Assembly (NCBI RefSeq): GCF_000143985.1
Contig: NC_014364.1
Coordinates: 2,046,001 to 2,110,000, forward strand
DNA length: 64,000 nucleotides
Source: Sediminispirochaeta smaragdinae DSM 11293
Lineage (GTDB): Bacteria > Spirochaetota > Spirochaetia > DSM-16054 > Sediminispirochaetaceae
Direction: 5' to 3'
Of the stretch, positions 1 through 64,000 are shown one piece after another; positions within the stretch are counted from its first letter, which is position 1; each line of letters begins with the position of its first letter. Below the pieces are notes generated by a model. That model did no database searches, had not been told where the DNA came from, and saw only the letters and a program-made list of their open reading frames with translations. Made by a program: the position numbers and the translations under genes.

Positions 1-866
1 GCTTCGATGAAAAGGCGAATATACGGTGGGCCAATAAGCTGAAATCCGAGGGAGTAAAGGTACTTTTCGGGGTTCCCGGCCTGAAGGTTCATTCGAAACT
101 TTGCATCATTACCAGGAAGGGGCACAAGGGAAGCGAGGAACATGTTTGTGCCATCGGTACCGGAAACCTCAACGAGGATACCGCCAGGCTCTATACCGAT
201 ACCTATCTCCTCACTTCTCATCCCGAGATTTGCAGTGAGGTCGATCAACTTTTTGGTTTTTTTGAGCGTAACTATCGGATTAGCCGTTTCAACCACCTTA
301 TCGTAAGCCCCTTTCAGAGCCGTCAGGCTTTTATCGCTCTCATTGAGGAACAAATAGGGCGGGTCAAAAAGGGGAAACAGGGACTCATTCGCCTGCAGCT
401 CAATAATTTGGCGGATAGGGACCTGATTCAGAGCCTCTACCGGGCAAGTGAGAAGGGGGTCTCGATCCAATTGATTGTTCGGGGGATGCTTAGCCTTATA
501 CCCGGTCGGAAAAAGATGAGCGAGAATATCGAGGTGATCAGTATCGTAGATTCTTATCTCGAGCATGCCCGTTTTTTCATCTTCGGTCCCGACGAGAAGG
601 TTAAAGTCTGGATCTCTTCCGCCGATTGGCTTCCCCGCAATATCGATCGTCGCGTGGAGGTTACGTGTCCCATCTACGATACCAATTTGAAGCGGGAACT
701 CATTGATCTTTTTTCCATTGAGTGGAAAGATAACGTGAAGGCAAGGAGAATTGTCGACGGCAAAGAGTTCCGCAATCAGAACGGTCTGCCTCCATGGCGT
801 TCCCAGTTAGAGAAGGGCCTCTACCTGAAGCGGCTTCATGAAGAAAGGGAAGCCGACCGCTCTTGA
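1..866 (+). CDS. ppk1: Polyphosphate kinase 1, C-terminal part (5' end outside window)
   Basis: PPK1 reversibly transfers the ATP gamma-phosphate to polyphosphate. The reading frame is open from base 3 to the TGA at 864-866, so about 287 C-terminal residues are present and the start lies upstream. The phospholipase-D-like catalytic half is recognisable: the VHSKL segment carrying the family's phospho-histidine region, then GTGNLNEDTARLYTD, the LVRGMLSLIP segment, and YLEHAR with the second conserved histidine, followed by SSADW and RNIDRRVEV. The order and spacing match E. coli Ppk closely. No frameshift is seen in this part. The ileS promoter lies over its stop codon. Confidence 0.93.
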   Translation, partial: FDEKANIRWANKLKSEGVKVLFGVPGLKVHSKLCIITRKGHKGSEEHVCAIGTGNLNEDTARLYTDTYLLTSHPEICSEVDQLFGFFERNYRISRFNHLIVSPFQSRQAFIALIEEQIGRVKKGKQGLIRLQLNNLADRDLIQSLYRASEKGVSIQLIVRGMLSLIPGRKKMSENIEVISIVDSYLEHARFFIFGPDEKVKVWISSADWLPRNIDRRVEVTCPIYDTNLKRELIDLFSIEWKDNVKARRIVDGKEFRNQNGLPPWRSQLEKGLYLKRLHEEREADRS

Positions 867-892
867 CATCACTGTTCCCTTTTCCCTAGAAT
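863..892 (+). promoter_or_regulatory. Predicted sigma70-type promoter for ileS
   Basis: A perfect TTGACA (863-868) is followed after 18 bp by TAGAAT (887-892). The -35 box overlaps the ppk1 stop codon. A second possible -10, TATACT, lies at 908-913. Transcription would begin near 899, giving a leader of about 43 nt with a GAGGAGG ribosome site before the TTG start of ileS. No T-box-like structure is apparent in so short a leader. Confidence 0.45.
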
Positions 893-941
893 GCTTTCCG
901 TGTTTTCTATACTCTTGTTTTGAATCCGTGAGGAGGAAACT

Positions 942-3900
942 TTGTTCAACCCGGTCGACCCAAAAGTAAATTTTCCCAAGATGGAAGAGGATATTCTTAA
1001 ATTTTGGGAGAATAACAATATTTTCCAAAAATCCATTGATCAGCGTGAGGGCAAGGATGAGTTTGTCTTTTATGATGGTCCTCCCTTTGCTACCGGTCTT
1101 CCTCATTTCGGCCACTTCGTACCAGGGACCATAAAGGATATTATCCCCCGTTATCAGACTATGAAGGGGAAAAAGGTTCTCCGGCGTTTCGGTTGGGACT
1201 GCCATGGTCTTCCCGTCGAGTACGAGATGGAAAAAGAGCTCGGGATTTCAGGCAAAAGTGAAATTGAAGCCTTTGGCGTGGCAAAATTCAATGAATCCTG
1301 CCGTTCTATTGTGTTGAGATATACCTCCGAATGGCGTCAGATCGTGACGAGAATGGGACGGTGGGTCGATTTTGACCACGATTACAAAACCATGGATCCC
1401 GATTATATGGAATCGATCTGGTGGGTCTTAAGCCAACTTTGGAAGAAGGGGTACCTCTACGAGGGGTACAATATTCTTCCCTACAGTCCCGCACTTTCGA
1501 CCCCTCTTTCAAACTTTGAGGTGAATCTCGGTGGCTACCAGGAGGTTGTGGACCCCGCAGTCACCATTCGCTTCAAGGTACGGGGAACCGAGTCGACCTA
1601 TATTCTGGCATGGACCACCACGCCTTGGACCCTGCCCAGTAACCTCGGCCTTGCATTTGGTCCCGATATCGATTATGTCAAGGTGAAAGACGGCGACGAG
1701 TATTACATCATGGCAAAGGAACGCCTTTCCGCGTATTACAAGGATCCGTCGGAATATGAGGTTCTGGAAGAGAAAAAAGGTACGGCTTATGCCGGAGTCG
1801 AATATGAACCGCTGTTTCCCTATTTTGCCCATTTACGGGAGCAAAATGCCTTTAGAGCCTTTACTGCAGACTATGTAACCACCGAAGATGGAACGGGTAT
1901 CGTACATACGGCCCCCGGTTTTGGTGAGGAAGATTATGCGGCCATGAAAGGAACAGGTGTCCCGGTCGTCTGTCCTATCGACGCAGAATGCCGCTTCACC
2001 GACGAGGTTCCTGACTACAAGGGAATTTTCGTAAAGGATGCCGATAAACCAATCATTCAGCGCCTGAAAGAAGAGGGTAAGCTCGTTCGGCGTGAAAACT
2101 ACAAACACCAGTATCCCTTCTGTTATCGGACCAAAAAACCCCTCATCTATCGTGCAGTAAGCTGTTGGTTTGTCGATATCGGAAAGATCAAAGAGAAGAT
2201 GCTTGCGGCCAACAGCAAGGTCAACTGGATCCCTGCACACTTGAAGAACGGCCGCTTTGGGAAATGGCTTGAAGGAGCGCGTGACTGGGCCATCAGCAGA
2301 AACCGCTATTGGGGAAATCCTATCCCCATCTGGAAATGCGACGGTTCCGATTATATTGAGGTGATCTCCAGCAGGGAAGAGCTTGAGAAAAAGTGTGGTA
2401 AAAAGGTCGAGGATCTTCACAAACACTTTGTTGATGAATTCACTTGGCCAAGCCCCGATGGTAAGGGGACCATGCGGCGAATTCCCGATGTGCTTGACTG
2501 TTGGTTCGAGTCGGGATCGATGCCCTATGCCCAGATCCACTATCCCTTTGAGAATAAAGAGTGGTTTGAAAAGAATTTTCCTGCCGATTTTATCTGTGAA
2601 GGTCTCGATCAAACCCGCGGATGGTTCTATACCCTTACAATCCTTGCCGCTGCACTTTTTGATTCTCCCGCCTTCATGAATGTGGTTACCAACGGCCTTG
2701 TCCTTGCCGAAGACGGAAAGAAGATGAGTAAATCGGAGAGGAACTACTCCGATCCCGTGGAGGTCATCGATAAGTTCGGGGCCGATGCCCTTCGTATGTT
2801 CCTGATGAATTCCGCGGTAGTGAAGGCCGAGGATCTTCGTTATTCTGACGATGGGGTAAAAGAGGTTTTAAAAACCTTCATCATCCCATTTTGGAATGCT
2901 TATAGCTTTTTTGTTACCTATGCGAATATCGACTCCTTTGAGCCGAAGGGGCTGAAAGAGGCCCCCGATAATCCCCTGGACCGGTGGATTCTCTCCGAAG
3001 CCGAGCATCTTGTTTCCGACGTTACCGCCCAGCTCGATGCCTATGATCTTCAAAAGGCGATTGAACCGATTGTTCGTTTCGTCGATTCCCTGAACAACTG
3101 GTACATCAGAAGGAGCAGAAGGAGATTCTGGAAGAGTGAGAACGATAGCGATAAGCTCCAGGCATATGAGACCCTCTATGCGGTCCTTATGAAGGTTGTC
3201 CGTGTCGCTGCTCCGATCATTCCCTTTATGACCGAAGCGATTTACCAGAATCTGAAATGTAAGGAAACGGCAGAGTCCGTTCATCTCTGTGACTATCCCG
3301 TTGCCGATGAATCGGTCCGTGATCTGGAACTTGAGAAAAAAATGGAGATCACCAGGAAGGCTGTCTCCATGGGGCGGGCCCTCCGAAGCATGCACAGCCT
3401 AAAGACGCGCCAGCCCCTCAAGGCCCTCTATCTGGTTACCAGGGATTTTCAGGAAAAGAAGATCCTTCGGGAGATGGAGGATATCATCAGGGAAGAGCTG
3501 AACGTCAAAGAGGTCCTGCTCAAAGAGAATGAAGAGGATCTTGTCGTCTATCAGGCAAAGCCGAACTACAAGGTGCTGGGAAGCAAGCTTGGTAAGTATA
3601 TGAAGGCTGTGGCAGGAAAGATCGAATCTTTGACCATGCGCGAGGTTCAATCCCTCCTCGAAGGGGCGACCCTTTCCCTTGACTATGAGGGAGGTACCCT
3701 TGAGCTGACTGAAGAAGGAATCATCGTGCAGCGTTTTGAAAAGGAGCATCTGAAGGTTCTGAACGACGGAAGCCTGACCGTGGGGCTCGACTCCGAGGTT
3801 ACCGAGGAGTTGAAGCAAGAGGGAACGGTTCGCGATGTGGTTCGAAGCGTCCAGAATATGCGTAAGGATCGAGGCCTTGAGGTTACCGATCGAATAAGGC

Positions 3901-4064
3901 TTTTTATCGACGGTACGCCGGCCCTTCGGGAAGCCGTCGACCTGTTTACCGATCATATCCTTGAAGAGACCCTTGCCGAGTCTGTCGACTTTAGAAAGGG
4001 GACGACTTCCGAGGAGCGTGAATGCGGAGAGGAACATTGCTGGATCGATCTGGTAAAGGTTTAA
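942..4064 (+). CDS. ileS: Isoleucyl-tRNA synthetase, long eukaryote-like type
   Basis: This class I synthetase charges tRNA-Ile in the cytoplasm. The 1040-residue product has the HIGH-type motif as HFGH (residues 55-58, within PPFATGLPHFGH) and KMSKS near residue 594. The editing domain lies between them and the anticodon-binding domain follows WYIRRSRRRFW. The start is TTG at 942, supported by GAGGAGG a few bases upstream; no better ATG exists. The PPFATGLPHFGH form and the length fit the type 2 IleS shared with eukaryotes and some bacteria rather than the common bacterial PPYANGxIHIGHA form. In established work type 2 enzymes tend to be insensitive to mupirocin. It heads a tight run with a lipoprotein gene, hisH and hisF. 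Confidence 0.97.
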   Translation: MFNPVDPKVNFPKMEEDILKFWENNNIFQKSIDQREGKDEFVFYDGPPFATGLPHFGHFVPGTIKDIIPRYQTMKGKKVLRRFGWDCHGLPVEYEMEKELGISGKSEIEAFGVAKFNESCRSIVLRYTSEWRQIVTRMGRWVDFDHDYKTMDPDYMESIWWVLSQLWKKGYLYEGYNILPYSPALSTPLSNFEVNLGGYQEVVDPAVTIRFKVRGTESTYILAWTTTPWTLPSNLGLAFGPDIDYVKVKDGDEYYIMAKERLSAYYKDPSEYEVLEEKKGTAYAGVEYEPLFPYFAHLREQNAFRAFTADYVTTEDGTGIVHTAPGFGEEDYAAMKGTGVPVVCPIDAECRFTDEVPDYKGIFVKDADKPIIQRLKEEGKLVRRENYKHQYPFCYRTKKPLIYRAVSCWFVDIGKIKEKMLAANSKVNWIPAHLKNGRFGKWLEGARDWAISRNRYWGNPIPIWKCDGSDYIEVISSREELEKKCGKKVEDLHKHFVDEFTWPSPDGKGTMRRIPDVLDCWFESGSMPYAQIHYPFENKEWFEKNFPADFICEGLDQTRGWFYTLTILAAALFDSPAFMNVVTNGLVLAEDGKKMSKSERNYSDPVEVIDKFGADALRMFLMNSAVVKAEDLRYSDDGVKEVLKTFIIPFWNAYSFFVTYANIDSFEPKGLKEAPDNPLDRWILSEAEHLVSDVTAQLDAYDLQKAIEPIVRFVDSLNNWYIRRSRRRFWKSENDSDKLQAYETLYAVLMKVVRVAAPIIPFMTEAIYQNLKCKETAESVHLCDYPVADESVRDLELEKKMEITRKAVSMGRALRSMHSLKTRQPLKALYLVTRDFQEKKILREMEDIIREELNVKEVLLKENEEDLVVYQAKPNYKVLGSKLGKYMKAVAGKIESLTMREVQSLLEGATLSLDYEGGTLELTEEGIIVQRFEKEHLKVLNDGSLTVGLDSEVTEELKQEGTVRDVVRSVQNMRKDRGLEVTDRIRLFIDGTPALREAVDLFTDHILEETLAESVDFRKGTTSEERECGEEHCWIDLVKV

Positions 4065-4957
4065 GTCCCCTGATGATGCCATCGGCAGCGACTGATAGGA
4101 GGGGACGGCGAATCTTTCGCCGCCCCTTTTTTCTTTTTTCGATTCTCCTCTCTGCTTTTCTCATCGGGTGTGCCGGAACCCCTAAGATATATGAGACAGG
4201 GGTGGAAGTCTTAACAGGGAAGGGGAACCTTACCCTTGTGGTGCAGGAGCCTTCGGCCTGGGAACCGACGCAACAATGGCTCCTGGATCTTCTTCTGGAA
4301 GCTGGAATGGAAGAGAAGCATGCCGCTATACTTTTGAACCGGACCGAGCGTATGTCTGTCGCCCTTGATTCGAAGGGATTGCGCCTTGCGCTTGCTGGCA
4401 ATTTTCCTCGTTTTGCCTTACGCAAAACGGTTCGCGAGGTAAACAGTGAACCGGGACTCCAAATGGCCATGCCGTGGAGCGGGGTTGTACTGGTCTCACA
4501 GGGGGATCACACATGGCTGAAAAGGGCGGCCGCCAATGAAGAAGATGAAGAAGGTTTTTTTGCGGGAGCCTTGATCCCTGGAGAGATCGCCTTCTTTCTG
4601 GAAGAGCCCGCATCTTTTGTTGATGAAGCGGACCTTACCGGCGTCGACCGTCTTCGCGTCCGGCTTGTTCCCAAGAGCATGGATGAAATGAATGGCTTTG
4701 AGACACGTATAGATATTACCTGTTCCGATGCCGAACGTGCGAAGCAGGTGGCGACCTCGCTGAAGACGGCCTTATTTGTCGTCAGTCGACAGGAGCATAT
4801 AGACGATGCAACTACGGCTTCCAGACAGCGATTTGCAAAGGAAGTTTTGCGTCTTCGGGCAGTAGGCCGGGAAGGAACGGCTATTGTGATTGGCCCGGTC
4901 TTTCTGCGGGAATATGACTTTGCCGTTATCGCTAAGATGAGGAATATACTGGGATGA
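4022..4957 (+). CDS. Putative lipoprotein of unknown function
   Basis: The 311-residue product has a basic N-terminus (RRGRRIFRR), a hydrophobic stretch and a lipobox ending LIGC at about residue 49, so it is probably a lipoprotein. The mature part shows no domain I recognise. It overlaps the 3' end of ileS: ATG 4022 has GAGGAG just upstream, consistent with translational coupling. A shorter start at ATG 4073 would give a more usual signal peptide length, and the choice is open. It lies 10 bp before hisH and is probably in the same transcript, although its content does not suggest a histidine-pathway role. Confidence 0.75.
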   Translation: MRRGTLLDRSGKGLSPLMMPSAATDRRGRRIFRRPFFLFSILLSAFLIGCAGTPKIYETGVEVLTGKGNLTLVVQEPSAWEPTQQWLLDLLLEAGMEEKHAAILLNRTERMSVALDSKGLRLALAGNFPRFALRKTVREVNSEPGLQMAMPWSGVVLVSQGDHTWLKRAAANEEDEEGFFAGALIPGEIAFFLEEPASFVDEADLTGVDRLRVRLVPKSMDEMNGFETRIDITCSDAERAKQVATSLKTALFVVSRQEHIDDATTASRQRFAKEVLRLRAVGREGTAIVIGPVFLREYDFAVIAKMRNILG

Positions 4958-4967
4958 AGGAGAAGAA

Positions 4968-5597
4968 ATGAAGGTAGGAGTTATCGACTACGATGCTGGC
5001 AATCTTGCAAGCGTCAGTACGGCCCTTCGATTTCTTGGTGCCGATTTTATCGTTTCACCGGATCATAGGGAACTTGATCGATGTGACAGGCTGATTTTCC
5101 CCGGCGTTGGTGAGGCCTTTCATGCTATGCATGTATTGCGGGAACGTTCACTGGACACATTGCTTCAACGCTATGCCGCGTCCGGCCGTCCTCTTTTGGG
5201 AATTTGTATCGGATGCCAGCTGGTGCTTGACCATTCCGAGGAGCGGGATACCGATTGCCTGGGAATCATACCGGGGCGGGTCTTGCTTTTCCCTGAACGC
5301 AAGGGCCTGAAGGTTCCTCACATGGGATGGAACTCGATACGCTTTTGCGGCGATACTCATCCTCTTTTCTCCGGAATTCCGGATGGTACGTCATTCTATT
5401 TTGTTCACTCCTACTATCCGCAGGTAGATCGAGCTCTGACCATCGCAGAGTGTGATTATGGCGAAACCTTTTCGGCTGCCTTTGCCCGGGATAACATTGC
5501 GGCAATGCAGTTTCATCCCGAAAAGTCCGGTCCATTTGGCCTACGGCTTTTAAAAAACTTTCTTTCTTGGAATCCGGGAGGCGCTGAGCATGTTTAA
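4968..5597 (+). CDS. hisH: Imidazole glycerol phosphate synthase, glutaminase subunit HisH
   Basis: HisH hydrolyses glutamine and channels ammonia to HisF, which forms imidazole glycerol phosphate and AICAR in histidine synthesis. The 209-residue class I amidotransferase has the nucleophile elbow GICIGCQL (catalytic Cys is the first one) and the HPEKSG segment with the catalytic His and Glu near residue 182. The second Cys in the elbow replaces the usual Met. A clear AAGGAG precedes ATG 4968. Its last bases overlap hisF, as is usual for these partner subunits. The other his biosynthesis genes are not in the window. Confidence 0.95.
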
Positions 5598-6372
5598 GCG
5601 ACGAATCATTGTCTGTCTCGATGTTAGGGACGGAAAAACCACAAAGGGCGTGAAGTTCAAGGGTAATGTCGATATCGGAGATCCCGTGGAGATGGCCCGA
5701 GAGTATTACCATCAGGGGGCCGACGAACTCGTCTTTTACGATATCACCGCTTCAAATGAGAAACGTTCCATCATGATCGATGTTGTCCGTAAGGTCGCTG
5801 AAGAAATTTTCATTCCATTCTCGGTTGGAGGCGGTATTTCTTCCGTCGACGATATGTGGGATGTGATCCTGGCCGGGGCTGAGAAGATCAGCGTAAACAG
5901 TCAGGCGGTGAAAAATCCTTCCATCATAGAAGAAGGGGCTTCACGTTTTGGACGTCAATGTATAGTTCTTGGTATGGATGCCCTCTCTGATTCATCCATG
6001 CCGTCCGGCTACCGTGTTGTGATACATGGGGGGAGGGTGAAGACGGAATTGGACGCCCTTGAATGGGCTCTTCGTGCAGAGTCCCTTGGCGCGGGCGAGA
6101 TCGTGCTTAATTCCATCGACGCCGATGGAACAAAAGACGGCTACGAGTTGAATTTGACCTCGATGATTAGCAACGCCGTCTCCATCCCCGTGGTTGCATC
6201 CGGGGGTGCGGGCAAACCTGAAGATCTTGTGGACGTCTTTTCCAAGGGCTCTGCAGATGCAGCCTTGATAGCTTCCATGGTCCATATCCAGGGCTATACC
6301 ATCGGCGAGATTAAAGAGACACTTCGAAAAAACAATGTCGAAGTTAGAACGGACTCCTTTGTCGAGCCGTAA
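5590..6372 (+). CDS. hisF: Imidazole glycerol phosphate synthase, cyclase subunit HisF
   Basis: This (beta/alpha)8 barrel partners HisH. The 260-residue sequence has the opening [15 protein letters not shown] with the catalytic Asp, [18 protein letters not shown], the GMDALSD segment for the second catalytic Asp, and the phosphate-binding [12 protein letters not shown]. The product is full length. The ATG lies inside the hisH coding end (8 bp overlap), implying coupled translation and 1:1 production. Confidence 0.96.
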
Positions 6373-6392
6373 GACTCGATGAGCGAAATATG

Positions 6393-6422
6393 TTGCCCGA
6401 ATTGCCCTGCAATGAGTATATT
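6393..6422 (+). promoter_or_regulatory. Possible promoter for the zinc-ribbon gene
   Basis: TTGCCC (6393-6398), an 18 bp spacer and TATATT (6417-6422) lie in the 97 bp gap after hisF. The -35 box is only a partial match. A separate start for the downstream gene is plausible because the gap is larger than elsewhere in this run. Confidence 0.3.
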
Positions 6423-6469
6423 AACGGTAACAGCATAAAAATTTATATTGACGGCGGAGGCGCAACTAC

Positions 6470-6772
6470 ATGCCTACTTATGATTACGAGTGCGACGAAT
6501 GCGGTCACACCTTTGAGTTTTTTCAGGCAATGTCTGATGATCCTATTTCCGTGTGTCCCAAGTGTGGGGGACACGTGAGGAGGCTTATCGGAGGAGGAAC
6601 CGGTATCATTTTTAAGGGAAGCGGTTTCTATGTCACCGATAATAAGCGAACGGGTGCTTCTTCCACCTCTTCTCCTATTAACGGAGACGAAAAAACGAAA
6701 CCCCAGAAATCAAACGAATCTCATGTTGAAAAGGCAGACAGTAAAAAAGAACCGGCTTCAACCAAGGGGTAA
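6470..6772 (+). CDS. FmdB-type zinc-ribbon protein
   Basis: This small cytoplasmic protein (100 residues) has a typical FmdB/CxxC-SSSS zinc ribbon. It opens with MPTYDYECDECGHTFE, and a second pair follows in CPKCGG, so four cysteines can bind one zinc. After IFKGSGFYVTDNK, the hallmark end of the family domain, comes a low-complexity Ser/Thr/Lys-rich tail. GGAGG precedes ATG 6470. The family has been linked loosely to regulation and amide metabolism, but no function can be assigned here. Its 3' end overlaps the convergent thiI by 15 bp. Confidence 0.85.
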   Translation: MPTYDYECDECGHTFEFFQAMSDDPISVCPKCGGHVRRLIGGGTGIIFKGSGFYVTDNKRTGASSTSSPINGDEKTKPQKSNESHVEKADSKKEPASTKG

Positions 6773-7972
6773 GGTTGTCCCCTGGTCTTCTTTCTGAAAC
6801 GAATGGGGAGGAAATACATATACCTCCCTGTCCTCATATGCCCTTTTAAGCTCTTCGTCGAGGCTCAGGCTTCGGTATGCCGTGGTAAGAAGTTCCTTAT
6901 TGGGGTGTACCAAAGGGTGTTTGGGACTAAAAATGGTACAGCAGTCTTCATAGGGAAGGATACTGGTTTCGAAGGTACCTATTCTCCTGGCAATCGTGAT
7001 GATCTCTTCCTTGTCCAGACCGATGACCGGACGGAAAATGGGGCGCTGGGCAAAGGAGCCGGTAAGGGTAATGCTTTCTATGGTTTGGCTTGCTACCTGG
7101 CTAAGGGCCTCGCCCGTAACCAGGGCCTTGGCTCCCGTATCGGCGGCAACCATATCGGCAATCTCCACCATGGCGGCCCTCATATGGAGGGTCAGTTCCT
7201 CGCTTCTTCCCCGTTGCTTCATGAAGATTTGTGCTTCGGTGAAAGGAATGACATGAAGCCGTATGCCTCCGGTGTAGGGGGCCAAAATCTCTGCAAGTTT
7301 CTTCACCTTATCGAGGGCTTCATTCGAGGTATAGGGATACGCATGAAAATAGACGGCGTCCAGTTTCAAACCGCGTTTTGCCATGAGGAAAGCTGCGACC
7401 GGAGAGTCGATGCCACCGGACAGTAAAACAACCCCCTTGCCTGCACAGCCGACCGGAAGCCCTCCTGGGCCCTTTTCCATCCTCCCATAGATATATGCTG
7501 CTTCGCGTATCTCCACTCCCAAAACCCAGTCCGGGGTTTTGACGTCGACATGGAACTCCTGATGGGCACCGGCGATACGGGCACCGATATCGCAGGCTAT
7601 TTCGTACGAGGTCATTGGAAAACTCTTATCGGCCCTTCGTGCGGAAACCTTGAAGCTCTGTAGCTTTCCGTCCGAGGCTATCTCATCGGCAATCAGCGAT
7701 GCTGCCTCCCTGATCTCTTCTATTCGCTTGTCACAGCGAAGGGCCTTGGTGAATCCCACTATGCCGAAGGTGCTTGAGAGTACGGAGCGTACCGCCTCTT
7801 CCGGAGCCTCCTGACATCTAAGATACACCCTTCCACTATGCATTCGCAGCTCTGATCGGTAGGGCAGCAGCTTTTTTTTGATATTCTTTCGTAAAAGCCT
7901 TTCGAAAAAGATTCGGTTATCTCCCTTTAGGGCTATTTCCCCGAAACGTATCAGATACAGTGATTCTTTCAT
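6758..7972 (-). CDS. thiI: tRNA 4-thiouridine synthetase ThiI
   Basis: ThiI adenylates U8 of tRNA and receives sulfur from a cysteine desulfurase; some members also serve thiamine synthesis. The 404-residue product contains an N-terminal ferredoxin-like/THUMP region, the PP-loop LLSGGIDSPVA near residue 185, and EDCCTIFSPKHP near the C-terminus. It lacks the C-terminal rhodanese domain of E. coli ThiI, as in Bacillus-type ThiI. It lies 9 bp downstream of the nifS-like gene in the same direction, so that desulfurase is the likely sulfur donor. Confidence 0.94.
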   Translation of the reverse strand: MKESLYLIRFGEIALKGDNRIFFERLLRKNIKKKLLPYRSELRMHSGRVYLRCQEAPEEAVRSVLSSTFGIVGFTKALRCDKRIEEIREAASLIADEIASDGKLQSFKVSARRADKSFPMTSYEIACDIGARIAGAHQEFHVDVKTPDWVLGVEIREAAYIYGRMEKGPGGLPVGCAGKGVVLLSGGIDSPVAAFLMAKRGLKLDAVYFHAYPYTSNEALDKVKKLAEILAPYTGGIRLHVIPFTEAQIFMKQRGRSEELTLHMRAAMVEIADMVAADTGAKALVTGEALSQVASQTIESITLTGSFAQRPIFRPVIGLDKEEIITIARRIGTFETSILPYEDCCTIFSPKHPLVHPNKELLTTAYRSLSLDEELKRAYEDREVYVFPPHSFQKEDQGTTLPLG

Positions 7973-7981
7973 CTTCTTTCC

Positions 7982-9154
7982 TTAAAATGCCCTTCCGAGA
8001 AATTGTATTGTCTGATCAAGGGCTTGCAGAAATTGTTCTATCTGGGCACAGGTGGTATCTGGGCCTATGGAAATGCGAAAGGCTCCCAGGGCATCCGCTT
8101 CTCCGACTCCTGCCTTCATAAGGGCACGTCTGATTTTCTTTCCACCATGACTACCACGATTTGAACAGGCAGATCCAGCGGATATGGCATATCCCTTATC
8201 GTTCATGACGCGTACCAATGTTTCGGAAGGAATGGGTGATGCGGTGGCGCTGATGGTCGATCCGACAAAATTCCGGGGTGATGCCTTTCGCGAACGAGGA
8301 ATAACGCTTACCCCTTTCATGGAGGAAAGCCCCTCAAATAGCAGCATCTGTGCCTCTTTACTCGGCAGCCGTCCCTCCGTGGCCATGGTAAGGCTTTCGG
8401 TCAAAGCCGCAATGGCTGGCAGGTTTTCCGTTCCCGGCCTCATACCCATTTCCTGGCCCCCACCTGGAAATGGATGGGCAAGAGGTTTCTTAAGGTAAAG
8501 AATTCCTATCCCCCGGGGAGCTCCTATCTTGTGGCCGCTGAAGCTGGCGGAATCGATCCCCGAAGCGATGATATCTTCGGCAATACTAATCTCTCGTTTA
8601 CCGCCTGCCTGAACCGCATCGGTGTGAATATGAACGGGATGACCTTCCTCTTTACTTCGTATTGCTTCAACAAGCTTTTGTATGGGAAAGATCTCCCCTG
8701 TTTCGTTGTGGACTGCCATACAGCAGGCAAGCTTTGTATCCCCGGTGATGAGCCTTACATACTCTTCCACGGAAAAACGGCTCTCCTCCCGGATCGAAGG
8801 CTCTGCCAGGGAAAAACCGAATTCGCTGAAAATCGGGCGATACTCCCATATGGCGGGATGTTCGAAGCCTGGGATGATAATCTTTCCGGTTCCCTTAGTC
8901 CTGAGAAAAGAGTGGAGAACAATGGCATTGCTCTCTGTTCCTCCGGAGGTGAAAATGATGTGCTCCGGTTCGGTTCCCAGCATATGGGCAACACGCTTCC
9001 TGCACGCTTCGAGAAGAGACGATGCCTCTTTCCCTTCTTTGTGTACTGCCGAAGGATTTCCGGGAAATCTTTCGGCAGTTTTATCATAAGCCTCTCGGGC
9101 TCGATCGCTTAAAGGTGCTGTTGCCGCCCAATCGAGGTATATTCTTTCCATCAT
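7982..9154 (-). CDS. Cysteine desulfurase, NifS/IscS family
   Basis: This PLP enzyme removes sulfur from cysteine and holds it as a persulfide. Recognisable elements of the 390-residue protein are YLDWAATAP at the start, SGGTESNA (67-77), HTDAVQ, the PLP lysine in FSGHKIG (K209) and the persulfide cysteine in SAGSACSNRGS (C330), followed by the RISIG-type ending. The gene is paired with thiI, the arrangement of dedicated ThiI-partner desulfurases in Gram-positives. I see no SD before ATG 9154. Its promoter's -10 ends 6 nt upstream, so the mRNA may be leaderless (see promoter entry). The divergent neighbour encodes an ArsR-type regulator. Confidence 0.94.
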   Translation of the reverse strand: MMERIYLDWAATAPLSDRAREAYDKTAERFPGNPSAVHKEGKEASSLLEACRKRVAHMLGTEPEHIIFTSGGTESNAIVLHSFLRTKGTGKIIIPGFEHPAIWEYRPIFSEFGFSLAEPSIREESRFSVEEYVRLITGDTKLACCMAVHNETGEIFPIQKLVEAIRSKEEGHPVHIHTDAVQAGGKREISIAEDIIASGIDSASFSGHKIGAPRGIGILYLKKPLAHPFPGGGQEMGMRPGTENLPAIAALTESLTMATEGRLPSKEAQMLLFEGLSSMKGVSVIPRSRKASPRNFVGSTISATASPIPSETLVRVMNDKGYAISAGSACSNRGSHGGKKIRRALMKAGVGEADALGAFRISIGPDTTCAQIEQFLQALDQTIQFLGRAF

Positions 9155-9160
9155 GGAGCG

Positions 9161-9189
9161 ATGATAGCGTTAATGATACGCTCTTTCAA
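9161..9189 (-). promoter_or_regulatory. Predicted nifS promoter giving a leaderless transcript
   Basis: Read on the minus strand, TTGAAA (9189-9184) and TATCAT (9166-9161) are separated by exactly 17 bp, and only 6 nt separate the -10 box from the ATG at 9154. A normal +1 would coincide with the start codon. No Shine-Dalgarno sequence is possible. Confidence 0.55.
9166..9182. repeat. Short inverted repeat in the nifS promoter spacer, possible operator
   Basis: AGCGT and ACGCT flank a 7 bp centre (9166-9170 and 9178-9182). The repeat lies almost entirely between the -35 and -10 boxes of the nifS promoter and about 20 bp upstream of the divergent regulator's promoter, a place where a bound repressor would block nifS. 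Five-bp arms are short and could occur by chance. Confidence 0.3.
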
Positions 9190-9199
9190 GACAATGGCC

Positions 9200-9228
9200 T
9201 TGAAAAAAGTGCTTATCACGTGTATCCT
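9200..9228 (+). promoter_or_regulatory. Predicted promoter of the ArsR-type gene, near-leaderless
   Basis: TTGAAA (9200-9205), 17 bp, then TATCCT (9223-9228). The chosen ATG at 9239 lies 10 nt after the -10 box, so the expected leader is only about 4 nt. There is no SD upstream of that ATG. Confidence 0.5.
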
Positions 9229-9238
9229 ATGTATTCGT

Positions 9239-9529
9239 ATGGACGATCAAACTTGTTGTGCAGATATTATTATTGAGACCTACGCTGAGAAGCTCAAGGT
9301 ATGTGGACACCCTGTTCGCCTCAAGATCCTTTGTCTTATTGAGAAGGAAGAGGCATGTGTTATGGAGCTCTGGAAGTGTTTAAACCAGTCACAGCCCGTG
9401 GTCTCACAGCACCTCGCCGTTCTGAAAGAAAAGGGAATAGTCGATTCCGAGATTCAGGGAAACAAACGCTTTTATTCTATTGTAGACCCTTTTATTAAGT
9501 CGATTGTTCAGTCGTTGGGTACCGTCTGA
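9239..9529 (+). CDS. ArsR-family winged-helix transcriptional regulator, cysteine-rich
   Basis: The 96-residue protein has the ArsR/SmtB fold: LKVCGHPVRLKILCLI, then the recognition helix QSQPVVSQHLAVLKEKGIV and the wing GNKRFYSIV. Six to seven cysteines are present (a CC pair near residue 6, then CGHP, LCLI, ACVMELWKCL). In arsenic-type ArsR the corresponding helix reads CVCDLC; here one Cys is Met and the third is displaced, so metal, metalloid or thiol sensing is possible but unproven. I chose ATG 9239 because the conserved domain begins soon after; an in-frame ATG at 9161 would add 26 unlikely residues and overlap the promoter. Its divergence from nifS-thiI suggests control of sulfur transfer. 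aroB follows 23 bp downstream. Confidence 0.8.
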   Translation: MDDQTCCADIIIETYAEKLKVCGHPVRLKILCLIEKEEACVMELWKCLNQSQPVVSQHLAVLKEKGIVDSEIQGNKRFYSIVDPFIKSIVQSLGTV

Positions 9530-9552
9530 TTTTCTCACATGGACGATACGTT

Positions 9553-10602
9553 ATGAAGCAAGAATTTCGACTTGGAGAGCGGGTGAGTACTGTCCGTTTC
9601 CTTGAACAGGGGGAACGGGCAGAAGAGATTATCAGGCGCGAATATCCTCATTCCCTTATCATCTGGGTTGCCGACGAGAATACCTCCCGTTATCTTCCGG
9701 CTGGGGAGCCTCATTGTTTGGTTTTACCTGCGGGCGAAGCCTTCAAGACGATGGAAACAATCCTTCGCATTGTAGATTTTGCTCTTCAGGTCGGGGCCGG
9801 ACGCGATAGCCTTTTCGTTGCCCTTGGCGGTGGTGTTGTGTGCGACATGACCGCCTTTGCGGCCTCGGTATACATGCGGGGAGCCGGGGTCGTTCTTTTA
9901 CCCAGTACGCTTCTGGCAATGGTTGATGCCACGCTCGGAGGAAAGAGCGGTGTGGACTATCGTGGCTACAAAAACATCATAGGAACCTTTTATCCTGCTT
10001 CGCTGATCATTATTGAACCGACATATCTGGCTTCTCTCCCTCAGAGGGAAATCATGGGAGGACTTGCCGAGGTTGTCAAACATGCCATGCTCTCCGGCGA
10101 GGATGCCCTTGAAAGGATCGAAAGGCTTCTTCCCGATATAAAGGCGGGCAATCGTGATGCCTTCTCTTCGATTATTGCCGAAAGTTTGACGGTGAAAGGG
10201 GCGGTTATCGAGCAAGATCCCTTGGAAAGAGGGATACGTGCTCATCTTAATCTCGGACATACCTTTGCCCATGCACTGGAAAGTGCCACCGGGTTTAACG
10301 GATGGAGTCACGGTGAGGCGGTAGCATGGGGGCTTTCCCGGGCCCTCCACGCCGGTGAGCTTTTAGGAGAAACCGATCCTGGCTATCGGCGCTTTATCGA
10401 TGAACTTCTTGATCGTTTCGGTTATAGAAGATATGCCGAGGCCGACACCTCCGCAATCCTTGAGGCAGTCGGAAGCGATAAAAAGAAGCGGGGAGGCGAG
10501 GTGCGTTTCGTTTTGCAAAAAAAGGCGGGCGATACCTTTACCAGAGCGCTTCCCCGAGAAATTGTCGAGGAAGCGATATCCGGCGGCTGTCTGAACCCTT
10601 AG
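9553..10602 (+). CDS. aroB: 3-dehydroquinate synthase
   Basis: AroB converts DAHP to 3-dehydroquinate with NAD and a divalent metal, the second step of the shikimate pathway. The 349-residue protein has the NAD-binding ALGGGVVCD, the VLLPSTLLAMVDATLGGKSGVDY block, and the metal ligands in LAEVVKHAML, NLGHTFAHALE and SHGEAVAWG. Length and order are normal. It lies 23 bp after the ArsR-type gene and may share its transcript. A second aro gene is not seen nearby. Confidence 0.95.
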   Translation: MKQEFRLGERVSTVRFLEQGERAEEIIRREYPHSLIIWVADENTSRYLPAGEPHCLVLPAGEAFKTMETILRIVDFALQVGAGRDSLFVALGGGVVCDMTAFAASVYMRGAGVVLLPSTLLAMVDATLGGKSGVDYRGYKNIIGTFYPASLIIIEPTYLASLPQREIMGGLAEVVKHAMLSGEDALERIERLLPDIKAGNRDAFSSIIAESLTVKGAVIEQDPLERGIRAHLNLGHTFAHALESATGFNGWSHGEAVAWGLSRALHAGELLGETDPGYRRFIDELLDRFGYRRYAEADTSAILEAVGSDKKKRGGEVRFVLQKKAGDTFTRALPREIVEEAISGGCLNP

Positions 10603-10608
10603 TATGTT

Positions 10609-13113
10609 TTAATATGATTCAAAAATAGTGTTTAAGCGACGATACGCGTCGTTTACCTTTTCCACCAGCGTATGCTTTGTCGATTCATTCAGTTCGTCGG
10701 CAAGGGCTTCAAGGCTTGATAGCGAGACATCCACCGCGGTATGAAAGCTTTTAATCACCTTGAACCAGTAGACACCAACGCCATCGGTTTCCAGGGTAAT
10801 GAAGCCAAGTCGTTTTGACGATTTTTTCGTCTTTGCAGTTCGCAGTAAGGCATCGAGGTGACCACACAGCGCTTCGAGTTCCTCTGCGGCATTATAGTTT
10901 TTCCCCCCGGGGGCAGGATACGAAAGGTCTTTCGGCGGATTGATAAAGGGAACAATCTTGATAATGCTGGCGATTCTGTCTCCCGTATGGATTTCATACC
11001 CGGACCAGGTAATCTTTGCCCTGGCGTTTTCCTGTATCTGTGGCAACGATTCTCCCGATTGGACCAGGGGTGATATCTCTTCCCAGGGAAGTACTGCGAT
11101 CTTCTTTTTCCCCTTGTAGGGCTCCATCGTAAAGTTTTTTTCTCCGACCTTGATTGTCCAGCTCGTGTCCCGCTTCGCTTTCTGCTTCTCCTCTTTCTCT
11201 TGTTTTTTTGAACTTGGCTTTCCCGCTTTTGTCGTTATCAGCAGATTCAGTGAGGGGGATATCTCTTCGAGCCAGGAACGGTGGAGGGGGCTGACGGATC
11301 GTGCGAACATTCTGCTGGTGCGGACAATCTCCCCTGCCACAATGAACCCTGGAGATTCTCGAAACATACAGCTTCCCGGATGAATTTGTATTCTATCGGC
11401 GGTGAGGCTGCGATAGATGCCTCTTCCCGTACGCACACAGACGAATTGCACAAGTCCGGCGGCAATCGAGCAGAGGATATCCCGGGTCGCTCCGCCGGAG
11501 GAGATGGGCACTCCAAAGCCGGAAACAATTTCCTCGAGTTGTTGTTTAATGTTTACGATCTCTCCCATGGTTCGGTAGTCGAGATAGTAGGTATCGCAAA
11601 AGTGTTCCCGCCGTTTTTTCCCTTTCAGTTTGATAAACTGTCGGAAAATGGAAATGTAGGAGATAAAATCCCCTGCAGGGTCGGAAAGCTGATGATGGGC
11701 CCTTCTTGCCTCCATCTCCTCTCCTGGGGGAAGCACAAAGGGGGTATGCGTTGAAAGAAAGGCGGTGGCAATAAGTACTTCTTCCATCGCCGAGGGATAG
11801 CGGAATATGGCCTCCACCAAGATTTTGGAGTGTCTGGGGCTCAGAGGAAAATCGACCATCATGAGCCCTGTTCTCGTGAGCTGTCGTTCTTCGGTGAGCG
11901 CATCCAACAGTTTGAGGGTTTCGATTGCTCCAATGATGCCGGGGCGCCCCGGAGGACTGATAAAATCAAAGGCTTCAAATTCCTGGATATCGAGTTCTGC
12001 CATGCGCAGAACGACTTCCGAAAGATCGGTTCGATAGATTTCTTCAAGGGTAAAGGGATCGCGATGCTGATAATCCCGTTTATCGTAAAGACGATAACAA
12101 ACTCCCGGCCGTGTTCGTCCGGCGCGCCCCTTTCGCTGGTCGCAGCTTGCCTGCGAGATAGGCCCTTCAATGAGACTGCTGGTAAAGGTGCGCGGATTGT
12201 AGTAGTTAAGCTTTGCCAGTCCCGAATCTATGACCGTGGTGATGCCATCGATGGTAACACTTGTTTCAGCGATGTTGGTGGAAATAACCACCTTTGACTT
12301 CCCCCTCGGCGTAGGAACAAAAACTTGTTCCTGTTCCTCTTTTGTCAACCTTCCGTACAGCGGAAGAATGTAGAGCTTTTTTGCAAAAGAGGAGGTTGAA
12401 AGGGCTGTCATTGCATCCTTGATCGCCTTTTCACCGGAAAGAAATATGAGAATGTCACCCGGCGTTTTGTGCTTTACCGTATCGCCGACGATGGATACGA
12501 TCTTTTCCGTTAGGAGATCGGGATCGCCGGGGTGTTCGAGTGGCGCATAACGGATTTCAACGGGATGGATAATTGCATCGATATGAAGAATTGGTGCCTT
12601 GCCGAAATAGTCCGAAAAGATTTTTGGGTTGATGGTGGCAGAGGAGATAATAACCTTCAGGTCTTTTCGCTCCTGGATGATCTCCTTAAGCAATCCCAAA
12701 ATAAAGTCGATATTGAGGCTGCGCTCATGGGCCTCATCGACCATGATGACCGAATAGCGACTCAGGTAGCGATCAGCCTTTAGTTCCTGGAGCAAAATCC
12801 CGTCGGTCATGATCTTGATGGCGGTTTCGGAGACGGTCTGGTCCTCAAAACGCATCTTATATCCCACAATGCCGGGGACCTTTGTTCCCATCTGGGAAGC
12901 GATATAATCGGAGACGGAGACCGCCGCGATCCTTCTCGGCTGGGTTACTCCGATTATTCCCCGCCCGGCGTATCCTGCTTCGTAAAGAATCATGGGTAAC
13001 TGAGTAGTCTTACCCGACCCTGTAGGGCTTTCCACGACGATAACCTGGTTCTTCTCGAGTTCATCGAGGATCTTTGCCCGCTGTTGGTAGATAGGCAACT
13101 CTGGATGGTTCAT
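10609..13113 (-). CDS. ATP-dependent RNA helicase, DEAH-box HrpA/HrpB type
   Basis: This superfamily 2 helicase of about 834 residues has Walker A ESPTGSGKTTQLP, motif DEAHERS, SAT (SSATINPKIF), the VVISTNIAETSVTI motif and the QRKGRAGR motif. Helicase-associated and C-terminal domains follow, with a Lys-rich linker (KPSSKKQEKEEKQKAKRD). I place the start at ATG 13113, which overlaps the hisS stop as ATGA; an upstream TTG at 13140 would add nine residues. It is shorter than E. coli HrpA (about 1300), so the exact subgroup is uncertain. Probable role: RNA remodelling or processing. Confidence 0.9.
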   Translation of the reverse strand: MNHPELPIYQQRAKILDELEKNQVIVVESPTGSGKTTQLPMILYEAGYAGRGIIGVTQPRRIAAVSVSDYIASQMGTKVPGIVGYKMRFEDQTVSETAIKIMTDGILLQELKADRYLSRYSVIMVDEAHERSLNIDFILGLLKEIIQERKDLKVIISSATINPKIFSDYFGKAPILHIDAIIHPVEIRYAPLEHPGDPDLLTEKIVSIVGDTVKHKTPGDILIFLSGEKAIKDAMTALSTSSFAKKLYILPLYGRLTKEEQEQVFVPTPRGKSKVVISTNIAETSVTIDGITTVIDSGLAKLNYYNPRTFTSSLIEGPISQASCDQRKGRAGRTRPGVCYRLYDKRDYQHRDPFTLEEIYRTDLSEVVLRMAELDIQEFEAFDFISPPGRPGIIGAIETLKLLDALTEERQLTRTGLMMVDFPLSPRHSKILVEAIFRYPSAMEEVLIATAFLSTHTPFVLPPGEEMEARRAHHQLSDPAGDFISYISIFRQFIKLKGKKRREHFCDTYYLDYRTMGEIVNIKQQLEEIVSGFGVPISSGGATRDILCSIAAGLVQFVCVRTGRGIYRSLTADRIQIHPGSCMFRESPGFIVAGEIVRTSRMFARSVSPLHRSWLEEISPSLNLLITTKAGKPSSKKQEKEEKQKAKRDTSWTIKVGEKNFTMEPYKGKKKIAVLPWEEISPLVQSGESLPQIQENARAKITWSGYEIHTGDRIASIIKIVPFINPPKDLSYPAPGGKNYNAAEELEALCGHLDALLRTAKTKKSSKRLGFITLETDGVGVYWFKVIKSFHTAVDVSLSSLEALADELNESTKHTLVEKVNDAYRRLNTIFESY

Positions 13114-14417
13114 TCCTCTGTGGCGACCATCCGGCACCAATCAATTGCCTCTTTTATGTCAATCATGTTACGAGACTCTCGCGTCGCGAGATTCTTGACC
13201 GAGACTTTTCCTGCGTTCTTCTCGTCTCCTCCACAGATAAGGGCCATTCGGATACCGCGCTTTTCGGCCCAGGCGAACTGTTTCCCAAGTTTTTGGCTTT
13301 GGAGTTGGACCTCACAGGAGAGGCCTGCCTTTCGCACTTTTCCTGCGAGCATGTGATAGTATCCAGACAGTGATTCATCGATATTAAATATGGCAACGGC
13401 GGGAGCGCTGGTGCTCCCTCCTGCCTTGCCCAGCTCTTCCAGCGCGGCAACGAGACGGTCTAGTCCGATGGAGGAGCCTACCCCTGGCAACTGCTGTTTG
13501 GTGTAAAGGGATGCAAGGTTGTTGTAACGGCCTCCTGAACAAACCGATCCTATTTGAGGCAAGTCGTTGAGGAAGGTCTCGTAGACGATCCCCGTGTAGT
13601 AGTCCAGGCCCCGGGTTATCGAAGGATCGAGGATAAAGGAGTCGGCAACCGAGGCCTCTTCGAGTGCCCGGTAAATCTCCCGCAATCGATTACTCTCCTC
13701 GCAACTGCCCCCGGCGAGCTCTTCAAGCTTCTCCACGGCCTCGAGAAAGCTTCCTTTTGCCTGAATGTAGTCGAGCACCTTTTCTGCTGTCTGGGAGCCG
13801 ATTTCTGAGGCCAGCTGCTCGCGCACTTCTTTCTCGCCGATTTTGGCCAATTTGTCGACAATGCGCAGTATTGCCGCAGAATGGGAGGCCACCTCAATGG
13901 TATCGAGGAAGCGGTTGAAAAGCCCCCGATGATTGACCTTGAAGCTCACATTGTCGATGCCGAGGGCGGTAAAGGCACTGCGCATCATCAAAAGAATTTC
14001 GAGATCGGCCGAGAGGGCGTCGATTCCGACGATATCAAAGTCGCACTGTACGAACTCCCGGTATCGGCCTTTCTGTGTATTTTCCCCTCGCCAGACCTTG
14101 TCGATATGATAGCGTTTGAAGGGGAGGGACAATTCATTAATATGGCTTGCCATGAAACGGGCAAAGGGAACGGTGAGGTCGAATCGCATGGCGACCTCTC
14201 TACCCCCTTGATCGGTAAAGGCATAGACCTGCTTATCGGTCTCTCCTCCGCCCTTACCCAACAGTACCTCCCGGTATTCGAGAACCGGGGTATCGATTGG
14301 AACAAATCCATAACCGAGAAAAACCTGTTCAAGTGTATGCATGATGGCAATCCGTCTAGATGCCTGATCGGGAAGAAAATCCCTGAAACCTTTTAAGACT
14401 CTTGGCTCTATGATCAC
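13110..14417 (-). CDS. hisS: Histidyl-tRNA synthetase
   Basis: This class II synthetase is about 435 residues long. It starts with KGFRDFLPDQASRR. Motif 2 is at WRGENTQKGRYREFVQCDFDIVG, the histidine-A motif is GLDYYTGIVYE, and GSSIGLDRL forms motif 3. I place the start at GTG 14417 because AAGGAG lies 7 bp upstream and the conserved region begins immediately. An upstream ATG at 14462 would add 15 residues and put the SD inside the gene. The stop overlaps the helicase start as ATGA, so the two are cotranslated. Confidence 0.95.
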   Translation of the reverse strand: MIIEPRVLKGFRDFLPDQASRRIAIMHTLEQVFLGYGFVPIDTPVLEYREVLLGKGGGETDKQVYAFTDQGGREVAMRFDLTVPFARFMASHINELSLPFKRYHIDKVWRGENTQKGRYREFVQCDFDIVGIDALSADLEILLMMRSAFTALGIDNVSFKVNHRGLFNRFLDTIEVASHSAAILRIVDKLAKIGEKEVREQLASEIGSQTAEKVLDYIQAKGSFLEAVEKLEELAGGSCEESNRLREIYRALEEASVADSFILDPSITRGLDYYTGIVYETFLNDLPQIGSVCSGGRYNNLASLYTKQQLPGVGSSIGLDRLVAALEELGKAGGSTSAPAVAIFNIDESLSGYYHMLAGKVRKAGLSCEVQLQSQKLGKQFAWAEKRGIRMALICGGDEKNAGKVSVKNLATRESRNMIDIKEAIDWCRMVATEE

Positions 14418-14441
14418 GAAAGAGGCTCCTTTTTCTCTTAC

Positions 14442-14470
14442 TTGATTTTTATGGTCGAACAATTTACCAT
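14442..14470 (+). promoter_or_regulatory. Predicted promoter for pcnB
   Basis: TTGATT (14442-14447), a 17 bp spacer and TACCAT (14465-14470). The expected leader is about 36 nt before the TTG start at 14513. It lies in the divergent gap between hisS and pcnB. Confidence 0.4.
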
Positions 14471-14512
14471 AGTGTAAACGAAAACTGATTCTTACTGCAA
14501 GCGAGAGATGTT

Positions 14513-15694
14513 TTGCTGAAACGATATGCTACCGATGAGAAGGGGCAAAGTGTCCCGATAGCGAAAATTTACACCGAGCAAGAACACCCGATCTCTTCCG
14601 ATCAAATCGATAGTGATGCCTTTGCCATTACAAGGCGTCTTAAGGATGCCGGATTTGAGGCCTATATTGTCGGCGGAGCGGTGAGAGATTTGCTTCAGGG
14701 GAAGAGTCCGAAAGATTTTGATATTGCAACCAGTGCATATCCAAAGCAGGTTAGAAAGCTTTTTCGTAATTCGAGGATCATCGGAAGACGTTTTCGCTTG
14801 GTACATGTGCACTATGGTAGCGGTAAGATCATTGAGGTATCGACCTTTCGGACCGACGACGAGGAAGGTAACTCGAATAATGTGTTCGGTACCCTTGAAG
14901 ACGATGTAAAACGCAGGGATTTTAGCGTAAACGCCCTCTATTTTGATCCGCAAAAACTGCACATCATCGATTTTGTCGATGGTGTAAAAGATGTCAGAGC
15001 CGGAAAGATGAAGAGTTTGCTCCCCTTAGATAGGACCTTTAAAGATGATCCTGTCCGTATGATCAGGGCGATCAAGTATTCTACCGGTGGCGGATTTCGC
15101 ATGGGATGGAAGCTTCGCCGGGCCATCGCCAGGCATGTGGACGAGCTTGAGCGTTGTCCATCCTCCCGCATGACCGAAGAGGTGTTTAAGGTCCTCGCCT
15201 CCGGTCGCTCGGCTCTTCTTATTGATGAATTTTTGAAAACAGGATTGTTTCGCCATATGCTCCCGCGTATCGATTCCCTTCTCAAATCGGGGGACAAGAA
15301 GCTTCGAGGAGCCTTCTTTGCTTCCTTGGAAGAGTTGGACCTTCTTGTTCGGGAAAAGAACGAGGATCGTAAGGGACAAATGCTTGTTAGGTTGCTTGGC
15401 CCCTTTCTGGAACTCTCCCTAGAGGGTACCAATAGTGTCGATCTGTTCCGTGATACCTTTAAATCCTTTAAGCAGTTGCTTGAACCAATAACACCGCCCA
15501 ACCATGAAGTGGAGATGGCGGTCATAAAGCTTTTTCGGCAATGCGGTATCAGAACCCCACGTAATATTGCACGAAGACCGAAACCCTCCTCTCTCGAGCC
15601 CATAGCGAAAGATAAGGAGAATAAAACGAGACGAAGTCGTAGACGAAAAAAGCGCCAGTCGGCTGAAAATGCCGACGTAGCGCTTGATGTTTAA
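14513..15694 (+). CDS. pcnB: Poly(A) polymerase / tRNA nucleotidyltransferase family protein, PcnB-like
   Basis: This nucleotidyltransferase adds nucleotides to RNA 3' ends. The 393-residue protein shows YIVGGAVRDLLQGKSPKDFDIATSA with the catalytic Asp pair, the RRDFSVNALYF block (RRDFTxNAL type) and the DDPVRMIRAIKYS region. The tail (TRRSRRRKKRQ) is very basic, as in PcnB poly(A) polymerases, and favours PcnB over a CCA-adding enzyme. The start is probably TTG 14513, with only a weak purine-rich SD, and is uncertain by a few codons. Confidence 0.85.
   Translation: MLKRYATDEKGQSVPIAKIYTEQEHPISSDQIDSDAFAITRRLKDAGFEAYIVGGAVRDLLQGKSPKDFDIATSAYPKQVRKLFRNSRIIGRRFRLVHVHYGSGKIIEVSTFRTDDEEGNSNNVFGTLEDDVKRRDFSVNALYFDPQKLHIIDFVDGVKDVRAGKMKSLLPLDRTFKDDPVRMIRAIKYSTGGGFRMGWKLRRAIARHVDELERCPSSRMTEEVFKVLASGRSALLIDEFLKTGLFRHMLPRIDSLLKSGDKKLRGAFFASLEELDLLVREKNEDRKGQMLVRLLGPFLELSLEGTNSVDLFRDTFKSFKQLLEPITPPNHEVEMAVIKLFRQCGIRTPRNIARRPKPSSLEPIAKDKENKTRRSRRRKKRQSAENADVALDV
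15650..15685. terminator. Imperfect hairpin at the pcnB 3' end
   Basis: AAGCGC/GCGCTT outer arms (15650-15655, 15680-15685) enclose TCGGC/GCCGA inner arms (15659-15663, 15671-15675), with an internal loop between them. The structure overlaps the last codons of pcnB, and a T-rich tract follows about 20 bp later, between two convergent genes. It may end transcription or act in RNA stability. Confidence 0.35.
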
Positions 15695-15709
15695 CCCTGT
15701 TCTCTTTTT

Positions 15710-16942
15710 TTACTCTTCTGTCTCTTTCGTCGCATTTCCGCTTTCAGAGTTGATTCTCGTAAGCAGATCATCTGCTTTGACGCCGAAACCCTCCGGATCC
15801 AGGCTCTTTACCTGGCTTAGGTAAAAGGCTGCGTCGCTGTTGCGACTATCGGCATAAGCATTTACACCAAGAGCGTAGTAGGTGAGAGGAGCGTTCCCGC
15901 CCGCCTGAATGGAAGAGTGATAGTAATATTCCGCCGAGGCATAGTCTGCTCTTGCATAACCGATGAGGCCCAGATAGTAGTAGGGAATGTAATTCTCCGG
16001 GCGAAGAGCCATCGCGGAACTGAAGAGCTTTTCCGCCTCATCGTATTGTTCAAGCCCATAGGCCTGCATTCCCGATTCAATCAGATCCGGGAAGGTTTTG
16101 ACCGAGGAGATATAACTTGCAAAGTCGGAAACAAAGAGATTGCGGTCCGTCCATGCAAAGGCGCGCTGTACCGTGGAATTCTCATTGTCGCGTTTTGTCG
16201 CATCGGCGGAGAGACTCGAAATTGCATCCCACAGAGCTCTATTGTAATTTTTGTACTCGCTGTTGAGTAGGAACGAGACAAGTCCCCAGCTTTCGGCATA
16301 GAACTGGTCGATATTCGCATTTGCGGTTTCGGCATCGACATAGAGAAGCATATTGAGAGGCAGCAGTCCTGAACTTCCTTCTGTTTCGTTTTCCTCGGCA
16401 AGAAGGGTTCTCAGATAGGGAATCCATCCAAGATTTTCCCGATAGATTGCCGTTTTCCGGTCTGCGTTGTAACTGCTCTCTTCGAAATAAATAGCGAAGC
16501 CCTTCTGCAGCCAAAGGGGAGGCTCGCTAATAAAGCTGCGGAGGTATTGAACGAAACCGTGATGGATAAGGGAGCGACGCTCCAATTCCGGATCATCCAT
16601 GGCATAGCCGACAAGCTCGCTTTTCGCTGAATTTTTATATTGAAGAAAGACAAAGGTATCTCTTGTCTCTGATACCGTCGAGCGAAGATAATCATCAAAC
16701 TTTGCCTTGCTGGAAAAGAGCCTGACATTCATTTTATTCTGAAGCTCCGCGGGATCAAAATGAAAGTACGAGTTGAAGAGCACGAAAAATGCATCAAGAA
16801 ATTCGGCATTTGCCTGTGCATCTTCTTTACCCATTTCGGAGAAGACTCTATAGTGATTCCCTTCCGCCATCTGCATGCTTTGCCCAAATACCATGGCTGT
16901 GGTGCATAGAAGAAGAACTGCGATGATTGATCTTCGTTTCAT
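15710..16942 (-). CDS. Exported TPR protein with a degenerate peptidase-MA-like domain
   Basis: The 410-residue product has an N-terminal signal peptide (MKRRSIIAVLLLCTTAMVFG) and is probably periplasmic. The N-terminal half resembles gluzincin-like (peptidase MA/DUF1570-type) domains, with the order SLIHHGFVQYL then PPLWLQKGFAIYFEE. The HExxH zinc motif is lost: H127 is followed by H128, and residue 131 is Val. The C-terminal third contains TPR-like helices (IESGMQAYGLEQYDEAEKLFSSAMALRP, then YYYLGLIGYARADYASAEYYY). An AAGGAG site precedes ATG 16942. Function is unknown; it is probably a non-catalytic scaffold. Confidence 0.75.
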   Translation of the reverse strand: MKRRSIIAVLLLCTTAMVFGQSMQMAEGNHYRVFSEMGKEDAQANAEFLDAFFVLFNSYFHFDPAELQNKMNVRLFSSKAKFDDYLRSTVSETRDTFVFLQYKNSAKSELVGYAMDDPELERRSLIHHGFVQYLRSFISEPPLWLQKGFAIYFEESSYNADRKTAIYRENLGWIPYLRTLLAEENETEGSSGLLPLNMLLYVDAETANANIDQFYAESWGLVSFLLNSEYKNYNRALWDAISSLSADATKRDNENSTVQRAFAWTDRNLFVSDFASYISSVKTFPDLIESGMQAYGLEQYDEAEKLFSSAMALRPENYIPYYYLGLIGYARADYASAEYYYHSSIQAGGNAPLTYYALGVNAYADSRNSDAAFYLSQVKSLDPEGFGVKADDLLTRINSESGNATKETEE

Positions 16943-16971
16943 GATAACCGCTCCTTATGTCTCTATCCAAT

Positions 16972-16988
16972 GGAGAAATTATATCTCC
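16972..16988. promoter_or_regulatory. Consensus -10 box inside an inverted repeat, upstream of the TPR gene
   Basis: On the minus strand a perfect TATAAT (16983-16978) is enclosed by the inverted repeat GGAGA/TCTCC (16972-16976 and 16984-16988). No good -35 lies 17 bp upstream. A protein bound to the repeat would cover the -10 box, and a weak -35 would suit activator-dependent control. Confidence 0.4.
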
Positions 16989-17021
16989 TCACTTATCTAT
17001 CGGCCGTAATGAGCAAAAAAA

Positions 17022-17888
17022 TTAGTGGCTTTGTACCGCATCGACGGTGATATCGACCGACGTTATCAGGACTCCCCCGTAGCGCTGAAGACTGGAAATA
17101 ATATACTCCTGCATATCGTGAAGCGAACCGGAAAGATTGACTCCTATAGGGAGGTGAACCTTTAGATGAAGATGATATCCACCTGCATCGTGCTTGACGC
17201 TTACCTTCCGTACCGATACTGCGTCGTCCCATTCATCGACACAGTGTAGAACCATCTGGGTAAGGGCCGCCTCACTAATTTCAACTTTTCCCCGTTTGCT
17301 TGAGAACTCGGGTTGTACCACGGTCTTTTCAAAGGCCCGTTGTCCTCCGGGAAGAAGACCAAGCTTTTTTTTGAAAAATACCTTTACGGAATCATAAACA
17401 AACTGGGGGTAATTCTGCCTGATTTCTATAGAAGGAACGGGGATCACATGCTTACCTTCCGTTCTGCTTTTAATAGCCGTTTCGATCTCTTCTTTACTTG
17501 CAAGTTGTTCAATGCTCAATACTTTCGAGGGAGTAGGTAGTCCAAGCCTTCCCGCAATTTTCCTGACCATTCGTTCGCTTGTACCGATAAGAAGGATCCT
17601 CCTGAATTTTTCTCTATCAATAGCCTCCCTGACTTCTCTAAGATGGGCGGGGTCTTCGAAGAGTGCAGTCTTGATGGCGGAAAGGAAGAGCTTTTCCCGC
17701 TTAGCGGAACGGCCCGCAATAATCTTCTGATCGCGAATAAGTAATCCATCGTCGATGATTAATTCAATACCGTATTTTTCTGCCACAAGTTTTGCCCGGA
17801 AGCTTTTACCCGTTCCGCTGCGTCCTACCAACGCAAATACCTGTACGCCCCTGAGTAGCCATACGAGATGGCGGATAAACTGAACCAT
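17022..17888 (-). CDS. P-loop ATPase fused to an Asp23/Gls24-type domain
   Basis: The 288-residue protein begins with a nucleotide-binding P-loop, ALVGRSGTGKS (residues 22-29), followed by IIDDGLLI, and ends (about 200-288) with an Asp23/Gls24-like alpha/beta domain (KVEISEAALTQMVLHCV through VDITVDAV). Asp23 domains occur in Gram-positive envelope-stress proteins, usually alone. The P-loop part may be a kinase-like or regulatory ATPase; no obvious substrate motif is seen. No SD precedes ATG 17888, and a -10 box ends 6 nt upstream. It is divergent from the rnf cluster. Confidence 0.7.
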   Translation of the reverse strand: MVQFIRHLVWLLRGVQVFALVGRSGTGKSFRAKLVAEKYGIELIIDDGLLIRDQKIIAGRSAKREKLFLSAIKTALFEDPAHLREVREAIDREKFRRILLIGTSERMVRKIAGRLGLPTPSKVLSIEQLASKEEIETAIKSRTEGKHVIPVPSIEIRQNYPQFVYDSVKVFFKKKLGLLPGGQRAFEKTVVQPEFSSKRGKVEISEAALTQMVLHCVDEWDDAVSVRKVSVKHDAGGYHLHLKVHLPIGVNLSGSLHDMQEYIISSLQRYGGVLITSVDITVDAVQSH

Positions 17889-17894
17889 GAAAGC

Positions 17895-17923
17895 ATGATA
17901 GCTGCCACCGACATTTTAGGAAA
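17895..17923 (-). promoter_or_regulatory. Predicted leaderless promoter of the P-loop/Asp23 gene
   Basis: On the minus strand a weak -35 TTTCCT (17923-17918) and TATCAT (17900-17895) are spaced by 17 bp. Six nt follow before ATG 17888. The -10 box and spacing are the same as at the nifS promoter. Confidence 0.45.
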
Positions 17924-18013
17924 GACCCGGGGCTTTCGTGAGGAGTAGTTTCCTGTGCTACCTTGACAAATTGCTGTTGTACCCGGAAACTGAGGCGGAC
18001 GGATACAGCGGGA

Positions 18014-19600
18014 ATGGTGCGAAAAAATAGAATAGGGGCAATTTTTGCTCTCATATGTTGTGTGATAGTATATGTGCTTTCTCTTTTCTCTGCCTTTCGC
18101 CAGGACCATACTAGTTCAGGTCCCGAACGTCAGTTGTGGCCTGATGCCGTTCCCGTTCTCGTGGATTCGAGTCTTCATCGTTCCGATTTTCTAAGGATTG
18201 CGAAATCGGCAGGCTACGAAAGGGTGAGTCATCAGGGAAATGCAATGGTTCCTCTTTTCTCCTTCCATGGCATGATCAAGGTGCCTGTGGAGAAGGTTTC
18301 AGAACGCTACGATTCCCTTGATCCGCTTTATGATCCGTTTCTGAAAAAACTTCCGGCGCTTTTTAGCGGAAGCATCGATGGACGGGATGCTCAGGTCTAC
18401 TACATCATCACAGAAGATGATCCGAACATGGTCTTTCGGCGCTTATCCGGGGTGAACAGCCCTTATTCGGGAAAATTTGTTGTTGCCGGAACGGGAAGCG
18501 GGCCTGTACTGCTCCTTCCTTTTATCTTTCTTTTCCTTGTCATTTTTTTTGCTTTTGGGGTGGATGCGAAATCCCGTCTCCTCTTTCTTTTGGGATCACT
18601 TCCTGTTGCCGTCTTTTCTTTTGGGACATCTTTTGGCTCTTATGCGGCAATCCTTCTTTTTTCGCCATTTTGGGCTTCGCTGGTCACCCAAATTCCCTTG
18701 TTTCTGAATGAGCGCTTCAGAAGAGGATCGGACACGTCAAATATGGCACACGACCTTTTGATGAGGGCGTTTCGGTATCTTCTTTTTTGTGTTCTTTCGC
18801 TTATCTTCTTTCTCATCTTCTCACAGAAAGGACAGATAAAGAACGTGGGTTCGCTTTTCGCTTGCCTTTTGGCGGGACCAGCCATGATTGGAGCCGCCAT
18901 CCTCTGGCACTATGTGCGATACGCCTCCCGACAGCACGCTCTTTTTGTATCAGTTGCCATAAGCGCTGCGGGCTCTGGCAAGAAACGAATGCTTCGTTTT
19001 TTTTCTTCCCTTTATATGCGGTGCGGTTTCGTCTTGTTCTGTTCTTCCCTTCTTTTCTTATGGCCCTTGTTTAATGACGGCACCGCAGCCTCCCTTTCCT
19101 TGCCTGCTCCGACACCTCATTCGGAGGTAGCGACAGCCACAGGCTTTCCTTCTCTAGGTCAAAAGGGAGATCCTCTTCCTAGTAGGGGGGATTATATTGC
19201 CCACTATGCATTCCACGACGGCTATCTTTTTGGTATGAATTATAGGGTTCCCACCCTCAATGAGGCACTAGAATATGAAAACTATTTCTATATAAACGAT
19301 GTTCTCTATAGTGAACAGGTAACGGCGAAACTGTTTACAGAGCAATGGTATGAAGATATAATAGATCAGCAGGTACAAAACGGGATTATCGGCCTTTTTC
19401 TTAACCAGACAAATTCGGTAGGGCTGAATTATGTCTCTTTGGCCAGCGGAGGCGGCACGGAGCTAAGTGGGGGAAAATTACTTTTTCTGTTGACCGTTGT
19501 CCTTGTTTCGCTGGTCTTTTCGGAAATGCATAACGTTTTCTCTTCGGTAAAGATGGAGCCGGGATCTCGAACGGTAAGGAGTAAAGAACAAGCAGCATGA
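18014..19600 (+). CDS. Large multi-pass membrane protein coupled to the rnf operon, function unknown
   Basis: The product of about 528 residues has one N-terminal membrane segment, an extracytoplasmic region of about 130 residues, a cluster of five to seven hydrophobic helices, a second soluble region (about 360-480) and a final transmembrane helix (LLFLLTVVLVSLVFS). I recognise no family. The start is placed at ATG 18014; an upstream in-frame ATG at 17963 adds 17 unlikely residues. Its stop overlaps the rnfC start as ATGA, which argues for coupled translation and a role with the Rnf complex (assembly, partner subunit or Na+/H+-linked accessory). That role is inference from position only. Confidence 0.75.
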   Translation: MVRKNRIGAIFALICCVIVYVLSLFSAFRQDHTSSGPERQLWPDAVPVLVDSSLHRSDFLRIAKSAGYERVSHQGNAMVPLFSFHGMIKVPVEKVSERYDSLDPLYDPFLKKLPALFSGSIDGRDAQVYYIITEDDPNMVFRRLSGVNSPYSGKFVVAGTGSGPVLLLPFIFLFLVIFFAFGVDAKSRLLFLLGSLPVAVFSFGTSFGSYAAILLFSPFWASLVTQIPLFLNERFRRGSDTSNMAHDLLMRAFRYLLFCVLSLIFFLIFSQKGQIKNVGSLFACLLAGPAMIGAAILWHYVRYASRQHALFVSVAISAAGSGKKRMLRFFSSLYMRCGFVLFCSSLLFLWPLFNDGTAASLSLPAPTPHSEVATATGFPSLGQKGDPLPSRGDYIAHYAFHDGYLFGMNYRVPTLNEALEYENYFYINDVLYSEQVTAKLFTEQWYEDIIDQQVQNGIIGLFLNQTNSVGLNYVSLASGGGTELSGGKLLFLLTVVLVSLVFSEMHNVFSSVKMEPGSRTVRSKEQAA

Positions 19601-20925
19601 AAGGATTATCTACGTTTCCAAAGGGTGGGGTCCACCCTCCCGGTGGGAAGTCTCTTGCATCGGGAAAAGCAATCAAGAATGCGGTGCTTTCTTCAATGTT
19701 TGTGGTTCCGCTTTCCCAGCATCTTGGAAAACCGGCGGAGTGTATTGTTTCTGTAGGGGACGAGGTCCGGGAAGGGATGCTTATAGCAAAAGCTTCGGGT
19801 TTTATCTCTGCCCCGGTTCATTCTCCGGTCCCGGGAACGGTAAAAGAGATACGGGATATTTATCTTCCCAACGGCATGAAAAGCAGTGCAGTTGTGATCG
19901 AATTTGCGGGTGCATTCGACCGCCTCGGAAAAGAAGAACGGGCCGGAGACTGGACCCAACTTTCTGCCGAGGCATTAATGGCAAAAGTTGTTGAGAACGG
20001 CATCGTTGGATTGGGCGGGGCGACCTTTCCGTCTCATGTCAAGTTTTCCGTTCCCAAAGGGAAAAAAGCCGAGTATTTCGTTGTCAACGGGGTTGAGTGT
20101 GAACCCTATCTTACGGCTGATCATCGACTTATGCTCGAACGTGCGGATCAGATCATCGAGGGGATCAGGATTATCAGTCGTATTACCAATGCCGAAAAGT
20201 TGGCCATTGGTATTGAGATTAATAAGCCTGATGCCATTGCTTCGATGAAAGCGGCCGCGCAGAAGGCTAAAGTAAAGCTTGATGTTGTGCCCCTTAAGGT
20301 CAAATATCCTCAGGGCGATGAGAAGCAACTTCTGAAGGCCATAACCGGCAGAGAGGTCCCTTCCGGCGGACTTCCCCTGGATATCGGCGCTATCGTCGCT
20401 AATGTCGGAACCGTCCATGCTGTATTCGAGGCCGTGGTATTTAACAAGCCTCTCATTGAGCGGGCGGTGACGGTTACGGGCGGCGCCATAGCCGATCCCC
20501 AAAATCTGAAGGTTCGTATCGGAACGCCGATTAAGACCCTTATCGAAGAGTGCGGCGGTTTTACGGAAGAGCCTGCAAAGATCGTCATGGGCGGTCCCAT
20601 GATGGGATTTACCATTTACGATCTTGATACGCCGGTTATAAAGGGAACCTCCGGTATCCTTGCGCTGACTCGAAGGGAGGTTCGTGCGTCTACCCGGACC
20701 TTTTGTATTTCTTGCGGTAGGTGTGTAGCGGCTTGTCCGATGGGCCTTAATCCTACAACCCTCTTCAAGTTGATCGACCACGGCGACTATGCTTCGGCAA
20801 TGGAATCCGGCTTGATGGATTGTAAAGAGTGTGGTTGCTGCGGCTTTTCCTGCCCTGCCAGAATTCCTCTGGTACAGGGAATGCGGCTCGGCAAGAAGAT
20901 GGGTCGGAAAAAGAAAAGTGCGTAA
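19597..20925 (+). CDS. rnfC: Electron transport complex subunit RnfC
   Basis: RnfC is the peripheral NADH- or electron-entry subunit of the ion-translocating ferredoxin:NAD oxidoreductase. The 442-residue protein has the N-terminal FPKGGVHPPGGK, an NADH/FMN-binding Rossmann-like part with GIVGLGGATFPSHVK and VVNGVECEPYL, and two C-terminal 4Fe-4S motifs (CISCGRCVAACPMGLNP and CKECGCCGFSCP). It is full length for the short form, without the long C-terminal repeats of some proteobacterial RnfC. It overlaps the preceding membrane protein gene by 4 bp. Confidence 0.96.
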   Translation: MKGLSTFPKGGVHPPGGKSLASGKAIKNAVLSSMFVVPLSQHLGKPAECIVSVGDEVREGMLIAKASGFISAPVHSPVPGTVKEIRDIYLPNGMKSSAVVIEFAGAFDRLGKEERAGDWTQLSAEALMAKVVENGIVGLGGATFPSHVKFSVPKGKKAEYFVVNGVECEPYLTADHRLMLERADQIIEGIRIISRITNAEKLAIGIEINKPDAIASMKAAAQKAKVKLDVVPLKVKYPQGDEKQLLKAITGREVPSGGLPLDIGAIVANVGTVHAVFEAVVFNKPLIERAVTVTGGAIADPQNLKVRIGTPIKTLIEECGGFTEEPAKIVMGGPMMGFTIYDLDTPVIKGTSGILALTRREVRASTRTFCISCGRCVAACPMGLNPTTLFKLIDHGDYASAMESGLMDCKECGCCGFSCPARIPLVQGMRLGKKMGRKKKSA

Positions 20926-20942
20926 GGTCAGGTAAGGATATT

Positions 20943-22082
20943 ATGAGCGAAAAGAATAAAGAAGCTGAAAAAATAATGCGTCTTGTGGAGAGTTCTCCGC
21001 AGATACATAATAAGCAATCGACCTCGTCTATTATGTGGAGCGTTACGTTGGCCCTCCTTCCTGCCGCTGTCTGGGGCATCTACCTCTTTGGCGCCAGGGC
21101 CCTGACAGTCTTGCTTGTCTCCATTGCAGCGGCCGTCGTTACCGAGGCGATCATTGCTGCGTTTTCGGGACGATTCACTCTCTTTGACGGGAGTGCTGTG
21201 CTGACCGGCTTGTTGATAGGTTTTAACATGCCTCCTGCCGTCCCTTTCTATGTCCCGATCTTCGGTTCCGTTTTTGCCATTGCGGTGGTGAAGTGGACCT
21301 TCGGAGGTTTGGGAGGCAACTGGATGAACCCTGCCTTGGCAGGACGGGTCTTTGTCTTTTTTAGCTGGACTGGGCAAATGACATCCTGGAGTAGTCCAAA
21401 GACGGTGGTCGATGCGGTGAGCAGTGCGACTCCTTTGGGAATGTTGAAGACCGGTTTGCTCGACTATTCCGGTTCAGCAACCGGCCCTGCCGAATTCCTC
21501 AGTTCCAACGGCTTTGTTGGGAGCACCAACGGTTTGTCGCATTTTTTCACCCCGCTCTTTGGCGGCGGTACAAGTGGAAAGATCTATGCGGATCTCTTTA
21601 CAGGTAATGTCGGCGGCTGTATCGGAGAGGTTTCTGCCTTGTTGCTGATCCTTGGGGCCCTCTATCTCTTTGCCAAAAAGATTATCACCTGGCAGATTCC
21701 CGTTGCTTATCTCGGTTCTTTCGCCTTGCTGGTCTGGATCTTCGGTGGAAACCGATACGGGATGGGCGCCTTTTCCGGGGATGTCCTCTTTCATCTTTTC
21801 TCCGGAGGGATCATGCTTGGTGCGCTTTATATGGCAACGGATATGGTGACAAGTCCTCTTACCGGCAAAGGTATGATCATTTATGGGGTGGGAATCGGAT
21901 TTCTTACCTTCCTGATACGCTTTTATGGTTCTTTTCCGGAAGGGGTTTCCCTGGCAATCATCTTGATGAACATCTTTGTTCCCATGATCGACCGGTACAA
22001 CAAGCCGCATCGTTTCGGTGTTGAGCGGAAAAGGTTTATCGATCGTTTAAAGGAACAGTCGAAAGCGAGGGAGGAAGCATGA
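20943..22082 (+). CDS. rnfD: Electron transport complex subunit RnfD
   Basis: RnfD is a membrane subunit carrying covalent FMN. The 379-residue protein from ATG 20943 has several hydrophobic segments, GGLGGNWMNPALAGRVF, and the flavinylation motif DAVSSATPLG, where Thr is the expected FMN attachment site for ApbE. The stop overlaps rnfG as ATGA. Confidence 0.95.
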   Translation: MSEKNKEAEKIMRLVESSPQIHNKQSTSSIMWSVTLALLPAAVWGIYLFGARALTVLLVSIAAAVVTEAIIAAFSGRFTLFDGSAVLTGLLIGFNMPPAVPFYVPIFGSVFAIAVVKWTFGGLGGNWMNPALAGRVFVFFSWTGQMTSWSSPKTVVDAVSSATPLGMLKTGLLDYSGSATGPAEFLSSNGFVGSTNGLSHFFTPLFGGGTSGKIYADLFTGNVGGCIGEVSALLLILGALYLFAKKIITWQIPVAYLGSFALLVWIFGGNRYGMGAFSGDVLFHLFSGGIMLGALYMATDMVTSPLTGKGMIIYGVGIGFLTFLIRFYGSFPEGVSLAIILMNIFVPMIDRYNKPHRFGVERKRFIDRLKEQSKAREEA

Positions 22083-22639
22083 ACAACCCCATTGTGAAAA
22101 TCGGTGGAAGACTTGCCTTGATCTGTGCCGTTGCGGCGCTGGTCCTCGGGGTCGTAAATGCCCTCACTGAACCTCAGATTGCCAGGATTAAAGCGGAAAA
22201 GCTGAAAGCAGCCTTGGAAACCGTCTCGGGCGGAAGGAAAACGGGTGAAGCAGTAGCCGTGGACAATAATCCTGTGGTCGACCGTTATTACCCTGTATAT
22301 GGCGATGATGATCAAATCGTCGGTTACGTTTGCCAGCTTCTCGGCAGCGGTTACGGCGGTACGATCGTAATCCTTGGTGGATATGACCTGAAGGGAACGG
22401 TCCTTGCTGCCAAAATGATGGATAACGAAGAGACCCCCGGCTTAGGAAAAGAGGCTGAGAAGGCATCTTATATGGAAAAATACGTTGGTACGGGAGGCGA
22501 TAAGCCTGTTCCCGTCAGGAAAAGCATGCTCACGACCGAGCAGTCGGACAGTGTAACGGGAGCCTCCATTACGTTTATGGGGGTAGGTAAGGCGCTTCAG
22601 GAAGGATCCCGTTTTGTAGTGTCCTTGGAGGGGAAATAG
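22079..22639 (+). CDS. rnfG: Electron transport complex subunit RnfG
   Basis: RnfG is a periplasm-facing flavoprotein subunit with one N-terminal membrane helix and an FMN-binding domain. The 186-residue protein has the sequence DDEQ/VGYV-type core, NEETPGLGKEA, and DSVTGASITF near residue 160. The ApbE consensus Dxx(S/T)GA(T/S) is met, but with Ser in place of the usual Thr as FMN acceptor. It is tightly coupled to rnfD, and rnfE follows 1 bp later. Confidence 0.93.
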   Translation: MNNPIVKIGGRLALICAVAALVLGVVNALTEPQIARIKAEKLKAALETVSGGRKTGEAVAVDNNPVVDRYYPVYGDDDQIVGYVCQLLGSGYGGTIVILGGYDLKGTVLAAKMMDNEETPGLGKEAEKASYMEKYVGTGGDKPVPVRKSMLTTEQSDSVTGASITFMGVGKALQEGSRFVVSLEGK

Positions 22640-22640
22640 C

Positions 22641-23261
22641 ATGTGGAAAGAGTTTACAAAGGGGCTGTTCAGAGAAAATCCTATTTTTGTGATTGTTCTT
22701 GGACTTTGTCCTACTCTTGGTGTATCTTCCAGGGTAATTAACGCCTTGGGAATGGGTGCCGGAGTAATTTTTGTTTTGTTGTGTTCAAATATTTTTATCT
22801 CTCTGCTGAAGAATTTTATTCCGAATCAGGTGAGAATTCCTTCTTATATCGTTATTATCGCCAGCTTCGTAACCGTCGTTCAGATGGTTATGCAAGCCTT
22901 TCTTCCCGACCTTTACGACAGTCTTGGAGTTTTTGTCCCTTTGATTGTCGTCAATTGTATCATTCTCGGACGGGCGGAGGCTTTCGCAAGTAAAAACGGT
23001 GTGGGAGCATCCATTCTTGATGCCCTTGGCATGGGAATCGGTTTTACGCTGGCTCTCACGGTTATTTCTCTGGTTCGTGAAGTGTTCGGATCCGGTACCA
23101 TAACCCTTTTTGCTTTTGGTGATTTCGATGGTGTCGTGAGAATCCCCGGCATTGTCGATTCTCCCGCACGGGTATTTGTCCTGGCGGCTGGTGCTCTTCT
23201 TGTCATGGGGTATCTAAAGGCCCTTGTCGGAATCATTCAGGAGAAGGGAGGAAAGGGCTGA
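22641..23261 (+). CDS. rnfE: Electron transport complex subunit RnfE
   Basis: This integral membrane subunit of the ion-translocating core is 206 residues long with about six hydrophobic segments. The family motif FRENPIFVIVLGLCPTLGVSSR is at the start and NCIILGRAEAFASKN in the middle. RnfA and RnfE are paralogues of opposite topology, and the LGLCP cysteine helps bind the intramembrane iron-sulfur centre. rnfA begins one base after the stop. Confidence 0.95.
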   Translation: MWKEFTKGLFRENPIFVIVLGLCPTLGVSSRVINALGMGAGVIFVLLCSNIFISLLKNFIPNQVRIPSYIVIIASFVTVVQMVMQAFLPDLYDSLGVFVPLIVVNCIILGRAEAFASKNGVGASILDALGMGIGFTLALTVISLVREVFGSGTITLFAFGDFDGVVRIPGIVDSPARVFVLAAGALLVMGYLKALVGIIQEKGGKG

Positions 23262-23262
23262 T

Positions 23263-23853
23263 ATGAGCTATCTTGGCATTATTATTACCTTTGTTTTTAT
23301 CAACAACTTTATTCTGACCCAGTTTCTTGGTCTTTGCCCTTTTATCGGGGTTTCAAAAAATCTTGAATCCGCAGTTGGCATGGGGTTTGCTGTTACCTTC
23401 GTTATGGCCCTGGCCTCTTTTGCAACCTGGGCGATTTACCACCTGATTCTTGTTCCTCTTAATATTGAATTCCTTCAGACAATAACCTTTATTCTGGTCA
23501 TTGCCTCCCTTGTTCAATTTGTCGAGATGGTTATTCAGAAGATTTCCCCGCCGCTCTACAAGGCCTTGGGAATTTTTCTTCCCCTCATCACGACAAACTG
23601 TGCGGTCATGGGTATTGCCCTTATTGCCGTGCAGAATAAGTATAATGCTCTGGAGAGCTTTGTCGCGGGAATTGCTGCCGGTCTTGGATTCCTTCTTGCC
23701 ATCGTTTTGATGTCTACGATCAGGGAAAAGCTTGACAATGAATGGATTCCGAAACCTTTTCGTGGGGTGCCTATCGCTTTCATCACCGGGGGATTGATGG
23801 CCCTTGCGTTCATGGCTTTTGATAAGGCACTTTTGAACAATCTTCTAGGATAA
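23263..23853 (+). CDS. rnfA: Electron transport complex subunit RnfA
   Basis: Membrane subunit paralogous to RnfE, about 196 residues from ATG 23263. It has NNFILTQFLGLCPFIGVSKN at the start and TTNCAVMGIALI in the middle, each with a cysteine conserved in the family. An upstream in-frame ATG at 23224 lies inside rnfE and would add 13 unlikely residues. Confidence 0.95.
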   Translation: MSYLGIIITFVFINNFILTQFLGLCPFIGVSKNLESAVGMGFAVTFVMALASFATWAIYHLILVPLNIEFLQTITFILVIASLVQFVEMVIQKISPPLYKALGIFLPLITTNCAVMGIALIAVQNKYNALESFVAGIAAGLGFLLAIVLMSTIREKLDNEWIPKPFRGVPIAFITGGLMALAFMAFDKALLNNLLG

Positions 23854-23865
23854 CGGGAAAACGAT

Positions 23866-24699
23866 ATGTTACTTCTTAAAATACTTTATGCGTTTTTGGT
23901 GGTAGGGATATTGGGGGGCGTTCTCGGAGCAGCGCTCGTGGTCGCCTCAAAATTCTTTTCTGTCAGCAAAGATGAACGAATACAGCAGGTTGAGGATGCT
24001 CTGCCTGGTGCAAACTGTGGTTCCTGCGGGTATGCCGGATGTGCCGCATACGCGGAGGCCATTGCAGCCGGTGAGGCGCCTCTTACCTTATGCGGACCGG
24101 GAGGAGCAGAGGCTGCATCGAAGATTGCGGAAATCATGGGGCAGGAAGTCGAAGTCTCGGACCGAAAGATGGTTGCTCAGGTCCATTGTCGCGGCACTAA
24201 GGAGACTACAAGCTATCTGTATGCCTATCGGGGACTGAAGGATTGTAACGCTGTACACGCCCTATTTCAGGGGGATAAGGAGTGTAAATACGGATGTCTC
24301 GGTCTGGGAAGCTGTATGAAGGTTTGCCCGGTTGATGCCATATCCTATGACTCCGGTGGAAGGGTTGTTGTTGATAAAGATGCCTGTATAAGCTGCGGGA
24401 ACTGTATAGAGGCCTGTCCTACCGGTGTTATGCAGTTCGTACCTTATGAGGCAGATTATATCGTGGCGTGTAACTCGAAAGATAAAGGTGCTGCCGTTAG
24501 AAAGTATTGTAGCGTCGGCTGTATTGGGTGTAAAATATGTGAGAAAAAGTCTCCCGAAGGTGGCTTCAAGGTCGAGAATTTTCTTTCTTCGATCGATTAT
24601 GATAAGATGGGAGATAGAAGTGAAGCGGCAAAGGGTTGTCCTCCCAAATGCATTGTGCGGGTGGATTCTCTGATAAAGGGAGTCGATGAAAAAGCTTAG
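23866..24699 (+). CDS. rnfB: Electron transport complex subunit RnfB
   Basis: RnfB is the multi-iron-sulfur subunit that probably receives electrons from ferredoxin. The 277-residue protein has one N-terminal membrane helix and a 4Fe-4S domain with GANCGSCGYAGCAAY plus a later Cys (LCGPGG). Next come CKYGCLGLGSCMKVCPVDA, CISCGNCIEACPTG and a further cysteine cluster CSVGCIGCKICEKK that is usual in clostridial-type RnfB. Its 3' end overlaps the GH57 gene by 14 bp. Confidence 0.95.
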   Translation: MLLLKILYAFLVVGILGGVLGAALVVASKFFSVSKDERIQQVEDALPGANCGSCGYAGCAAYAEAIAAGEAPLTLCGPGGAEAASKIAEIMGQEVEVSDRKMVAQVHCRGTKETTSYLYAYRGLKDCNAVHALFQGDKECKYGCLGLGSCMKVCPVDAISYDSGGRVVVDKDACISCGNCIEACPTGVMQFVPYEADYIVACNSKDKGAAVRKYCSVGCIGCKICEKKSPEGGFKVENFLSSIDYDKMGDRSEAAKGCPPKCIVRVDSLIKGVDEKA

Positions 24700-26710
24700 G
24701 CTTATTTTTGGGGTGTTCGGGAGTAAACCGGTTGGAACCGATCCCGAACAGCTTGAAACTGTTTATCAAAAAACCTATAAACCCTTTCTTACTGTTTTAT
24801 ATGGATTTCCTAAAATTCGTAGCTGTCTTCATTTTTCAGGGCAGCTGTTTGACTGGTTTGAAGAGACCCATCCCGAAATCCTGATGGTCATCAGCGAGAT
24901 GGTGAAGAGGAAGCAACTTGAAATCATCGGGGGAGGGTATTATGAGCCTATTTTCCCGCTTATTCCGACAAAAGACCGAGTGGGGCAGATAGAGCTCTTA
25001 ACCACCTACATCAGAAAACGTTTCGGAAAGCGTCCCCGTGGCTGTTGGATTCCGGAACGGGTCTGGGAGCCCTCCCTTGCTTCTGTTTTCAGCAGTTCGG
25101 GCATGGAATATATCTTTCTTGACGATCGTCATTTTATGAGTGCAGGACTGCGAGGGGAGAAGATTTACCATCCTTGCATTACGGAGGATCAAGGTAAAAC
25201 GGTCAGGGTTCTTCCTCTGACCTCCCGATTAAACCGAATGATTCCCTTTGCCTCTCCTGAAGATGTATATGCCAAGATAGGTGAGATAGCGGCCTCCGAA
25301 GAGCATGAAGTGGCATCTATTATGATTGATGCCGATATGCTCGGATATGTGCCGGGCACGGAAGGTGTTTGTGAGGCAGGCGGATGGATGGAGTGTTTTC
25401 TTCGACTCGTTGATGAGAATCGCGGTGTGGCTATACCTGTACTCCCCGGACAGTTTGTAAGAAGCCTTGATAGCCTTGAAAAGGTTTATTTTCCTTGTAC
25501 CGCCTATGAAGAGATGATGCAGTGGCCGCTTCCTCCCGAACAGCAGATGGATCTTGAATTTGTGAGGAGCCGGACCGAAAAGGACAACGGTTCCATCTAT
25601 GTCAACGGCGGTTACTTTCGCCAATTTCTTACCCGCTACCCGGAAAGCAATTTGCTGTATGCACGGATGATGTACACCTATTTGTTGGTGAATCAGGTGC
25701 AGCGGGATCGTGCGCGTAAAAAGAGTGCACGGGAAGAGAGCTGGCGGGGACAATGCAATGCCCCCTATTGGCACGGTCGTTACAATGGTGTCTACGACAA
25801 CCATCTGAGGAAGGCCGCATACCGAAGTTTCATAACGGCTGAGAAGACCACGCGTGAGCGAGGAATTTTTACAACAGCCATACATCCGGTTGATATCGAT
25901 TTCGACGGGGCGGATGAATATATCTATCAGGGACAGAATATTAATGCCTATATCCATCGCCGGAGCGGTATGCTTTTTGAATTGGACTATCTTGTCAGCG
26001 GTTGGAATTATCTGGATACCATGGCCCGGCACCGGGAGCGGTATCACGATGATAACGATGAACGTCTCGGGATAGATAACTATCCGAGACGGGCTTTTCT
26101 TGATCATGTCTTATATGATGACGTCACCTTTTCGCAATTTAAGACCATGCAGTTTCGGGAGGCTGCCGATTTTATCAATCAACGGTATGATCTTGATGAA
26201 CTCGACAGAGAGCATAAACGGCTCTATCTCCACTGTGGAACATTCCTTCACATGAATGGCGTTCCGATGCCGCTTTTTTTGAAAAAGGGATATAACTTTT
26301 CAAAAAACAGTGTTGAGGTTGAATACACCATTGAGAATCGCTCTTCAGTGACGTCAGCCTTTCTTTTTGCACCGGAGATTAATCTCTCGCTTTTTGCAAA
26401 CGCTCAGGAGGATGCTCATCTATTTCTCGGAGACAAGGGAGATGCGGGAGATGACGCTTTGACAGAGGGTGTCGAACGGGGCGGAATAAAAGAGATAGCG
26501 CTCCACGATAATCGTAATCATGCCATTGTGAGTATCGTCCTTGATTCCCGGTGGGCTCTTTGGTCTTTTCCCATCTACACCATTGCGGCTGGTTTGCGTG
26601 GTAAGCGTGCCGTTTATCAGTCAAACGCTTTTGTCGTGAGAAAAAAGCTTTCCCTTGAACCTGGTGAGAGCTGGAGCGGCATCATCACAATGAAAATAGA
26701 GAAAAAGTAA
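24686..26710 (+). CDS. GH57 family 4-alpha-glucanotransferase / alpha-amylase-like protein
   Basis: The 674-residue cytoplasmic protein matches GH57 glucanotransferases in order: an N-terminal (beta/alpha)7 barrel with GGGYYEPIFPLIP, the nucleophile segment WIPERVWEP (E124), and the acid/base region SIMIDADMLGYVPGT. Beta-rich DUF1925/DUF1926-like parts follow (YHGRYNGVYDNHLRKAAY to the end). In the well-studied enzyme the acid/base stretch reads HDDGEKFG; here His and Glu are replaced but one Asp (about D215) is kept. Activity is likely but specificity unsure. It begins inside rnfB, an odd partner for carbohydrate metabolism. Confidence 0.85.
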   Translation: MKKLRLIFGVFGSKPVGTDPEQLETVYQKTYKPFLTVLYGFPKIRSCLHFSGQLFDWFEETHPEILMVISEMVKRKQLEIIGGGYYEPIFPLIPTKDRVGQIELLTTYIRKRFGKRPRGCWIPERVWEPSLASVFSSSGMEYIFLDDRHFMSAGLRGEKIYHPCITEDQGKTVRVLPLTSRLNRMIPFASPEDVYAKIGEIAASEEHEVASIMIDADMLGYVPGTEGVCEAGGWMECFLRLVDENRGVAIPVLPGQFVRSLDSLEKVYFPCTAYEEMMQWPLPPEQQMDLEFVRSRTEKDNGSIYVNGGYFRQFLTRYPESNLLYARMMYTYLLVNQVQRDRARKKSAREESWRGQCNAPYWHGRYNGVYDNHLRKAAYRSFITAEKTTRERGIFTTAIHPVDIDFDGADEYIYQGQNINAYIHRRSGMLFELDYLVSGWNYLDTMARHRERYHDDNDERLGIDNYPRRAFLDHVLYDDVTFSQFKTMQFREAADFINQRYDLDELDREHKRLYLHCGTFLHMNGVPMPLFLKKGYNFSKNSVEVEYTIENRSSVTSAFLFAPEINLSLFANAQEDAHLFLGDKGDAGDDALTEGVERGGIKEIALHDNRNHAIVSIVLDSRWALWSFPIYTIAAGLRGKRAVYQSNAFVVRKKLSLEPGESWSGIITMKIEKK

Positions 26711-26731
26711 ACAACGACATGATGCAATATT

Positions 26732-27958
26732 TTATGTAAGAGCATAAAAGGTAGCATCTATCCAGCTAGTGCTTTCTTGTTTGTATGTCTCCCGCGAGAA
26801 AAGGAATTCATACAGGGCCTTGCCGAATTGCCCTTGAAAATAGTAGACCTGACCCATGTAAAAGTGGGCCCTTGCTTCTACTGCTTTACTCCTGTGGACG
26901 GCAAGAAAATTTCCAAGCTCTTTTTCTGCTGCATCCCACTCGGCATCGGCGAATGAGCCTTTGATGATGTTTGAAAGCAAGACCCCTTCGGGATTATCTC
27001 CCGGACTTTTGTCGATTGCCAGCATCTGGGCTTGGGGTGTGCTTTGACTCGGAGCAGGACCAAGCTCGTTGATTAAATTCTGTACCACCGTCTCCGTTTC
27101 TTTCGCAAGCGGTGTATATGTGGGTAGGGCATACTTATCTGGATCCGCCAGACTCTCGCCTGTTTTTACCGATTTTGGAAGCGTCAGATAGGGAAGTGGG
27201 CGTATCCTGACGTTCCGAAATCTTTCATTCTGTTGGGTCGTATCGGATAAGGCCACCAAAGCAGCATCATTTGTTGCGTTTTCTCCAGGCTCGAGTTCAA
27301 CTTCATCAGACTCCACCAGCTCCTTGTCGACGATTGCGTAGTAATATTCAAGGCCGGGAAGCGGAAAATCGGTTACCGATCCTTGTGAGCTGCTTAGCGA
27401 GGTCACAAGCGATGCGGAGCGTAAACCATTCTTATCGACGATAGGGTCTGAGCTTCGATAAACCATCACCGCTCGTTCAGGTAAAGAGCTTTTATAGCTA
27501 ATATAGACAACTTCACCTGCGACCCTTGCAGAAATATTGCTTATATGCGTGGCTCTTTCCTGCAGTGATGCAACCTGAACAATGGATATGGCATCATTGG
27601 TGATGTTTCTATAAGGAATATACAGCTTATACTCCCTTCCATCGGCGTCGACGGCAAGGACGGCAAAATAGTATGACTCGGTATCTTGAGGATAGTAGCC
27701 GAATACTTCGATATTCGATGCGACTTCAGCCACAAGTGTCGCATCTGTCTCTTTGTCGTTATCGAAGGAGGTGATGCTTCGGTAGATCCGATACAATACA
27801 ATTGGATCGGAAGCATCTTTCCAAGTCAGAATGATTCGATCGGTGTCTGCCATTGCTTCGAGATTGGACACAAAAGGTGCATAGACCGTCGTTGTCTCTT
27901 CTGCCCATGAATAAAGTACTGCTGTTAGCAGTAACGTAGATAAAAAGAGCCGTTTCAT
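26732..27958 (-). CDS. Exported protein with fibronectin-III-like domains, function unknown
   Basis: The 408-residue product has a signal peptide (MKRLFLSTLLLTAVLYSWA). Two or three beta-rich segments of fibronectin type III character follow (ITLTWKDASDPIVLYRIYRS, the later AVMVYRSSDPI and LEYYYAIVD), then a low-complexity stretch. A short TPR-like C-terminus (AHFYMGQVYYFQGQFGKALYEF) ends it. It is probably periplasmic or surface associated. Its 3' end is convergent with the GH57 gene. An AT-rich hairpin (26730-26749) covers the stop codon. Confidence 0.7.
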   Translation of the reverse strand: MKRLFLSTLLLTAVLYSWAEETTTVYAPFVSNLEAMADTDRIILTWKDASDPIVLYRIYRSITSFDNDKETDATLVAEVASNIEVFGYYPQDTESYYFAVLAVDADGREYKLYIPYRNITNDAISIVQVASLQERATHISNISARVAGEVVYISYKSSLPERAVMVYRSSDPIVDKNGLRSASLVTSLSSSQGSVTDFPLPGLEYYYAIVDKELVESDEVELEPGENATNDAALVALSDTTQQNERFRNVRIRPLPYLTLPKSVKTGESLADPDKYALPTYTPLAKETETVVQNLINELGPAPSQSTPQAQMLAIDKSPGDNPEGVLLSNIIKGSFADAEWDAAEKELGNFLAVHRSKAVEARAHFYMGQVYYFQGQFGKALYEFLFSRETYKQESTSWIDATFYALT

Positions 27959-27989
27959 ATCATACCTATCGGCAAAGTTGAGGAAGGGT

Positions 27990-28018
27990 TTGACACAAAA
28001 TAGGGATAGAAATACACT
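27990..28018 (+). promoter_or_regulatory. Strong predicted promoter giving a leaderless Cas2-like mRNA
   Basis: A perfect TTGACA (27990-27995), exactly 17 bp, then TACACT (28013-28018). The ATG is at 28025, 6 nt after the -10 box, so +1 should fall on or next to the start codon. The bases before the ATG (TATTT) contain no SD. Confidence 0.6.
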
Positions 28019-28024
28019 ATATTT

Positions 28025-28297
28025 ATGTTTGTTGCCGTCACCTTTGATCTTTCCGAAATCGAAAAAAAGCGTGGTATTGAATCACTTTTACGTGAATATG
28101 GCTTTGAAAAGCGGCATGAAGGACTTTGGGAGACGGTTAAGTTAAAAGAGCGTTATCTTGCTCGTCTGAAACGAGATATAGACAGATTGACCGATTCATA
28201 CGATAATGTTCGTCTTTACCAATATCCTATCGATGGAGTATTGGTGGTGACAGGTCTTCAAAATAAGCGGTGGCGACGTATTGTCGTTCGCCCGTGA
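28025..28297 (+). CDS. Small Cas2-like ferredoxin-fold protein, orphan
   Basis: This 90-residue protein resembles Cas2/VapD-type nucleases or adaptors. Strand 1, MFVAVTFDLS, has the Asp at position 8 that is catalytic or structural in Cas2. A helix follows, then YGFEKRHEGLWETVKL (the usual strand 2-3 region), a long helix YLARLKRDIDRL, and SYDNVRLYQYP, which matches the Cas2 strand DSVRxYPL. There is no cas1, other cas gene or repeat array in the window. A host-maintenance role or RNA/DNA binding is possible. It is 29 bp upstream of prfB and may share its transcript. I am moderately sure of the fold, not of function. Confidence 0.55.
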   Translation: MFVAVTFDLSEIEKKRGIESLLREYGFEKRHEGLWETVKLKERYLARLKRDIDRLTDSYDNVRLYQYPIDGVLVVTGLQNKRWRRIVVRP

Positions 28298-28326
28298 TAT
28301 AAACATTAGTGAGCGAGGAGATCAGG

Positions 28327-29428
28327 ATGCTGAGTGAACTTGAAATACCGATCGAACAATTAAAAGAAGAAATCTACAACTCCTGGAGGCGACTTTGACC
28401 CTGAGCAATTGGCTCAGGAAATAAAAGTACTTGAGGCGGAAAGTGGAAGTCCGGAGTTCTGGGAGGATCGAGAACGGGCGGAAAAGCGGCTCGGCGAGCT
28501 GAAACGGCTACATAAGCGACTTGATCCATGGAAAGATTTATTGTCTTCATTTGAGGATCTTGAAACACTTTTCGAACTCGCTGCCGAAGAACAGGATGAA
28601 AGTCAGGAACATGATATTAAAAGGCAGTTGGACGAGGTAGGCGATACCTATCGTGGGTTAAATTTAACGGAAATGTTCCAAGGGGAATTCGACGGAAGCA
28701 ATGCCTTTCTTACCATCCATTCAGGGGCGGGGGGAACTGAGGCGTGTGATTGGACCGCTATGTTGTTGCGAATGTATACCCGTTGGGCTGAACGACGGGA
28801 GTTTTCCGTTCAAACCCTTGACCTTCTTGAGGCCGAGGGAGGGGTGAAGTCGGTAACCCTTCAGATCAATGGCGATTTTGTGTTCGGTTATCTTAAAAGC
28901 GAAATCGGCGTTCATCGGTTGGTACGTATTTCTCCCTTTGATTCTAGCGGCCGCCGTCATACATCATTTGCGTCGGTATACATCTCCCCTGTTATCGACG
29001 ATGATATCGAGGTCGATATCAAACCAGAAGAACTGCGTATCGATACCTATCGGGCACAGGGAGCCGGCGGGCAGCATGTCAACAAGACCGATTCCGCTGT
29101 CCGTATTACCCACATCTCCACCGGTATCGTGGTACAGTGCCAGAACGAACGGAGCCAGTATAAAAACAAAGCCATGGCGTTGAAGATTTTACGTTCTAGA
29201 TTGTATGAACATTATAAGAAGGAGCAGGAGAAAGAACAGGAAAAACATGCTCAGGAAAAGAAAGAAATTTCCTGGGGAAATCAGATACGTTCTTATGTAT
29301 TTCAACCATACACCATGGTTAAAGATCATCGAACGAAACATGAAGTTGGAAATATTCAGGCTGTGATGGATGGTGAGATCGATGATTTTATCATTGCCTT
29401 TCTGAATTGGATGCAGACGGAAGGATAG
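28327..29428 (+). CDS. prfB: Peptide chain release factor 2 with programmed +1 frameshift
   Basis: RF2 ends translation at UGA and UAA. A 23-codon first frame from ATG 28327 ends at an in-frame TGA (28396-28398) within CTTTGAC. Shifting +1 at CTT continues in the frame that stops at 29428, giving about 366 residues. The body carries SPFDSSGRRHTSF, the stop-recognition region following the family SPF tripeptide, and the catalytic GGQ in GAGGQHVNKTDSAVRITH. GAGGAG precedes the ATG. Low RF2 slows reading of the TGA and favours the shift, so the factor regulates itself. Confidence 0.96.
28385..28399 (+). promoter_or_regulatory. prfB programmed frameshift signal
   Basis: An internal SD-like GGAGG (28385-28389) sits 3 nt before the slippery CTT followed by TGA and C. 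The spacing and CTTTGAC core match the classical E. coli RF2 site, although the SD is GGAGG rather than AGGGGG. Confidence 0.9.
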
Positions 29429-29429
29429 T

Positions 29430-29807
29430 ATGGAACGGCGGCTTCTTCTAGTAGATGATCTTAGCTTTATGCGAAGTGCGTTGAAGGAAATTCTCGAAGA
29501 AGCCGGGTTTTCCATTGCGGGAGAGGCTGCCAACGGTGTAGAGGCAATAACATTATATCGTACGGTGCACCCGTCTCTTGTCCTTATGGATATCACCATG
29601 CCGGTTATGGATGGGATTGAAGCCCTTCGTCGTATTCGACGGCTTGACCCTTCGGCAATGGTTGTCATGTGTTCTGCTTTGGGGCAGGAGAAGACAATTC
29701 TTCGTGCTATCCAATACGGAGCGAAAGATTTTGTTGTAAAACCCTTTTCCAAAGCGCGGATCGTGTCTGCCGTTGAGAAGGCGTTGGAGTCGGTGGAAGG
29801 CCTGTGA
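29430..29807 (+). CDS. CheY-like single-domain response regulator
   Basis: The 125-residue receiver domain has the acidic pair in LLLVDDLS, the phospho-acceptor Asp in LVLMDITMPVMDG, the Ser switch residue in VMCSALG and the Lys in FVVKPF. No output domain follows, so it acts through protein contact, as CheY does. The VMCSALGQEKTILRAIQYGAKDFVVKPF stretch is typical of chemotaxis-type CheY. The start is 1 bp after the prfB stop, and the end overlaps the next gene as GTGA. Confidence 0.93.
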   Translation: MERRLLLVDDLSFMRSALKEILEEAGFSIAGEAANGVEAITLYRTVHPSLVLMDITMPVMDGIEALRRIRRLDPSAMVVMCSALGQEKTILRAIQYGAKDFVVKPFSKARIVSAVEKALESVEGL

Positions 29808-31264
29808 GACCGTTTACCCGCGGTTTGTGTTTCTTGCCATTCCTCCTTTTTCTTCTCTTTGTGAAGACCGGTGACGTTTCTTTGCTTTTCGCCGCCGGTA
29901 TGAATGAACAGACGGAGGTTCTAAGCGATCCGCGGGCCAATTGGACGCTGCTTCTTCTTGAGCCTTCTTCTTCCGATACCGATTACCGGGTCGAGGCCCT
30001 GCAAACCGCCTTTTCCGATTCCATTACACGAGAGATCGAAGCCATTGGCCAGCATAATTTTTTATTTGACGAATGGGATCGTTATTTCGCCTTCCTTTCT
30101 GAGCAAGAAAGAAATTCACGTCGTGAAAAAATTGCGAAGAAGGAACGTGACATAGCGGAGTATCAACTTCAGGGAGAGCGTGAGCTGGAAAAAAAACGCA
30201 TCGATGAACGAAAAAAGTTAGAGGATGCTCTTGGTAATCGTATCTCCTATGATATTTCCTTCGCAAAGCCCATCGTTGTCAAAACACTTCCTTTTCAGCA
30301 CATTTCGACATCCTGGATCGAAAATGAAGATGCCGATGCGGTTCTTGTCTTGGAGGTCAATGCCGTTGGTGAGAAATATCTATATTCCATGGAATTCTGG
30401 GCCCCGTTTCTCGGGAAAGAGAGGGTATATCATTCTCTTGTCTCGGGGGGCTCGTCGGTAGAGGCTGTGGCCGAAGTACTGATCGATCGTATCAGAGGCT
30501 CTCTCGTCGGACGGAGCTGGGCAGCATTGGAGCTTACCGGGAAGGGAGACGGCGAAGGGGGGCGAAAACATCCTCCGTTGAATCTTTTCCTGGATGGCGA
30601 GCGACTTTCTCCATCGGCCACTTCAAATCTCCTCCCCGGAGTCTACAGACTTACTGTTTCCTCATATGGATATGAAACGACGGAGCAAATAGTTTTTCTC
30701 GCCCCGAATCAGCGGCGTCATATTTCTGTTGAGCTCAAACCCCAGCAGTCCGATCTATTTACATTACGTACCGAACCGGAAGGGGCATCCATCTACCTCG
30801 ACGGGAAATATGTCGGTATTTCTCCCCTTGTAACACAGAGTCCGACAGCTCCTTTTCTTGTCGGAATCGTTGCACAGGGGTATCGTGATGTGCAGTTTCC
30901 CGTGGAACAGAATGCCGGGGCCTATCGTTTTTCTCTGGAACCTGCAGGTTATGATCGTCAGCTACTTGTGGATGCGAGTCGGCGGCGTTTCTACAATGCC
31001 TTTGGCCTCTTTCTCCTTTCGATTCCCGTCACGATGATCAGTTACGGCATAGGAAGCGATTACGGGATAGCTGCCAATCAGGCGGCGGAAAGCGGAAGTG
31101 CCGATCAAAGCGAAATCGATCGCCTGGCTGATAAAAATAGATTATGGTACACTGCTTATATGGGAGGACTTTTCCTTAATGTTATTCTCGGAACAAATGC
31201 CATTTTTAGCTTGGCTGATTATATTGAAATGCATGAATCGGTATACAACGTTGGGAGGAACTAG
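29804..31264 (+). CDS. Membrane-anchored PEGA-domain protein
   Basis: The 486-residue exported protein starts at GTG 29804, overlapping the CheY stop. After the N-terminal signal (about residues 1-32) comes a mixed region with a charged coiled-coil segment (EQERNSRREKIAKKERDIAEYQLQ, about 105-135). Two PEGA-type beta modules follow, the clearest being LRTEPEGASIYLDGKYVGISPL near residue 325. Two C-terminal hydrophobic segments flank the end. PEGA proteins of spirochaetes are surface or periplasmic; this one may be an envelope organiser. Exact function unknown. Confidence 0.75.
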   Translation: MRPFTRGLCFLPFLLFLLFVKTGDVSLLFAAGMNEQTEVLSDPRANWTLLLLEPSSSDTDYRVEALQTAFSDSITREIEAIGQHNFLFDEWDRYFAFLSEQERNSRREKIAKKERDIAEYQLQGERELEKKRIDERKKLEDALGNRISYDISFAKPIVVKTLPFQHISTSWIENEDADAVLVLEVNAVGEKYLYSMEFWAPFLGKERVYHSLVSGGSSVEAVAEVLIDRIRGSLVGRSWAALELTGKGDGEGGRKHPPLNLFLDGERLSPSATSNLLPGVYRLTVSSYGYETTEQIVFLAPNQRRHISVELKPQQSDLFTLRTEPEGASIYLDGKYVGISPLVTQSPTAPFLVGIVAQGYRDVQFPVEQNAGAYRFSLEPAGYDRQLLVDASRRRFYNAFGLFLLSIPVTMISYGIGSDYGIAANQAAESGSADQSEIDRLADKNRLWYTAYMGGLFLNVILGTNAIFSLADYIEMHESVYNVGRN

Positions 31265-32140
31265 TTGGCTGGAATAAGTCTTGGGAAAAAAATACGTGGG
31301 CTTTTGTCGAGGAAGGGTGCGCTCGATGAGGCCTTTTATGATGAGTTGGAAGATACGCTTATCGAAAGCGATTTAGGGGCCCGGACGGCCATGGATCTTG
31401 TCGATTCCCTGCGCGACTCAAAAGAGGCCCGAGGCATGGGCGAATCCGAAATTCTCGACTATCTGAAGAGGCAGCTTTTACCCTATACCAAGGCTGCGAA
31501 GCTTGATTTCCGGGATAAGAAACGGGCTTTGATACTTGTCCTTGGTGTCAACGGCGTCGGGAAGACTACGACAATAGCCAAGATGGCACGCTATTTTCAT
31601 GACGCTCAGGGCAAAAGCTGCGTACTGGCGGCAGGTGATACATTCCGAGCTGCTGCCATCGATCAGCTTCTTGTCCATGGAGAAAGGCTGGGGGTTCGGG
31701 TTGTGCATCAGCAACCTGGTGCCGATCCGGGTGCTGTAATCTATGACGCCCTCGAGAGTGCCGTAAGCCGTGGCGAGGAACTCGTTTTAGCCGATACTGC
31801 CGGACGGATGCACAATAAGGCGAATCTCATCAGGGAGCTTCAGAAAATCCATAAAATCGTCGGTGCAAAGATCGGAACGGAAAATTACTGTAAGCTGCTT
31901 GTCATAGATACCACTACCGGCCAGAACGCCCTCCGTCAGGCCGAGCTCTTTCATGAGGCCGTAGGGGTCGACGCCCTTGTCATGGCAAAATACGATTCGG
32001 CGGCAAAGGGAGGAATCATTATTCCGATTCAGCGTACCCTTTCCATCCCCGTTGCCTTTGTCGGTACCGGAGAAGGTTACGGTGACCTCGCTCTTTTTGA
32101 TTCGGAGAGCTATCTCGACTCCCTGTTGGGGATCGGTTGA
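31265..32140 (+). CDS. ftsY: Signal recognition particle receptor FtsY
   Basis: FtsY is the SRP receptor GTPase at the inner membrane. The 291-residue protein is the short form without a long acidic N-terminal domain. It has the N-domain (DEAFYDELEDTLIESDLG), the P-loop GVNGVGKT (94-101), GDTFRAAA, DTAGRMHNK (177-185) and the closing GTGEGYGDLALFD. The G4 motif is AKYD (241-244) where most bacteria have TKLD: Lys and Asp are kept, Thr is changed. The TTG start at 31265 has GGGAGG upstream and adjoins the previous stop. Confidence 0.95.
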   Translation: MAGISLGKKIRGLLSRKGALDEAFYDELEDTLIESDLGARTAMDLVDSLRDSKEARGMGESEILDYLKRQLLPYTKAAKLDFRDKKRALILVLGVNGVGKTTTIAKMARYFHDAQGKSCVLAAGDTFRAAAIDQLLVHGERLGVRVVHQQPGADPGAVIYDALESAVSRGEELVLADTAGRMHNKANLIRELQKIHKIVGAKIGTENYCKLLVIDTTTGQNALRQAELFHEAVGVDALVMAKYDSAAKGGIIIPIQRTLSIPVAFVGTGEGYGDLALFDSESYLDSLLGIG

Positions 32141-32153
32141 CCAAGGTATCGTG

Positions 32154-33197
32154 GTGTATCGTCGGCTTTTCCTTCTTGCATTATTAGTTTCTTCTGTTCG
32201 GGTTTTCGCCTTCGGACCCCCCTCTTTTGTGAAGAGCGGTCGTTTTCTCAGTAATGCAGTAGGTATTCCACTTTCTCCTCTTATTCGACAGGCCGGTGAA
32301 GGCGAGTATTGGCTGGAGGTAAAAGAAGATGACGGAGGCAGTATCGAAAGGCTTTATCAGGGAAAGTTACTGATTGCCGAGCGAACGATCCGTAAGAGCG
32401 ATCTCTCCGATGGCACGCTTCTGATCGAAGAAAAAAGAGGGGACCAGACCATGTATAAGGCGGAAATAGGCGACGAAGGTGTCTTGTACGAGTGGAGGAA
32501 GGGTGTTGAGTTCCGCTACGGCTATGAATCGGATGATCCCCATTCTGTGGACCTTCCGTCTCAGCTGAATGGTCGTGACTATTATTACGGACCGGAAGGG
32601 GCGCTGTGCGCCGTCGACGGAAAGGGTTATTATTTGCTTTTACTTCCCGATGGAATCAGTTACGAGGAGCAGGGAAAAGATGCCACTGCCTTTTTTGTGC
32701 CCCCTAAGGCCTCTTTTGAGCGTTCCTTGGGTTGGGATTCGAAAGGAATACTTCGAGAGGAACGTCGGGAAGTATTAAGCGATGGATGGCAACGAGTACG
32801 GTTGACAGATAAAAAGGGGAACGAGGAAATTCGACTGTACGATGAACAATCACGGCTGCGGGATATAAGACGAAGGGGGAGCGACGGGTATGAGCATTTC
32901 GAGTATCTTTATCCCTCCCATTCCGACGAAACTATTCGTCTTCGTTCGGCAATGGTCCGAGAAGAGAGCCGTTACCATTTCGCTGCGGAGGGAAATTTCA
33001 CTGCAGTAGAAACCCTTCGCTCCGGCTCATTGGTTCAGATTATAAAAAAAGAGGGCGAGGCTTTTGTCGTTACGCGATTTCGGGGCGGCGATGAGCTTTT
33101 TACCGAACATGTCGGTTTTTTCGAACTACATCGTTATACCGAGGATTTTCGAACCCTGCTGCAGGACTATATTAGGAAGGGGTATGGCACGAGATAG
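32154..33197 (+). CDS. Exported beta-rich protein of unknown function
   Basis: The product of about 347 residues has an N-terminal signal segment (RRLFLLALLVSSVRVFA) and a charged, repeat-like beta body rich in Glu, Arg and Gly-Asp turns, as in YD- or RHS-like repeats (SIERLYQGKLL, GILREERREVL, QSRLRDIRRRG). I recognise no family with certainty. Either GTG 32151 or GTG 32154 could start it, with AAGG about 7 bp upstream of the second. It overlaps the Lol-like permease gene by 14 bp and may be a periplasmic partner of that transporter. Confidence 0.6.
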   Translation: MYRRLFLLALLVSSVRVFAFGPPSFVKSGRFLSNAVGIPLSPLIRQAGEGEYWLEVKEDDGGSIERLYQGKLLIAERTIRKSDLSDGTLLIEEKRGDQTMYKAEIGDEGVLYEWRKGVEFRYGYESDDPHSVDLPSQLNGRDYYYGPEGALCAVDGKGYYLLLLPDGISYEEQGKDATAFFVPPKASFERSLGWDSKGILREERREVLSDGWQRVRLTDKKGNEEIRLYDEQSRLRDIRRRGSDGYEHFEYLYPSHSDETIRLRSAMVREESRYHFAAEGNFTAVETLRSGSLVQIIKKEGEAFVVTRFRGGDELFTEHVGFFELHRYTEDFRTLLQDYIRKGYGTR

Positions 33198-34530
33198 AAA
33201 GAAACGACTTCCCGGAAAGAAGTGGATACTGTTTGTGGCTTTCCGCTTTCTTCGAAGCAGGAGAAAAGAGCGAAAAATACGCCCCTCTTTCTTTTCGATC
33301 CTGGGGCTTGCGGTCGGGGTTATGACGCTTCTCTCCGTATTAGCCGTTATGAATGGGTTTCAGCTCGGTTTTATCGAAGATATACTCGAAATCGGTTCGT
33401 ATCATATCAGGATCTATCAACAGGAGGATGAGGATCAAACAGCCCTTCTGACCCTTCTCCGCGGTATGCCGGAGGTTGAGGCTGCGGTTCCTTTTCTTGA
33501 CGTCCAAACGATGATCGAAGGGCCTTTTTCCGGCATGGTGGGGTGCAATATCCGAGCACTGCCAGAGGATACCCCTGCAATCGATCCCGGATGGGCACGT
33601 CAAATGGATCTGGATGATGCCTTTGTGACCGATGGCGAACGGGATCTTATCAAACCGGGGAGTGTGTGGATAGGCTCTGTACTTGCACAGAATCTCGGCA
33701 TCACTACGGGAGATAGCGTTTCGTTTCTTTCCATGGCAGGCGATTCCTTTCGTGGACTAGAACCTACTAAGGTTGAGTATACCGTTTCGCTTATTTTTTC
33801 CAGTGGTTATTATGAATATGATTCGGCCCTTGCCTTTGTTGCACATGATTCTATTTCTGCAATCGCTTCAGGAAAAGAGAAGATCAATATAGGGGTTAAA
33901 CTCAAAAACCGCTGGCGGGATAGACAGTTTATTGAGGAGCTGAGTGAAACAGGGAAACTTCTTCCCGGTACGGAGGTAGTTTCCTGGCGGCAGTACAACC
34001 GTTCTTTTTTCGGGGCCCTTCGAATGGAAAAATTGGCGATGATGTTGGTCATCGGAATTGTCTTTATCGTTGTGGGCGCAAATATGAAGCATTCCCTAGA
34101 ACGAACCGTTTGGGAAAAAAAAGAAGAGATCGGTTTACTTCGTTCGGTAGGGGCTCATCCCCGTGATATTCGCTTGATTTTCCTCCTTGACGGAGCGCTT
34201 ATAGGGAGCATTGGAGGAGGAATCGGGACCGCTTTGGGCCTTCTGATTGCCGAAAATATCAATGGCATTTTTTCTCTCACCGAGAAAATAGTCAACGCCG
34301 TTATCGCCTTCTCAGAGAGGCTCCTGATGCCGTTTTTTCAGGTTCGTGGGGAAACCTTTTCATTGTTTTCTTCTACCTATTTTTATCTCCAGGAGATCCC
34401 GAGTCGGGTGATGTACCATGAGGTCCTTATTGTCTTTCTTTTTGCTCTAGCGGCAAGCCTCCTTTCGGCTTGGGTTTCTTCCGGCCGGGTTGCCGATTTT
34501 GACCCTGCGGAGATTATGCGCTATGAATAA
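33184..34530 (+). CDS. LolC/LolE-type ABC transporter permease (first copy)
   Basis: This inner-membrane subunit of a MacB/LolCE-type ABC system is 448 residues long from ATG 33184. The layout is one N-terminal transmembrane helix (SILGLAVGVMTLLSVLAVMNGF), a periplasmic domain of about 240 residues, and three C-terminal helices. WEKKEEIGLLRSVGAHPRDIRLIFLLDGALIG is the characteristic coupling segment. LolCDE releases outer-membrane lipoproteins, and the two differing permeases around one ATPase fit that role. Confidence 0.88.
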   Translation: MARDRKKRLPGKKWILFVAFRFLRSRRKERKIRPSFFSILGLAVGVMTLLSVLAVMNGFQLGFIEDILEIGSYHIRIYQQEDEDQTALLTLLRGMPEVEAAVPFLDVQTMIEGPFSGMVGCNIRALPEDTPAIDPGWARQMDLDDAFVTDGERDLIKPGSVWIGSVLAQNLGITTGDSVSFLSMAGDSFRGLEPTKVEYTVSLIFSSGYYEYDSALAFVAHDSISAIASGKEKINIGVKLKNRWRDRQFIEELSETGKLLPGTEVVSWRQYNRSFFGALRMEKLAMMLVIGIVFIVVGANMKHSLERTVWEKKEEIGLLRSVGAHPRDIRLIFLLDGALIGSIGGGIGTALGLLIAENINGIFSLTEKIVNAVIAFSERLLMPFFQVRGETFSLFSSTYFYLQEIPSRVMYHEVLIVFLFALAASLLSAWVSSGRVADFDPAEIMRYE

Positions 34531-34548
34531 CAACCGGGGAGAACAAAG

Positions 34549-35238
34549 ATGAACGCGTTGGTGAAAGTATCCGGACTAAAAAAGGTCTATAAAAGCGGAA
34601 GAGAGCTACTTACTGTTTTCCAGGATGTTTCCTTTGAACTGGGAGAAAAACGTTTTGTTACCCTTACAGGCGAGAGCGGAAGTGGAAAGAGCACCCTTCT
34701 ACACATTATAGGGGGCCTGGACCTGCCTTCCGAAGGGCGTGTCGAGGTCGGAGGCGAGCGGATCAGCGAGATGAGTGAGCAGGATCTGACCAATTATCGT
34801 AATCAAGTTATCGGTTTTGTATTTCAATTCCACTATTTGCTGAAAGAGTTTACCGCCGTCGAGAATGTGATGCTTCCCGCCTATATGTCGGGTACACCGC
34901 GACTGAGAGCTCGAAAATGGGCAGAAGAGCTGATAGAGCTTGTCGGTCTTGGCAATAGACGTGAACATTATCCAAGCCAACTTTCAGGTGGAGAACAGCA
35001 GCGAGTAGCGGTTGCCCGGGCCTTGATAAATCATCCTTCGCTTATCCTTGCCGATGAGCCGACCGGTAATCTGGACGAAAAAAACTCTATCATTGTAACC
35101 GAGCTATTGGCACGAATCGTACGGGAGCAGGGTACGACACTTTTGCTTGTCACCCATAATCCAGAACTGGCAGCAATGGGAGAAGTTAGGCTTGCCCTCG
35201 GCGGAGGCGCCTTAAGCATAGAGGAGGGACGGGCTTGA
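34549..35238 (+). CDS. lolD: LolD-type ABC transporter ATP-binding protein
   Basis: The 229-residue ATPase has Walker A GESGSGKST, the Q-loop FVFQFHYLL, the signature LSGGEQQRVAVARAL, Walker B LILADEPTGNLD and the switch His in LLVTHN. This is typical of the MacB/LolD group. It sits between two permease genes: SD GGGGAG precedes it, and its stop overlaps the second permease gene as TTGA. The exported substrate cannot be read from the sequence, but lipoprotein release is the likeliest job. Confidence 0.93.
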   Translation: MNALVKVSGLKKVYKSGRELLTVFQDVSFELGEKRFVTLTGESGSGKSTLLHIIGGLDLPSEGRVEVGGERISEMSEQDLTNYRNQVIGFVFQFHYLLKEFTAVENVMLPAYMSGTPRLRARKWAEELIELVGLGNRREHYPSQLSGGEQQRVAVARALINHPSLILADEPTGNLDEKNSIIVTELLARIVREQGTTLLLVTHNPELAAMGEVRLALGGGALSIEEGRA

Positions 35239-36539
35239 ACCTTCCTTCTACCGTTTTTGTCGCCTGGCGCTTATTGAATGGACCTCATGGCAGTAAAAAT
35301 AGACGTCGCCATGTTGTCGGGGCGATTATCGGCGTTGCCTTCTCCCTTATTCCTCTCATTGTGGTCCAACAGGTCTCATCCGGAATGATAGAGGGAATTT
35401 CCCGACGTTTTCTTGAGATTGGTAGTTTCCATCTCCAGGTTAAGCGTCTCCAGGATGGTGACCCTTCCTTTGAAAAGGCCGCTGAGGATATATTACGGGT
35501 GGACGACGTCCTCCTTGCTCTTCCCATGGTGGAAGGGGTTGGTATTGTCTATGCTCCCGACGGCAGGAGTGGCGTGTCTGTACGGGGGCTTCCCTCCGAC
35601 TGGCTTGAAAGGGATCAGCAGGCGGCATCATTTCTCAGCTGGAGCGAAGGGGAGTATCGGCTTAACGACAAAAACGACCTCTTGATAAGTAAGGAGGCCG
35701 CCAGAACCCTGAATGTGGGTGTCGGTGATGAGGTTACTCTTCTTACCGCCTATAAGATTGGTGGGGTGAAAACCGTTATGAAGCCGAGTCATTTTGTGGT
35801 TCGTGGGATTTTTTCCACGGGCTACTATGAATTGGATGCCCTTTCCATCTATATCCCATATAAACGAGCCCTCTCTCTCTTTCCAGATTCCTGGAGTTCT
35901 ACCATAGGGGTAAAAATTCATGATCCTTTCGGGGAGTATCAGGATGTAAAACAACGTATTTCCCAAAACCTACCGGAAAATTGGCGGGTGTACAGCTGGT
36001 ATGAACTCCAGCGTCCCATGTTTGAAAGCTTCAAAACGACAAGGACCTTACTTGTATTTATCATGATATTGATCGTTATGGTTGCATCGGTAAGTATTAC
36101 CGCGGCAGTCGTCATGATGATGATGGAACACGAACCGGAAATTGCAATGCTAAAGAGTACCGGGGTCTCTTCTCGCTCCATTGAGCAGATGTTTCTTGGA
36201 CTCGGCATGGGGATCGGGATCGTCGGTACGGTTATCGGTATTGCTGGAGGGCTTTTGATCAGCATTAATATAAATACCCTTATCTCGGGGATCGAAACCG
36301 GGTTGGGGGTTTTTCGTGAACTGCTTCTTCATCCCTTTGCCCTATTGAATGGAGAGAAAGCGGCTTCGTTTGTTTTATTCAATCCGGATTACTATTTGGA
36401 AACTATTCCGATTGATATTCATATCGGTGAGGTCCTGTATGCGGCTATTTTTGCCCTATCCTTTGCTACAATTGGTTCCTGGTTGCCGGCTCGAAAAGCA
36501 GCTAGGCTTAAGCCCCTCGACATTTTCAGGAAGCATTAG
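35235..36539 (+). CDS. LolC/LolE-type ABC transporter permease (second copy)
   Basis: The second permease is 434 residues long and starts at TTG 35235, overlapping lolD. It has an N-terminal helix (VGAIIGVAFSLIPLIVVQQVSSGM), a large periplasmic domain with GSFHLQVKR and GIVYAPDGRSGVSVRGLP, and three C-terminal helices with EIAMLKSTGVSSRSIEQMFLGLGMGIG. It is diverged from the first copy, so the complex would be a heterodimeric LolC-LolE pair. The mcsA promoter is embedded in its 3' end. Confidence 0.88.
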   Translation: MNLPSTVFVAWRLLNGPHGSKNRRRHVVGAIIGVAFSLIPLIVVQQVSSGMIEGISRRFLEIGSFHLQVKRLQDGDPSFEKAAEDILRVDDVLLALPMVEGVGIVYAPDGRSGVSVRGLPSDWLERDQQAASFLSWSEGEYRLNDKNDLLISKEAARTLNVGVGDEVTLLTAYKIGGVKTVMKPSHFVVRGIFSTGYYELDALSIYIPYKRALSLFPDSWSSTIGVKIHDPFGEYQDVKQRISQNLPENWRVYSWYELQRPMFESFKTTRTLLVFIMILIVMVASVSITAAVVMMMMEHEPEIAMLKSTGVSSRSIEQMFLGLGMGIGIVGTVIGIAGGLLISININTLISGIETGLGVFRELLLHPFALLNGEKAASFVLFNPDYYLETIPIDIHIGEVLYAAIFALSFATIGSWLPARKAARLKPLDIFRKH

Positions 36540-36546
36540 GTACAAT
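36517..36546 (+). promoter_or_regulatory. Predicted near-leaderless promoter for mcsA-mcsB-clpC
   Basis: TCGACA (36517-36522), an 18 bp spacer and TACAAT (36541-36546). The mcsA ATG is at 36555, 8 nt after the -10 box. No SD lies between them. The -35 is inside the last codons of the permease gene. Confidence 0.5.
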
Positions 36547-36554
36547 AAGAAACT

Positions 36555-37064
36555 ATGAAATGTGATATGTGTGGAAAGAATGAGGCCATCATTCATGTTC
36601 AGCAAATTAGCAACGGAGAGCTGAAAGAGATTCATCTCTGTGCCTCCTGTGCAGGCAAAAGTGGAATCGTTGCCACCGACGGCAATAATGCCGCTTTAGA
36701 TTTGGGGAATCTCCTTGGTGATGCATTGGGGACGCTTTTTGCCGAGGATAAGGGGCAACATGAGAATTTTCCCGAATGCTGTTCGTCCTGTGGCACTACC
36801 GCTGATGAGATCAAAGAAAACGGAAAAGTCGGATGTCCCGACTGCTATTCTCAGTTTCACTCTCTCATCCAGGCTATGCAGGAACGTGAAATGACCCCGG
36901 CGGCTTATCGTGGCAAGATCCCAAAGCGCCTAAAAACCTTTAAGGCCTGTCTGATCGATAAGGCCCTGCTACAGTCTCAGCTTGAAGAGGCTGTAGCAGG
37001 CGAAGAGTACGAACGGGCGGCACGTCTTCGAGATGCGATATCAAGAATCGAGAACGGATTATAA
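36555..37064 (+). CDS. mcsA: McsA-type zinc-finger/UVR protein
   Basis: McsA activates the arginine kinase McsB and helps the ClpC stress-response system. The 169-residue protein has zinc-binding pairs CDMCGKNEA, CASCAGK, CSSCGTTADEIKENGKVGCPDC and a C-terminal UvrB/UvrC motif (EEAVAGEEYERAARLRDAISRIE). It lies directly before the mcsB-like gene; its TAA shares an A with that gene's ATG. No CtsR repressor gene lies upstream, unlike the Bacillus operon. Confidence 0.9.
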   Translation: MKCDMCGKNEAIIHVQQISNGELKEIHLCASCAGKSGIVATDGNNAALDLGNLLGDALGTLFAEDKGQHENFPECCSSCGTTADEIKENGKVGCPDCYSQFHSLIQAMQEREMTPAAYRGKIPKRLKTFKACLIDKALLQSQLEEAVAGEEYERAARLRDAISRIENGL

Positions 37065-38089
37065 TGGACGAGCAAAACTTTTCCTTCCCTCACTGGGGTA
37101 CAGGAGAGGCTTCCGATATTGTTCTTCAGGTGACATCGGAACTGAGGCGGAACCTTTCTTCGTATGCCTTTCCCGATGCCCTTGATGAAGAGGAGCGAAA
37201 AACGGTGACGGATGCCATTCTCGCCGCAGCCGTTGATCTTCCCCCCTTTGAGGGTGTAGACGGTATGCCGCCTTTGCGCAGGAAAATGTTTCGGGATGCG
37301 GGACTCTTGAGTGATCCTCAGGCCGGAGACCGGAGATTTTTCTGTATGGATGCTGGACAGTGGCGATGGTGTCTCCTGTTGGACCGTGACCACATTGCAG
37401 TCTCTGGACGTTGCCCCGGTATGGAGCTGAAACAGAGCTACGTATTGGCGTCTGAATGGGAGGAAATACTCGAGAAAAAACTCGATTTTGCTTTTGCTCT
37501 TGATATGGGGTATCTTTTGTCTGATATTTCGGCAAGCGGTAACGCCCTCTTTCATAGTGCCTGGCTCTTTCTTCCCGCTTTAGGCTGGAACGGGAACCGG
37601 GAAGCGATCTTTCGAAGTTTAATGGAAGAAGGATACTGGATTCGCGGAAACGCGAATGGAGAGAATGAAGAGGAAGAAGAACTATTTGAAATAGGCACCG
37701 AATATTCTTTCGGGATGAGTGAAGATGAGAGTATAAATAAATTTGCACATATGCTAGAATTGCTAGTACATTATGAGAAGAAAACACGGAGGATGATTGA
37801 CCAGGAGCGATTATCTCTGGTCAAAGATCGTGTATTCCGTGCCTACGGGATAGCCGCTTCGGCGGAGCGGATTGACTCTGCTGAGGGACACCGCCTTGTT
37901 CTTTCTCTATTGCTCGGCGTCTCCTTCGGACTTGTCAAACTTCCGCCGGAAAGGCTCGTGGAGTTGCTTTGGCTTGCAGGTGATGCAACTGTTCGTTTCC
38001 GAAATAACGGTAATCCGGGAGTCGAGCGGATCGACTATATCCGGAGTCGACTCGGAATTGACCGCTTGATTGGAGGTTTTGATGTTTAA
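37064..38089 (+). CDS. McsB-like protein, probable pseudokinase
   Basis: This 341-residue protein aligns in order and length with McsB protein-arginine kinase but appears to have lost its active site. The usual SSRIRLARNL is replaced by [10 protein letters not shown] (22-31). NEEDHLRI, which holds the catalytic acid, is LDRDHIAV (106-113). The GTGLRASVM arginine loop is [10 protein letters not shown] (158-167). The YGEGSEALGNIFQISNQ stretch becomes [18 protein letters not shown] (199-216). Several phosphate-binding Arg are therefore absent. It probably retains an adaptor role for ClpC, or kinase activity was lost, while McsA and ClpC look intact. Alignment from memory. Confidence 0.7.
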
Positions 38090-40619
38090 GGGCTTGACCC
38101 AGAGAGCACAGCGCATATTGACTATCTACGCTCAGGAAGAAGCAAAACGATTTCATTCCGACCAACTGCTCCCTGAGCATATTATTCTGGCTCTGTTGAA
38201 AGACGGGGAAGGACTGGGATATCGTGCCTTGCAGGTGATCAAAGTCGATCCCGAAGAGCTCCAGATAGAGCTTGAGAAGAGTATTCCCCGCAAACATGCA
38301 GGTTTTATTCTCGGAGATGTGCCTCCCAGTCATCGAGGGAAAAAGCTCCTTGAAGATTCGGCTGAGGAGGCCCGCGCCCTCGGACATGAATATATCGGAA
38401 CCGAACATCTTTTGCTTTCTGCATCCAAAGAGGCAGGAAGTGTCGTCCAGCGTTTTCTTGCAAAGCGGAATATCGGTGTGGAAATAATTCGCCAAACCAT
38501 CGCTGAGCTGCGGGGAAGCGGGCGGACAGAGCGCTCTGCCGGCAACACCGTTATCGGAGCATCCGGTTCCGAACATGCAGAACCCCCGAACTTGGGGTTC
38601 AGAAAACGGGGGGGAGCGGCCCAATCGAAAAAATCGACGCCGACATTGGATGAGTTTTCTCGTGATATGACGAAGTTCGCACATGATGGGAAACTCGATC
38701 CCGTAATCGGTAGGGATTTTGAAATACAGCGTGTCATTCAAATTCTTGCTCGCCGTACAAAGAATAATCCTGTCCTTATCGGTGAACCCGGGGTTGGCAA
38801 AACCGCTATCGTCGAAGGCCTTGCCCAAATGATTGAGGACGGCTCCGCTCCTGAAGTCCTTTCGGGAAAGCGGGTGTTAACGCTTGATCTCGCTTCTCTT
38901 ATCGCCGGCACCAAGTATCGCGGTGAGTTTGAGGAACGACTTAAAAGGGTTATGAAGGAGATACAGAACGCAGGGAATGTCATTCTTTTCATTGATGAAC
39001 TCCATACGATCATCGGTGCCGGTGGTGCCGAAGGTGCTATTGATGCTTCCAACATGTTGAAGCCGGCCCTTAGCCGTGGAGAACTTCAGTGCATTGGAGC
39101 AACGACCCTCAACGAATATCGAAAGCATATTGAAAAGGATGCGGCTCTGGAACGTCGTTTCCAGACCATATTTGTTGAAGAGCCTTCCGTTGAAGAAACA
39201 GTTGGAATCTTGGAGGGAATTCGGGAACGATATGAGGAGCATCACAATGTTTCGTATAGTGACGAGGCCCTGGAAGCCGCTGCTCATCTCTCACATCGTT
39301 ATATCAGCGACCGGTTTCTTCCCGATAAGGCAATCGATCTCATTGACGAGGCGGGATCTTTTAAGCGGATTCATAATACGGTACGGCCGAAGGCACTCAT
39401 TCAGCTTGAAGAAGACATTGAACGTCTTACCGGAGAAAAGATTGCATTGGTCAATAATCAGGATTATGAAAAGGCTGCTGCGGTCCGTGATGATGTACGT
39501 CGTCTCAAAGGTAAGGTTGAAGAACTTCAGAGTCAGTGGAAAAGCAATATGCGCAGCGAAAGAAGTACTGTCGGTCCTGAAGATATCCAGGCCATCGTTT
39601 CCAGAATTACGGGTATCCCCCTTGCGCGGATCGTACAGAGCGAATCGGAGAAGCTGCTGAAAATTGAGGAAGAACTGCACAAAACGGTTATCGGACAGGA
39701 TGAGGCTATCTTGGCTATCGCGAGTAGTATTCGCAGGTCGAGGACCGGCCTCAGTAGTCCGAAACGTCCTCTCGGTTCCTTTATCTTCCTCGGGCCAACA
39801 GGTGTCGGAAAAACCCTATTGGCTAAGACGCTTGCACAGTTTCTCTTTGGTGATGAAGAGGCCCTCGTTCGGGTGGATATGTCCGATTACATGGAAAAGC
39901 ATAATGTGAGCAGACTCGTCGGAGCGCCTCCCGGCTATGTCGGTTATGAAGAGGGAGGCGTCCTTACCGAGAAAATTCGCCGACGCCCTTACAGTGTCAT
40001 CCTTCTCGACGAGATTGAGAAAGCACATCCGGATGTATTTAATCTTTTGCTGCAGGTACTTGAGGAAGGTGAACTTCATGATAATCTCGGTCACAAGGTC
40101 AGCTTTCGCAATAGCGTGCTTATCATGACCAGTAATGCCGGTGCCCGTGAAATCAGTAAAAGTGGGGCTCTTGGATTTCAGGCCTCCGAGGGTGTCATGA
40201 GTCATGCGGAAATCAAGGCCTCCGCTATGAATGAATTACAGCGTAGTTTCCGTCCCGAATTTATTAATCGTGTCGATGAGATTGTTGTCTTCACGAGCTT
40301 GAAGCGGCCGGAGATTCGAAAAATCCTCGATATTCTTCTTTCCGAAATCTCACTTCGTTTGCTGGAAATGAATATCATCCTTGAGGTAAAGCAAAGTGCA
40401 AAAGACTATTTCATCGATAAGGGCTATGATGTCAAATATGGTGCGAGGCCGTTGCGTCGTGTCTTGCAAAAGGAACTTGAAGATCCGCTTTCCATGGAAA
40501 TGCTGAAAGGCCGTTGCGTCTCCGGAACCCATATGATAGTCGGTATCAGAAAAGGGGAAATCCATTTTACGGCCCGGCAGCCCCAGGTAGTAAAAGATCA
40601 TGCAGGGATCACTCAATAG
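38082..40619 (+). CDS. clpC: ClpC-type AAA+ unfoldase (Clp protease ATPase subunit)
   Basis: ClpC unfolds substrates for ClpP. The product of about 845 residues has an N-terminal Clp repeat domain ([19 protein letters not shown]), AAA module 1 (Walker A GEPGVGKT), a middle domain containing a UVR-type motif ([18 protein letters not shown]), AAA module 2 (GPTGVGKT) and the ClpP-binding GF loop (ALGFQA). ATG 38082 has GGAGG 6 bp upstream and overlaps the mcsB-like stop. The UVR segment marks ClpC rather than ClpA/B. Confidence 0.95.
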
Positions 40620-40622
40620 CTT

Positions 40623-41255
40623 ATGGATCAACAACAATCGTTTTTTGACTTTGCTGCCCCGCGGTTGGGGGAGTTGCTTCCGCAGAATGTCGAGTTTGTC
40701 TCCTTTGATTTTGAGACAACAGGCCTTGATTCGTTTCGGGACCGAATTCTTGAAATAGGTGCTGTCTCTTGGCGGCAAGGTAAAACAAAAGAGACCTTTA
40801 GCTCTTTAGTACGTCCCGGAATACCTGTACCGCCTGCATCCACGGCTGTTCACGGTATCACAGATGATGATCTTCTCGATGCCCCGGATGAAAAAGGAGC
40901 TCTTGTTTCCTTCCTTAGATTCATTGAGGGGAAGGTTGCTGTTGCTCATAATCTTCCCTTTGATTATGGTTTTTTGGAATCATCTGTTGATCGACTCGGA
41001 CTCTCTTTGGGGGATACCCTTTTTATCGATACCCTAACGCTCTCCCGAAGGGTGTATCCCGGACTCCCAAGTTATGCACTAGGAAACTTGATAACTTTTC
41101 TCAATCTTTTTCAGGAGGATGCGCATAGAGCCCTCTCGGATGCCAGCGATTGTGGCAGGCTTTTCTTTCGCTGTCTTGATGAAGATAAGCAGATGTTGAA
41201 GATGACGATCGATGAATTAATTACCTATTCCAGGAGCAGGAAATATAAGCGATGA
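40623..41255 (+). CDS. DnaQ-type 3'-5' exonuclease (DNA polymerase III epsilon-like)
   Basis: The 210-residue DEDDh exonuclease has the metal-binding Asp and Glu in FVSFDFETTGL, a second Asp in HNLPFDYGFLE and the His-Asp pair in DAHRALSDASDC. The size suits either a proofreading subunit or a stand-alone exonuclease of the DinG/PolC-exo class. No SD is obvious; it begins 3 bp after clpC and overlaps rnz by 4 bp (ATGA), so it may be coupled. Confidence 0.88.
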   Translation: MDQQQSFFDFAAPRLGELLPQNVEFVSFDFETTGLDSFRDRILEIGAVSWRQGKTKETFSSLVRPGIPVPPASTAVHGITDDDLLDAPDEKGALVSFLRFIEGKVAVAHNLPFDYGFLESSVDRLGLSLGDTLFIDTLTLSRRVYPGLPSYALGNLITFLNLFQEDAHRALSDASDCGRLFFRCLDEDKQMLKMTIDELITYSRSRKYKR

Positions 41256-42181
41256 ATCTTGAATGTTTTGTACTCGGAACGGGAGGCATGATGCCGCTTC
41301 CCGGTCGGCATCTCACCTCGGCATTATTGAGGCGGGATGGCGACCTTTTTCTTTTTGACTGCGGTGAAGGTACCCAGGTCTCTTTGCGAAAACTTAATCT
41401 CCGTTGGAAGAAGATTTCGGCGATTTTTATAAGTCATACACATGCCGATCATGTGACCGGATTACCCGGAATCATGATGCTTTCGAGCCAAGTTGATAGA
41501 GAAGAACCTCTTACCATCATCGGTCCGCCTAAAATCAAGGAGTATGTTGAAACGGCGAGAAGTGTTCTCGATATGTATATTAATTACGAAGTCATCATAA
41601 AGGAGATTAACGCTCCCTGTGAGGTATACCGCGGGGAAGGGTATGCGGTTCGGGCCTTTCCTCTCCTCCATTCCAAGCCCTGTGTCGGTTATGTCTTGGA
41701 AGAGGATACCAGACCAGGAATTTTCCATCCTGAGAGGGCTGCTGAACTTGGGGTTCCCAGGGGCCCTCTATGGTCGCGTTTGCAGCAGGGAGGGGTTGTC
41801 CAGGCAAGCGACGGCACTTCCGTTTTCCCTGAACAGGTAATGGGAGATAAGCGTTCCGGCCGGAAGTTTGCGTATGTGACGGATACCAAGTACATCCCCG
41901 AGATTGCCTCTCATGTTTCCGATTCCGATCTTCTTATCTGTGAGGGGATGTTTCTTAGCGACCTTGAGGAGAGCGCTGCTGAGAAAAAACATCTTACGGC
42001 AAAGCAGGCTGCTACGATTGCCAAGGATGCAGGCGGTATTAAAAAAATGGGACTTATCCATTATAGCCCGCGCTATACGATGCGAGATTTGCGTACATTA
42101 CTCAAAGAGGCGAAGACGATTTTCCCGGAAACATTTCTTACAGAAGATCAACAGCAAATAGAAATACCCTATGATGATTAG
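41252..42181 (+). CDS. rnz: Ribonuclease Z
   Basis: RNase Z trims tRNA 3' ends. The 309-residue metallo-beta-lactamase has the opening LGTGGMMPLPGRHLTSALL, the FDCGEGTQ segment, the zinc ligand motif SHTHADHVTGLPG, HSKPCVGYVLEE, VTDTKY and LIHYSPRY. All are in the order of bacterial RNase Z, at its usual size. Its start overlaps the exonuclease gene. Confidence 0.94.
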   Translation: MNLECFVLGTGGMMPLPGRHLTSALLRRDGDLFLFDCGEGTQVSLRKLNLRWKKISAIFISHTHADHVTGLPGIMMLSSQVDREEPLTIIGPPKIKEYVETARSVLDMYINYEVIIKEINAPCEVYRGEGYAVRAFPLLHSKPCVGYVLEEDTRPGIFHPERAAELGVPRGPLWSRLQQGGVVQASDGTSVFPEQVMGDKRSGRKFAYVTDTKYIPEIASHVSDSDLLICEGMFLSDLEESAAEKKHLTAKQAATIAKDAGGIKKMGLIHYSPRYTMRDLRTLLKEAKTIFPETFLTEDQQQIEIPYDD

Positions 42182-42199
42182 TTAGCTTACGGCTTGTGC

Positions 42200-43363
42200 C
42201 TAAGAATCACCGGAATTCGGAACACTGCCCTTTTTAGCCAGATATTCTCTGAACTTACCGGGATCCGGACGAAAACCGATAATGTTACTTTCCATATCAC
42301 TCTTGGCACGCTTCAAGGCGACGGACGCTTCTTTGATAAGCAACTCTCCTTCTATCAGCCGTCCGCTACGACTACTGAGACCGGCAAAAAGCGAAACCCT
42401 CTTTTCATTTTCTATCTTATCAAGAAAAACTTTCAATTGGTCGAGGGCCCCGAGCAACGGGGTATTTGGAAGGATAAGGGCAAAACTTGTAACGCCAAAT
42501 TCAAAGGTCATGTCACGCATCGGGAAAATCCTCGAAAATTCATCGGCAAGGTGACGATATGCTTCGGTTTCTACGGGACCGCAATCAACAATGGCCAGAC
42601 TCAACTCTTGCTCAAAACTTGCCGAACGTTTGAGTTCATTTGTTAAACGGTCGGTTAGAAAATCCTCCCAGCAGAGTCCGCTCCGTGGAGAATAGAGAGA
42701 TACGCCCGTTTCATTGGTGTCAGGCACTGCATCCTTTGTTTCTGTTTCTTCAGTATGCCTTTCTTTCGATAGTATCTGGGGTTTAGAGCCATTTTTCCGC
42801 CCGACCACATCGACCTCTTCATTCGATAATTTCTGGGTCCCGAGGAGGATTATCAATAGCACGGCAAAGACCAAAGTGGCGATAAAGAGGGATCGGAAAA
42901 TCAAAAACAACTGATTCGGATCAATGAGTGCATAGTAGGCCGTAGCGGTAAGCTTCTTTTCCCGAATTGGCGAACGTTCTTGATAGGTAACGGACGGTAA
43001 AGAGGCGGGTCTGAAAGAAATATCACTGCGATTAAGCGTTGAACTGCGTGGAATACTTGAAAGAAAGGCAGCCGTTCTGGCATAAAGATACTCAACGGCC
43101 CCATCGTCTTTCGTTACATAGAGCAACTGGAGGGAGCTATTTCCCTCTGCAAGTGGACGAAGATTGGTGGAAATTTCTTTTCCTGAAATGGTATCAGTAG
43201 CAAGCATTGAGAAAGCTTTCCCGCTTAGGGTTGCAAAATGCCGGGCGGAACCGCTCTTACTCTTATGGATGGTAAGTGTCAGAGAGATAACAAACCATGC
43301 AAGAAGGAAGATGAGGACAAAGACAGCAATTCCGATTGTTGTACGCGCCGTGCTCTTTTTCAT
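42200..43363 (-). CDS. Membrane protein with degenerate GGDEF-like domain
   Basis: The 387-residue product from ATG 43363 has an N-terminal transmembrane segment (GIAVFVLIFLLAWFVISLTL), an extracytoplasmic part of about 130 residues, a second membrane helix (RSLFIATLVFAVLLIILL), a low-complexity linker and a C-terminal domain. That domain resembles a GGDEF cyclase by its ASFEQELSLAIVDCG start and FGVTSFALILPNT in place of GGDEFALIL. The catalytic GGDEF is absent, so no cyclase activity is expected; c-di-GMP binding or protein contact is possible. Confidence 0.65.
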   Translation of the reverse strand: MKKSTARTTIGIAVFVLIFLLAWFVISLTLTIHKSKSGSARHFATLSGKAFSMLATDTISGKEISTNLRPLAEGNSSLQLLYVTKDDGAVEYLYARTAAFLSSIPRSSTLNRSDISFRPASLPSVTYQERSPIREKKLTATAYYALIDPNQLFLIFRSLFIATLVFAVLLIILLGTQKLSNEEVDVVGRKNGSKPQILSKERHTEETETKDAVPDTNETGVSLYSPRSGLCWEDFLTDRLTNELKRSASFEQELSLAIVDCGPVETEAYRHLADEFSRIFPMRDMTFEFGVTSFALILPNTPLLGALDQLKVFLDKIENEKRVSLFAGLSSRSGRLIEGELLIKEASVALKRAKSDMESNIIGFRPDPGKFREYLAKKGSVPNSGDS

Positions 43364-43387
43364 GGGCCCTATTATAAACAAAAACCT

Positions 43388-43415
43388 TTGCGAATGTAAG
43401 TTATTCTTTTATTAT
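43388..43415 (+). promoter_or_regulatory. Predicted leaderless promoter of the MEMO-family gene
   Basis: TTGCGA (43388-43393), 16 bp, TATTAT (43410-43415), then 7 nt to ATG 43423. No SD precedes the ATG (TGTATAT). It is in the 59 bp divergent gap with the GGDEF-like gene. Confidence 0.5.
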
Positions 43416-43422
43416 TGTATAT

Positions 43423-44274
43423 ATGAAGGGGAAAAAAGTACGTAAACGAGGCTTGCCGGTAGGATGGTATCCTGATGTGGAACGTGAAGTGCTCAAACGT
43501 ATCACGGATTGGGAAGCGACTGATACCGAGTCACACCTTGATAAGGCATTTGCTTCTATTATACCTCATGCCGGGTGGACATTTTCCGGAGCTCTTGCCT
43601 GGAAAGGCATACGTTTATTGAACGAGGATGCTGAGTCCGTTATTGTTGTTGGTGGGCATCTTTTCGCTGGATCTGGGATCTTGATGGCCCTTGAAGATGC
43701 GTTTGATACACCTCTCGGCCTTATCCCGGCAGATATCGGTTTCCGTGATCTTCTGCTCGAGGAGCTTTCGGGAAAGGTATCTGTTCGTGAAGATACAGAG
43801 ACCGATAACAGTGTTGAGATTCACTTACCGTTGATAAAGTATCATTTCCCTAAGGCTAAGCTGATTTGGTTGCGAGTAGGTTCGGGTGATGAGTCCCTCG
43901 TTTTGGGGGAGTGTGCGGCTCGGCTTGCGATGGATGAGGGGGGGGCAACCGTTATGATCGGCTCTACCGATTTGACACATTACGGTCCCGACTATCATTT
44001 TATGCCTGCCGGAACAGGAGGAGAGGCCTATCGGTGGGTAGAAGCCAATGATGCCGAAATGATAGAAACAATGGTAAGAATGGAAGAGAGCGAGGTCCTT
44101 AGGCGGGGGAAAGAGGATCGTTCTGCCTGCTCCTCAGGTGCCGCTGCAGCCGTGATTCGATTTGCTCGTATGATCGGAGCGATGAAAAGTGAGAGGCTTG
44201 CCTACTATAATTCATATAAGCTCTACCGTGCCCCCTCCTTCGTCGGATATGGTTCCGTTGCCTATGGAAGGTAG
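43423..44274 (+). CDS. MEMO-family protein, AmmeMemoRadiSam system protein B type
   Basis: The 283-residue protein follows the MEMO1 family: PVGWYPDVE near the start, SIIPHAGWTFSGALAWKG, DNSVEIHLPLIKYHFP, STDLTHYGPDY and the C-terminal SSGAAAAVI and SFVGYGSVAYG. Bacterial homologues usually accompany a radical SAM enzyme and an AMMECR1-like protein in an undefined modification system; neither partner is nearby. The His residues in PHAG and DLTHYG are possible metal ligands. The gene is convergent with the DUF115 gene and overlaps its end by 13 bp. Confidence 0.85.
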   Translation: MKGKKVRKRGLPVGWYPDVEREVLKRITDWEATDTESHLDKAFASIIPHAGWTFSGALAWKGIRLLNEDAESVIVVGGHLFAGSGILMALEDAFDTPLGLIPADIGFRDLLLEELSGKVSVREDTETDNSVEIHLPLIKYHFPKAKLIWLRVGSGDESLVLGECAARLAMDEGGATVMIGSTDLTHYGPDYHFMPAGTGGEAYRWVEANDAEMIETMVRMEESEVLRRGKEDRSACSSGAAAAVIRFARMIGAMKSERLAYYNSYKLYRAPSFVGYGSVAYGR

Positions 44275-45935
44275 GAGTCTATAACCTCGATTGTCCATGC
44301 TTTTGCTTTGTTGAGGATTCTTGCACCAGGAAGAGTCGTTCTGCTTTGCGGTTCTTCTTTTCGAATAGCGGCACATGCAGGGAAAAGGGTGAAGCTCAGC
44401 TCTCTCTGTGAGAGTGAAAGATGCGCCATATGTGCGGTAAATGATACATCGGCCTTTGGAAGGGTCGCGACACGGTCACGATACTCACGAAGAAAATCGT
44501 TCCATGAACCATTGCTCTTTCCTGCTGAAAAAAAGGTTCCAACAATGTTGTTTTCCCGGCGATGCCTGACAGAGGATGGGATATCGATCGGCAAGCCCTC
44601 TCCTGCGTGATGGATCAGTTTACTTCCTATTTTACCGGAAAGTAAGGCCAGACGGTTGCGATAACTCACCATAGGTCTGGTGGTATATCTGATTTTTTTA
44701 CCCACATATTCTTTTGTCAACGTTTCGTTACGAAAAATAAATTCGATAAATTGATGTTCGGCAGGAAGGATCCTTTCCGATTGCGAGTGGAAGAAAGGAT
44801 AGAGGTAGGTGCCCCTGGCATAGCTTTTTCCCTCCGGGTAAGAAAAATCGGCTCCGTAGATATGGATCTCTTCGGCACCGAGGCTGTTTGCCAGAGAGAC
44901 TGCTGCATGGCTTACATTTCCCCCCGATGTATCGATGACGGGGAAACGACGCCAATGGGCGTTGAGATACTGGCTAAAGGGATGACCGCTTGTAAAAAAG
45001 AAGGGTCGATCAGAAAGCCTTGAGAGAAAAATGGGTGAGGCGAGATCAAGTACAAGAGGAATTTCTCTTGGAAAGCCCTTAAGAAAATGATGATAGGTGA
45101 TATGCTGGCAATCGATGGAAATGACGAGATCGGGATGGATATCCTCCTGAAGGAGCGCTGGTAGCGAGGTGTCTGTGGCGATTAATGTATCATCGCGGCC
45201 TCTCTGCTTTAACAGGGGAATCGCCTTTTCAAGGCTGGGCCCGGCCCCCGTTATGTGGGCTTTCCGTATCGGCGGGATTGTCGTGATTGCATGACCTGCC
45301 GCATCAAGATTCCGTACCGAGTTGGTAAACCATCGCTTACCAAAGTAGGATTGGACCGAGTAATCTTCAGAAAGTGATTCTATCGTTCCTGCGACTACAG
45401 AAGCAACCGTGTCGAAGAAGGGTTTTGCCGTTTTTGTTCTGCTACGGAGGGGGAGCACTCGAAGGTCTCCGGAGACGGCTGGAAGATAGGATTCCAGAAG
45501 TGTTTGTTCCACCTCGGCCTTGTCAGGCTCCACCAACCACTGTACCCGAGGGTCGAGGATGAGTTCCTTCAAATCAAATTCCGAAGCAATCGATTTTAGA
45601 AATGAAAGGCTTTCTTCTATGATAAGAATTCCCGAAATATCGTCCCTGCGGAGGTACGGAGTAATATGATACCCTCCTGCAAATCCGAGGAAAAGCAGGA
45701 ATCCGCCCGCTGGCTGATATTCGTAAAAGCGTTCACCCTCCCGAATGGGATCGACTTTGGAATGAAGGGGAAGCTGTGCCCCTTCATGAAACAAAAGGGG
45801 AACCTTGGCACCTCTCTTTGATCGTATGAAGCTAAGGTTCGGCGTAGAGGTCGCCGTCCCAAGTGCGATGGAAAGTTTGGGAGCAACGGAGCTGAAAGCA
45901 AACATATTTCGTTCAAGGATGGTGCTTTTTGACAT
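44262..45935 (-). CDS. DUF115/Maf-type motility-associated glycosyltransferase-like protein (copy 1)
   Basis: The 557-residue protein contains the DUF115 core (MptE-like fold): AHITGAGPSLEKAIPLLKQRG, TDTSLPALLQEDIHPDLVISID, GGNVSHAAVSLANSLGAEEIHIYGADFSYPEGK. In several flagellated bacteria such proteins add nonulosonic sugars to flagellin, and spirochaete homologues are annotated as motility-associated. The role here is inference. It overlaps the next copy by 23 bp, so both are cotranslated. Confidence 0.85.
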   Translation of the reverse strand: MSKSTILERNMFAFSSVAPKLSIALGTATSTPNLSFIRSKRGAKVPLLFHEGAQLPLHSKVDPIREGERFYEYQPAGGFLLFLGFAGGYHITPYLRRDDISGILIIEESLSFLKSIASEFDLKELILDPRVQWLVEPDKAEVEQTLLESYLPAVSGDLRVLPLRSRTKTAKPFFDTVASVVAGTIESLSEDYSVQSYFGKRWFTNSVRNLDAAGHAITTIPPIRKAHITGAGPSLEKAIPLLKQRGRDDTLIATDTSLPALLQEDIHPDLVISIDCQHITYHHFLKGFPREIPLVLDLASPIFLSRLSDRPFFFTSGHPFSQYLNAHWRRFPVIDTSGGNVSHAAVSLANSLGAEEIHIYGADFSYPEGKSYARGTYLYPFFHSQSERILPAEHQFIEFIFRNETLTKEYVGKKIRYTTRPMVSYRNRLALLSGKIGSKLIHHAGEGLPIDIPSSVRHRRENNIVGTFFSAGKSNGSWNDFLREYRDRVATLPKADVSFTAHMAHLSLSQRELSFTLFPACAAIRKEEPQSRTTLPGARILNKAKAWTIEVIDSYLP

Positions 45936-47514
45936 GTTCGATCATCTCCTCGATAGGCTCTATTGCTTTTCTGATACGCGCTTTTGAGACATCATGCAGA
46001 TCACAGTCGATCATGGTAAAAAGGTTGATAAGTCGGTGTTCTTCAATACTTCGCTTGCTCGGTGCTAAGGAAAGGAGTGTACGGAGTTCTTGATCCTGAA
46101 GCTGTTTCATCGTATTGAGTCTATTTTGAAAATTGTTCAAAACTGTTGTTCTGATAATATCTAAATCAATGGTCTTGGTTTTATACACAATACTGCGCTG
46201 GCCGGATACTTCATGTGCGAGGAACCGCTCCAGAAACGTAATCTCTTTATCTCCCGGAAGGGAAATTGAGCAGGATGATGTAATCCGGCTGATGCCCTTG
46301 ACGTCTGTTCGATTGGAAAAAAAACGAGCATAGAGGGAAAGAGCGTTTGAACTTTTTCTTAGGCCGGATCCTGAAAATCCCTGTTCAAGCGAACGGATGA
46401 ATCGCCTGTGCAGTTCAGGTTCGTAGCGATAGGTTCCCGAGGTGATACGTGAATCAAAGGTGTGCGGCTTGACATGAAAACGGAGATCAGATGCGGCAAG
46501 GTCCAGGCCGGCAAAAAAGATGGGTCCTGTAGCAATCTGATTCAGAAGATCAAAGGCATTTGCAGCAACGGTTCCACGGGCAGGCAGGTGAATGAGCGAT
46601 GGACTTTCGATGGCAAAAGGGGAATCTTCTTCGATAAACATCCCATGTACATATCTCTCGTTTTTTTCCTGTCTCTGATGAAAAGGGGCTGATGTCAAAG
46701 AAGAGAAAAGAATCGGTTTTTGCTTTTCTTCATGCAAGTGGGATAGGTTATGAAGATGAAGCGTGGCCCAGTACCCAGCATCGGCATGCATAATAAGATC
46801 TGGAGAAAGGCCTGCTTCATGAAGTGCTTTCAGACTTGAAGGAAGTGCACAAAGAAAGTAAAAATCCCTATACCGGGCGAGCAAGGGAAAAAATTCCGAC
46901 AAACCGGGCCCCGATGCAGCCACAATCGTTGGACCATGTATCGAGGTTATCATGTGTAAGGGCCCTTGCATATAGTCGAAGGCTAAGTGGGCAAGGCCGT
47001 TTTTTAGCCATCGACGAGCAAAAACACGACTGGTAGTATAATTTGCCGAAAGAAGATCCGCTCGCTCTGTTATGACTCGAATGACTTCCTTACTCCACCC
47101 TGGATAGGCTCTGAGTACCGGATTCCAGTGAAGAACGCGTAAATCTTGGACAGCATGATCGGGAATACAATCGTCAAGAAACAACTGTAGCGTGGCAAGA
47201 TTTTTATCCTCCCACCGATACACTCCTTTTTGTATCATCTCATCGAGAGAAAAGCTTGACTGAACTAATCCTCGTTCCGGTGAAAGAGAAATGATATGCG
47301 CTTGCGGAAATTTCTCATGTATCGCAGTAGCGAGGTAAGCAAAAAGATCGCCAATAATGATTATCCAGGAAAAAAGAGAACACGGAGCGAGCCGTTCGGC
47401 AAACTGGTAAGCTTCGCGGAGGGGATCATATTTTGAGTGGATCAAATAGTTCTCGATTTGAGCCGTTAACGCACCATTTTTGGAACGAAAAAGCCGAAGG
47501 GCACTCTGATTCAT
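45913..47514 (-). CDS. DUF115/Maf-type motility-associated glycosyltransferase-like protein (copy 2)
   Basis: The 533-residue paralogue has the same layout: an N-terminal Rossmann-like part (WIIIIGDLFAYLATAIHEKFP), then PTIVAASGPGLSEFFPLLARYRD, LKALHEAGLSPDLIMHADAG and GTVAANAFDLLNQIATGPIFFAGLDLA. It diverges strongly from copy 1, for example ASGPGLS against TGAGPSLE, and the following Asp-rich segment differs. The two tandem copies may form a heteromer or act on different acceptors. The upstream gene ends 2 bp before it. Confidence 0.82.
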   Translation of the reverse strand: MNQSALRLFRSKNGALTAQIENYLIHSKYDPLREAYQFAERLAPCSLFSWIIIIGDLFAYLATAIHEKFPQAHIISLSPERGLVQSSFSLDEMIQKGVYRWEDKNLATLQLFLDDCIPDHAVQDLRVLHWNPVLRAYPGWSKEVIRVITERADLLSANYTTSRVFARRWLKNGLAHLAFDYMQGPLHMITSIHGPTIVAASGPGLSEFFPLLARYRDFYFLCALPSSLKALHEAGLSPDLIMHADAGYWATLHLHNLSHLHEEKQKPILFSSLTSAPFHQRQEKNERYVHGMFIEEDSPFAIESPSLIHLPARGTVAANAFDLLNQIATGPIFFAGLDLAASDLRFHVKPHTFDSRITSGTYRYEPELHRRFIRSLEQGFSGSGLRKSSNALSLYARFFSNRTDVKGISRITSSCSISLPGDKEITFLERFLAHEVSGQRSIVYKTKTIDLDIIRTTVLNNFQNRLNTMKQLQDQELRTLLSLAPSKRSIEEHRLINLFTMIDCDLHDVSKARIRKAIEPIEEMIEHVKKHHP

Positions 47515-47516
47515 TT

Positions 47517-48467
47517 CTATTTTTGATCGATCTCAGGAAAAAGTTCCCTCACTGAAAGGCCGTCGTCCGGCAACTGAGCCGTTGAAAAAGGCAGCGGAGG
47601 AACTTCACGCAACGGACCGAAACGAGAACGAAGGGCTATCGTTGCCTGGTGAATGACAGTTCCCAACCTTTGCTGCGCGATCGATGGCATAAGAACCAGT
47701 ATATGTGCTTCAGCAAGCTCCATTACTTGGCTGTCTGGAAAAGACTCTGTAAGTTGACCTCTGGTAAAAGTCACTCCACGGTGAAGCAACGCAAATGGAT
47801 CGGCGTTTTCATTACGTTCCTTCAAAAATTCTAGGAGTTGTGAGCACTCAATTAAAGCCACAGAAACGGATTCGTGCTTTTCCGTTAAAGCGGTAACGAT
47901 GTCGTTTGCCTCTTCGTGACTATGAATATGTTCTTCACCATCGGAAAAAAAGAAGCTTGAATCCTCTATCCCTTTGAGAAAATGCGAGGGAAAGGAGGGC
48001 GGAACCGTAAAGAGATAATCATCGCCCTCTGTTATAAGGATTAAAGCAAACAGCGCTGCTTTTACACGCCCGGGAATAAGCAATATCCGGTCCAACATCG
48101 AAAATTCCCGTATAGAAAAGTAAGGCCGAAATTGCGTAAGTTGTGATGTCCTGTATACCTGAGGCCTCTCAAGGTCGTAGTCGTGAAGAGGAAAACGAAG
48201 TCGGCGAATTGTTGTCACATCGTAGCCACAAGATGCGACATGTACCAATGAGGTCGTGTCCTGGTCAAGAAGGAGAAGCGCCCCCTTCTCAACCCTGAAA
48301 CTTTCGATGAAACGATCAAACAAAGGAGCCGGCGCGTCAATGGTTTTCGGAACGGCCTGTACCGAATTGTTAAACGAAGAATCTGCCTTTTTAAAGAAAA
48401 CTTCTCGTTTTTTCAATTCGGCAGCGGATAAGAGCCCGCCACCGAATTGCGAATTTCTATCGGTCAT
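47517..48467 (-). CDS. GAF-like protein of unknown function
   Basis: The 316-residue product shows a GAF-like stretch in its first half (FRVEKGALLLLDQDTTSLVHVASCGYDV and the following RLRFPLHDYDLE). The C-terminal half is alpha/beta, resembling a degenerate GGDEF (VSVALIECSQLLEFL through AHILVLMPSIAQQRLGTVIHQA). No catalytic signature is visible. It sits between the acidic repeat protein (4 bp overlap) and the DUF115 pair in one transcript and may be their regulatory partner. Confidence 0.5.
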   Translation of the reverse strand: MTDRNSQFGGGLLSAAELKKREVFFKKADSSFNNSVQAVPKTIDAPAPLFDRFIESFRVEKGALLLLDQDTTSLVHVASCGYDVTTIRRLRFPLHDYDLERPQVYRTSQLTQFRPYFSIREFSMLDRILLIPGRVKAALFALILITEGDDYLFTVPPSFPSHFLKGIEDSSFFFSDGEEHIHSHEEANDIVTALTEKHESVSVALIECSQLLEFLKERNENADPFALLHRGVTFTRGQLTESFPDSQVMELAEAHILVLMPSIAQQRLGTVIHQATIALRSRFGPLREVPPLPFSTAQLPDDGLSVRELFPEIDQK

Positions 48468-51400
48468 GCGTTTAAGCCGAGCTCGTTGAAGAGCCGTTTA
48501 TATACCTCAAAATGTTCGGAGTTTGCAAACTCCTCAATCTTTTCTTCCGGAAGACTCTCAAGAAGGTGATCCATGTAACTAAGTACCGATTTTATCTCTT
48601 CTTTTAGTTGAGAGGACATCTCGTCGACCTCTCCAGACTCCTGCATCTCCGGCAACTCGATATCGATGGGTACAGTTTCCGACGGCTCTGCAGCAATCGG
48701 TTCTTCTCCTTCTTCTTCCTGCTCTTCCATAGGAAGAATATCATCCTGGTCGATAAGAAGTTCTTCAGTTTCAGGGACTTCAGTCTCAATCTCTTCCAGG
48801 TTTATCTCTTCGGGCAGCTCTTCGACAGACAGTTCCTCTGGGGATTCGCTTGAATCTTCAGAGGGAGAAAGATCGGATGACTCTTCTTCGACCGCATCTT
48901 CCTGCAAGGGTTCTATTTCCGCTTCAAGGTCGAGAGGTTCCAGTTCGGGAACCTCTGTAGGGACCTCTGCCTCTTCAAGCGGCTCTTCTATCTCTTCAAG
49001 AAATTCTTCCGGTGCAACTTCGGACTCAAGGGATTCAAGTTCGATCTCCGGCTCAAGTTCAACTTCGGGTTCAAGCGGTTCTTCGGGTTCCGGAAGGTCG
49101 AAGTCGGTCAAGTCGTCGATGTCGCTTTCCAGGTCCCCGAGATCAAGTTCCTCTTCAGAGGTTTCAAAGTCGCTGAGGTCGAGCTCTTCGATCTCGGGAA
49201 GATCGTCGAACTGATCGAGTTCAGTCTCGCTCTCATCGGCCTCGGAAGCTTCGGTTTCGGGCTCTGCTTCCGGAAGTTCGATCTCGGCTTCTGAGGTTTC
49301 CTCCTCAGCTTCAGCTTCAATCTCTTCCAGGTTTATCTCTTCGGGCAGCTCCTCGACAGGCAGTACCTCTGGGGATTCGCTTGAATCTTCAGAGGGAGAA
49401 AGATCGGATGACTCTTCTTCGAACGTTTCTTCCTGCAGGGGTTCGATTTCCGCTTCAAGGTCGAGGGGGTCCAGTTCGAGTTCGGGAACCTCTGTAGCGA
49501 CCTCTGCCTCTTCAAGCGGCTCTTCTATCTCTTCAAGAAATTCTTCCGGTGCAACTTCGGACTCAAGGGATTCAAGTTCGATCTCCGGCTCAAGCTCAAC
49601 TTCGGTTTCAAGCGGTTCTTCGGGTTCCGGAAGGTCGAAGTCGGTCAAGTCGTCGATGTCGCTTTCCAGGTCCCCGAGATCAAGTTCCTCTTCGGAGGTT
49701 TCAAAGTCGCTGAGGTCGAGCTCTTCGATCTCGGGAAGATCGTCGAACTGATCGAGTTCAGTCTCGCTCTCATCGGCCTCGGAAGCTTCGGTTTCGGGCT
49801 CTGCTTCCGGAATTTCGATCTCAGTTTCTGAGGTTTCCTCCTCAGCTTCAGTCTCAATCTCTTCCAGGTTTATCTCTTCGGGCAGCTCTTCGACAGACAG
49901 TTCCTCTGGGGATTCGCTTGAATCTTCAGAGGGAGAAAGATCGGATGACTCTTCTTCGACCGCATCTTCCTGCAAGGGTTCTATTTCCGCTTCAAGGTCG
50001 AGAGGTTCCAGTTCGGGAACCTCTGTAGGGACCGCTGCCTCTTCAAGTGGTTCTTCTATCTCTTCAAGAAATTCTTCCGGTGCAACTTCGGACTCAAGGG
50101 ATTCAAGTTCGATCTCTGACTCAAGTTCAACTTCAGATTCGACCGGTTCTTCGGGTTCAAGCGGTTCTTCGGGTTCCGGAAGGTCGAAGTCGGTCAAGTC
50201 GTCGATGTCGCTTTCCAGGTCCCCGAGATCAAGTTCCTCTTCGGAGGTTTCAAAGTCGCTGAGGTCGAGCTCTTCGATCTCGGGAAGATCGTCGAACTGA
50301 TCGAGTTCAGTCTCGCTATCATCGGCCTCGGAAGCTTCGGTTTCGGGCTCTGCTTCCGGAAGTTCGATTTCGGCTTCTGAAGTTTCTTCCTCAGCTTCAG
50401 TCTCAATCTCTTCCAGGTTTATCTCTTCGGGAAGCTCCTCGACAGACAGTTCCTCTGGGGATTCGCTTGAATCTTCAGAGGCGGAAAGATCGGATGACTC
50501 TTCTTCAAGAGCTTCGGAGGGGCCCATTTCTTCGGTTACATCGGCGGTGTTGAGGATATTATCCAGTTCATCACCGGTGAGGGCTATGGTTTCGTCTTCA
50601 TCATCCTCAAAGAACCCAGCGACCTCATCTTTTTCTGCCTTCGCCGGAGTCTCCTCATCTTGCGTTTCAGAAGGAGAGGGCTGGTCGACCTCTTCGTGTT
50701 CTTTCTTGCGAAGAACCGAAAGTTCTTTTCGGAGGCTCGTAAGTTCATCTTTGATACTGAGTAGTTCTTGTTCTATTTTGGAGAGAACTGCACCTTCCGC
50801 AAGAGGTGCCTCTTTTTCCCCTTTTAGGTCTATCCCGAAATCATCTTCAAAGGCGCTTATATCATCAAATTCGGTGAGATCATCGATACTTTCATCTTCT
50901 TCTTTTGCATCGGAGGTGGGTATTTCTATCTCCTCAAGTTCTGGAAGTTCTTCTCCATAATCTTTCTGATCCAATTCGCCAATGTTCATTTCTTCGATTT
51001 CGGTCTCAAAGTCCTCATCGATGAGATTGAGGTCCTCCTCATCAGATTGCTGAGGCATTGTCTCTTCTGAGTCCGAAAGAATTGCTTCGGCTTCCATATC
51101 AAGCTGATCGAGATCGATATCTTCAATATCGCTATCAATTGCCTCATTTGAAGATGATGCTGAATCGATCGTAAAGGTATCGTCATTCAAATCATCTATT
51201 GCATTGGTGAAAATTTCTTCATCGGCATCAAGCGTCTCATCGAAGTCAAGATCAAGGTCGAAGACCTCTTCATCGGATGATATGTTGTCGCTTGTCCCTC
51301 TTTCTTTCTCATCTCGTTCCTTATCAAGATCGCCTAAAAGCGCCTCTTCCTCTTCCGAGATATTTGATAGGGAAGTTTCCTGAGGGATGTCGAGGTCTTC

Positions 51401-51532
51401 AAGCTCGAAGTTTTCGTCTTCCGATTCTTCCAGAGGGATTTCTTCCGGGGCTGTCTTTACCCAAACACCGTACTGCTCAAGTTCGAGTTCGTCGTCGATG
51501 TTATCAAAATTGTTTTTTTGATCGCTTGCCAT
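48464..51532 (-). CDS. Giant acidic tandem-repeat protein, function unknown
   Basis: The product of about 1022 residues is extremely rich in Glu, Asp, Ser, Leu and Pro, with almost no basic residues. ATG 51532 has GGAG 7 bp upstream; an in-frame ATG at 51559 would add nine residues and is less likely. After an acidic unique N-terminal region with a possible short coiled coil (SKIEQELLSIKDELTSLRKELSVLRKKEH, about 265-295), a repeat array of 531-549 bp units begins near residue 340 and runs to about 914. A different C-terminal segment follows (EEIKSVLSYMDHLLESLPEEKIEEFANSEHF), probably amphipathic helices that dock to a partner. It has no signal peptide. Linked to the motility-type DUF115 genes by overlapping translation, it could be a scaffold, though I do not recognise a family. 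Confidence 0.75.
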   Translation of the reverse strand: MASDQKNNFDNIDDELELEQYGVWVKTAPEEIPLEESEDENFELEDLDIPQETSLSNISEEEEALLGDLDKERDEKERGTSDNISSDEEVFDLDLDFDETLDADEEIFTNAIDDLNDDTFTIDSASSSNEAIDSDIEDIDLDQLDMEAEAILSDSEETMPQQSDEEDLNLIDEDFETEIEEMNIGELDQKDYGEELPELEEIEIPTSDAKEEDESIDDLTEFDDISAFEDDFGIDLKGEKEAPLAEGAVLSKIEQELLSIKDELTSLRKELSVLRKKEHEEVDQPSPSETQDEETPAKAEKDEVAGFFEDDEDETIALTGDELDNILNTADVTEEMGPSEALEEESSDLSASEDSSESPEELSVEELPEEINLEEIETEAEEETSEAEIELPEAEPETEASEADDSETELDQFDDLPEIEELDLSDFETSEEELDLGDLESDIDDLTDFDLPEPEEPLEPEEPVESEVELESEIELESLESEVAPEEFLEEIEEPLEEAAVPTEVPELEPLDLEAEIEPLQEDAVEEESSDLSPSEDSSESPEELSVEELPEEINLEEIETEAEEETSETEIEIPEAEPETEASEADESETELDQFDDLPEIEELDLSDFETSEEELDLGDLESDIDDLTDFDLPEPEEPLETEVELEPEIELESLESEVAPEEFLEEIEEPLEEAEVATEVPELELDPLDLEAEIEPLQEETFEEESSDLSPSEDSSESPEVLPVEELPEEINLEEIEAEAEEETSEAEIELPEAEPETEASEADESETELDQFDDLPEIEELDLSDFETSEEELDLGDLESDIDDLTDFDLPEPEEPLEPEVELEPEIELESLESEVAPEEFLEEIEEPLEEAEVPTEVPELEPLDLEAEIEPLQEDAVEEESSDLSPSEDSSESPEELSVEELPEEINLEEIETEVPETEELLIDQDDILPMEEQEEEGEEPIAAEPSETVPIDIELPEMQESGEVDEMSSQLKEEIKSVLSYMDHLLESLPEEKIEEFANSEHFEVYKRLFNELGLNA
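48791..50513. repeat. Tandem in-frame repeat array within the acidic protein gene
   Basis: The anchor beginning CTCTTCCAGG recurs at 48791, 49322, 49859 and 50408, giving units of 531, 537 and 549 bp (177, 179 and 183 codons), then a partial unit of about 105 bp. The copies are nearly identical in DNA, with short in-frame indels near the PEEPLEPE stretch. Low synonymous divergence suggests recent or ongoing recombination, and copy number may vary among strains. Confidence 0.9.
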
Positions 51533-51683
51533 TGCTCGCTCCTGATTCCTATTCCACACTATTTCCTCTATCGGAAGAAAGCTGCGCTTACATGAACCTA
51601 TTTTGAAGATTAACAGATCAAAAAGAAAATAACAATGTGAAAATCACCTCATAAGCATAACTCTACCTGCCGTTAATGAGTAT

Positions 51684-52127
51684 ATGAAGCGTGTATGGTC
51701 GTTTTTACTTGGCGTATATGTGGCTGGGATGGCCTATGGTGGCTTGACTCTTATTTGGGGGCCAAAGGGGTATCTACAGTATCAGCATTTGCTTGCATAT
51801 AAGGTTAAGTTGGAAGCAAATGTGAACCAGCTTGAGGATTATCATAGTGATTTGGCTCTACATGCAAAATCACTTGCATCTGATAGAAAGGCGGTAATGC
51901 TTGCAGCCAGAGAGTTGGGGTATTATCAGGCTGATGAAGGACGGATTGTGCTTGAAAATGGATATAAACCGACCTCGTCTGGTAGCTTTGCGGTAGGAGC
52001 CTTTATCAAGCCCTACGAGAGTGAAAAATCTCCCATTTTTGTTCTTAAGCTTGTTGCTATTTTTATGGGAGCCATTGCCACATTGGTGACTTGGAATCTT
52101 TTTACTTCGGAAGGGAAAAAAAGATGA
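51684..52127 (+). CDS. FtsB/DivIC-like membrane coiled-coil protein
   Basis: The 147-residue protein has an N-terminal transmembrane helix (WSFLLGVYVAGMAYGGLTLIWG), a short extracytoplasmic coiled coil (HLLAYKVKLEANVNQLEDYHSDLALHAKSL) and the family-type ARELGYYQADEGRIVL. A second hydrophobic segment near the C-terminus (LKLVAIFMGAIATLVTWNLF) is unusual for FtsB. A role in septum formation is likely but not certain. No clear SD precedes ATG 51684; the stop overlaps the TsaC-type start as ATGA. Confidence 0.6.
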   Translation: MKRVWSFLLGVYVAGMAYGGLTLIWGPKGYLQYQHLLAYKVKLEANVNQLEDYHSDLALHAKSLASDRKAVMLAARELGYYQADEGRIVLENGYKPTSSGSFAVGAFIKPYESEKSPIFVLKLVAIFMGAIATLVTWNLFTSEGKKR

Positions 52128-52699
52128 CGCGGCGGATATCGAAGGATGATCCCAATCTTTTAGATGTCCTGACCGAGGTCCTGTTTCGAGGTGAACCGGT
52201 CATCATGCCCTGCGATACTATGTATGGTATTGTCGGAATAGTACCCGCAAGTGAAAAAAAGATCAGAGCTTTAAAGGACCGGTTGGAGACAAATCCCTTT
52301 TTACAGCTGATAAACTTTTCTCTGCTTCCCCGTGTGGTTCGAGGGAAGGTTCCAGCGCGATTAATGCGATATTGGCCGGGAGCCCTGACCCTTATCCTCG
52401 ATGCCGTTGAGGGCGGTACGGTAGGGGTACGAATACCGGATGACGAGCTTCTTCAACGTTGCATCGAAAGGGTTGGTATGCCATTATACTCAACAAGTGT
52501 AAACAAAAGTGGACAACCTAATATTAATGCTATTGAAGAAATTGTGGCATTATTTGGGAGTCGGGTAGAGTTGATTGTCGATGCAGGAATCATGGGGCAA
52601 GGACAGGCCTCTACTATAATTAATGCAAGAAGTGAGCCCTATGTTCTTCTAAGACAGGGGGCGGTGTGTGTAGATGGTATAAAAAACCAGACAACCTAA
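52124..52699 (+). CDS. tsaC: TsaC/YrdC-family protein (threonylcarbamoyl-AMP synthase-like)
   Basis: The 191-residue protein matches the YrdC domain: EPVIMPCDTMYGIVG at the start, the Lys and Arg in LKDRLETNPF, RYWPGALTLIL, VGVRIPDDE and STSVNKSGQPNIN. The TsaC enzyme makes the threonylcarbamoyl intermediate for t6A37 in tRNA. The KGRP-type motif is changed to KDRLETN, so specificity should be treated with caution. A strong terminator overlaps its stop codon. Confidence 0.78.
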   Translation: MTRRISKDDPNLLDVLTEVLFRGEPVIMPCDTMYGIVGIVPASEKKIRALKDRLETNPFLQLINFSLLPRVVRGKVPARLMRYWPGALTLILDAVEGGTVGVRIPDDELLQRCIERVGMPLYSTSVNKSGQPNINAIEEIVALFGSRVELIVDAGIMGQGQASTIINARSEPYVLLRQGAVCVDGIKNQTT

Positions 52700-52718
52700 T
52701 AGTTGTTGTCTGGTTTTT
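52682..52718. terminator. Bidirectional rho-independent terminator between tsaC and DUF1015
   Basis: A perfect 14-bp inverted repeat AAAAACCAGACAAC / GTTGTCTGGTTTTT (52682-52695 and 52705-52718) encloses a 9-nt loop. An A-run on one side and a T-run on the other let it act in both directions. It covers the last codons of tsaC (stop 52697-52699) and lies before the convergent DUF1015 stop. Confidence 0.93.
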
Positions 52719-52733
52719 CTTTTCCGCTTTTGC

Positions 52734-54065
52734 TTACCTGGTGATTTTTCTTGCTTCCACGTAAAAACGCTTCTCATGGGCCTCTCCCATTGAAAAGGTT
52801 TTTCTAGGAAGTGCGCCGTCGAGAATAACGGTTTTAAAGAAATCCCCCTTATCCAGGGCCGGAAGAAGAATGCCACAGTTACCAGGTTTCCTCCCCAGTT
52901 TGATCGTTACATCTTCACCGTGTATGTAATCAACCGAGGATTCCTTGTGTGCGGAAAGGTAGGAATCCATAACGGCTTGTACCGTACCCGCAGCAATGGT
53001 CGAATTCGAATCCTGTACCTCAATGACGCCGATTTGCTCTTCATCAACATAGCCAATTCGCTGAATTTCATCCTTGGTCTTAATGCTTTCCATGATTGCA
53101 TCGACAGAGTCAAGTTTCTTAAAATTGACCGCTCCCACGCTCGAGAAGGTCTTAAGAAATTCTTTCGTATCTATATCAAAGAGTACCCGGTGAATCGGTT
53201 CGAAAATGAGGCCTTCATCATAGATGTTTTCCACCTCAACCAAAGCCCAGCGGGCCGGATGATTCATAATATCGGAATCAGAAGTCTTGTTTGCTTTTAT
53301 CTCTTCCCAGACAGCCTTTGCCGTTGCTAAACTGTGGTTGCCGTCTCCCATAGCAAAGAGGAGAACATCTTTGCTTCCGTAGCGCTTTTCGAAGCTCTTT
53401 GGATCGGCAAGCTTTGTTAGTGCATCGGCGATGGATTCCATACGACTCTGATCAATTTTATATCCTGTAAGATGGCCGCCCTCTTTCATGAGATCGAAGT
53501 CGTAGATTTTCTGGAGGCGATCAAGTTGGGCAGTAAGCGGTTCGATAACGGTTTTATCGGGGTCGTCGATGAGAACCATGATATGCGGCAACTCGAGAGG
53601 TGCACCTATTCGAATTTTCTTTCTGGGGGGAATTCGTTCTATGATCGTTCCTTCCGTCGCCCGTATCAGGGTTGTGGAATCTTTGGAATAGTCATACGCT
53701 TCAAGATCGAGAGCCACCATGAGTCCCCAGCGGCGGGGGCTGGTTCCTGTTTCCCGTTTGACTAGAAAAAAGGAGGGTTCATGTTCGGTAAGCACGCCGT
53801 CCGCAAGGTAGGCTTTCATAGCGTTCTGAATATTTTTGATTCGCTCCTGCGCATCGTTGTCTTCCAGGTAGCACTCAGGAAAAATCAGCTTAAAGGTCGA
53901 CGGTACAGTGTCGGTTATATGGGCAACGTCTTCCCAATATTCCGGCTCGGACGTGTATTGGTCGCAGGCAACAACGGCCCATTTGGACATGTCGATGTCC
54001 GAATTCGGCATAACAATGGCAGGGGCGGCGACCCCCACTGCGGCAAGTTTGTCTTTGAAAGCCAT
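52734..54065 (-). CDS. DUF1015 family protein
   Basis: The 443-residue cytoplasmic protein has the DUF1015 marks VVACDQYTSEPEYWEDVA, the LFAMGDGNHSLATAKAVWEEI block with a conserved His near residue 240 and LARWALVEVENIYDEGLIFEPIHRVLF. The family is widespread but of unknown biochemical role (often near serine metabolism). A good AAGGAG precedes ATG 54065, and the gene has its own promoter. Confidence 0.9.
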   Translation of the reverse strand: MAFKDKLAAVGVAAPAIVMPNSDIDMSKWAVVACDQYTSEPEYWEDVAHITDTVPSTFKLIFPECYLEDNDAQERIKNIQNAMKAYLADGVLTEHEPSFFLVKRETGTSPRRWGLMVALDLEAYDYSKDSTTLIRATEGTIIERIPPRKKIRIGAPLELPHIMVLIDDPDKTVIEPLTAQLDRLQKIYDFDLMKEGGHLTGYKIDQSRMESIADALTKLADPKSFEKRYGSKDVLLFAMGDGNHSLATAKAVWEEIKANKTSDSDIMNHPARWALVEVENIYDEGLIFEPIHRVLFDIDTKEFLKTFSSVGAVNFKKLDSVDAIMESIKTKDEIQRIGYVDEEQIGVIEVQDSNSTIAAGTVQAVMDSYLSAHKESSVDYIHGEDVTIKLGRKPGNCGILLPALDKGDFFKTVILDGALPRKTFSMGEAHEKRFYVEARKITR

Positions 54066-54092
54066 GGCTTACTCCTTCATCAATTTACTGGC

Positions 54093-54121
54093 ATATTATC
54101 TACGAAAAGGAAAAAAAACAA
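54093..54121 (-). promoter_or_regulatory. Predicted promoter of the DUF1015 gene
   Basis: Read on the minus strand, TTGTTT (54121-54116) and TAATAT (54098-54093) are separated by exactly 17 bp. The leader of about 21 nt holds GAAGGAG before ATG 54065. This is an ordinary leadered promoter, useful as a contrast to the leaderless set. Confidence 0.5.
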
Positions 54122-54163
54122 GCATAAAACTGTTGATTATGCCAGAGTAAGGAATTTTGATGT

Positions 54164-54790
54164 ATGAAACGCGCTTTTTTATTTATTGGTGGCGAAGGAC
54201 CGATCGGTGATACTCTTCCCGAATTCCCCACTTCTTCGGATATGGTGATTGCCGCCGACTCGGGAATTGACTTGGCCGTCGCTTACGGCGTTAGCGTGGA
54301 TTATGCCGTTGGTGATTTTGATTCGATAAAGAATAAATCTCTGCTTGATACGCTTGAAGATGGACATGTTATCATCTACGATCGAGATAAGGATATGACC
54401 GACACGGAGATAGCCGTCTCCCATGCCCGGAATCTTGGCTGTGATGAATTGATTGTTATCGGCGGAGGCGGGGGCCGTGTCGACCATCTCCTCGCCCTTT
54501 TTGCCCTTTTTGATCGAGATTGGACTCCTAAAAGATGGTATGCCTCTTTTGGATCGGTCTTTTTGATAGAGAAAGAGAACTCTTTCTCCTTGCCTGTCGG
54601 GACTACGGTCAGTTGTTTTCCCGTCGGAAAGCAGGCGTGTTCCCCCTGGAGCCGTGGGCTCAAATGGGAACTTGATACCTTATTCTGGCAGAGGGGCAGT
54701 TTCGGTATAAGTAACGAGGTCAAAGAATCTTGTTTTCAAATAGGTGTCCACAGCGGTAGAATGATTTTCATTATTCCTGTTGATGAATAA
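54164..54790 (+). CDS. thiN: Thiamine pyrophosphokinase
   Basis: This enzyme makes thiamine pyrophosphate from thiamine and ATP. The 208-residue protein has the Mg/ATP motifs VIAADSGIDLA, VGDFDSI, DKDMTDTEIAVSHA and IGGGGGRVDHLLAL, in family order, at normal length. SD AAGGA lies about 10 nt upstream of ATG 54164. A start a codon or two upstream is also possible. Confidence 0.93.
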   Translation: MKRAFLFIGGEGPIGDTLPEFPTSSDMVIAADSGIDLAVAYGVSVDYAVGDFDSIKNKSLLDTLEDGHVIIYDRDKDMTDTEIAVSHARNLGCDELIVIGGGGGRVDHLLALFALFDRDWTPKRWYASFGSVFLIEKENSFSLPVGTTVSCFPVGKQACSPWSRGLKWELDTLFWQRGSFGISNEVKESCFQIGVHSGRMIFIIPVDE

Positions 54791-54808
54791 TGATGAAGGG
54801 AGAAAAGC

Positions 54809-56602
54809 TTGGCAGGTCAAGTGGGGAAAGATGGAGATCGGCGTTCTGTCTTTTTTGAGTTAAGCAGATCGCTTTCTTCGACCGAAAGAGATGAGCTTCT
54901 CAATTCGATCAATAAAAGCTTGAAGATGAACAGTCCAAGGGGCAGTGAGCCTTCCTCTTCGTCGGATACGGACGAGCTGAATCTTCGCTTGATGCAGGAG
55001 TTCAAGCGGATCTCGCTTTGGGAACGCTTCATGCTTTGGCTGAAAAAGCATCTGACAGGGAAGGGGTACGAGGCCCTTATGCTGGAGATGAAGCTTGATC
55101 GACTAAAGCGTACCATTCGAAAGAATAATCAAAGTCTTACGGGTTTTGAAACCAGGGATCTCAAGCCGGGATTCGCTCAGGAGCTTTGGCCCCTTTACGA
55201 AGACTCTTTACTGCTCTATTCCTGTTTTGATAAGCTGTTTGGTAAAAGTGGTCTGTTCCGTGATGTTATGATTTCGCTTTTTCAGAATGAATTAAAAGAG
55301 TCGATTAAATCTCCTGAACAGGTATATTCCAGAGAAGAGATGATTGAGGTGTTTCGCCGGGAAGGAAGCGACGAGGCTGTCAGGCGAAAAGGAGCCGAGC
55401 TTCTGGATGAAGAACTTGAGCAGGTAATCGATAAACAGCTGCTCAAGAGGCTGGAATCAGCCGTTGCTCCCATCCTCGCCGCCGACCGGCTTGTAAGATT
55501 TCCCTTTAAACGCATGTTCGGGGCATTCGGGGTTGTCGGCGTAGATCCCATGGATATGTATCAGGCGACCGGTAATATTCCTACCTTCCGTAATGCTACC
55601 GCCGTTACCATGCTTGACCAGCTTGAACAACTTTTTCATGGTCTCTACTTCCTGTCGATTACGGTGGAAAGCGATCCTCTGACACTCAATGTTGCCGATA
55701 TCGTTCTGTCTGTTTGTAGAAAGCGTAATGTGCGAGAAGAAGAGAGCGAGGCTTTTCTTTCACATTTCAAGCATCTGGTGGAAACCGCAGAAAGCTTTCT
55801 GGATGCCTCTTCTCTCCCCGAGCTGATCCGCTTTTTTCGACGTGATCCCTACTACAAGATACGTATCGTTCAGGAAAAAATGGACCTCAAGGCCTTTTTT
55901 CGTACCACACGAAAAATTATCATGCGGGAATATATTGAGGAAGAGCTCCCCGGAGTTCGTGATGAAGCAACGGATCGCAATATTCGGGAAATTTTTGCAG
56001 AAGGTGACGTAGAACGCTTGAAGAATTATCGTACCTATCAATCAATTGCCTACGATGAATTGGCCCTGCCCATGTTTTTGTTTCAGCGATCTCTCGCTCT
56101 TTTGTATGCCTTTTGCACAAAGAACTATCGCAATGATATCCAGGAAACGGTTCAGATCCTTGACAGGGGGCTCTATGCTCTCAATCGTGTTGAACGTGAT
56201 CGTTTATTGATGCATGCTAGTGCAATCGAGGATGTGGAAGAGGAAATACGCAAGCTCGACCATTCCCTTTCCAGCGAGGAAAGCGATGGAAAACTCTTCC
56301 AGCGCCTTCGGTTTTCCATGGGAGGGGATCAGGGTCAGTCCCGGATGTTTCGGTCACTGGTTCAGCAGAAGGATAGCGAAGCGGCATCCATTGTTCGTCG
56401 GGGATGTGAGGCCGTAGAGGGGTTGAAGCGGATATTCGAGGATACGCTGAAGATCAGAAATGAATCGGGAACACAGGCCCTTAACCAGCACTATTTTATC
56501 AAGGGGACTCCGGTGGCCTTACGATCGATTCTTGATCGTAATATTGCCACCCTGCGGCGTTTTTCCTTTGTTATGCAGCAAATCAAGCGAATGGAGTCGT
56601 AA
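54809..56602 (+). CDS. Large spirochaete-type protein of unknown function
   Basis: The 597-residue protein starts at TTG 54809, with AAGGGAG upstream. It is almost entirely helical and rich in charged residues, with no signal peptide, no membrane segment and no known catalytic motif. Segments such as FFRTTRKIIMREYIEEELPGVRDEATDRNI and MFLFQRSLALLYAFCTKNYRND look conserved. I recall an uncharacterised family limited to spirochaetes (possibly DUF5312) with this character, but could not check. The 3' end overlaps the convergent HIT gene by 20 bp. Confidence 0.65.
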   Translation: MAGQVGKDGDRRSVFFELSRSLSSTERDELLNSINKSLKMNSPRGSEPSSSSDTDELNLRLMQEFKRISLWERFMLWLKKHLTGKGYEALMLEMKLDRLKRTIRKNNQSLTGFETRDLKPGFAQELWPLYEDSLLLYSCFDKLFGKSGLFRDVMISLFQNELKESIKSPEQVYSREEMIEVFRREGSDEAVRRKGAELLDEELEQVIDKQLLKRLESAVAPILAADRLVRFPFKRMFGAFGVVGVDPMDMYQATGNIPTFRNATAVTMLDQLEQLFHGLYFLSITVESDPLTLNVADIVLSVCRKRNVREEESEAFLSHFKHLVETAESFLDASSLPELIRFFRRDPYYKIRIVQEKMDLKAFFRTTRKIIMREYIEEELPGVRDEATDRNIREIFAEGDVERLKNYRTYQSIAYDELALPMFLFQRSLALLYAFCTKNYRNDIQETVQILDRGLYALNRVERDRLLMHASAIEDVEEEIRKLDHSLSSEESDGKLFQRLRFSMGGDQGQSRMFRSLVQQKDSEAASIVRRGCEAVEGLKRIFEDTLKIRNESGTQALNQHYFIKGTPVALRSILDRNIATLRRFSFVMQQIKRMES

Positions 56603-57077
56603 GCTCGGAAAGTACCTTTTTTAGCCGTTCACAACTTACCTTTGGGCTTTCCACAAGTACTCTCTTGCCTGCCAGTAAATCGGCAATTCCTGTTTCCCTT
56701 GGATAACGGGGAATGATGTGACGATGGATGTGGTCGATGGATGCTCCGGCCGTAAGCCCCATGTTGTAGCCGATATTATAGCCGGATGGGGCGTAAACTG
56801 CATCCAGAAGGTTTAGACAGCTTCTTGTAATCCTATCCAGTTTTGCTTCCTGCTTACCTGTGAGTTCCCTGATGTCGGTAAGATGTCTTCGGGGAAAAAT
56901 AAAAAGGTGCCCGGGATTGTATGGATAAAGATTTACACTAACAAGGAAGTCTTCATCTTCCCAGATACAAAGATTGACAACATCGTCACGTTTTTCGACG
57001 ATTGAGCAGAGGATGCAGCCTGGATATTTTTTCCCTTTAACGTATTTCATTTTTTCAAAATTAAAAAAGTATTCCAT
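56583..57077 (-). CDS. HIT-family nucleotide hydrolase/phosphorylase
   Basis: The 164-residue protein has the zinc-type CILCSIVEKRDD opening, the Fhit/Ap4A-like NLYPYNPGHLFIFPRRH and the catalytic histidine triad HIHRHIIPRY. It is probably an Ap4A or nucleoside-phosphoramidate enzyme. ATG 57077 has no SD; an in-frame ATG at 57050 (MKYVKGKKYPGC) is an alternative. The gene begins 10 bp after the SPFH-like gene and is probably in the HAD-SPFH-HIT transcript. Confidence 0.9.
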   Translation of the reverse strand: MEYFFNFEKMKYVKGKKYPGCILCSIVEKRDDVVNLCIWEDEDFLVSVNLYPYNPGHLFIFPRRHLTDIRELTGKQEAKLDRITRSCLNLLDAVYAPSGYNIGYNMGLTAGASIDHIHRHIIPRYPRETGIADLLAGKRVLVESPKVSCERLKKVLSELTTPFA

Positions 57078-57087
57078 GGGTTTTTAT

Positions 57088-57891
57088 TCACTCGTTCGGA
57101 GTTTCCGAAAGAAGATCTTCAATCGAAATAAGGTTTGGATCTTCCGCCCGGCTGAGTACCAACTTGAGTAAGCCTGGATAGGTGCTCAAGAGTCTTCCAT
57201 ACTCCTCGAGAACAGTGAGACGCTCCTTACGCGACACACTCCATAGGCGTTCTTTTGAAAGGGCCTCTCGTTCCGCCGCCTCGGTGGTGGATAGCCGGTC
57301 AAAATAAAGCTTCTTAGCCGTTTCGTAGAGTTCCTTGTCGGGCATGTGCCATGAAAGCAACGATATATTGGAGAATTCAAGTTCGGGGAAGGATGAAGAA
57401 AGGTTTTCGTCAATACCCATCTGATCAGGGTGCTGTGCAAGATAAGCAGATGCCGCATTAAGCACTTTAGCCTCTCTCGCTGCATACCAATCGTTTAGAG
57501 TTTCCGGTGTTAACCCCTCGTCTTTGACAAGATGAGGAAGCTCTTCAGGCCGTATCCGATAGGAAAGAGAGAGTTTAATGGTATAGTTGAAGGAGACCTC
57601 GTCTGGAAGGATCCCAGCATAGAGTTTTCCGGATGGAAGCGTTCCCGATGATTCGATACTCCTACTTCGAGGCGTAAGATCGAAGAGGTGAAGCTTCATG
57701 TTTCTAGGTATGAGCCGTTCCGCTTCCCAGTAGAATACCCCCGGTTTGTATACGCTAGGGGCATAGCCGCTGGTTTTGGTAAAGAGAACGGCATAGTGGT
57801 TTTCGGGAATCAAGTTTTGAATCCAGCCAAAATAGAACACGACCCCGCCGACAATAAGCAGGAGAATAAAAACAGCAAGGATTTTTTTCAT
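57088..57891 (-). CDS. SPFH/band-7-like membrane protein
   Basis: The 267-residue protein has an N-terminal membrane anchor (ILAVFILLLIVGGVVFYFGWI), then ENHYAVLFTKTSGYAPSVYKPGVFYWEAERLIP, which is the SPFH entry pattern (G-x-hydrophobic repeats), and a helical tail (LSTTEAAEREALSKERLWSVSRKE). Homology to HflC or stomatin is distant, so the call is provisional. It overlaps the HAD gene as ATGA. Confidence 0.55.
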   Translation of the reverse strand: MKKILAVFILLLIVGGVVFYFGWIQNLIPENHYAVLFTKTSGYAPSVYKPGVFYWEAERLIPRNMKLHLFDLTPRSRSIESSGTLPSGKLYAGILPDEVSFNYTIKLSLSYRIRPEELPHLVKDEGLTPETLNDWYAAREAKVLNAASAYLAQHPDQMGIDENLSSSFPELEFSNISLLSWHMPDKELYETAKKLYFDRLSTTEAAEREALSKERLWSVSRKERLTVLEEYGRLLSTYPGLLKLVLSRAEDPNLISIEDLLSETPNE

Positions 57892-58844
57892 GTGGAAGCT
57901 CCTTCGTCAAACATCAAGGGTATTTGCATAAGCTGGGTGACGACTGCATCGGGCCGAATCGTACGGCATTCCGGGACCTCTCGTCGTAACCTGAGACTTC
58001 GCTTATCTCCGGCAAACAATATCGTTTTGCAGCCGCACTGCGATGCGGCAAGGATATCGTTTCTTATATCGTTACCGACATACACTACCTCTTCTGGACG
58101 AATATGATACACAGTTTCAAGTCTTTCCAAGACCGGGCGAAACATATTCGCCGAGGGCTTTGCAACATGATGCTCGTATGAGTAGAAAAGAAGTTCAGAG
58201 GCGAATCCGAGATCGGTTTCGTCACTACCGAAGAGCGCCTTGAAAGAGAGCGGGGTATAAAATTGCGCATTAGAGACAAGCCCCATCGGCATAGTACGGC
58301 GTGTGAGAATATCAAAAAGATCCAGGGCCCCGGGCATCGGCCATATCTTGTTTGTCGAAAGTTCATAACGGAGGGCCACAATAGAAAATGATGCCTCATC
58401 GGCAGTCCCTTTGAGTCTGCCTTCCTCCTTGAGCCTGTCGATTACTCGTTCCCATATACGGCGTATATCTACTTCGGGGACATCGATCCCGGCCAACCTC
58501 CGCATATTGTGTTCGCGTAGAATTTCCTCAAGATACAGTTCGAAGACTCTTTCCGGCGTTTTGTCACCGGAAAGCAGAAAACCGCTCTTGATCAGTGCCT
58601 CTGCCGCGGCCATAGCCCGCCAGGGTTTGTCGCCGTCGGTATCTGATGCCTGAGAGATATCTCCACTGGCACTAATAAAAAGGGTACCGTAGATATCAAA
58701 AAGGCAAGCCCTGATCCCGGTCATTGGGGTGAGAGTCGGCCGAAGATCCGTAGAAATTGGCTCAAGAGGAGAAAGTTCCTCTCGTATAATGGAAATCAGT
58801 ACATCACGAAACACAAACACATTGTACGATGGAACTTGTTTCAT
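57888..58844 (-). CDS. HAD-superfamily hydrolase
   Basis: The product of about 318 residues has motif I ACLFDIYGTLF, motif II in MGLVSNAQFY, the motif III Lys in HHVAKPSANMF and motif IV VVYVGNDIRNDI. A large cap region lies between motifs I and II. This points to a phosphatase or phosphomutase-like activity; substrate unknown. The N-terminus is uncertain: ATG 58844 is used, but the conserved part begins near an ATG at 58724, so the first 40 residues may not be translated. Confidence 0.82.
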   Translation of the reverse strand: MKQVPSYNVFVFRDVLISIIREELSPLEPISTDLRPTLTPMTGIRACLFDIYGTLFISASGDISQASDTDGDKPWRAMAAAEALIKSGFLLSGDKTPERVFELYLEEILREHNMRRLAGIDVPEVDIRRIWERVIDRLKEEGRLKGTADEASFSIVALRYELSTNKIWPMPGALDLFDILTRRTMPMGLVSNAQFYTPLSFKALFGSDETDLGFASELLFYSYEHHVAKPSANMFRPVLERLETVYHIRPEEVVYVGNDIRNDILAASQCGCKTILFAGDKRSLRLRREVPECRTIRPDAVVTQLMQIPLMFDEGAST

Positions 58845-58868
58845 TCGCAACTGCAATTGTGCTACTAT
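58840..58868 (+). promoter_or_regulatory. Predicted leaderless promoter of the small membrane gene
   Basis: TACTAT (58863-58868) ends 6 nt before ATG 58875. The -35 TTCATT (58840-58845) is weak but at exactly 17 bp. No SD lies upstream of the ATG. Confidence 0.35.
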
Positions 58869-58874
58869 TAGCCT

Positions 58875-59219
58875 ATGAAGAGCATCTCCGGAAAGAAACC
58901 TTTAGGCCTCTCTCAGTCACTGATCAGGTTAATCGACTCCTTCAGGATATGGCTTTTCCATATGATACTTATACTTCTTTTCTTTTTCGTGGCTGGTTCG
59001 ATTCAGGAGCTTTCCGACGACAATCTCTTTCTTTTACTCGAGTGTATTCGCATTGCCGCCTATTTTTATATCGTCTTTACCCTGATCTATCAGAGTATGC
59101 TTTTCTTTGTGCGCCCCCGTCGATTTTTCTCACGGATTCGCTCTCTATTCGGGTTGCTTATCGTTCTGCTTATCTATGTTGGCGAAAGCTATCTCCTGGC
59201 CTGGTTAGGCGGAATTTGA
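58875..59219 (+). CDS. Small membrane protein of unknown function
   Basis: The 114-residue protein has three predicted membrane segments (WLFHMILILLFFFVAGSIQ, ECIRIAAYFYIVFTLIYQSMLFF and LFGLLIVLLIYVGESYLLAWL). It shows no motif I recognise. It lies immediately upstream of map (2 bp gap) and divergent to the HAD gene, and is probably cotranscribed with map. Confidence 0.65.
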   Translation: MKSISGKKPLGLSQSLIRLIDSFRIWLFHMILILLFFFVAGSIQELSDDNLFLLLECIRIAAYFYIVFTLIYQSMLFFVRPRRFFSRIRSLFGLLIVLLIYVGESYLLAWLGGI

Positions 59220-59221
59220 GT

Positions 59222-59971
59222 ATGAAAGGGGTTGCTGTTCGAAATCCCTCGGAAATTGCACGATTGCGCCTTGCTTCGAGAATCGTGGGAGAGATTCTCA
59301 GCGCTTTGGAGCCCATTATGGTCCCGGGCATAAGTACGGGAAAGATTTCGCTCTTCTGTGAGAAGCATTTGAGACGCCTAAGCGCTCAATCGGCTTCTTC
59401 CCTACTTGGTTTTCCAGGAACGGTCTGTACGTCGGTAAATGCAGTCGCCGTACACGGCATTCCTGGTGATCGGATTTTACAGGCGGGGGATATCGTGACA
59501 GTCGACCTTTCTCTTGAAATCGGCGGCTGGTTTGGTGATGGGGCCGTCACCTTCGGCATTGGAAAGGTATCTCCTGAGGTTGGGCGTCTTTTGCGGGTTG
59601 CAAAAAAGGCAACTATCGCTGGAATAACCGCGACACGTCCCGGGATAGATAGTCTTGAGATTGGAAGGGCCGTGGAACGCTATGTCGATGCAATGGGCAT
59701 GTCCGTCATTGCCGACTGTCTGGGCCATGGTATCGGCCGTAGCCTTCACGAACCTCCCGTTATCCCCTTTTGCAGCTATAAAGGAAAGGGCTTCCGTCTT
59801 GAAGAAGGGATGGTATTTACGATTGAACCTGTGGTCACTCTTGCCGCCTCTGGTTTGGTAGAAGCGGGAGACGGCTGGAGCAAGCTCACCTCCACAGGCC
59901 TTCCTGCTGCTCAGTGGGAGCATACCGTTCTCGTGACCCAAAGCGGCTGCGAGGTCTTGACGGTAGGGTAA
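59222..59971 (+). CDS. map: Methionine aminopeptidase
   Basis: MetAP removes the initiator methionine. The 249-residue type I enzyme starts at ATG 59222 and has all five metal ligands: the two Asp in VDLSLEIGGWFGDGAV, His in GHGIGRSLHEPP, Glu in FTIEPVV and Glu in WEHTVLVT, plus SVNAVAVHGIP. The size is normal. An upstream in-frame ATG at 58829 runs through the neighbouring membrane gene and is rejected. Confidence 0.96.
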   Translation: MKGVAVRNPSEIARLRLASRIVGEILSALEPIMVPGISTGKISLFCEKHLRRLSAQSASSLLGFPGTVCTSVNAVAVHGIPGDRILQAGDIVTVDLSLEIGGWFGDGAVTFGIGKVSPEVGRLLRVAKKATIAGITATRPGIDSLEIGRAVERYVDAMGMSVIADCLGHGIGRSLHEPPVIPFCSYKGKGFRLEEGMVFTIEPVVTLAASGLVEAGDGWSKLTSTGLPAAQWEHTVLVTQSGCEVLTVG

Positions 59972-60130
59972 CAGTCTTTTCCTTTACAGTTTTTGTTTGA
60001 CTTATCCGTTCCTCTCTATTTCGCTCTTTCTTTTCGAAAAAGAGGGAATCTCTCCTGATATCGTTTTCAATCAAATCATTTATGCAAACAATGATCTGAG
60101 CATTTTAAAGGGTGTCGCTTTTGAGGGATA
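59972..60130. other. Non-coding gap at the edge of a decayed region
   Basis: No intact gene is seen. A frame-0 open stretch (ending at about 60128) reads FEKEGISPDIVFNQIIYANN and onward, which looks protein-like but has no start or recognised family. It may be the remains of an upstream part of the adjacent histidine-kinase fragment or of another gene. No clear terminator for map was found. Confidence 0.35.
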
Positions 60131-60268
60131 AAGCGGACAGGTGGCTTTGGGTTAGGCCTTTATCTTGTCAGAAAAATAGTTATTGCACACGACGGGTTTG
60201 TCGAACTGGAAAGTGGGGTGGGTAGGGGGACGCTGGTTCGCATTAGCATGCCGCAGATAAGCCGTTGA
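60131..60268 (+). pseudogene. Histidine kinase C-terminal fragment
   Basis: The open frame encodes KRTGGFGLGLYLVRK, then IVIAHDGFVELESGVGRG and TLVRISMP, ending at TGA 60266-60268. This is the G2-box and final strand of a HATPase_c sensor kinase. The same frame is closed just upstream by TGA, and no dimerisation domain, N box or G1 box is found, so only the last 45 or so residues survive. It is a relic of a two-component sensor. Confidence 0.75.
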
Positions 60269-60338
60269 TAAGCGAAATTGACAAAGAGGGAGAAATTCTC
60301 TAAAGGGAGATATCAGAAACATCGGTAAGGAGGATGAC

Positions 60339-60801
60339 TTGTCTATCGAATGAAAAGCCATTGTGGATTACATAAAGGCAGGATCTTTGGCGATTTTGGC
60401 AGGTTCGATTTATGCCGTTGCCATCAAATTTTTCATTCTTCCTTCAGAGCTATATGCACTATTTCAATCTGCTTTGATTATCTTCTCGTTTCTAAGGATT
60501 GGCTGGATATTTAGTACAAAGACAATGCAATCGTCGTAAACACACGAATTTAGACCGTTATCTATATTTTGTTGGGGCGTTTACCGTAAATGCAATATAC
60601 AAACGGTACAAGTATTCCAATGTTATGATAAATTCGGATGCTCCTGAGAAGGTCGTAGGTATAATCAAGTATTATTCGGAGATTGATGGAATAAAGGGGC
60701 GCTTTACCTATTCAAAAATACGATAAAAAATCCTATGCTATTGCTATAAAGCCGAAGAGGGGATAGCGTATAAGCGATTGAGAAAGAGGCTTTTGTCATG
60801 A
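60339..60801 (+). pseudogene. Broken YitT-like membrane protein gene
   Basis: An AAGGAGG site precedes TTG 60339, but after four codons an in-frame TGA occurs at 60351. The same frame then continues into YitT-like sequence (VDYIKAGSLAILAGSIYA, then VAIKFFILPSE) to a stop at 60537. A second frame picks up (NLDRYLYFVGAFTVNAIYKR, then NVMINSDAPEKVVGIIKYY) to TAA 60724 and continues after it (KILCYCYKAEEG) to TGA 60799-60801, which overlaps the next ATG. At least three lesions are present. The YitT identity is tentative and rests on the N-terminal helix and a DUF2179-like end. Confidence 0.5.
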
Positions 60802-61192
60802 AGATAGTGCTTTTCATTTTACTTGCATTTGTTATAACTACTTCTTTTTCCTGTAGCGTCTTCAAGGAAGAAGAAGATGATTCGAACATACTATTAATGT
60901 CTATGGGGGAAGTATCGCCGGAAAAAGGCTTGGATTCTGTACCTCAGATTCCATCCGCCGCTTTTATCGGGACGATGGGACAACACTTTCCACTTATCCC
61001 GGCCTTTCCCTATTTTTAACAGGTGTAACCGGGCAGTATGCCTTTAATGACAAAAACTTTTCGAGTCGTGCAGCTATGCATTAACAAAAAACAGTTGAAA
61101 TTTATGATGGTATCCTCCATTCCGTTTTTGGTCAAAGCCTTAGAATTGCCCCTTTTATTTTGCCTTTCTCCAAAAATATGATACTATTTTAA
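60798..61192 (+). pseudogene. Broken lipoprotein gene
   Basis: From ATG 60798, a signal peptide with lipobox-like TTSFSC (residues 14-19) and an acidic mature start are followed by a frame that ends at 61019. Frame 2 instead continues as GTTLSTYPGLSLFLTGVTGQ and AFNDKNFSSRAAMH to TAA 61082, then QKTVEIYDGILHSVFGQ and onward to TAA 61190. This suggests a frameshift near 60965 plus one nonsense change. The family is unknown. It might instead be a real 73-residue lipoprotein followed by non-coding DNA. Confidence 0.45.
61160..61187 (+). promoter_or_regulatory. Predicted promoter of the panE-like gene
   Basis: TTGCCT (61160-61165), 16 bp, TACTAT (61182-61187). It lies over the end of the preceding pseudogene frame. 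The leader of about 60 nt contains the palindrome at 61212 and AAGGAG before TTG 61254. Confidence 0.4.
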
Positions 61193-61211
61193 TAAGGTAT
61201 TTGCTTATTGT

Positions 61212-61226
61212 TTGCTACCTTAGCAA
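61212..61226. promoter_or_regulatory. Perfect palindrome TTGCTA-CCT-TAGCAA, possible operator
   Basis: Two perfect 6-bp arms flank a 3-bp centre, 20-35 bp after the predicted start of transcription and before the SD of the panE-like gene. The location suits a repressor site or a small leader hairpin. Confidence 0.45.
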
Positions 61227-61253
61227 CAATTGATCGCAATAAGGAGTAACGAT

Positions 61254-62183
61254 TTGACTGCTATACCAAGAATTTACGTTATCGGATCCGGTTCCATGGG
61301 AATGCCTCTTGCGGCATTTTTATCCGCAAATGATATACAGGTGATCGCTGTCCGCACGAGTGTAGAGGGTGTCTCGCCGACTATCGAGAGCGTTACAGTC
61401 GAATTACCGGCCGGAAAATCCCTTCAGGCGAACGTCAAAATGGTTTCATTATCTGAGATCGAGTGCGTCGACGAAGGGATTCTTCTCCTCACTGCGAAGG
61501 CCACAGCAAATAAATATATTGCTGATTCATTGAGAACAAAATTTTCAAAGCTCCCAATAGTCGTGATGCAAAACGGAATTGGCGTAGAACAAGTATATAT
61601 CGATGCGGGTTTCCCGAAAATTTATCGTTGTGTCCTATATGCAACAGGCCAAACCATACAAAAGCATCATTACCGATTTCGCGAAGTTTCAGAGTCTCCG
61701 ATAGGTATCGTAAAAGGGGATCCAGGGGAAGCACAGGCTATTATCGATCAAATCTCAACACCGACCTTTCGCTTTCGTTACGTCGAAAGCATTGAAAGAG
61801 AGGCTTGGAAAAAGGCAATTATAAATGCGGCATTTAATTCGATCTGCCCACTAATCAATGTTGATAACGGTATTTTCCACCGAGATAAGCACGTCGCAAT
61901 GATTGCCGAAACAATCATTGACGAAGCGAGCTCGGTTGCTGCAAAAATCGGAATTCGATTTCAGAAAAGAGAATTGCTCGATCAATTACTGCTCATCAGT
62001 CAGCGTTCCGATGGACAACTCATTTCAACACTTCAGGATATCAACAATGGGCGAGAGACCGAAATAGAGTTCCTAAATTTGGAGATTGCACGAATCGGAA
62101 ATGGAATGTCTCCTCCGATCGACCCACGAGTCACACGGATTTTAGGAGAGATGATTTTAGCAAAATCTAAAAGCACTATTTGA
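61254..62183 (+). CDS. Ketopantoate reductase family protein (PanE/ApbA-like)
   Basis: This NADPH-dependent reductase is about 309 residues long from TTG 61254, which has AAGGAG 7 bp upstream; a start at 61230 is less likely. It has the Rossmann GSGSMGMPLAAFL, VVMQNGIGVEQVY, the catalytic-lysine helix REAWKKAIINAAFNSICPL and a C-terminal helical domain with EIEFLNLEIARIG. The family includes other 2-hydroxyacid reductases, so ketopantoate is not certain. It looks intact despite the decayed surroundings. Confidence 0.82.
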   Translation: MTAIPRIYVIGSGSMGMPLAAFLSANDIQVIAVRTSVEGVSPTIESVTVELPAGKSLQANVKMVSLSEIECVDEGILLLTAKATANKYIADSLRTKFSKLPIVVMQNGIGVEQVYIDAGFPKIYRCVLYATGQTIQKHHYRFREVSESPIGIVKGDPGEAQAIIDQISTPTFRFRYVESIEREAWKKAIINAAFNSICPLINVDNGIFHRDKHVAMIAETIIDEASSVAAKIGIRFQKRELLDQLLLISQRSDGQLISTLQDINNGRETEIEFLNLEIARIGNGMSPPIDPRVTRILGEMILAKSKSTI

Positions 62184-62208
62184 AAGGTATGTCATGAAGA
62201 AAATGACC

Positions 62209-62238
62209 TGCAGGCAAAAAGCAAGTATTTTGCCTGCA
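62209..62238. repeat. Strong hairpin downstream of the panE-like gene
   Basis: TGCAGGCAAAA and TTTTGCCTGCA form a perfect 11-bp stem around an 8-nt loop. The downstream arm has no following T-run (AAATGACAT), so it is terminator-like only through the TTTT in the stem. It may be a bidirectional transcript barrier or an operator. Confidence 0.6.
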
Positions 62239-62280
62239 AAATGACATAAGCATCACCAGGATTCCGAACACTATAAAACT

Positions 62281-62309
62281 TTTACATATATTACAAAGAA
62301 CTTCATATT
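62281..62309 (+). promoter_or_regulatory. Predicted promoter of the SLH lipoprotein gene
   Basis: TTTACA (62281-62286), 17 bp, CATATT (62304-62309). The leader of about 50 nt holds AAGGAG ahead of ATG 62367. The gap is AT-rich compared with the rest of the window. Confidence 0.4.
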
Positions 62310-62366
62310 TCCTTCATCTTTCACAATTAACCTTTTCTTAATTGATTTCAACAAGGAGAAATGCCT

Positions 62367-63227
62367 ATGTTAATTCCAATTAAGAAAAAAAGACTGGTAA
62401 AGTTGTCCCTTGAGACAGGTTTGATGTTTTTTACACTTATTGCTCTGATAGTAAGTTGTTCGCATACCGAACGATCCCGACCGGTCACCATGGAGGGAGG
62501 TCCCGGTGGTGGACCACAAGGAGGCCCGGGAGGCCCACCACCACAAGGAGTCCCTCATGAAACTGTAATGGTTGCTCAAACCTTACCTGAACAGGTTTCA
62601 TCGCAATACTTCTCTGATCTGGATGCAAGAACTGCTTCAATCAATGCGTATGTCGATTATCTGTATGAAAAGGGTATCCTCGTTGGGTATGCAACCTCGT
62701 ACTACCCTGATCAAGTTCTTACCCGTGCCGATTTGGCAGTTATGTTGGATGCAAAGTTCAAATATGATGGCACGGCCCCAGGGTATACCGATGTAGGAAA
62801 GGATACTTATTATTATCAGGCAACAATGCAAGGAAAGGCAGTCGGTGCATTTGAGGATGTCGACCGTTTTTATCCTGACAAAGCGGTTACCCGTGAACAG
62901 GCTGCAGTTTGGATCTATTTGAGTGAACGTTTAAACGGTATGCCGAAAGAGTTGGTGACGAAAAACGTTTCAAAATTTGGAGATTCGGATGATATATCGA
63001 AAAATGCACGGGAAGCAGTAGCGACTGTAGTAAAGCTTGGTATTTTGAAGGCCGATGATGCCGGGAATTTCAATCCAAATGGTATCTTCACAAGAGCGGA
63101 AATTGCTCCTATCATGTATCGTATATTATGTCTTGGAGGATCTCCCAGACAAGATGGTCCTGGGCCGGGCAGACAGGGCGGTCCAAGAGATTCGGGGGAA
63201 CCAGGGCAGGGCCCTATACCCCGTTAA
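62367..63227 (+). CDS. SLH-domain lipoprotein
   Basis: The 286-residue protein has a signal segment with lipobox LIVSC, a Gly/Pro-rich linker (GGPGGGPQGGPGGPPP, about 43-60) and three S-layer-homology-like modules: SDLDARTASINAYVDYLYEKGIL, TDVGKDTYYYQATMQGKAVGAF and FGDSDDISKNAREAVATVVKLGIL. Each module is followed by a TRADLA-, TREQAA- or TRAEIA-type segment. A second Gly/Pro tail ends it. AAGGAG at 62353-62358 is 8 bp from ATG 62367, so the ATG at 62361 (2 bp spacing) is less likely. The SLH modules would bind the cell wall. Confidence 0.82.
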   Translation: MLIPIKKKRLVKLSLETGLMFFTLIALIVSCSHTERSRPVTMEGGPGGGPQGGPGGPPPQGVPHETVMVAQTLPEQVSSQYFSDLDARTASINAYVDYLYEKGILVGYATSYYPDQVLTRADLAVMLDAKFKYDGTAPGYTDVGKDTYYYQATMQGKAVGAFEDVDRFYPDKAVTREQAAVWIYLSERLNGMPKELVTKNVSKFGDSDDISKNAREAVATVVKLGILKADDAGNFNPNGIFTRAEIAPIMYRILCLGGSPRQDGPGPGRQGGPRDSGEPGQGPIPR

Positions 63228-63269
63228 CCTTCAATATATTCTTCTATTTCTGATAAGTTATAAGGACAG

Positions 63270-63296
63270 GGCCTCCGGCATACCGGGGGCCTTTTT
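63270..63296 (+). terminator. Rho-independent terminator after the SLH gene
   Basis: GGCCTCCGG / CCGGGGGCC (63270-63278 and 63283-63291; one T-G pair) around a CATA loop is followed by TTTTT (63292-63296), 40 bp after the stop codon. Confidence 0.88.
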
Positions 63297-63401
63297 ATAC
63301 TTGCTTAACAAATTATAAAATGTACGAAGAAAGATTCCTGGAAGAAGATGTCGGTTTTTCAGATTTGAATTCTGACATACGAAAGTAAAATAGGGTATCC
63401 A

Positions 63402-63420
63402 TGGAGGTGGCGGGACTCGG
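63402..63420 (-). other. tRNA 3'-end-like scrap, possible attachment-site remnant
   Basis: On the minus strand the sequence CCGAGTCCCGCCACCTCCA resembles the T-loop/T-stem and acceptor end of a tRNA gene. No matching D-arm, anticodon arm or 5' T-stem half is seen, so this is not a functional tRNA. Such 3' ends are typical sites for integrase-mediated insertion, and it sits at the border of the mobile region. Confidence 0.4.
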
Positions 63421-63476
63421 ATAACGTCAAGAAAGTTTCGTACAATTATGAAAGAGAAAAGGTCCGGAGGACCTTT

Positions 63477-63723
63477 ATGGACTCAAAAACACCAGGGGAA
63501 ATTATACAGATAGACGAGCATCTGGTGCAATCTATCCCGTTACGAAAGAACAGAAGCAAGAGCCGATACCCGTGCCGGGTATTACACCAGGAAGCTCGAT
63601 ACTTCTGCCGGTCGTGTAGATCTAAACATGCCCAAACTAAGAAATCTTCCCTTTGAAACGGCAATTGTCGAACGCTACAAACGTCGCAAAGCTTCAGTCG
63701 AAGAATCCCTTATCGAGAGGTAG
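63477..63723 (+). mobile_element. Remnant of an IS256/mutator-family transposase gene
   Basis: GGAGG precedes ATG 63477, which opens a frame reading MDSKTPGEIIQIDEHLVQ. Close downstream a different frame (63538 to TAG 63721) encodes the unmistakable mutator N-terminal region: RYERTEARADTRAGYYTRKL, DTSAGRVDLNMPKLRNLPFE and TAIVERYKRRKASVEESLIE. The change of frame implies an internal deletion or indel, and the catalytic DDE part is missing. Only the first 80 or so residues survive. The 8-bp AAAGGTCC/GGACCTTT inverted repeat (63458-63476) covers the SD. Confidence 0.85.
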
Positions 63724-63775
63724 ATTTGTTCATTTCTGATACATGTATGGAACTGGAATAGATTGTTCTATGTGT

Positions 63776-64000
63776 TTATTCAATTTTCAATATTTTCAGT
63801 CCTTTTATTAATCCATTTCTCCTGTATTCTTTATCTTCTTTAGGGTGTGTACAGATATCTACTATTTCATTCATGTTTTGCTTTATTGATGATAGATAAT
63901 TACTAATTTTAAGAACTGAATTAGGCTCTATATTTAGGAAAGTCATGATCCGTTTATCTAAATTATCATTATATTCTTGTTTTGAAGTTTGCCTTTCAAG
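63776..64000 (-). CDS. C-terminal part of an AT-rich gene of unknown function
   Basis: On the minus strand an open frame of 75 codons runs in from the window edge to TAA at 63776-63778. It reads ...DKRIMTFLNIEPNSVLKISNY, then LSSIKQNMNEIVDICTH and KEYRRNGLIKGLKILKIE. Codon use and AT content differ strongly from the upstream genes, which suggests horizontal acquisition. No family can be named from this fragment. Confidence 0.45.
   Translation of the reverse strand, partial: LERQTSKQEYNDNLDKRIMTFLNIEPNSVLKISNYLSSIKQNMNEIVDICTHPKEDKEYRRNGLIKGLKILKIE

Follow-up and report, generated by a model that had tools for sequence, protein, structure and literature searches.

RseC and the archaeal mmcA/MA0665 are non-core genes that are linked to rnf or needed for it. 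In size and architecture, as they are generally described, they are set apart from the protein reported here, which we call X, a name given to both the protein and its family. X is encoded at 18014-19600 (+) in a stretch of 64,000 nucleotides, positions 2,046,001-2,110,000, of the Sediminispirochaeta smaragdinae DSM 11293 chromosome (hereafter the window). The Rnf complex (RnfABCDGE) is its closest described system by position, as X is the operon's first gene and is coupled to rnfC; however, X matches no Rnf subunit model and is not co-inherited with rnfC. By predicted architecture, the closest system is the RND superfamily (SecDF/MmpL/NPC1 type), which X resembles in its predicted first helix, porter-like domain in the periplasm and helices 2-6, whereas its second half is cut to helix 7, domain 2 and helix 8, and it has neither the conserved ion-relay residues nor a sequence match to RND models. 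The closest named gene product is probably BB0071 of B. burgdorferi, which belongs to the same family by profile and occupies the same gene place. The member of this type that we read starts like a lipoprotein; it differs from X in having a lipoprotein-like signal instead of the N-terminal helix, and the RnfC part that goes with it has no CxxCxxC motifs.

The reading frame of X runs from ATG at 18014-18016 through 528 sense codons to 19597 and ends with TGA at 19598-19600. The A at 19597 is both the end of the final sense codon and the A of the rnfC ATG. The six genes 3' of X were identified with NCBIfam as rnfC, D, G, E, A and B, in that order, the rnfG call (81.7 bits) lying below the curated cut-off of 102. 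The coordinates and these assignments bear out the preliminary description of a 528-residue protein that overlaps rnfC by ATGA and opens an rnfCDGEAB operon, and its two large extracytoplasmic regions were recovered by hydropathy and by two AlphaFold models, the second of which covers the first region only. The features are as follows.

18014..19600, + strand: gene X, 528 aa, N-in/C-in, about eight transmembrane helices (predicted)
18134..18487, + strand: periplasmic domain 1 (residues 41-158), containing W42 and D103-P104-R-x-D107-P; porter-like alpha/beta fold (predicted)
18935..18955, + strand: cytoplasmic loop (predicted) joining helix 6 to helix 7 and carrying the family motif HRLFxPV, whose H308 is invariant in A1
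19088..19447, + strand: periplasmic domain 2 (residues 359-478), in which H397, P413 and W445 are invariant in A1
19577..19581, + strand: AGGAG within the X frame, 15 nt upstream of the rnfC ATG; retained in many homologues
19597..19600, + strand: ATGA, in which the X stop and the rnfC start overlap
19597..20925, + strand: rnfC
20943..22082, + strand: rnfD; the ATG start is our choice
22079..22639, + strand: rnfG, with a TGAS flavin-type motif
22641..23261, + strand: rnfE
23263..23853, + strand: rnfA; the ATG start is our choice
23866..24699, + strand: rnfB
24686..26710, + strand: gene for a GH57-type glucanotransferase/amylase, with which the block usually ends downstream

The ATGA overlap is present at 25 of the 27 X-rnfC junctions examined, which suggests that translation of the two genes is coupled in the cell. 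In 15 of 24 members, AGGAG falls within the final 30 nt of X; in the window its distance from rnfC exceeds the usual Shine-Dalgarno spacing. AGA/AGG make up 38 of 50 arginine codons in the last ten codons of X and 289 of 748 elsewhere. X also contains a promoter-like TTTACA-17-TATAAT (11/12) at 19334-19362 (+) of the window, about 235 bp before rnfC, which may give rnfC a separate start. The divergent neighbor at 17022-17888 (-), with a P-loop-like N terminus and a weak Asp23 match (both below cut-off), ranks among the most constant genes of the block.

X is new to the family libraries. Pfam and NCBIfam returned no family for it at E up to 1, and its 32 relatives gave nothing beyond scattered one-member matches, in agreement with the preliminary description, which knew of no Rnf component of this type. 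The literature search, as far as the sources were covered, returned no description of the family; bb0071 is named in the part of PMC6516651 that was available. Searching with the one sequence recovered X from 31 of 60 genomes, the organism's own included. X is 89% identical across its whole length in a sister species, while the 30 members aligned are mostly about 20% identical to the X of the window and share D103, F117, Y130, H308, H397, P413, W445 and the start M without exception. Between two species of the genus, X (dN of 0.052, dN/dS of 0.21) evolves faster than its neighbor rnfC (0.006 and 0.06). A chance open reading frame was considered and is ruled out by the full-length identity in the sister species, the dN/dS of 0.21 and the full-length homologues with invariant residues at about 20% identity. 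The profile built from the 30-member alignment matched 97 of 296 Spirochaetota genomes. All of these are among the 118 genomes of the window's class (Spirochaetia; counted by hand), and none of the 178 genomes of other classes matched. A broader profile found X in 149 of 198 genomes of the class, a figure that, like the association tests below, counts as present a doubtful match in G036 (E 9.1e-4) that we read as chance. Beyond the phylum, coverage consists of two pattern scans: a single-sequence scan of 84,980 genomes gave 17 matches, none confirmed, and a second scan gave 82, of which 16 were confirmed, all titled as spirochaetes. X is thus described here as the founding member of a fast-evolving inner-membrane family that has been found so far only in this class.

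An rnfC-like gene lies directly 3' of intact X at 46 of 51 readable loci, a count that leaves out L106 (an f10 contig ending inside X), the G039 fragment and duplicate genomes. The homologues in spirochaetes are therefore mostly linked to rnf rather than mostly unlinked, in line with the preliminary description. The first 30 loci contributed 27 such neighbors, with G002, G029 and G042 as exceptions; the gene was also found 3' of X at nine loci from the second pattern scan and ten more class genomes, and it was not adjacent at two f10 loci. The order that recurs is hisS, pcnB, a TPR gene, an AAA/Asp23 gene, a DUF212 gene, X, rnfCDGEAB, a GH57 gene, prfB and ftsY, and the GH57 gene follows at 27 of the 32 loci whose stretch reaches that far (G002 counted twice). 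Since unrelated neighbors (GH57, prfB and pcnB) also hold their places, linkage to rnf says little about function, and we rejected it as proof of what X does, the whole block being frozen. The DUF212 (divergent PAP2) gene is directly upstream of X in many genomes (e.g., L033:7289-7765); it was lost along with X in f9 and is retained without X in G378, G416, G360 and G111.

X and Rnf have been lost separately. A complete rnf operon from which X is cleanly absent was found in f9 (L097-L099; L100 also has no X but no recognized rnfB) and in genus g13 of f12 (L102, L219 and L220; L101 is cut by its contig), and the operon is likewise in place, with X cleanly absent, in f3, f4 and f18 (L207-L215, of which L207 ends inside rnfD). 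The same holds for f29 (L216, and L217, readable to rnfA) and G360 (L218). In G039, of g13 of f12, X is reduced to a 229-residue N-terminal fragment (L103:7014-7700) before a complete rnf operon. Because f9, f3, f4 and f18 form one clade, we count at least four separate losses of X beside rnf. A genome that we take to be T. pallidum-like (L096) has no X and keeps a divergent rnfC. In the other direction, X stands without adjacent rnf genes in four lineages, namely, G002, G029, G042 and f10. In G042, an intact X is followed by a 65-codon rnfC remnant (L037:2042-2236) where the operon was deleted; of the four f10 genomes, three have X and none has an rnfC above the cut-off (rnfC profile alone).

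Across 198 genomes of the class, X and rnfC are not associated: X is present in 122 of the 162 genomes whose rnfC exceeds the cut-off and in 27 of the other 36, for an odds ratio of 1.02. Considered as a candidate Rnf subunit, X is encoded in the rnf operon, as its first gene, but shows no homology to RnfA, B, C, D, E or G (Pfam and NCBIfam, E up to 1) and is not co-inherited with the core subunits. As X has been lost without rnf and the adjacent rnf genes without X, it is not an obligate Rnf subunit. The idea of a new accessory or assembly subunit, put forward in the preliminary description, therefore stands in that X is new, coupled and rnf-linked, but the losses in both directions and the odds ratio speak against the word subunit. 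Many genomes own a second, canonical Rnf elsewhere, and all 20 RnfC proteins fetched from it fall in one clade (FastTree). X is beside this second Rnf at none of the 20 loci (L187-L206), about half of which have rnfB first. G002, G029 and G042 each have another rnfC, and X could serve the second, unlinked Rnf of these genomes.

In the Borrelia-type genomes examined, the order is DUF212, X, an RnfC/D fusion, a 191-aa membrane protein and prfB. The fusion is a 770-aa protein (L085:10268-12586 and L086:9823-12126); in L085, a single chain carries both an RnfC_N match (29 bits) and an NQR2/RnfD match (46 bits) but no CxxCxxC motif, and the fusion seems to be redox-dead. The 191-aa protein reached 7.6% probability against RnfA and 0.1% against RnfE by hhalign. 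Other X-linked operons (L035, L036, L038, L039, L087, L089, L092 and L093) have strongly diverged C and D and no recognizable rnfB, their RnfC keeps two CxxCxxC motifs, and several of these genomes own a second, canonical Rnf elsewhere. We do not claim a loss of flavin sites, as the flavin-motif patterns also miss several canonical RnfD. The treponemal form of Rnf is called noncanonical or cryptic in the part of PMC7512555 that was available. In a Borrelia-type X, a lipoprotein-like signal (LISC) takes the place of helix 1, which fits a periplasmic location of domain 1. From the gene count between peptidase M29 and prfB (Pfam) and the locus numbers we assume for these anchors, we take this X to be BB0071. 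The gene bb0071 is annotated "putative lipoprotein" in Table 2 of PMC6516651, and in the part of that paper available here it is one of 46 genes for which insertion mutants, though present in the cultured input, were missing from the larval ticks of both experiments. Since the mutants were present in the input, the gene was dispensable in culture there, and it may matter in the tick, as far as this part of the source goes.

The predicted order of elements in X is helix 1, domain 1, helices 2-6, the HRLFxPV loop, helix 7, domain 2 and helix 8. The full-length AlphaFold model, made with 17 sequences, has a mean pLDDT of 68.8 and confident periplasmic domains, and a model of the N-terminal half of a relative (residues 1-310) has a pLDDT of 84.9. 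With the half model, Foldseek placed SecDF in the first row (probability of 0.99, E of 0.0039), and most of the top 50 were RND proteins, with no match reaching E 0.001; the RND superfamily was also on top in the fold search with the full-length model. VIA aligned the half model with RND halves, mostly over 210-270 of 310 residues at Z of about 8-9 and rmsd of 5-9 Å, although a Z near 8 is within reach of unrelated models and the first VIA row was a Wzc-type chain; such rows also scored high across the fold searches. Among solved structures, the best profile match had an E of 0.29. The N-terminal half of X looks like half an RND protein, with SecDF as the best match, a likeness of predicted fold class and topology. 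An RND protein has 12 helices in two half-units; the model of X has eight, consistent with hydropathy.

These observations bear on several readings of what X does. A transporter, i.e., an active RND-type exporter or lipid transporter, would suit the predicted RND-like half fold and the DUF212 (divergent PAP2) gene directly upstream at many loci. However, X has eight predicted helices and not twelve, at E up to 1 no RND Pfam model matched any of the 32 members searched, and among 30 members no helix column is more than 53% charged except R188, which is charged in 70% and is near a helix start. The lack of a strongly conserved charge inside the helices makes an ion-driven pump unlikely, and we consider active transport improbable. 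A role in periplasmic flagella or spirochaete cell shape is suggested by the distribution of X, which 148 of the 167 class genomes with fliG have and all 31 that lack fliG are missing, bar the doubtful G036, and by the absence of FlhA in all 14 tested members of f3, f4, f9 and f18. The association (Fisher p of 1.8e-21) ignores descent and was set aside: a likelihood tree joins the sampled members of these four non-flagellated families in one clade (SH-aLRT of 99.9), so that the count reflects one co-loss and carries no statistical weight. This tree, which took in 45 of 78 genomes, is preferred over a FastTree rpoB tree that gave two separate flagellar losses and 15 changes of X, some of them probably genes missed in incomplete genomes. 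As X is also absent in flagellated lineages (f7, f12-g13, f29, G111 and G360) and from flagellated spirochaetes of other classes, a flagellar role is unlikely, if somewhat less so than transport.

Two further readings keep X tied to Rnf. X might be a dedicated but dispensable Rnf accessory in assembly, in flavin loading of RnfD/RnfG or in regulation, serving the second Rnf where the linked operon is gone. The Rnf-like neighbor at 46 of 51 loci, the coupling at 25 of 27 junctions, the place of X beside RnfC-D remnants in Borrelia-type genomes and the other rnfC in G002, G029 and G042 all point this way, but at least four lineages have a complete rnf operon without X, f10 keeps X with no rnfC above the cut-off, X is beside none of the 20 second Rnf loci, and unrelated neighbors hold their places too. 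We regard an accessory as possible but doubtful. It is also conceivable, though improbable, that X and Rnf1 together make up a machine derived from Rnf, with an RND-like unit in the periplasm that either makes use of the Rnf core or is steered by it, a reading that would fit the Borrelia- and Treponema-type genomes, whose redox parts have decayed while X and the C/D core are kept.

To the accessory we prefer, with a probability of roughly 0.4, the reading that X is a periplasmic helper of truncated RND-like build that goes back to the ancestor of the class and is co-translated with Rnf but separable from it. X would consist of one RND half (helix 1, porter-like domain and helices 2-6) followed by helix 7, domain 2 and helix 8, and would have stood first in the ancestral rnf operon, its translation feeding rnfC through the ATGA overlap, as judged from sequence only. 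Acting from the periplasmic side, it may assist secreted or membrane proteins as a helper or adaptor that resembles SecDF and is not an enzyme, a role we infer from predicted fold and topology; Rnf proteins are possibly among its clients, yet would not be the sole reason for its retention. The near-universal rnfC linkage counts against such a separate helper, as does the Borrelia-type X, which still precedes the RnfC-RnfD fusion, a gene order that favors a lasting tie to Rnf-derived proteins. On balance, X is more likely to be an undescribed envelope protein in its own right than part of Rnf.

The case of X illustrates that strict operon linkage does not make a protein a subunit. Most of the genomes sampled from the class to which Treponema- and Borrelia-type organisms belong contain this undescribed protein family, which adjoins a complex whose treponemal form is called noncanonical or cryptic in the available part of PMC7512555. 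If the Rnf-derived machine were real, it would be a redox-independent envelope machine born from Rnf. The transposon insertions in bb0071, the probable Borrelia member, that the available part of PMC6516651 reports already exist, and their phenotype is open to study at once.

Follow-up and report, generated by a model that had tools for sequence, protein, structure and literature searches.

A solo Cas2 family linked to the release factor 2 gene in spirochaetes and expressed from a predicted leaderless promoter

The window studied here is a stretch of 64,000 nucleotides from the single-contig, 4.65 Mb genome of Sediminispirochaeta smaragdinae DSM 11293. It carries on its forward strand a small gene (28025-28297; ATG start, TGA stop) whose 90-residue product we identify as a Cas2-fold protein from Pfam and Foldseek matches, an AF2 model, residue conservation and dN/dS, and which we call solo Cas2. 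Its stop codon is followed after 29 nt, on the same strand, by the ATG of prfB, encoding release factor 2 (RF2). This ATG (28327), the true start of prfB, lies 6 nt behind the Shine-Dalgarno (SD) sequence GAGGAG (28315-28320) and opens a zero frame (28327-28398) with 22 further codons before an in-frame TGA (28396-28398), an arrangement that recurs in relatives. The TGA belongs to a programmed +1 frameshift site, GGAGG ... CTT TGA C (28385-28399, with CTT-TGA-C at 28393-28399), and the +1 frame that continues prfB (28397-29428) matches PF03462 and PF00472. Upstream, on the reverse strand, a divergent gene (26732-27958) encodes a 408-residue protein with weak TPR profile matches, which is often, though not always, kept upstream of the solo gene in relatives. 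A run of open reading frames at 20829-24699 resembles an Rnf electron-transport operon, as judged from their translations.

The 90-residue protein is a genuine Cas2 homologue, and canonical Cas2 is nearer to it than VapD. It matches the Pfam family PF09827 (CRISPR_Cas2), a profile that 23 of the 29 solo family members match, with 27.8 bits against a cut-off of 23.8, and the PADLOC profile Cas2_IIIa with 39.4 bits (E 1.6e-10); its score for TIGR01573, the NCBIfam CRISPR Cas2 equivalog, is 21.5 bits, below the cut-off of 24.5. The AF2 model, computed from the protein with 29 relatives (pLDDT 94.5, pTM 0.83), has the order b-a-b-b-a-b-b-b (b1 2-8, a1 12-24, b2 28-31, b3 34-37, a2 42-55, b4 61-69, b5 72-79, b6 82-88), confirming the Cas2-like strand and helix pattern that a sequence-only reading of this DNA had proposed. 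The top Foldseek matches in the PDB are nearly all Cas2 or Cas1-Cas2 chains (probability 0.98-1.00, TM 0.57-0.67), with E values of about 2e-3 for the leading matches of this short query; they include 1zpw (TMq 0.65), 3exc (0.67) and 4es2 (0.66 at an rmsd of 1.5), whereas VapD (6zi1) first appears at rank 36 with a TM of 0.58, compared to 0.65-0.67 for canonical Cas2. The earlier reading had offered Cas2 or a VapD-like protein, and had named a different fold or the lack of any Cas2 or VapD profile match as evidence against itself. Profile search and structure prediction agree on Cas2, so that this part of the proposal stands; the VapD part is not supported, VapD being the weaker structural neighbour and a VapX-like partner being absent.

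The Cas2 active-site region is kept in part and lost in part, a pattern under which catalysis may be possible. The N-terminal Asp (D8) pointed out in the sequence-only reading is present, and each of the 107 distinct family members has an acid at position 8 (D in 98, E in 9); the b3 glutamate E36 is likewise invariant (107/107). The Tyr-Asp motif at the end of b1 has kept its acid and lost its Tyr: Tyr7, found in 20 of 20 aligned CRISPR Cas2s, is replaced in the solo family by C, L, V, I or, in two members, F. The Ser of the 'QxSxF' stretch of CRISPR Cas2 is also missing. Marks of the family itself are the invariant positions K49, D53, Q66, P68 and W83 and a basic C-terminal strand, KxW[RK][RK].

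Neither cas1 nor an effector gene or a repeat array turned up in the surroundings of 28025-28297. The earlier statement to this effect is right for the locus and wrong for the genome, where a cas1-cas2 pair with repeats behind it lies elsewhere, near 1.127 Mb. Presence of the solo gene is nonetheless independent of CRISPR: among 60 related genomes it occurs, always as one copy, in 29 (the window's own included), and cas1 is found in 12 of these 29 carriers versus 13 of the 31 non-carriers (Fisher p = 1), leaving 17 carriers that have no cas1 at all. In a tree, the solo family and the CRISPR Cas2s that these genomes encode fall into separate groups, with a support of 100/100. Identity among the 29 carriers is 38-54%, except for a same-genus relative at 99%. 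A wider search of 84,980 species genomes found 192 relatives, the best 80 of which are all in records assigned to spirochaetes, bar one titled just 'bacterium', and among 296 genomes scanned within the phylum, strong matches came from Spirochaetia and from a few members of another class; relatives were not found on plasmids, phages or viral contigs. One match of 37 residues in genome G226 (E 7e-4), inside a 321-residue frame away from prfB, was taken as chance. A sister group from another class of Spirochaetota (L172-L178) has a solo Cas2-like protein of 31-36% identity that keeps the YQ[YF]P and KW[RK]R motifs; prfB adjoins the gene in none of these seven loci, the neighbours are varied and the starts are mostly SD-like.

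The median dN/dS of close pairs of the solo gene (n=21) is 0.06, and distances within the solo family follow those of prfB (Mantel r 0.77, permutation maximum 0.08). Presence and absence on the prfB tree require about 13 changes, at least 6 of them on supported branches, from which we infer ancestral presence followed by several losses. No gene remnants were found by profile in 40 prfB loci without the solo gene. Genomes without the gene are smaller (mean 2.5 vs 3.7 Mb, p 1e-5). Roughly half of the relatives do without it, small genomes more often than large ones, so that the gene is dispensable. Solo Cas2 is thus an ancient, CRISPR-independent and vertically inherited Spirochaetota family under strong purifying selection, and its identity as such is close to certain. 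The word 'orphan' used of it before undersells a conserved family that is anything but a stray gene; 'domesticated', in the sense of CRISPR independence, is well chosen for a separate clade with no cas1 association that is conserved across the class Spirochaetia.

In all 114 prfB-type loci, prfB lies directly downstream of the solo gene on the same strand (29/29, 80/80 for the best 80 of the 192 relatives, and 5/5), even where the upstream neighbour has changed. The link to RF2 suspected from the window is thereby upheld by synteny across Spirochaetia. The gap between the two genes has a median of 18 nt, with 12 overlaps, and co-transcription is likely because no terminator is predicted between them. 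An RNA element between the genes was considered and rejected, Rfam giving no match at E 0.1 in 27800-29500. A promoter-like sequence, TAGACA-17-GATAAT, lies inside the solo gene at 28179-28207; it is perhaps an internal prfB promoter and may be due to chance. The idea that the solo gene is tied to the prfB frameshift was also rejected, as 107 of 107 carrier prfB loci have the CTTTGA site and so do nearly all of those that lack the gene. One prfB gene (L147) has no CTTTGA site, unlike nearly all other spirochaete prfB genes examined. Nor do the stop codons of the solo gene (TAA 49, TGA 31, TAG 27) show the UGA bias that might be imagined for a feedback by RF2.

A serious rival to a shared function is that a nucleic-acid-acting solo Cas2 has a job unrelated to RF2, and is held beside prfB by slow change in gene order and by a good shared promoter. 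The 408-residue protein, a PEGA protein and ftsY are also syntenic in many genomes, the sister family of the other class sits in varied neighbourhoods, and genomes without the solo gene show no change in prfB or its frameshift. The constancy of the prfB link in all 114 loci (80 of them the best 80 of 192) despite changed upstream neighbours, together with the tight spacing and the overlapping genes, speaks against such a passenger linkage, which we consider possible but hold only tentatively.

The solo gene is preceded by a -35 box, TTGACA (27990-27995), and, 17 nt further on, by a -10 box, TACACT (28013-28018), that ends 6 nt before its ATG, a geometry that recurs in relatives and from which the transcript is predicted to start on the A of the start codon or within about one base of it. 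The information content upstream of 107 distinct loci lies in TTGACA at -35 to -30, TAnnnT at -12 to -7 and a pyrimidine at -1 (85%). In 95 of these 107 loci, compared to 6.7% of shuffled upstream sequences, the last base of the -10 box is 5-8 nt from the start codon, and SD-like words are not enriched before the solo gene (7 vs 9 in shuffles, 107 loci); among prfB starts in carrier genomes, 104 of 105 are SD-led. The prediction of a leaderless message made from the window is thus borne out as a comparative result. Leaderless-looking starts were also seen for the divergent 408-residue gene in 9 of 19 relatives tested, and the window's genome has 45 TTGACA-N16..18-TAnnnT-N4..7-ATG sites against 5 in a reversed control, which probably represent a sizeable class of leaderless genes. 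About 440 leaderless mRNAs are described in Leptospira (PMC5243855). Because leaderless starts are frequent in spirochaetes, this feature alone need not mean special control.

In genomes without the solo gene, prfB itself has the leaderless geometry in 6 of 37 cases, versus 1 of 105 prfB starts in carriers (Fisher p 0.001). The -10 box is exactly 6 nt from the prfB ATG in five of them (L152, L158 and L217-L219), the sixth (L166) being borderline; L217-L219 are nested next to the carrier L186 on a supported branch, and the carriers L018/L019 group with L158. In these few cases, and in genomes where leaderless-type starts are frequent, the solo gene looks to have been lost from start codon to start codon, with its promoter kept, in at least two lineages, apparently leaving prfB as the leaderless first gene. 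L151, which also has no solo gene, is only a weak case of a prfB lying 6 nt behind a -10 box without a Shine-Dalgarno sequence. The five loci with prfB directly behind the promoter would fit a non-catalytic, DNA- or RNA-binding autoregulator, a Cas2-fold dimer that binds at the promoter or 5' end of its own gene and so adjusts how strongly the prfB operon is expressed, as would the position of the gene as first cistron, the overlap of the promoter with the start codon and the conserved '[G-rich]TTTGACA' context. A conserved operator-like motif was not found at -48 to -37, a weak G-run excepted, and the sister family has no prfB linkage, both of which make such autoregulation unlikely.

The explanation we favour, with a probability of about 0.5, is that this solo Cas2 family member is the leaderless first cistron of a prfB operon and encodes a small protein, made together with RF2, that binds or cleaves RNA. 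The protein would be a homodimer as in Cas2, binding nucleic acid through the Cas2 core and the basic C-terminal strand specific to the family. Its leaderless message could be read directly by 70S ribosomes, so that the protein might be made even under weak SD-led initiation. RNA cleavage would be the single likeliest biochemical activity, because the acid at position 8 and E36 are kept, though we put it forward as a doubtful proposal. The lost Tyr7 and Ser and the nine members with E at position 8 weigh against the favoured explanation. The linkage also makes a connection with translation termination attractive. In its strongest form, the protein would be a housekeeping partner of termination, a Cas2-fold RNase or RNA-binder with mRNA or ribosomes as its target, in termination or under starvation, or one that sets the output of RF2. 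Counting against the action on RNA in translation that the sequence-only reading had suggested, prfB and its frameshift site are independent of the solo gene, the gene was lost several times, and the sister group of another class, where the solo protein can evidently exist without a link to RF2, has lost the prfB linkage; we regard this strongest form as improbable.

A VapD-like RNase toxin of a toxin-antitoxin pair would have the fold (6zi1) and an equivalent Asp in common with solo Cas2. We nevertheless rejected it as very unlikely, with canonical Cas2 being closer, the examined loci showing no small partner gene that is conserved, no mobile relatives, and an inheritance that is vertical, at a fixed locus and under strong purifying selection. 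Least probable of all, and likewise rejected, is a displaced CRISPR adaptation subunit serving the genome's Cas1, as the cas1-cas2 locus near 1.127 Mb that could suggest it has its own Cas2 and cas1 shows no association with the solo gene.

Cas2 is thought to come from an RNase-like (VapD-type) ancestor, and to our knowledge no role has been established for any Cas2 outside CRISPR. In many spirochaete species the solo clade is strongly selected and has a fixed partner gene and promoter geometry, which makes the question of what Cas2 does outside CRISPR directly testable. As a probable leaderless gene conserved throughout the class, it is also of use in studying leaderless initiation in spirochaetes. 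Having been kept for very long in many spirochaetes outside CRISPR, the protein probably has a housekeeping job that is so far undescribed. In the open-access literature we found nothing on solo or orphan Cas2, nor on Cas2 together with spirochaetes and prfB; the fold is known already, and the solo, prfB-linked, leaderless Cas2 clade is new as far as that literature goes.

Solo Cas2 has the ferredoxin-like fold and the size of CRISPR Cas2 (PF09827/TIGR01573; T. thermophilus TTHA1823, 1zpw; S. solfataricus SSO8090, 3exc; B. halodurans, 4es2), as well as the acid at the end of b1, the Q-x-x-x-[FWY]-E of b2-b3, D60 and the R-x-Y of b4. It differs in the change of Tyr7 to C or L, in its invariant K49, D53, Q66, P68 and W83 and its additional basic b6 strand, and in being inherited vertically beside prfB, with a predicted leaderless start and no Cas1, array or effector nearby. 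The VapD toxins (6zi1, 6zn8) share the Cas2-like fold and the N-terminal Asp; they are a weaker structural match, and the solo family has neither a VapX-like antitoxin nor mobility. A parallel in the phylum is Cas2C of Leptospira interrogans, which comes from a subtype I-C locus that has no CRISPR array; it is reported to have metal-independent RNase activity, and roles beyond CRISPR have been suggested for it (PMC9510766). Like the solo family it is a spirochaete Cas2 without an array; unlike it, Cas2C lies in a cas locus and has retained Tyr7 together with the RVQ/SVF motifs. The solo family branches apart from the phylum's CRISPR Cas2s, which are represented in the tree by sequences other than the Leptospira Cas2C.
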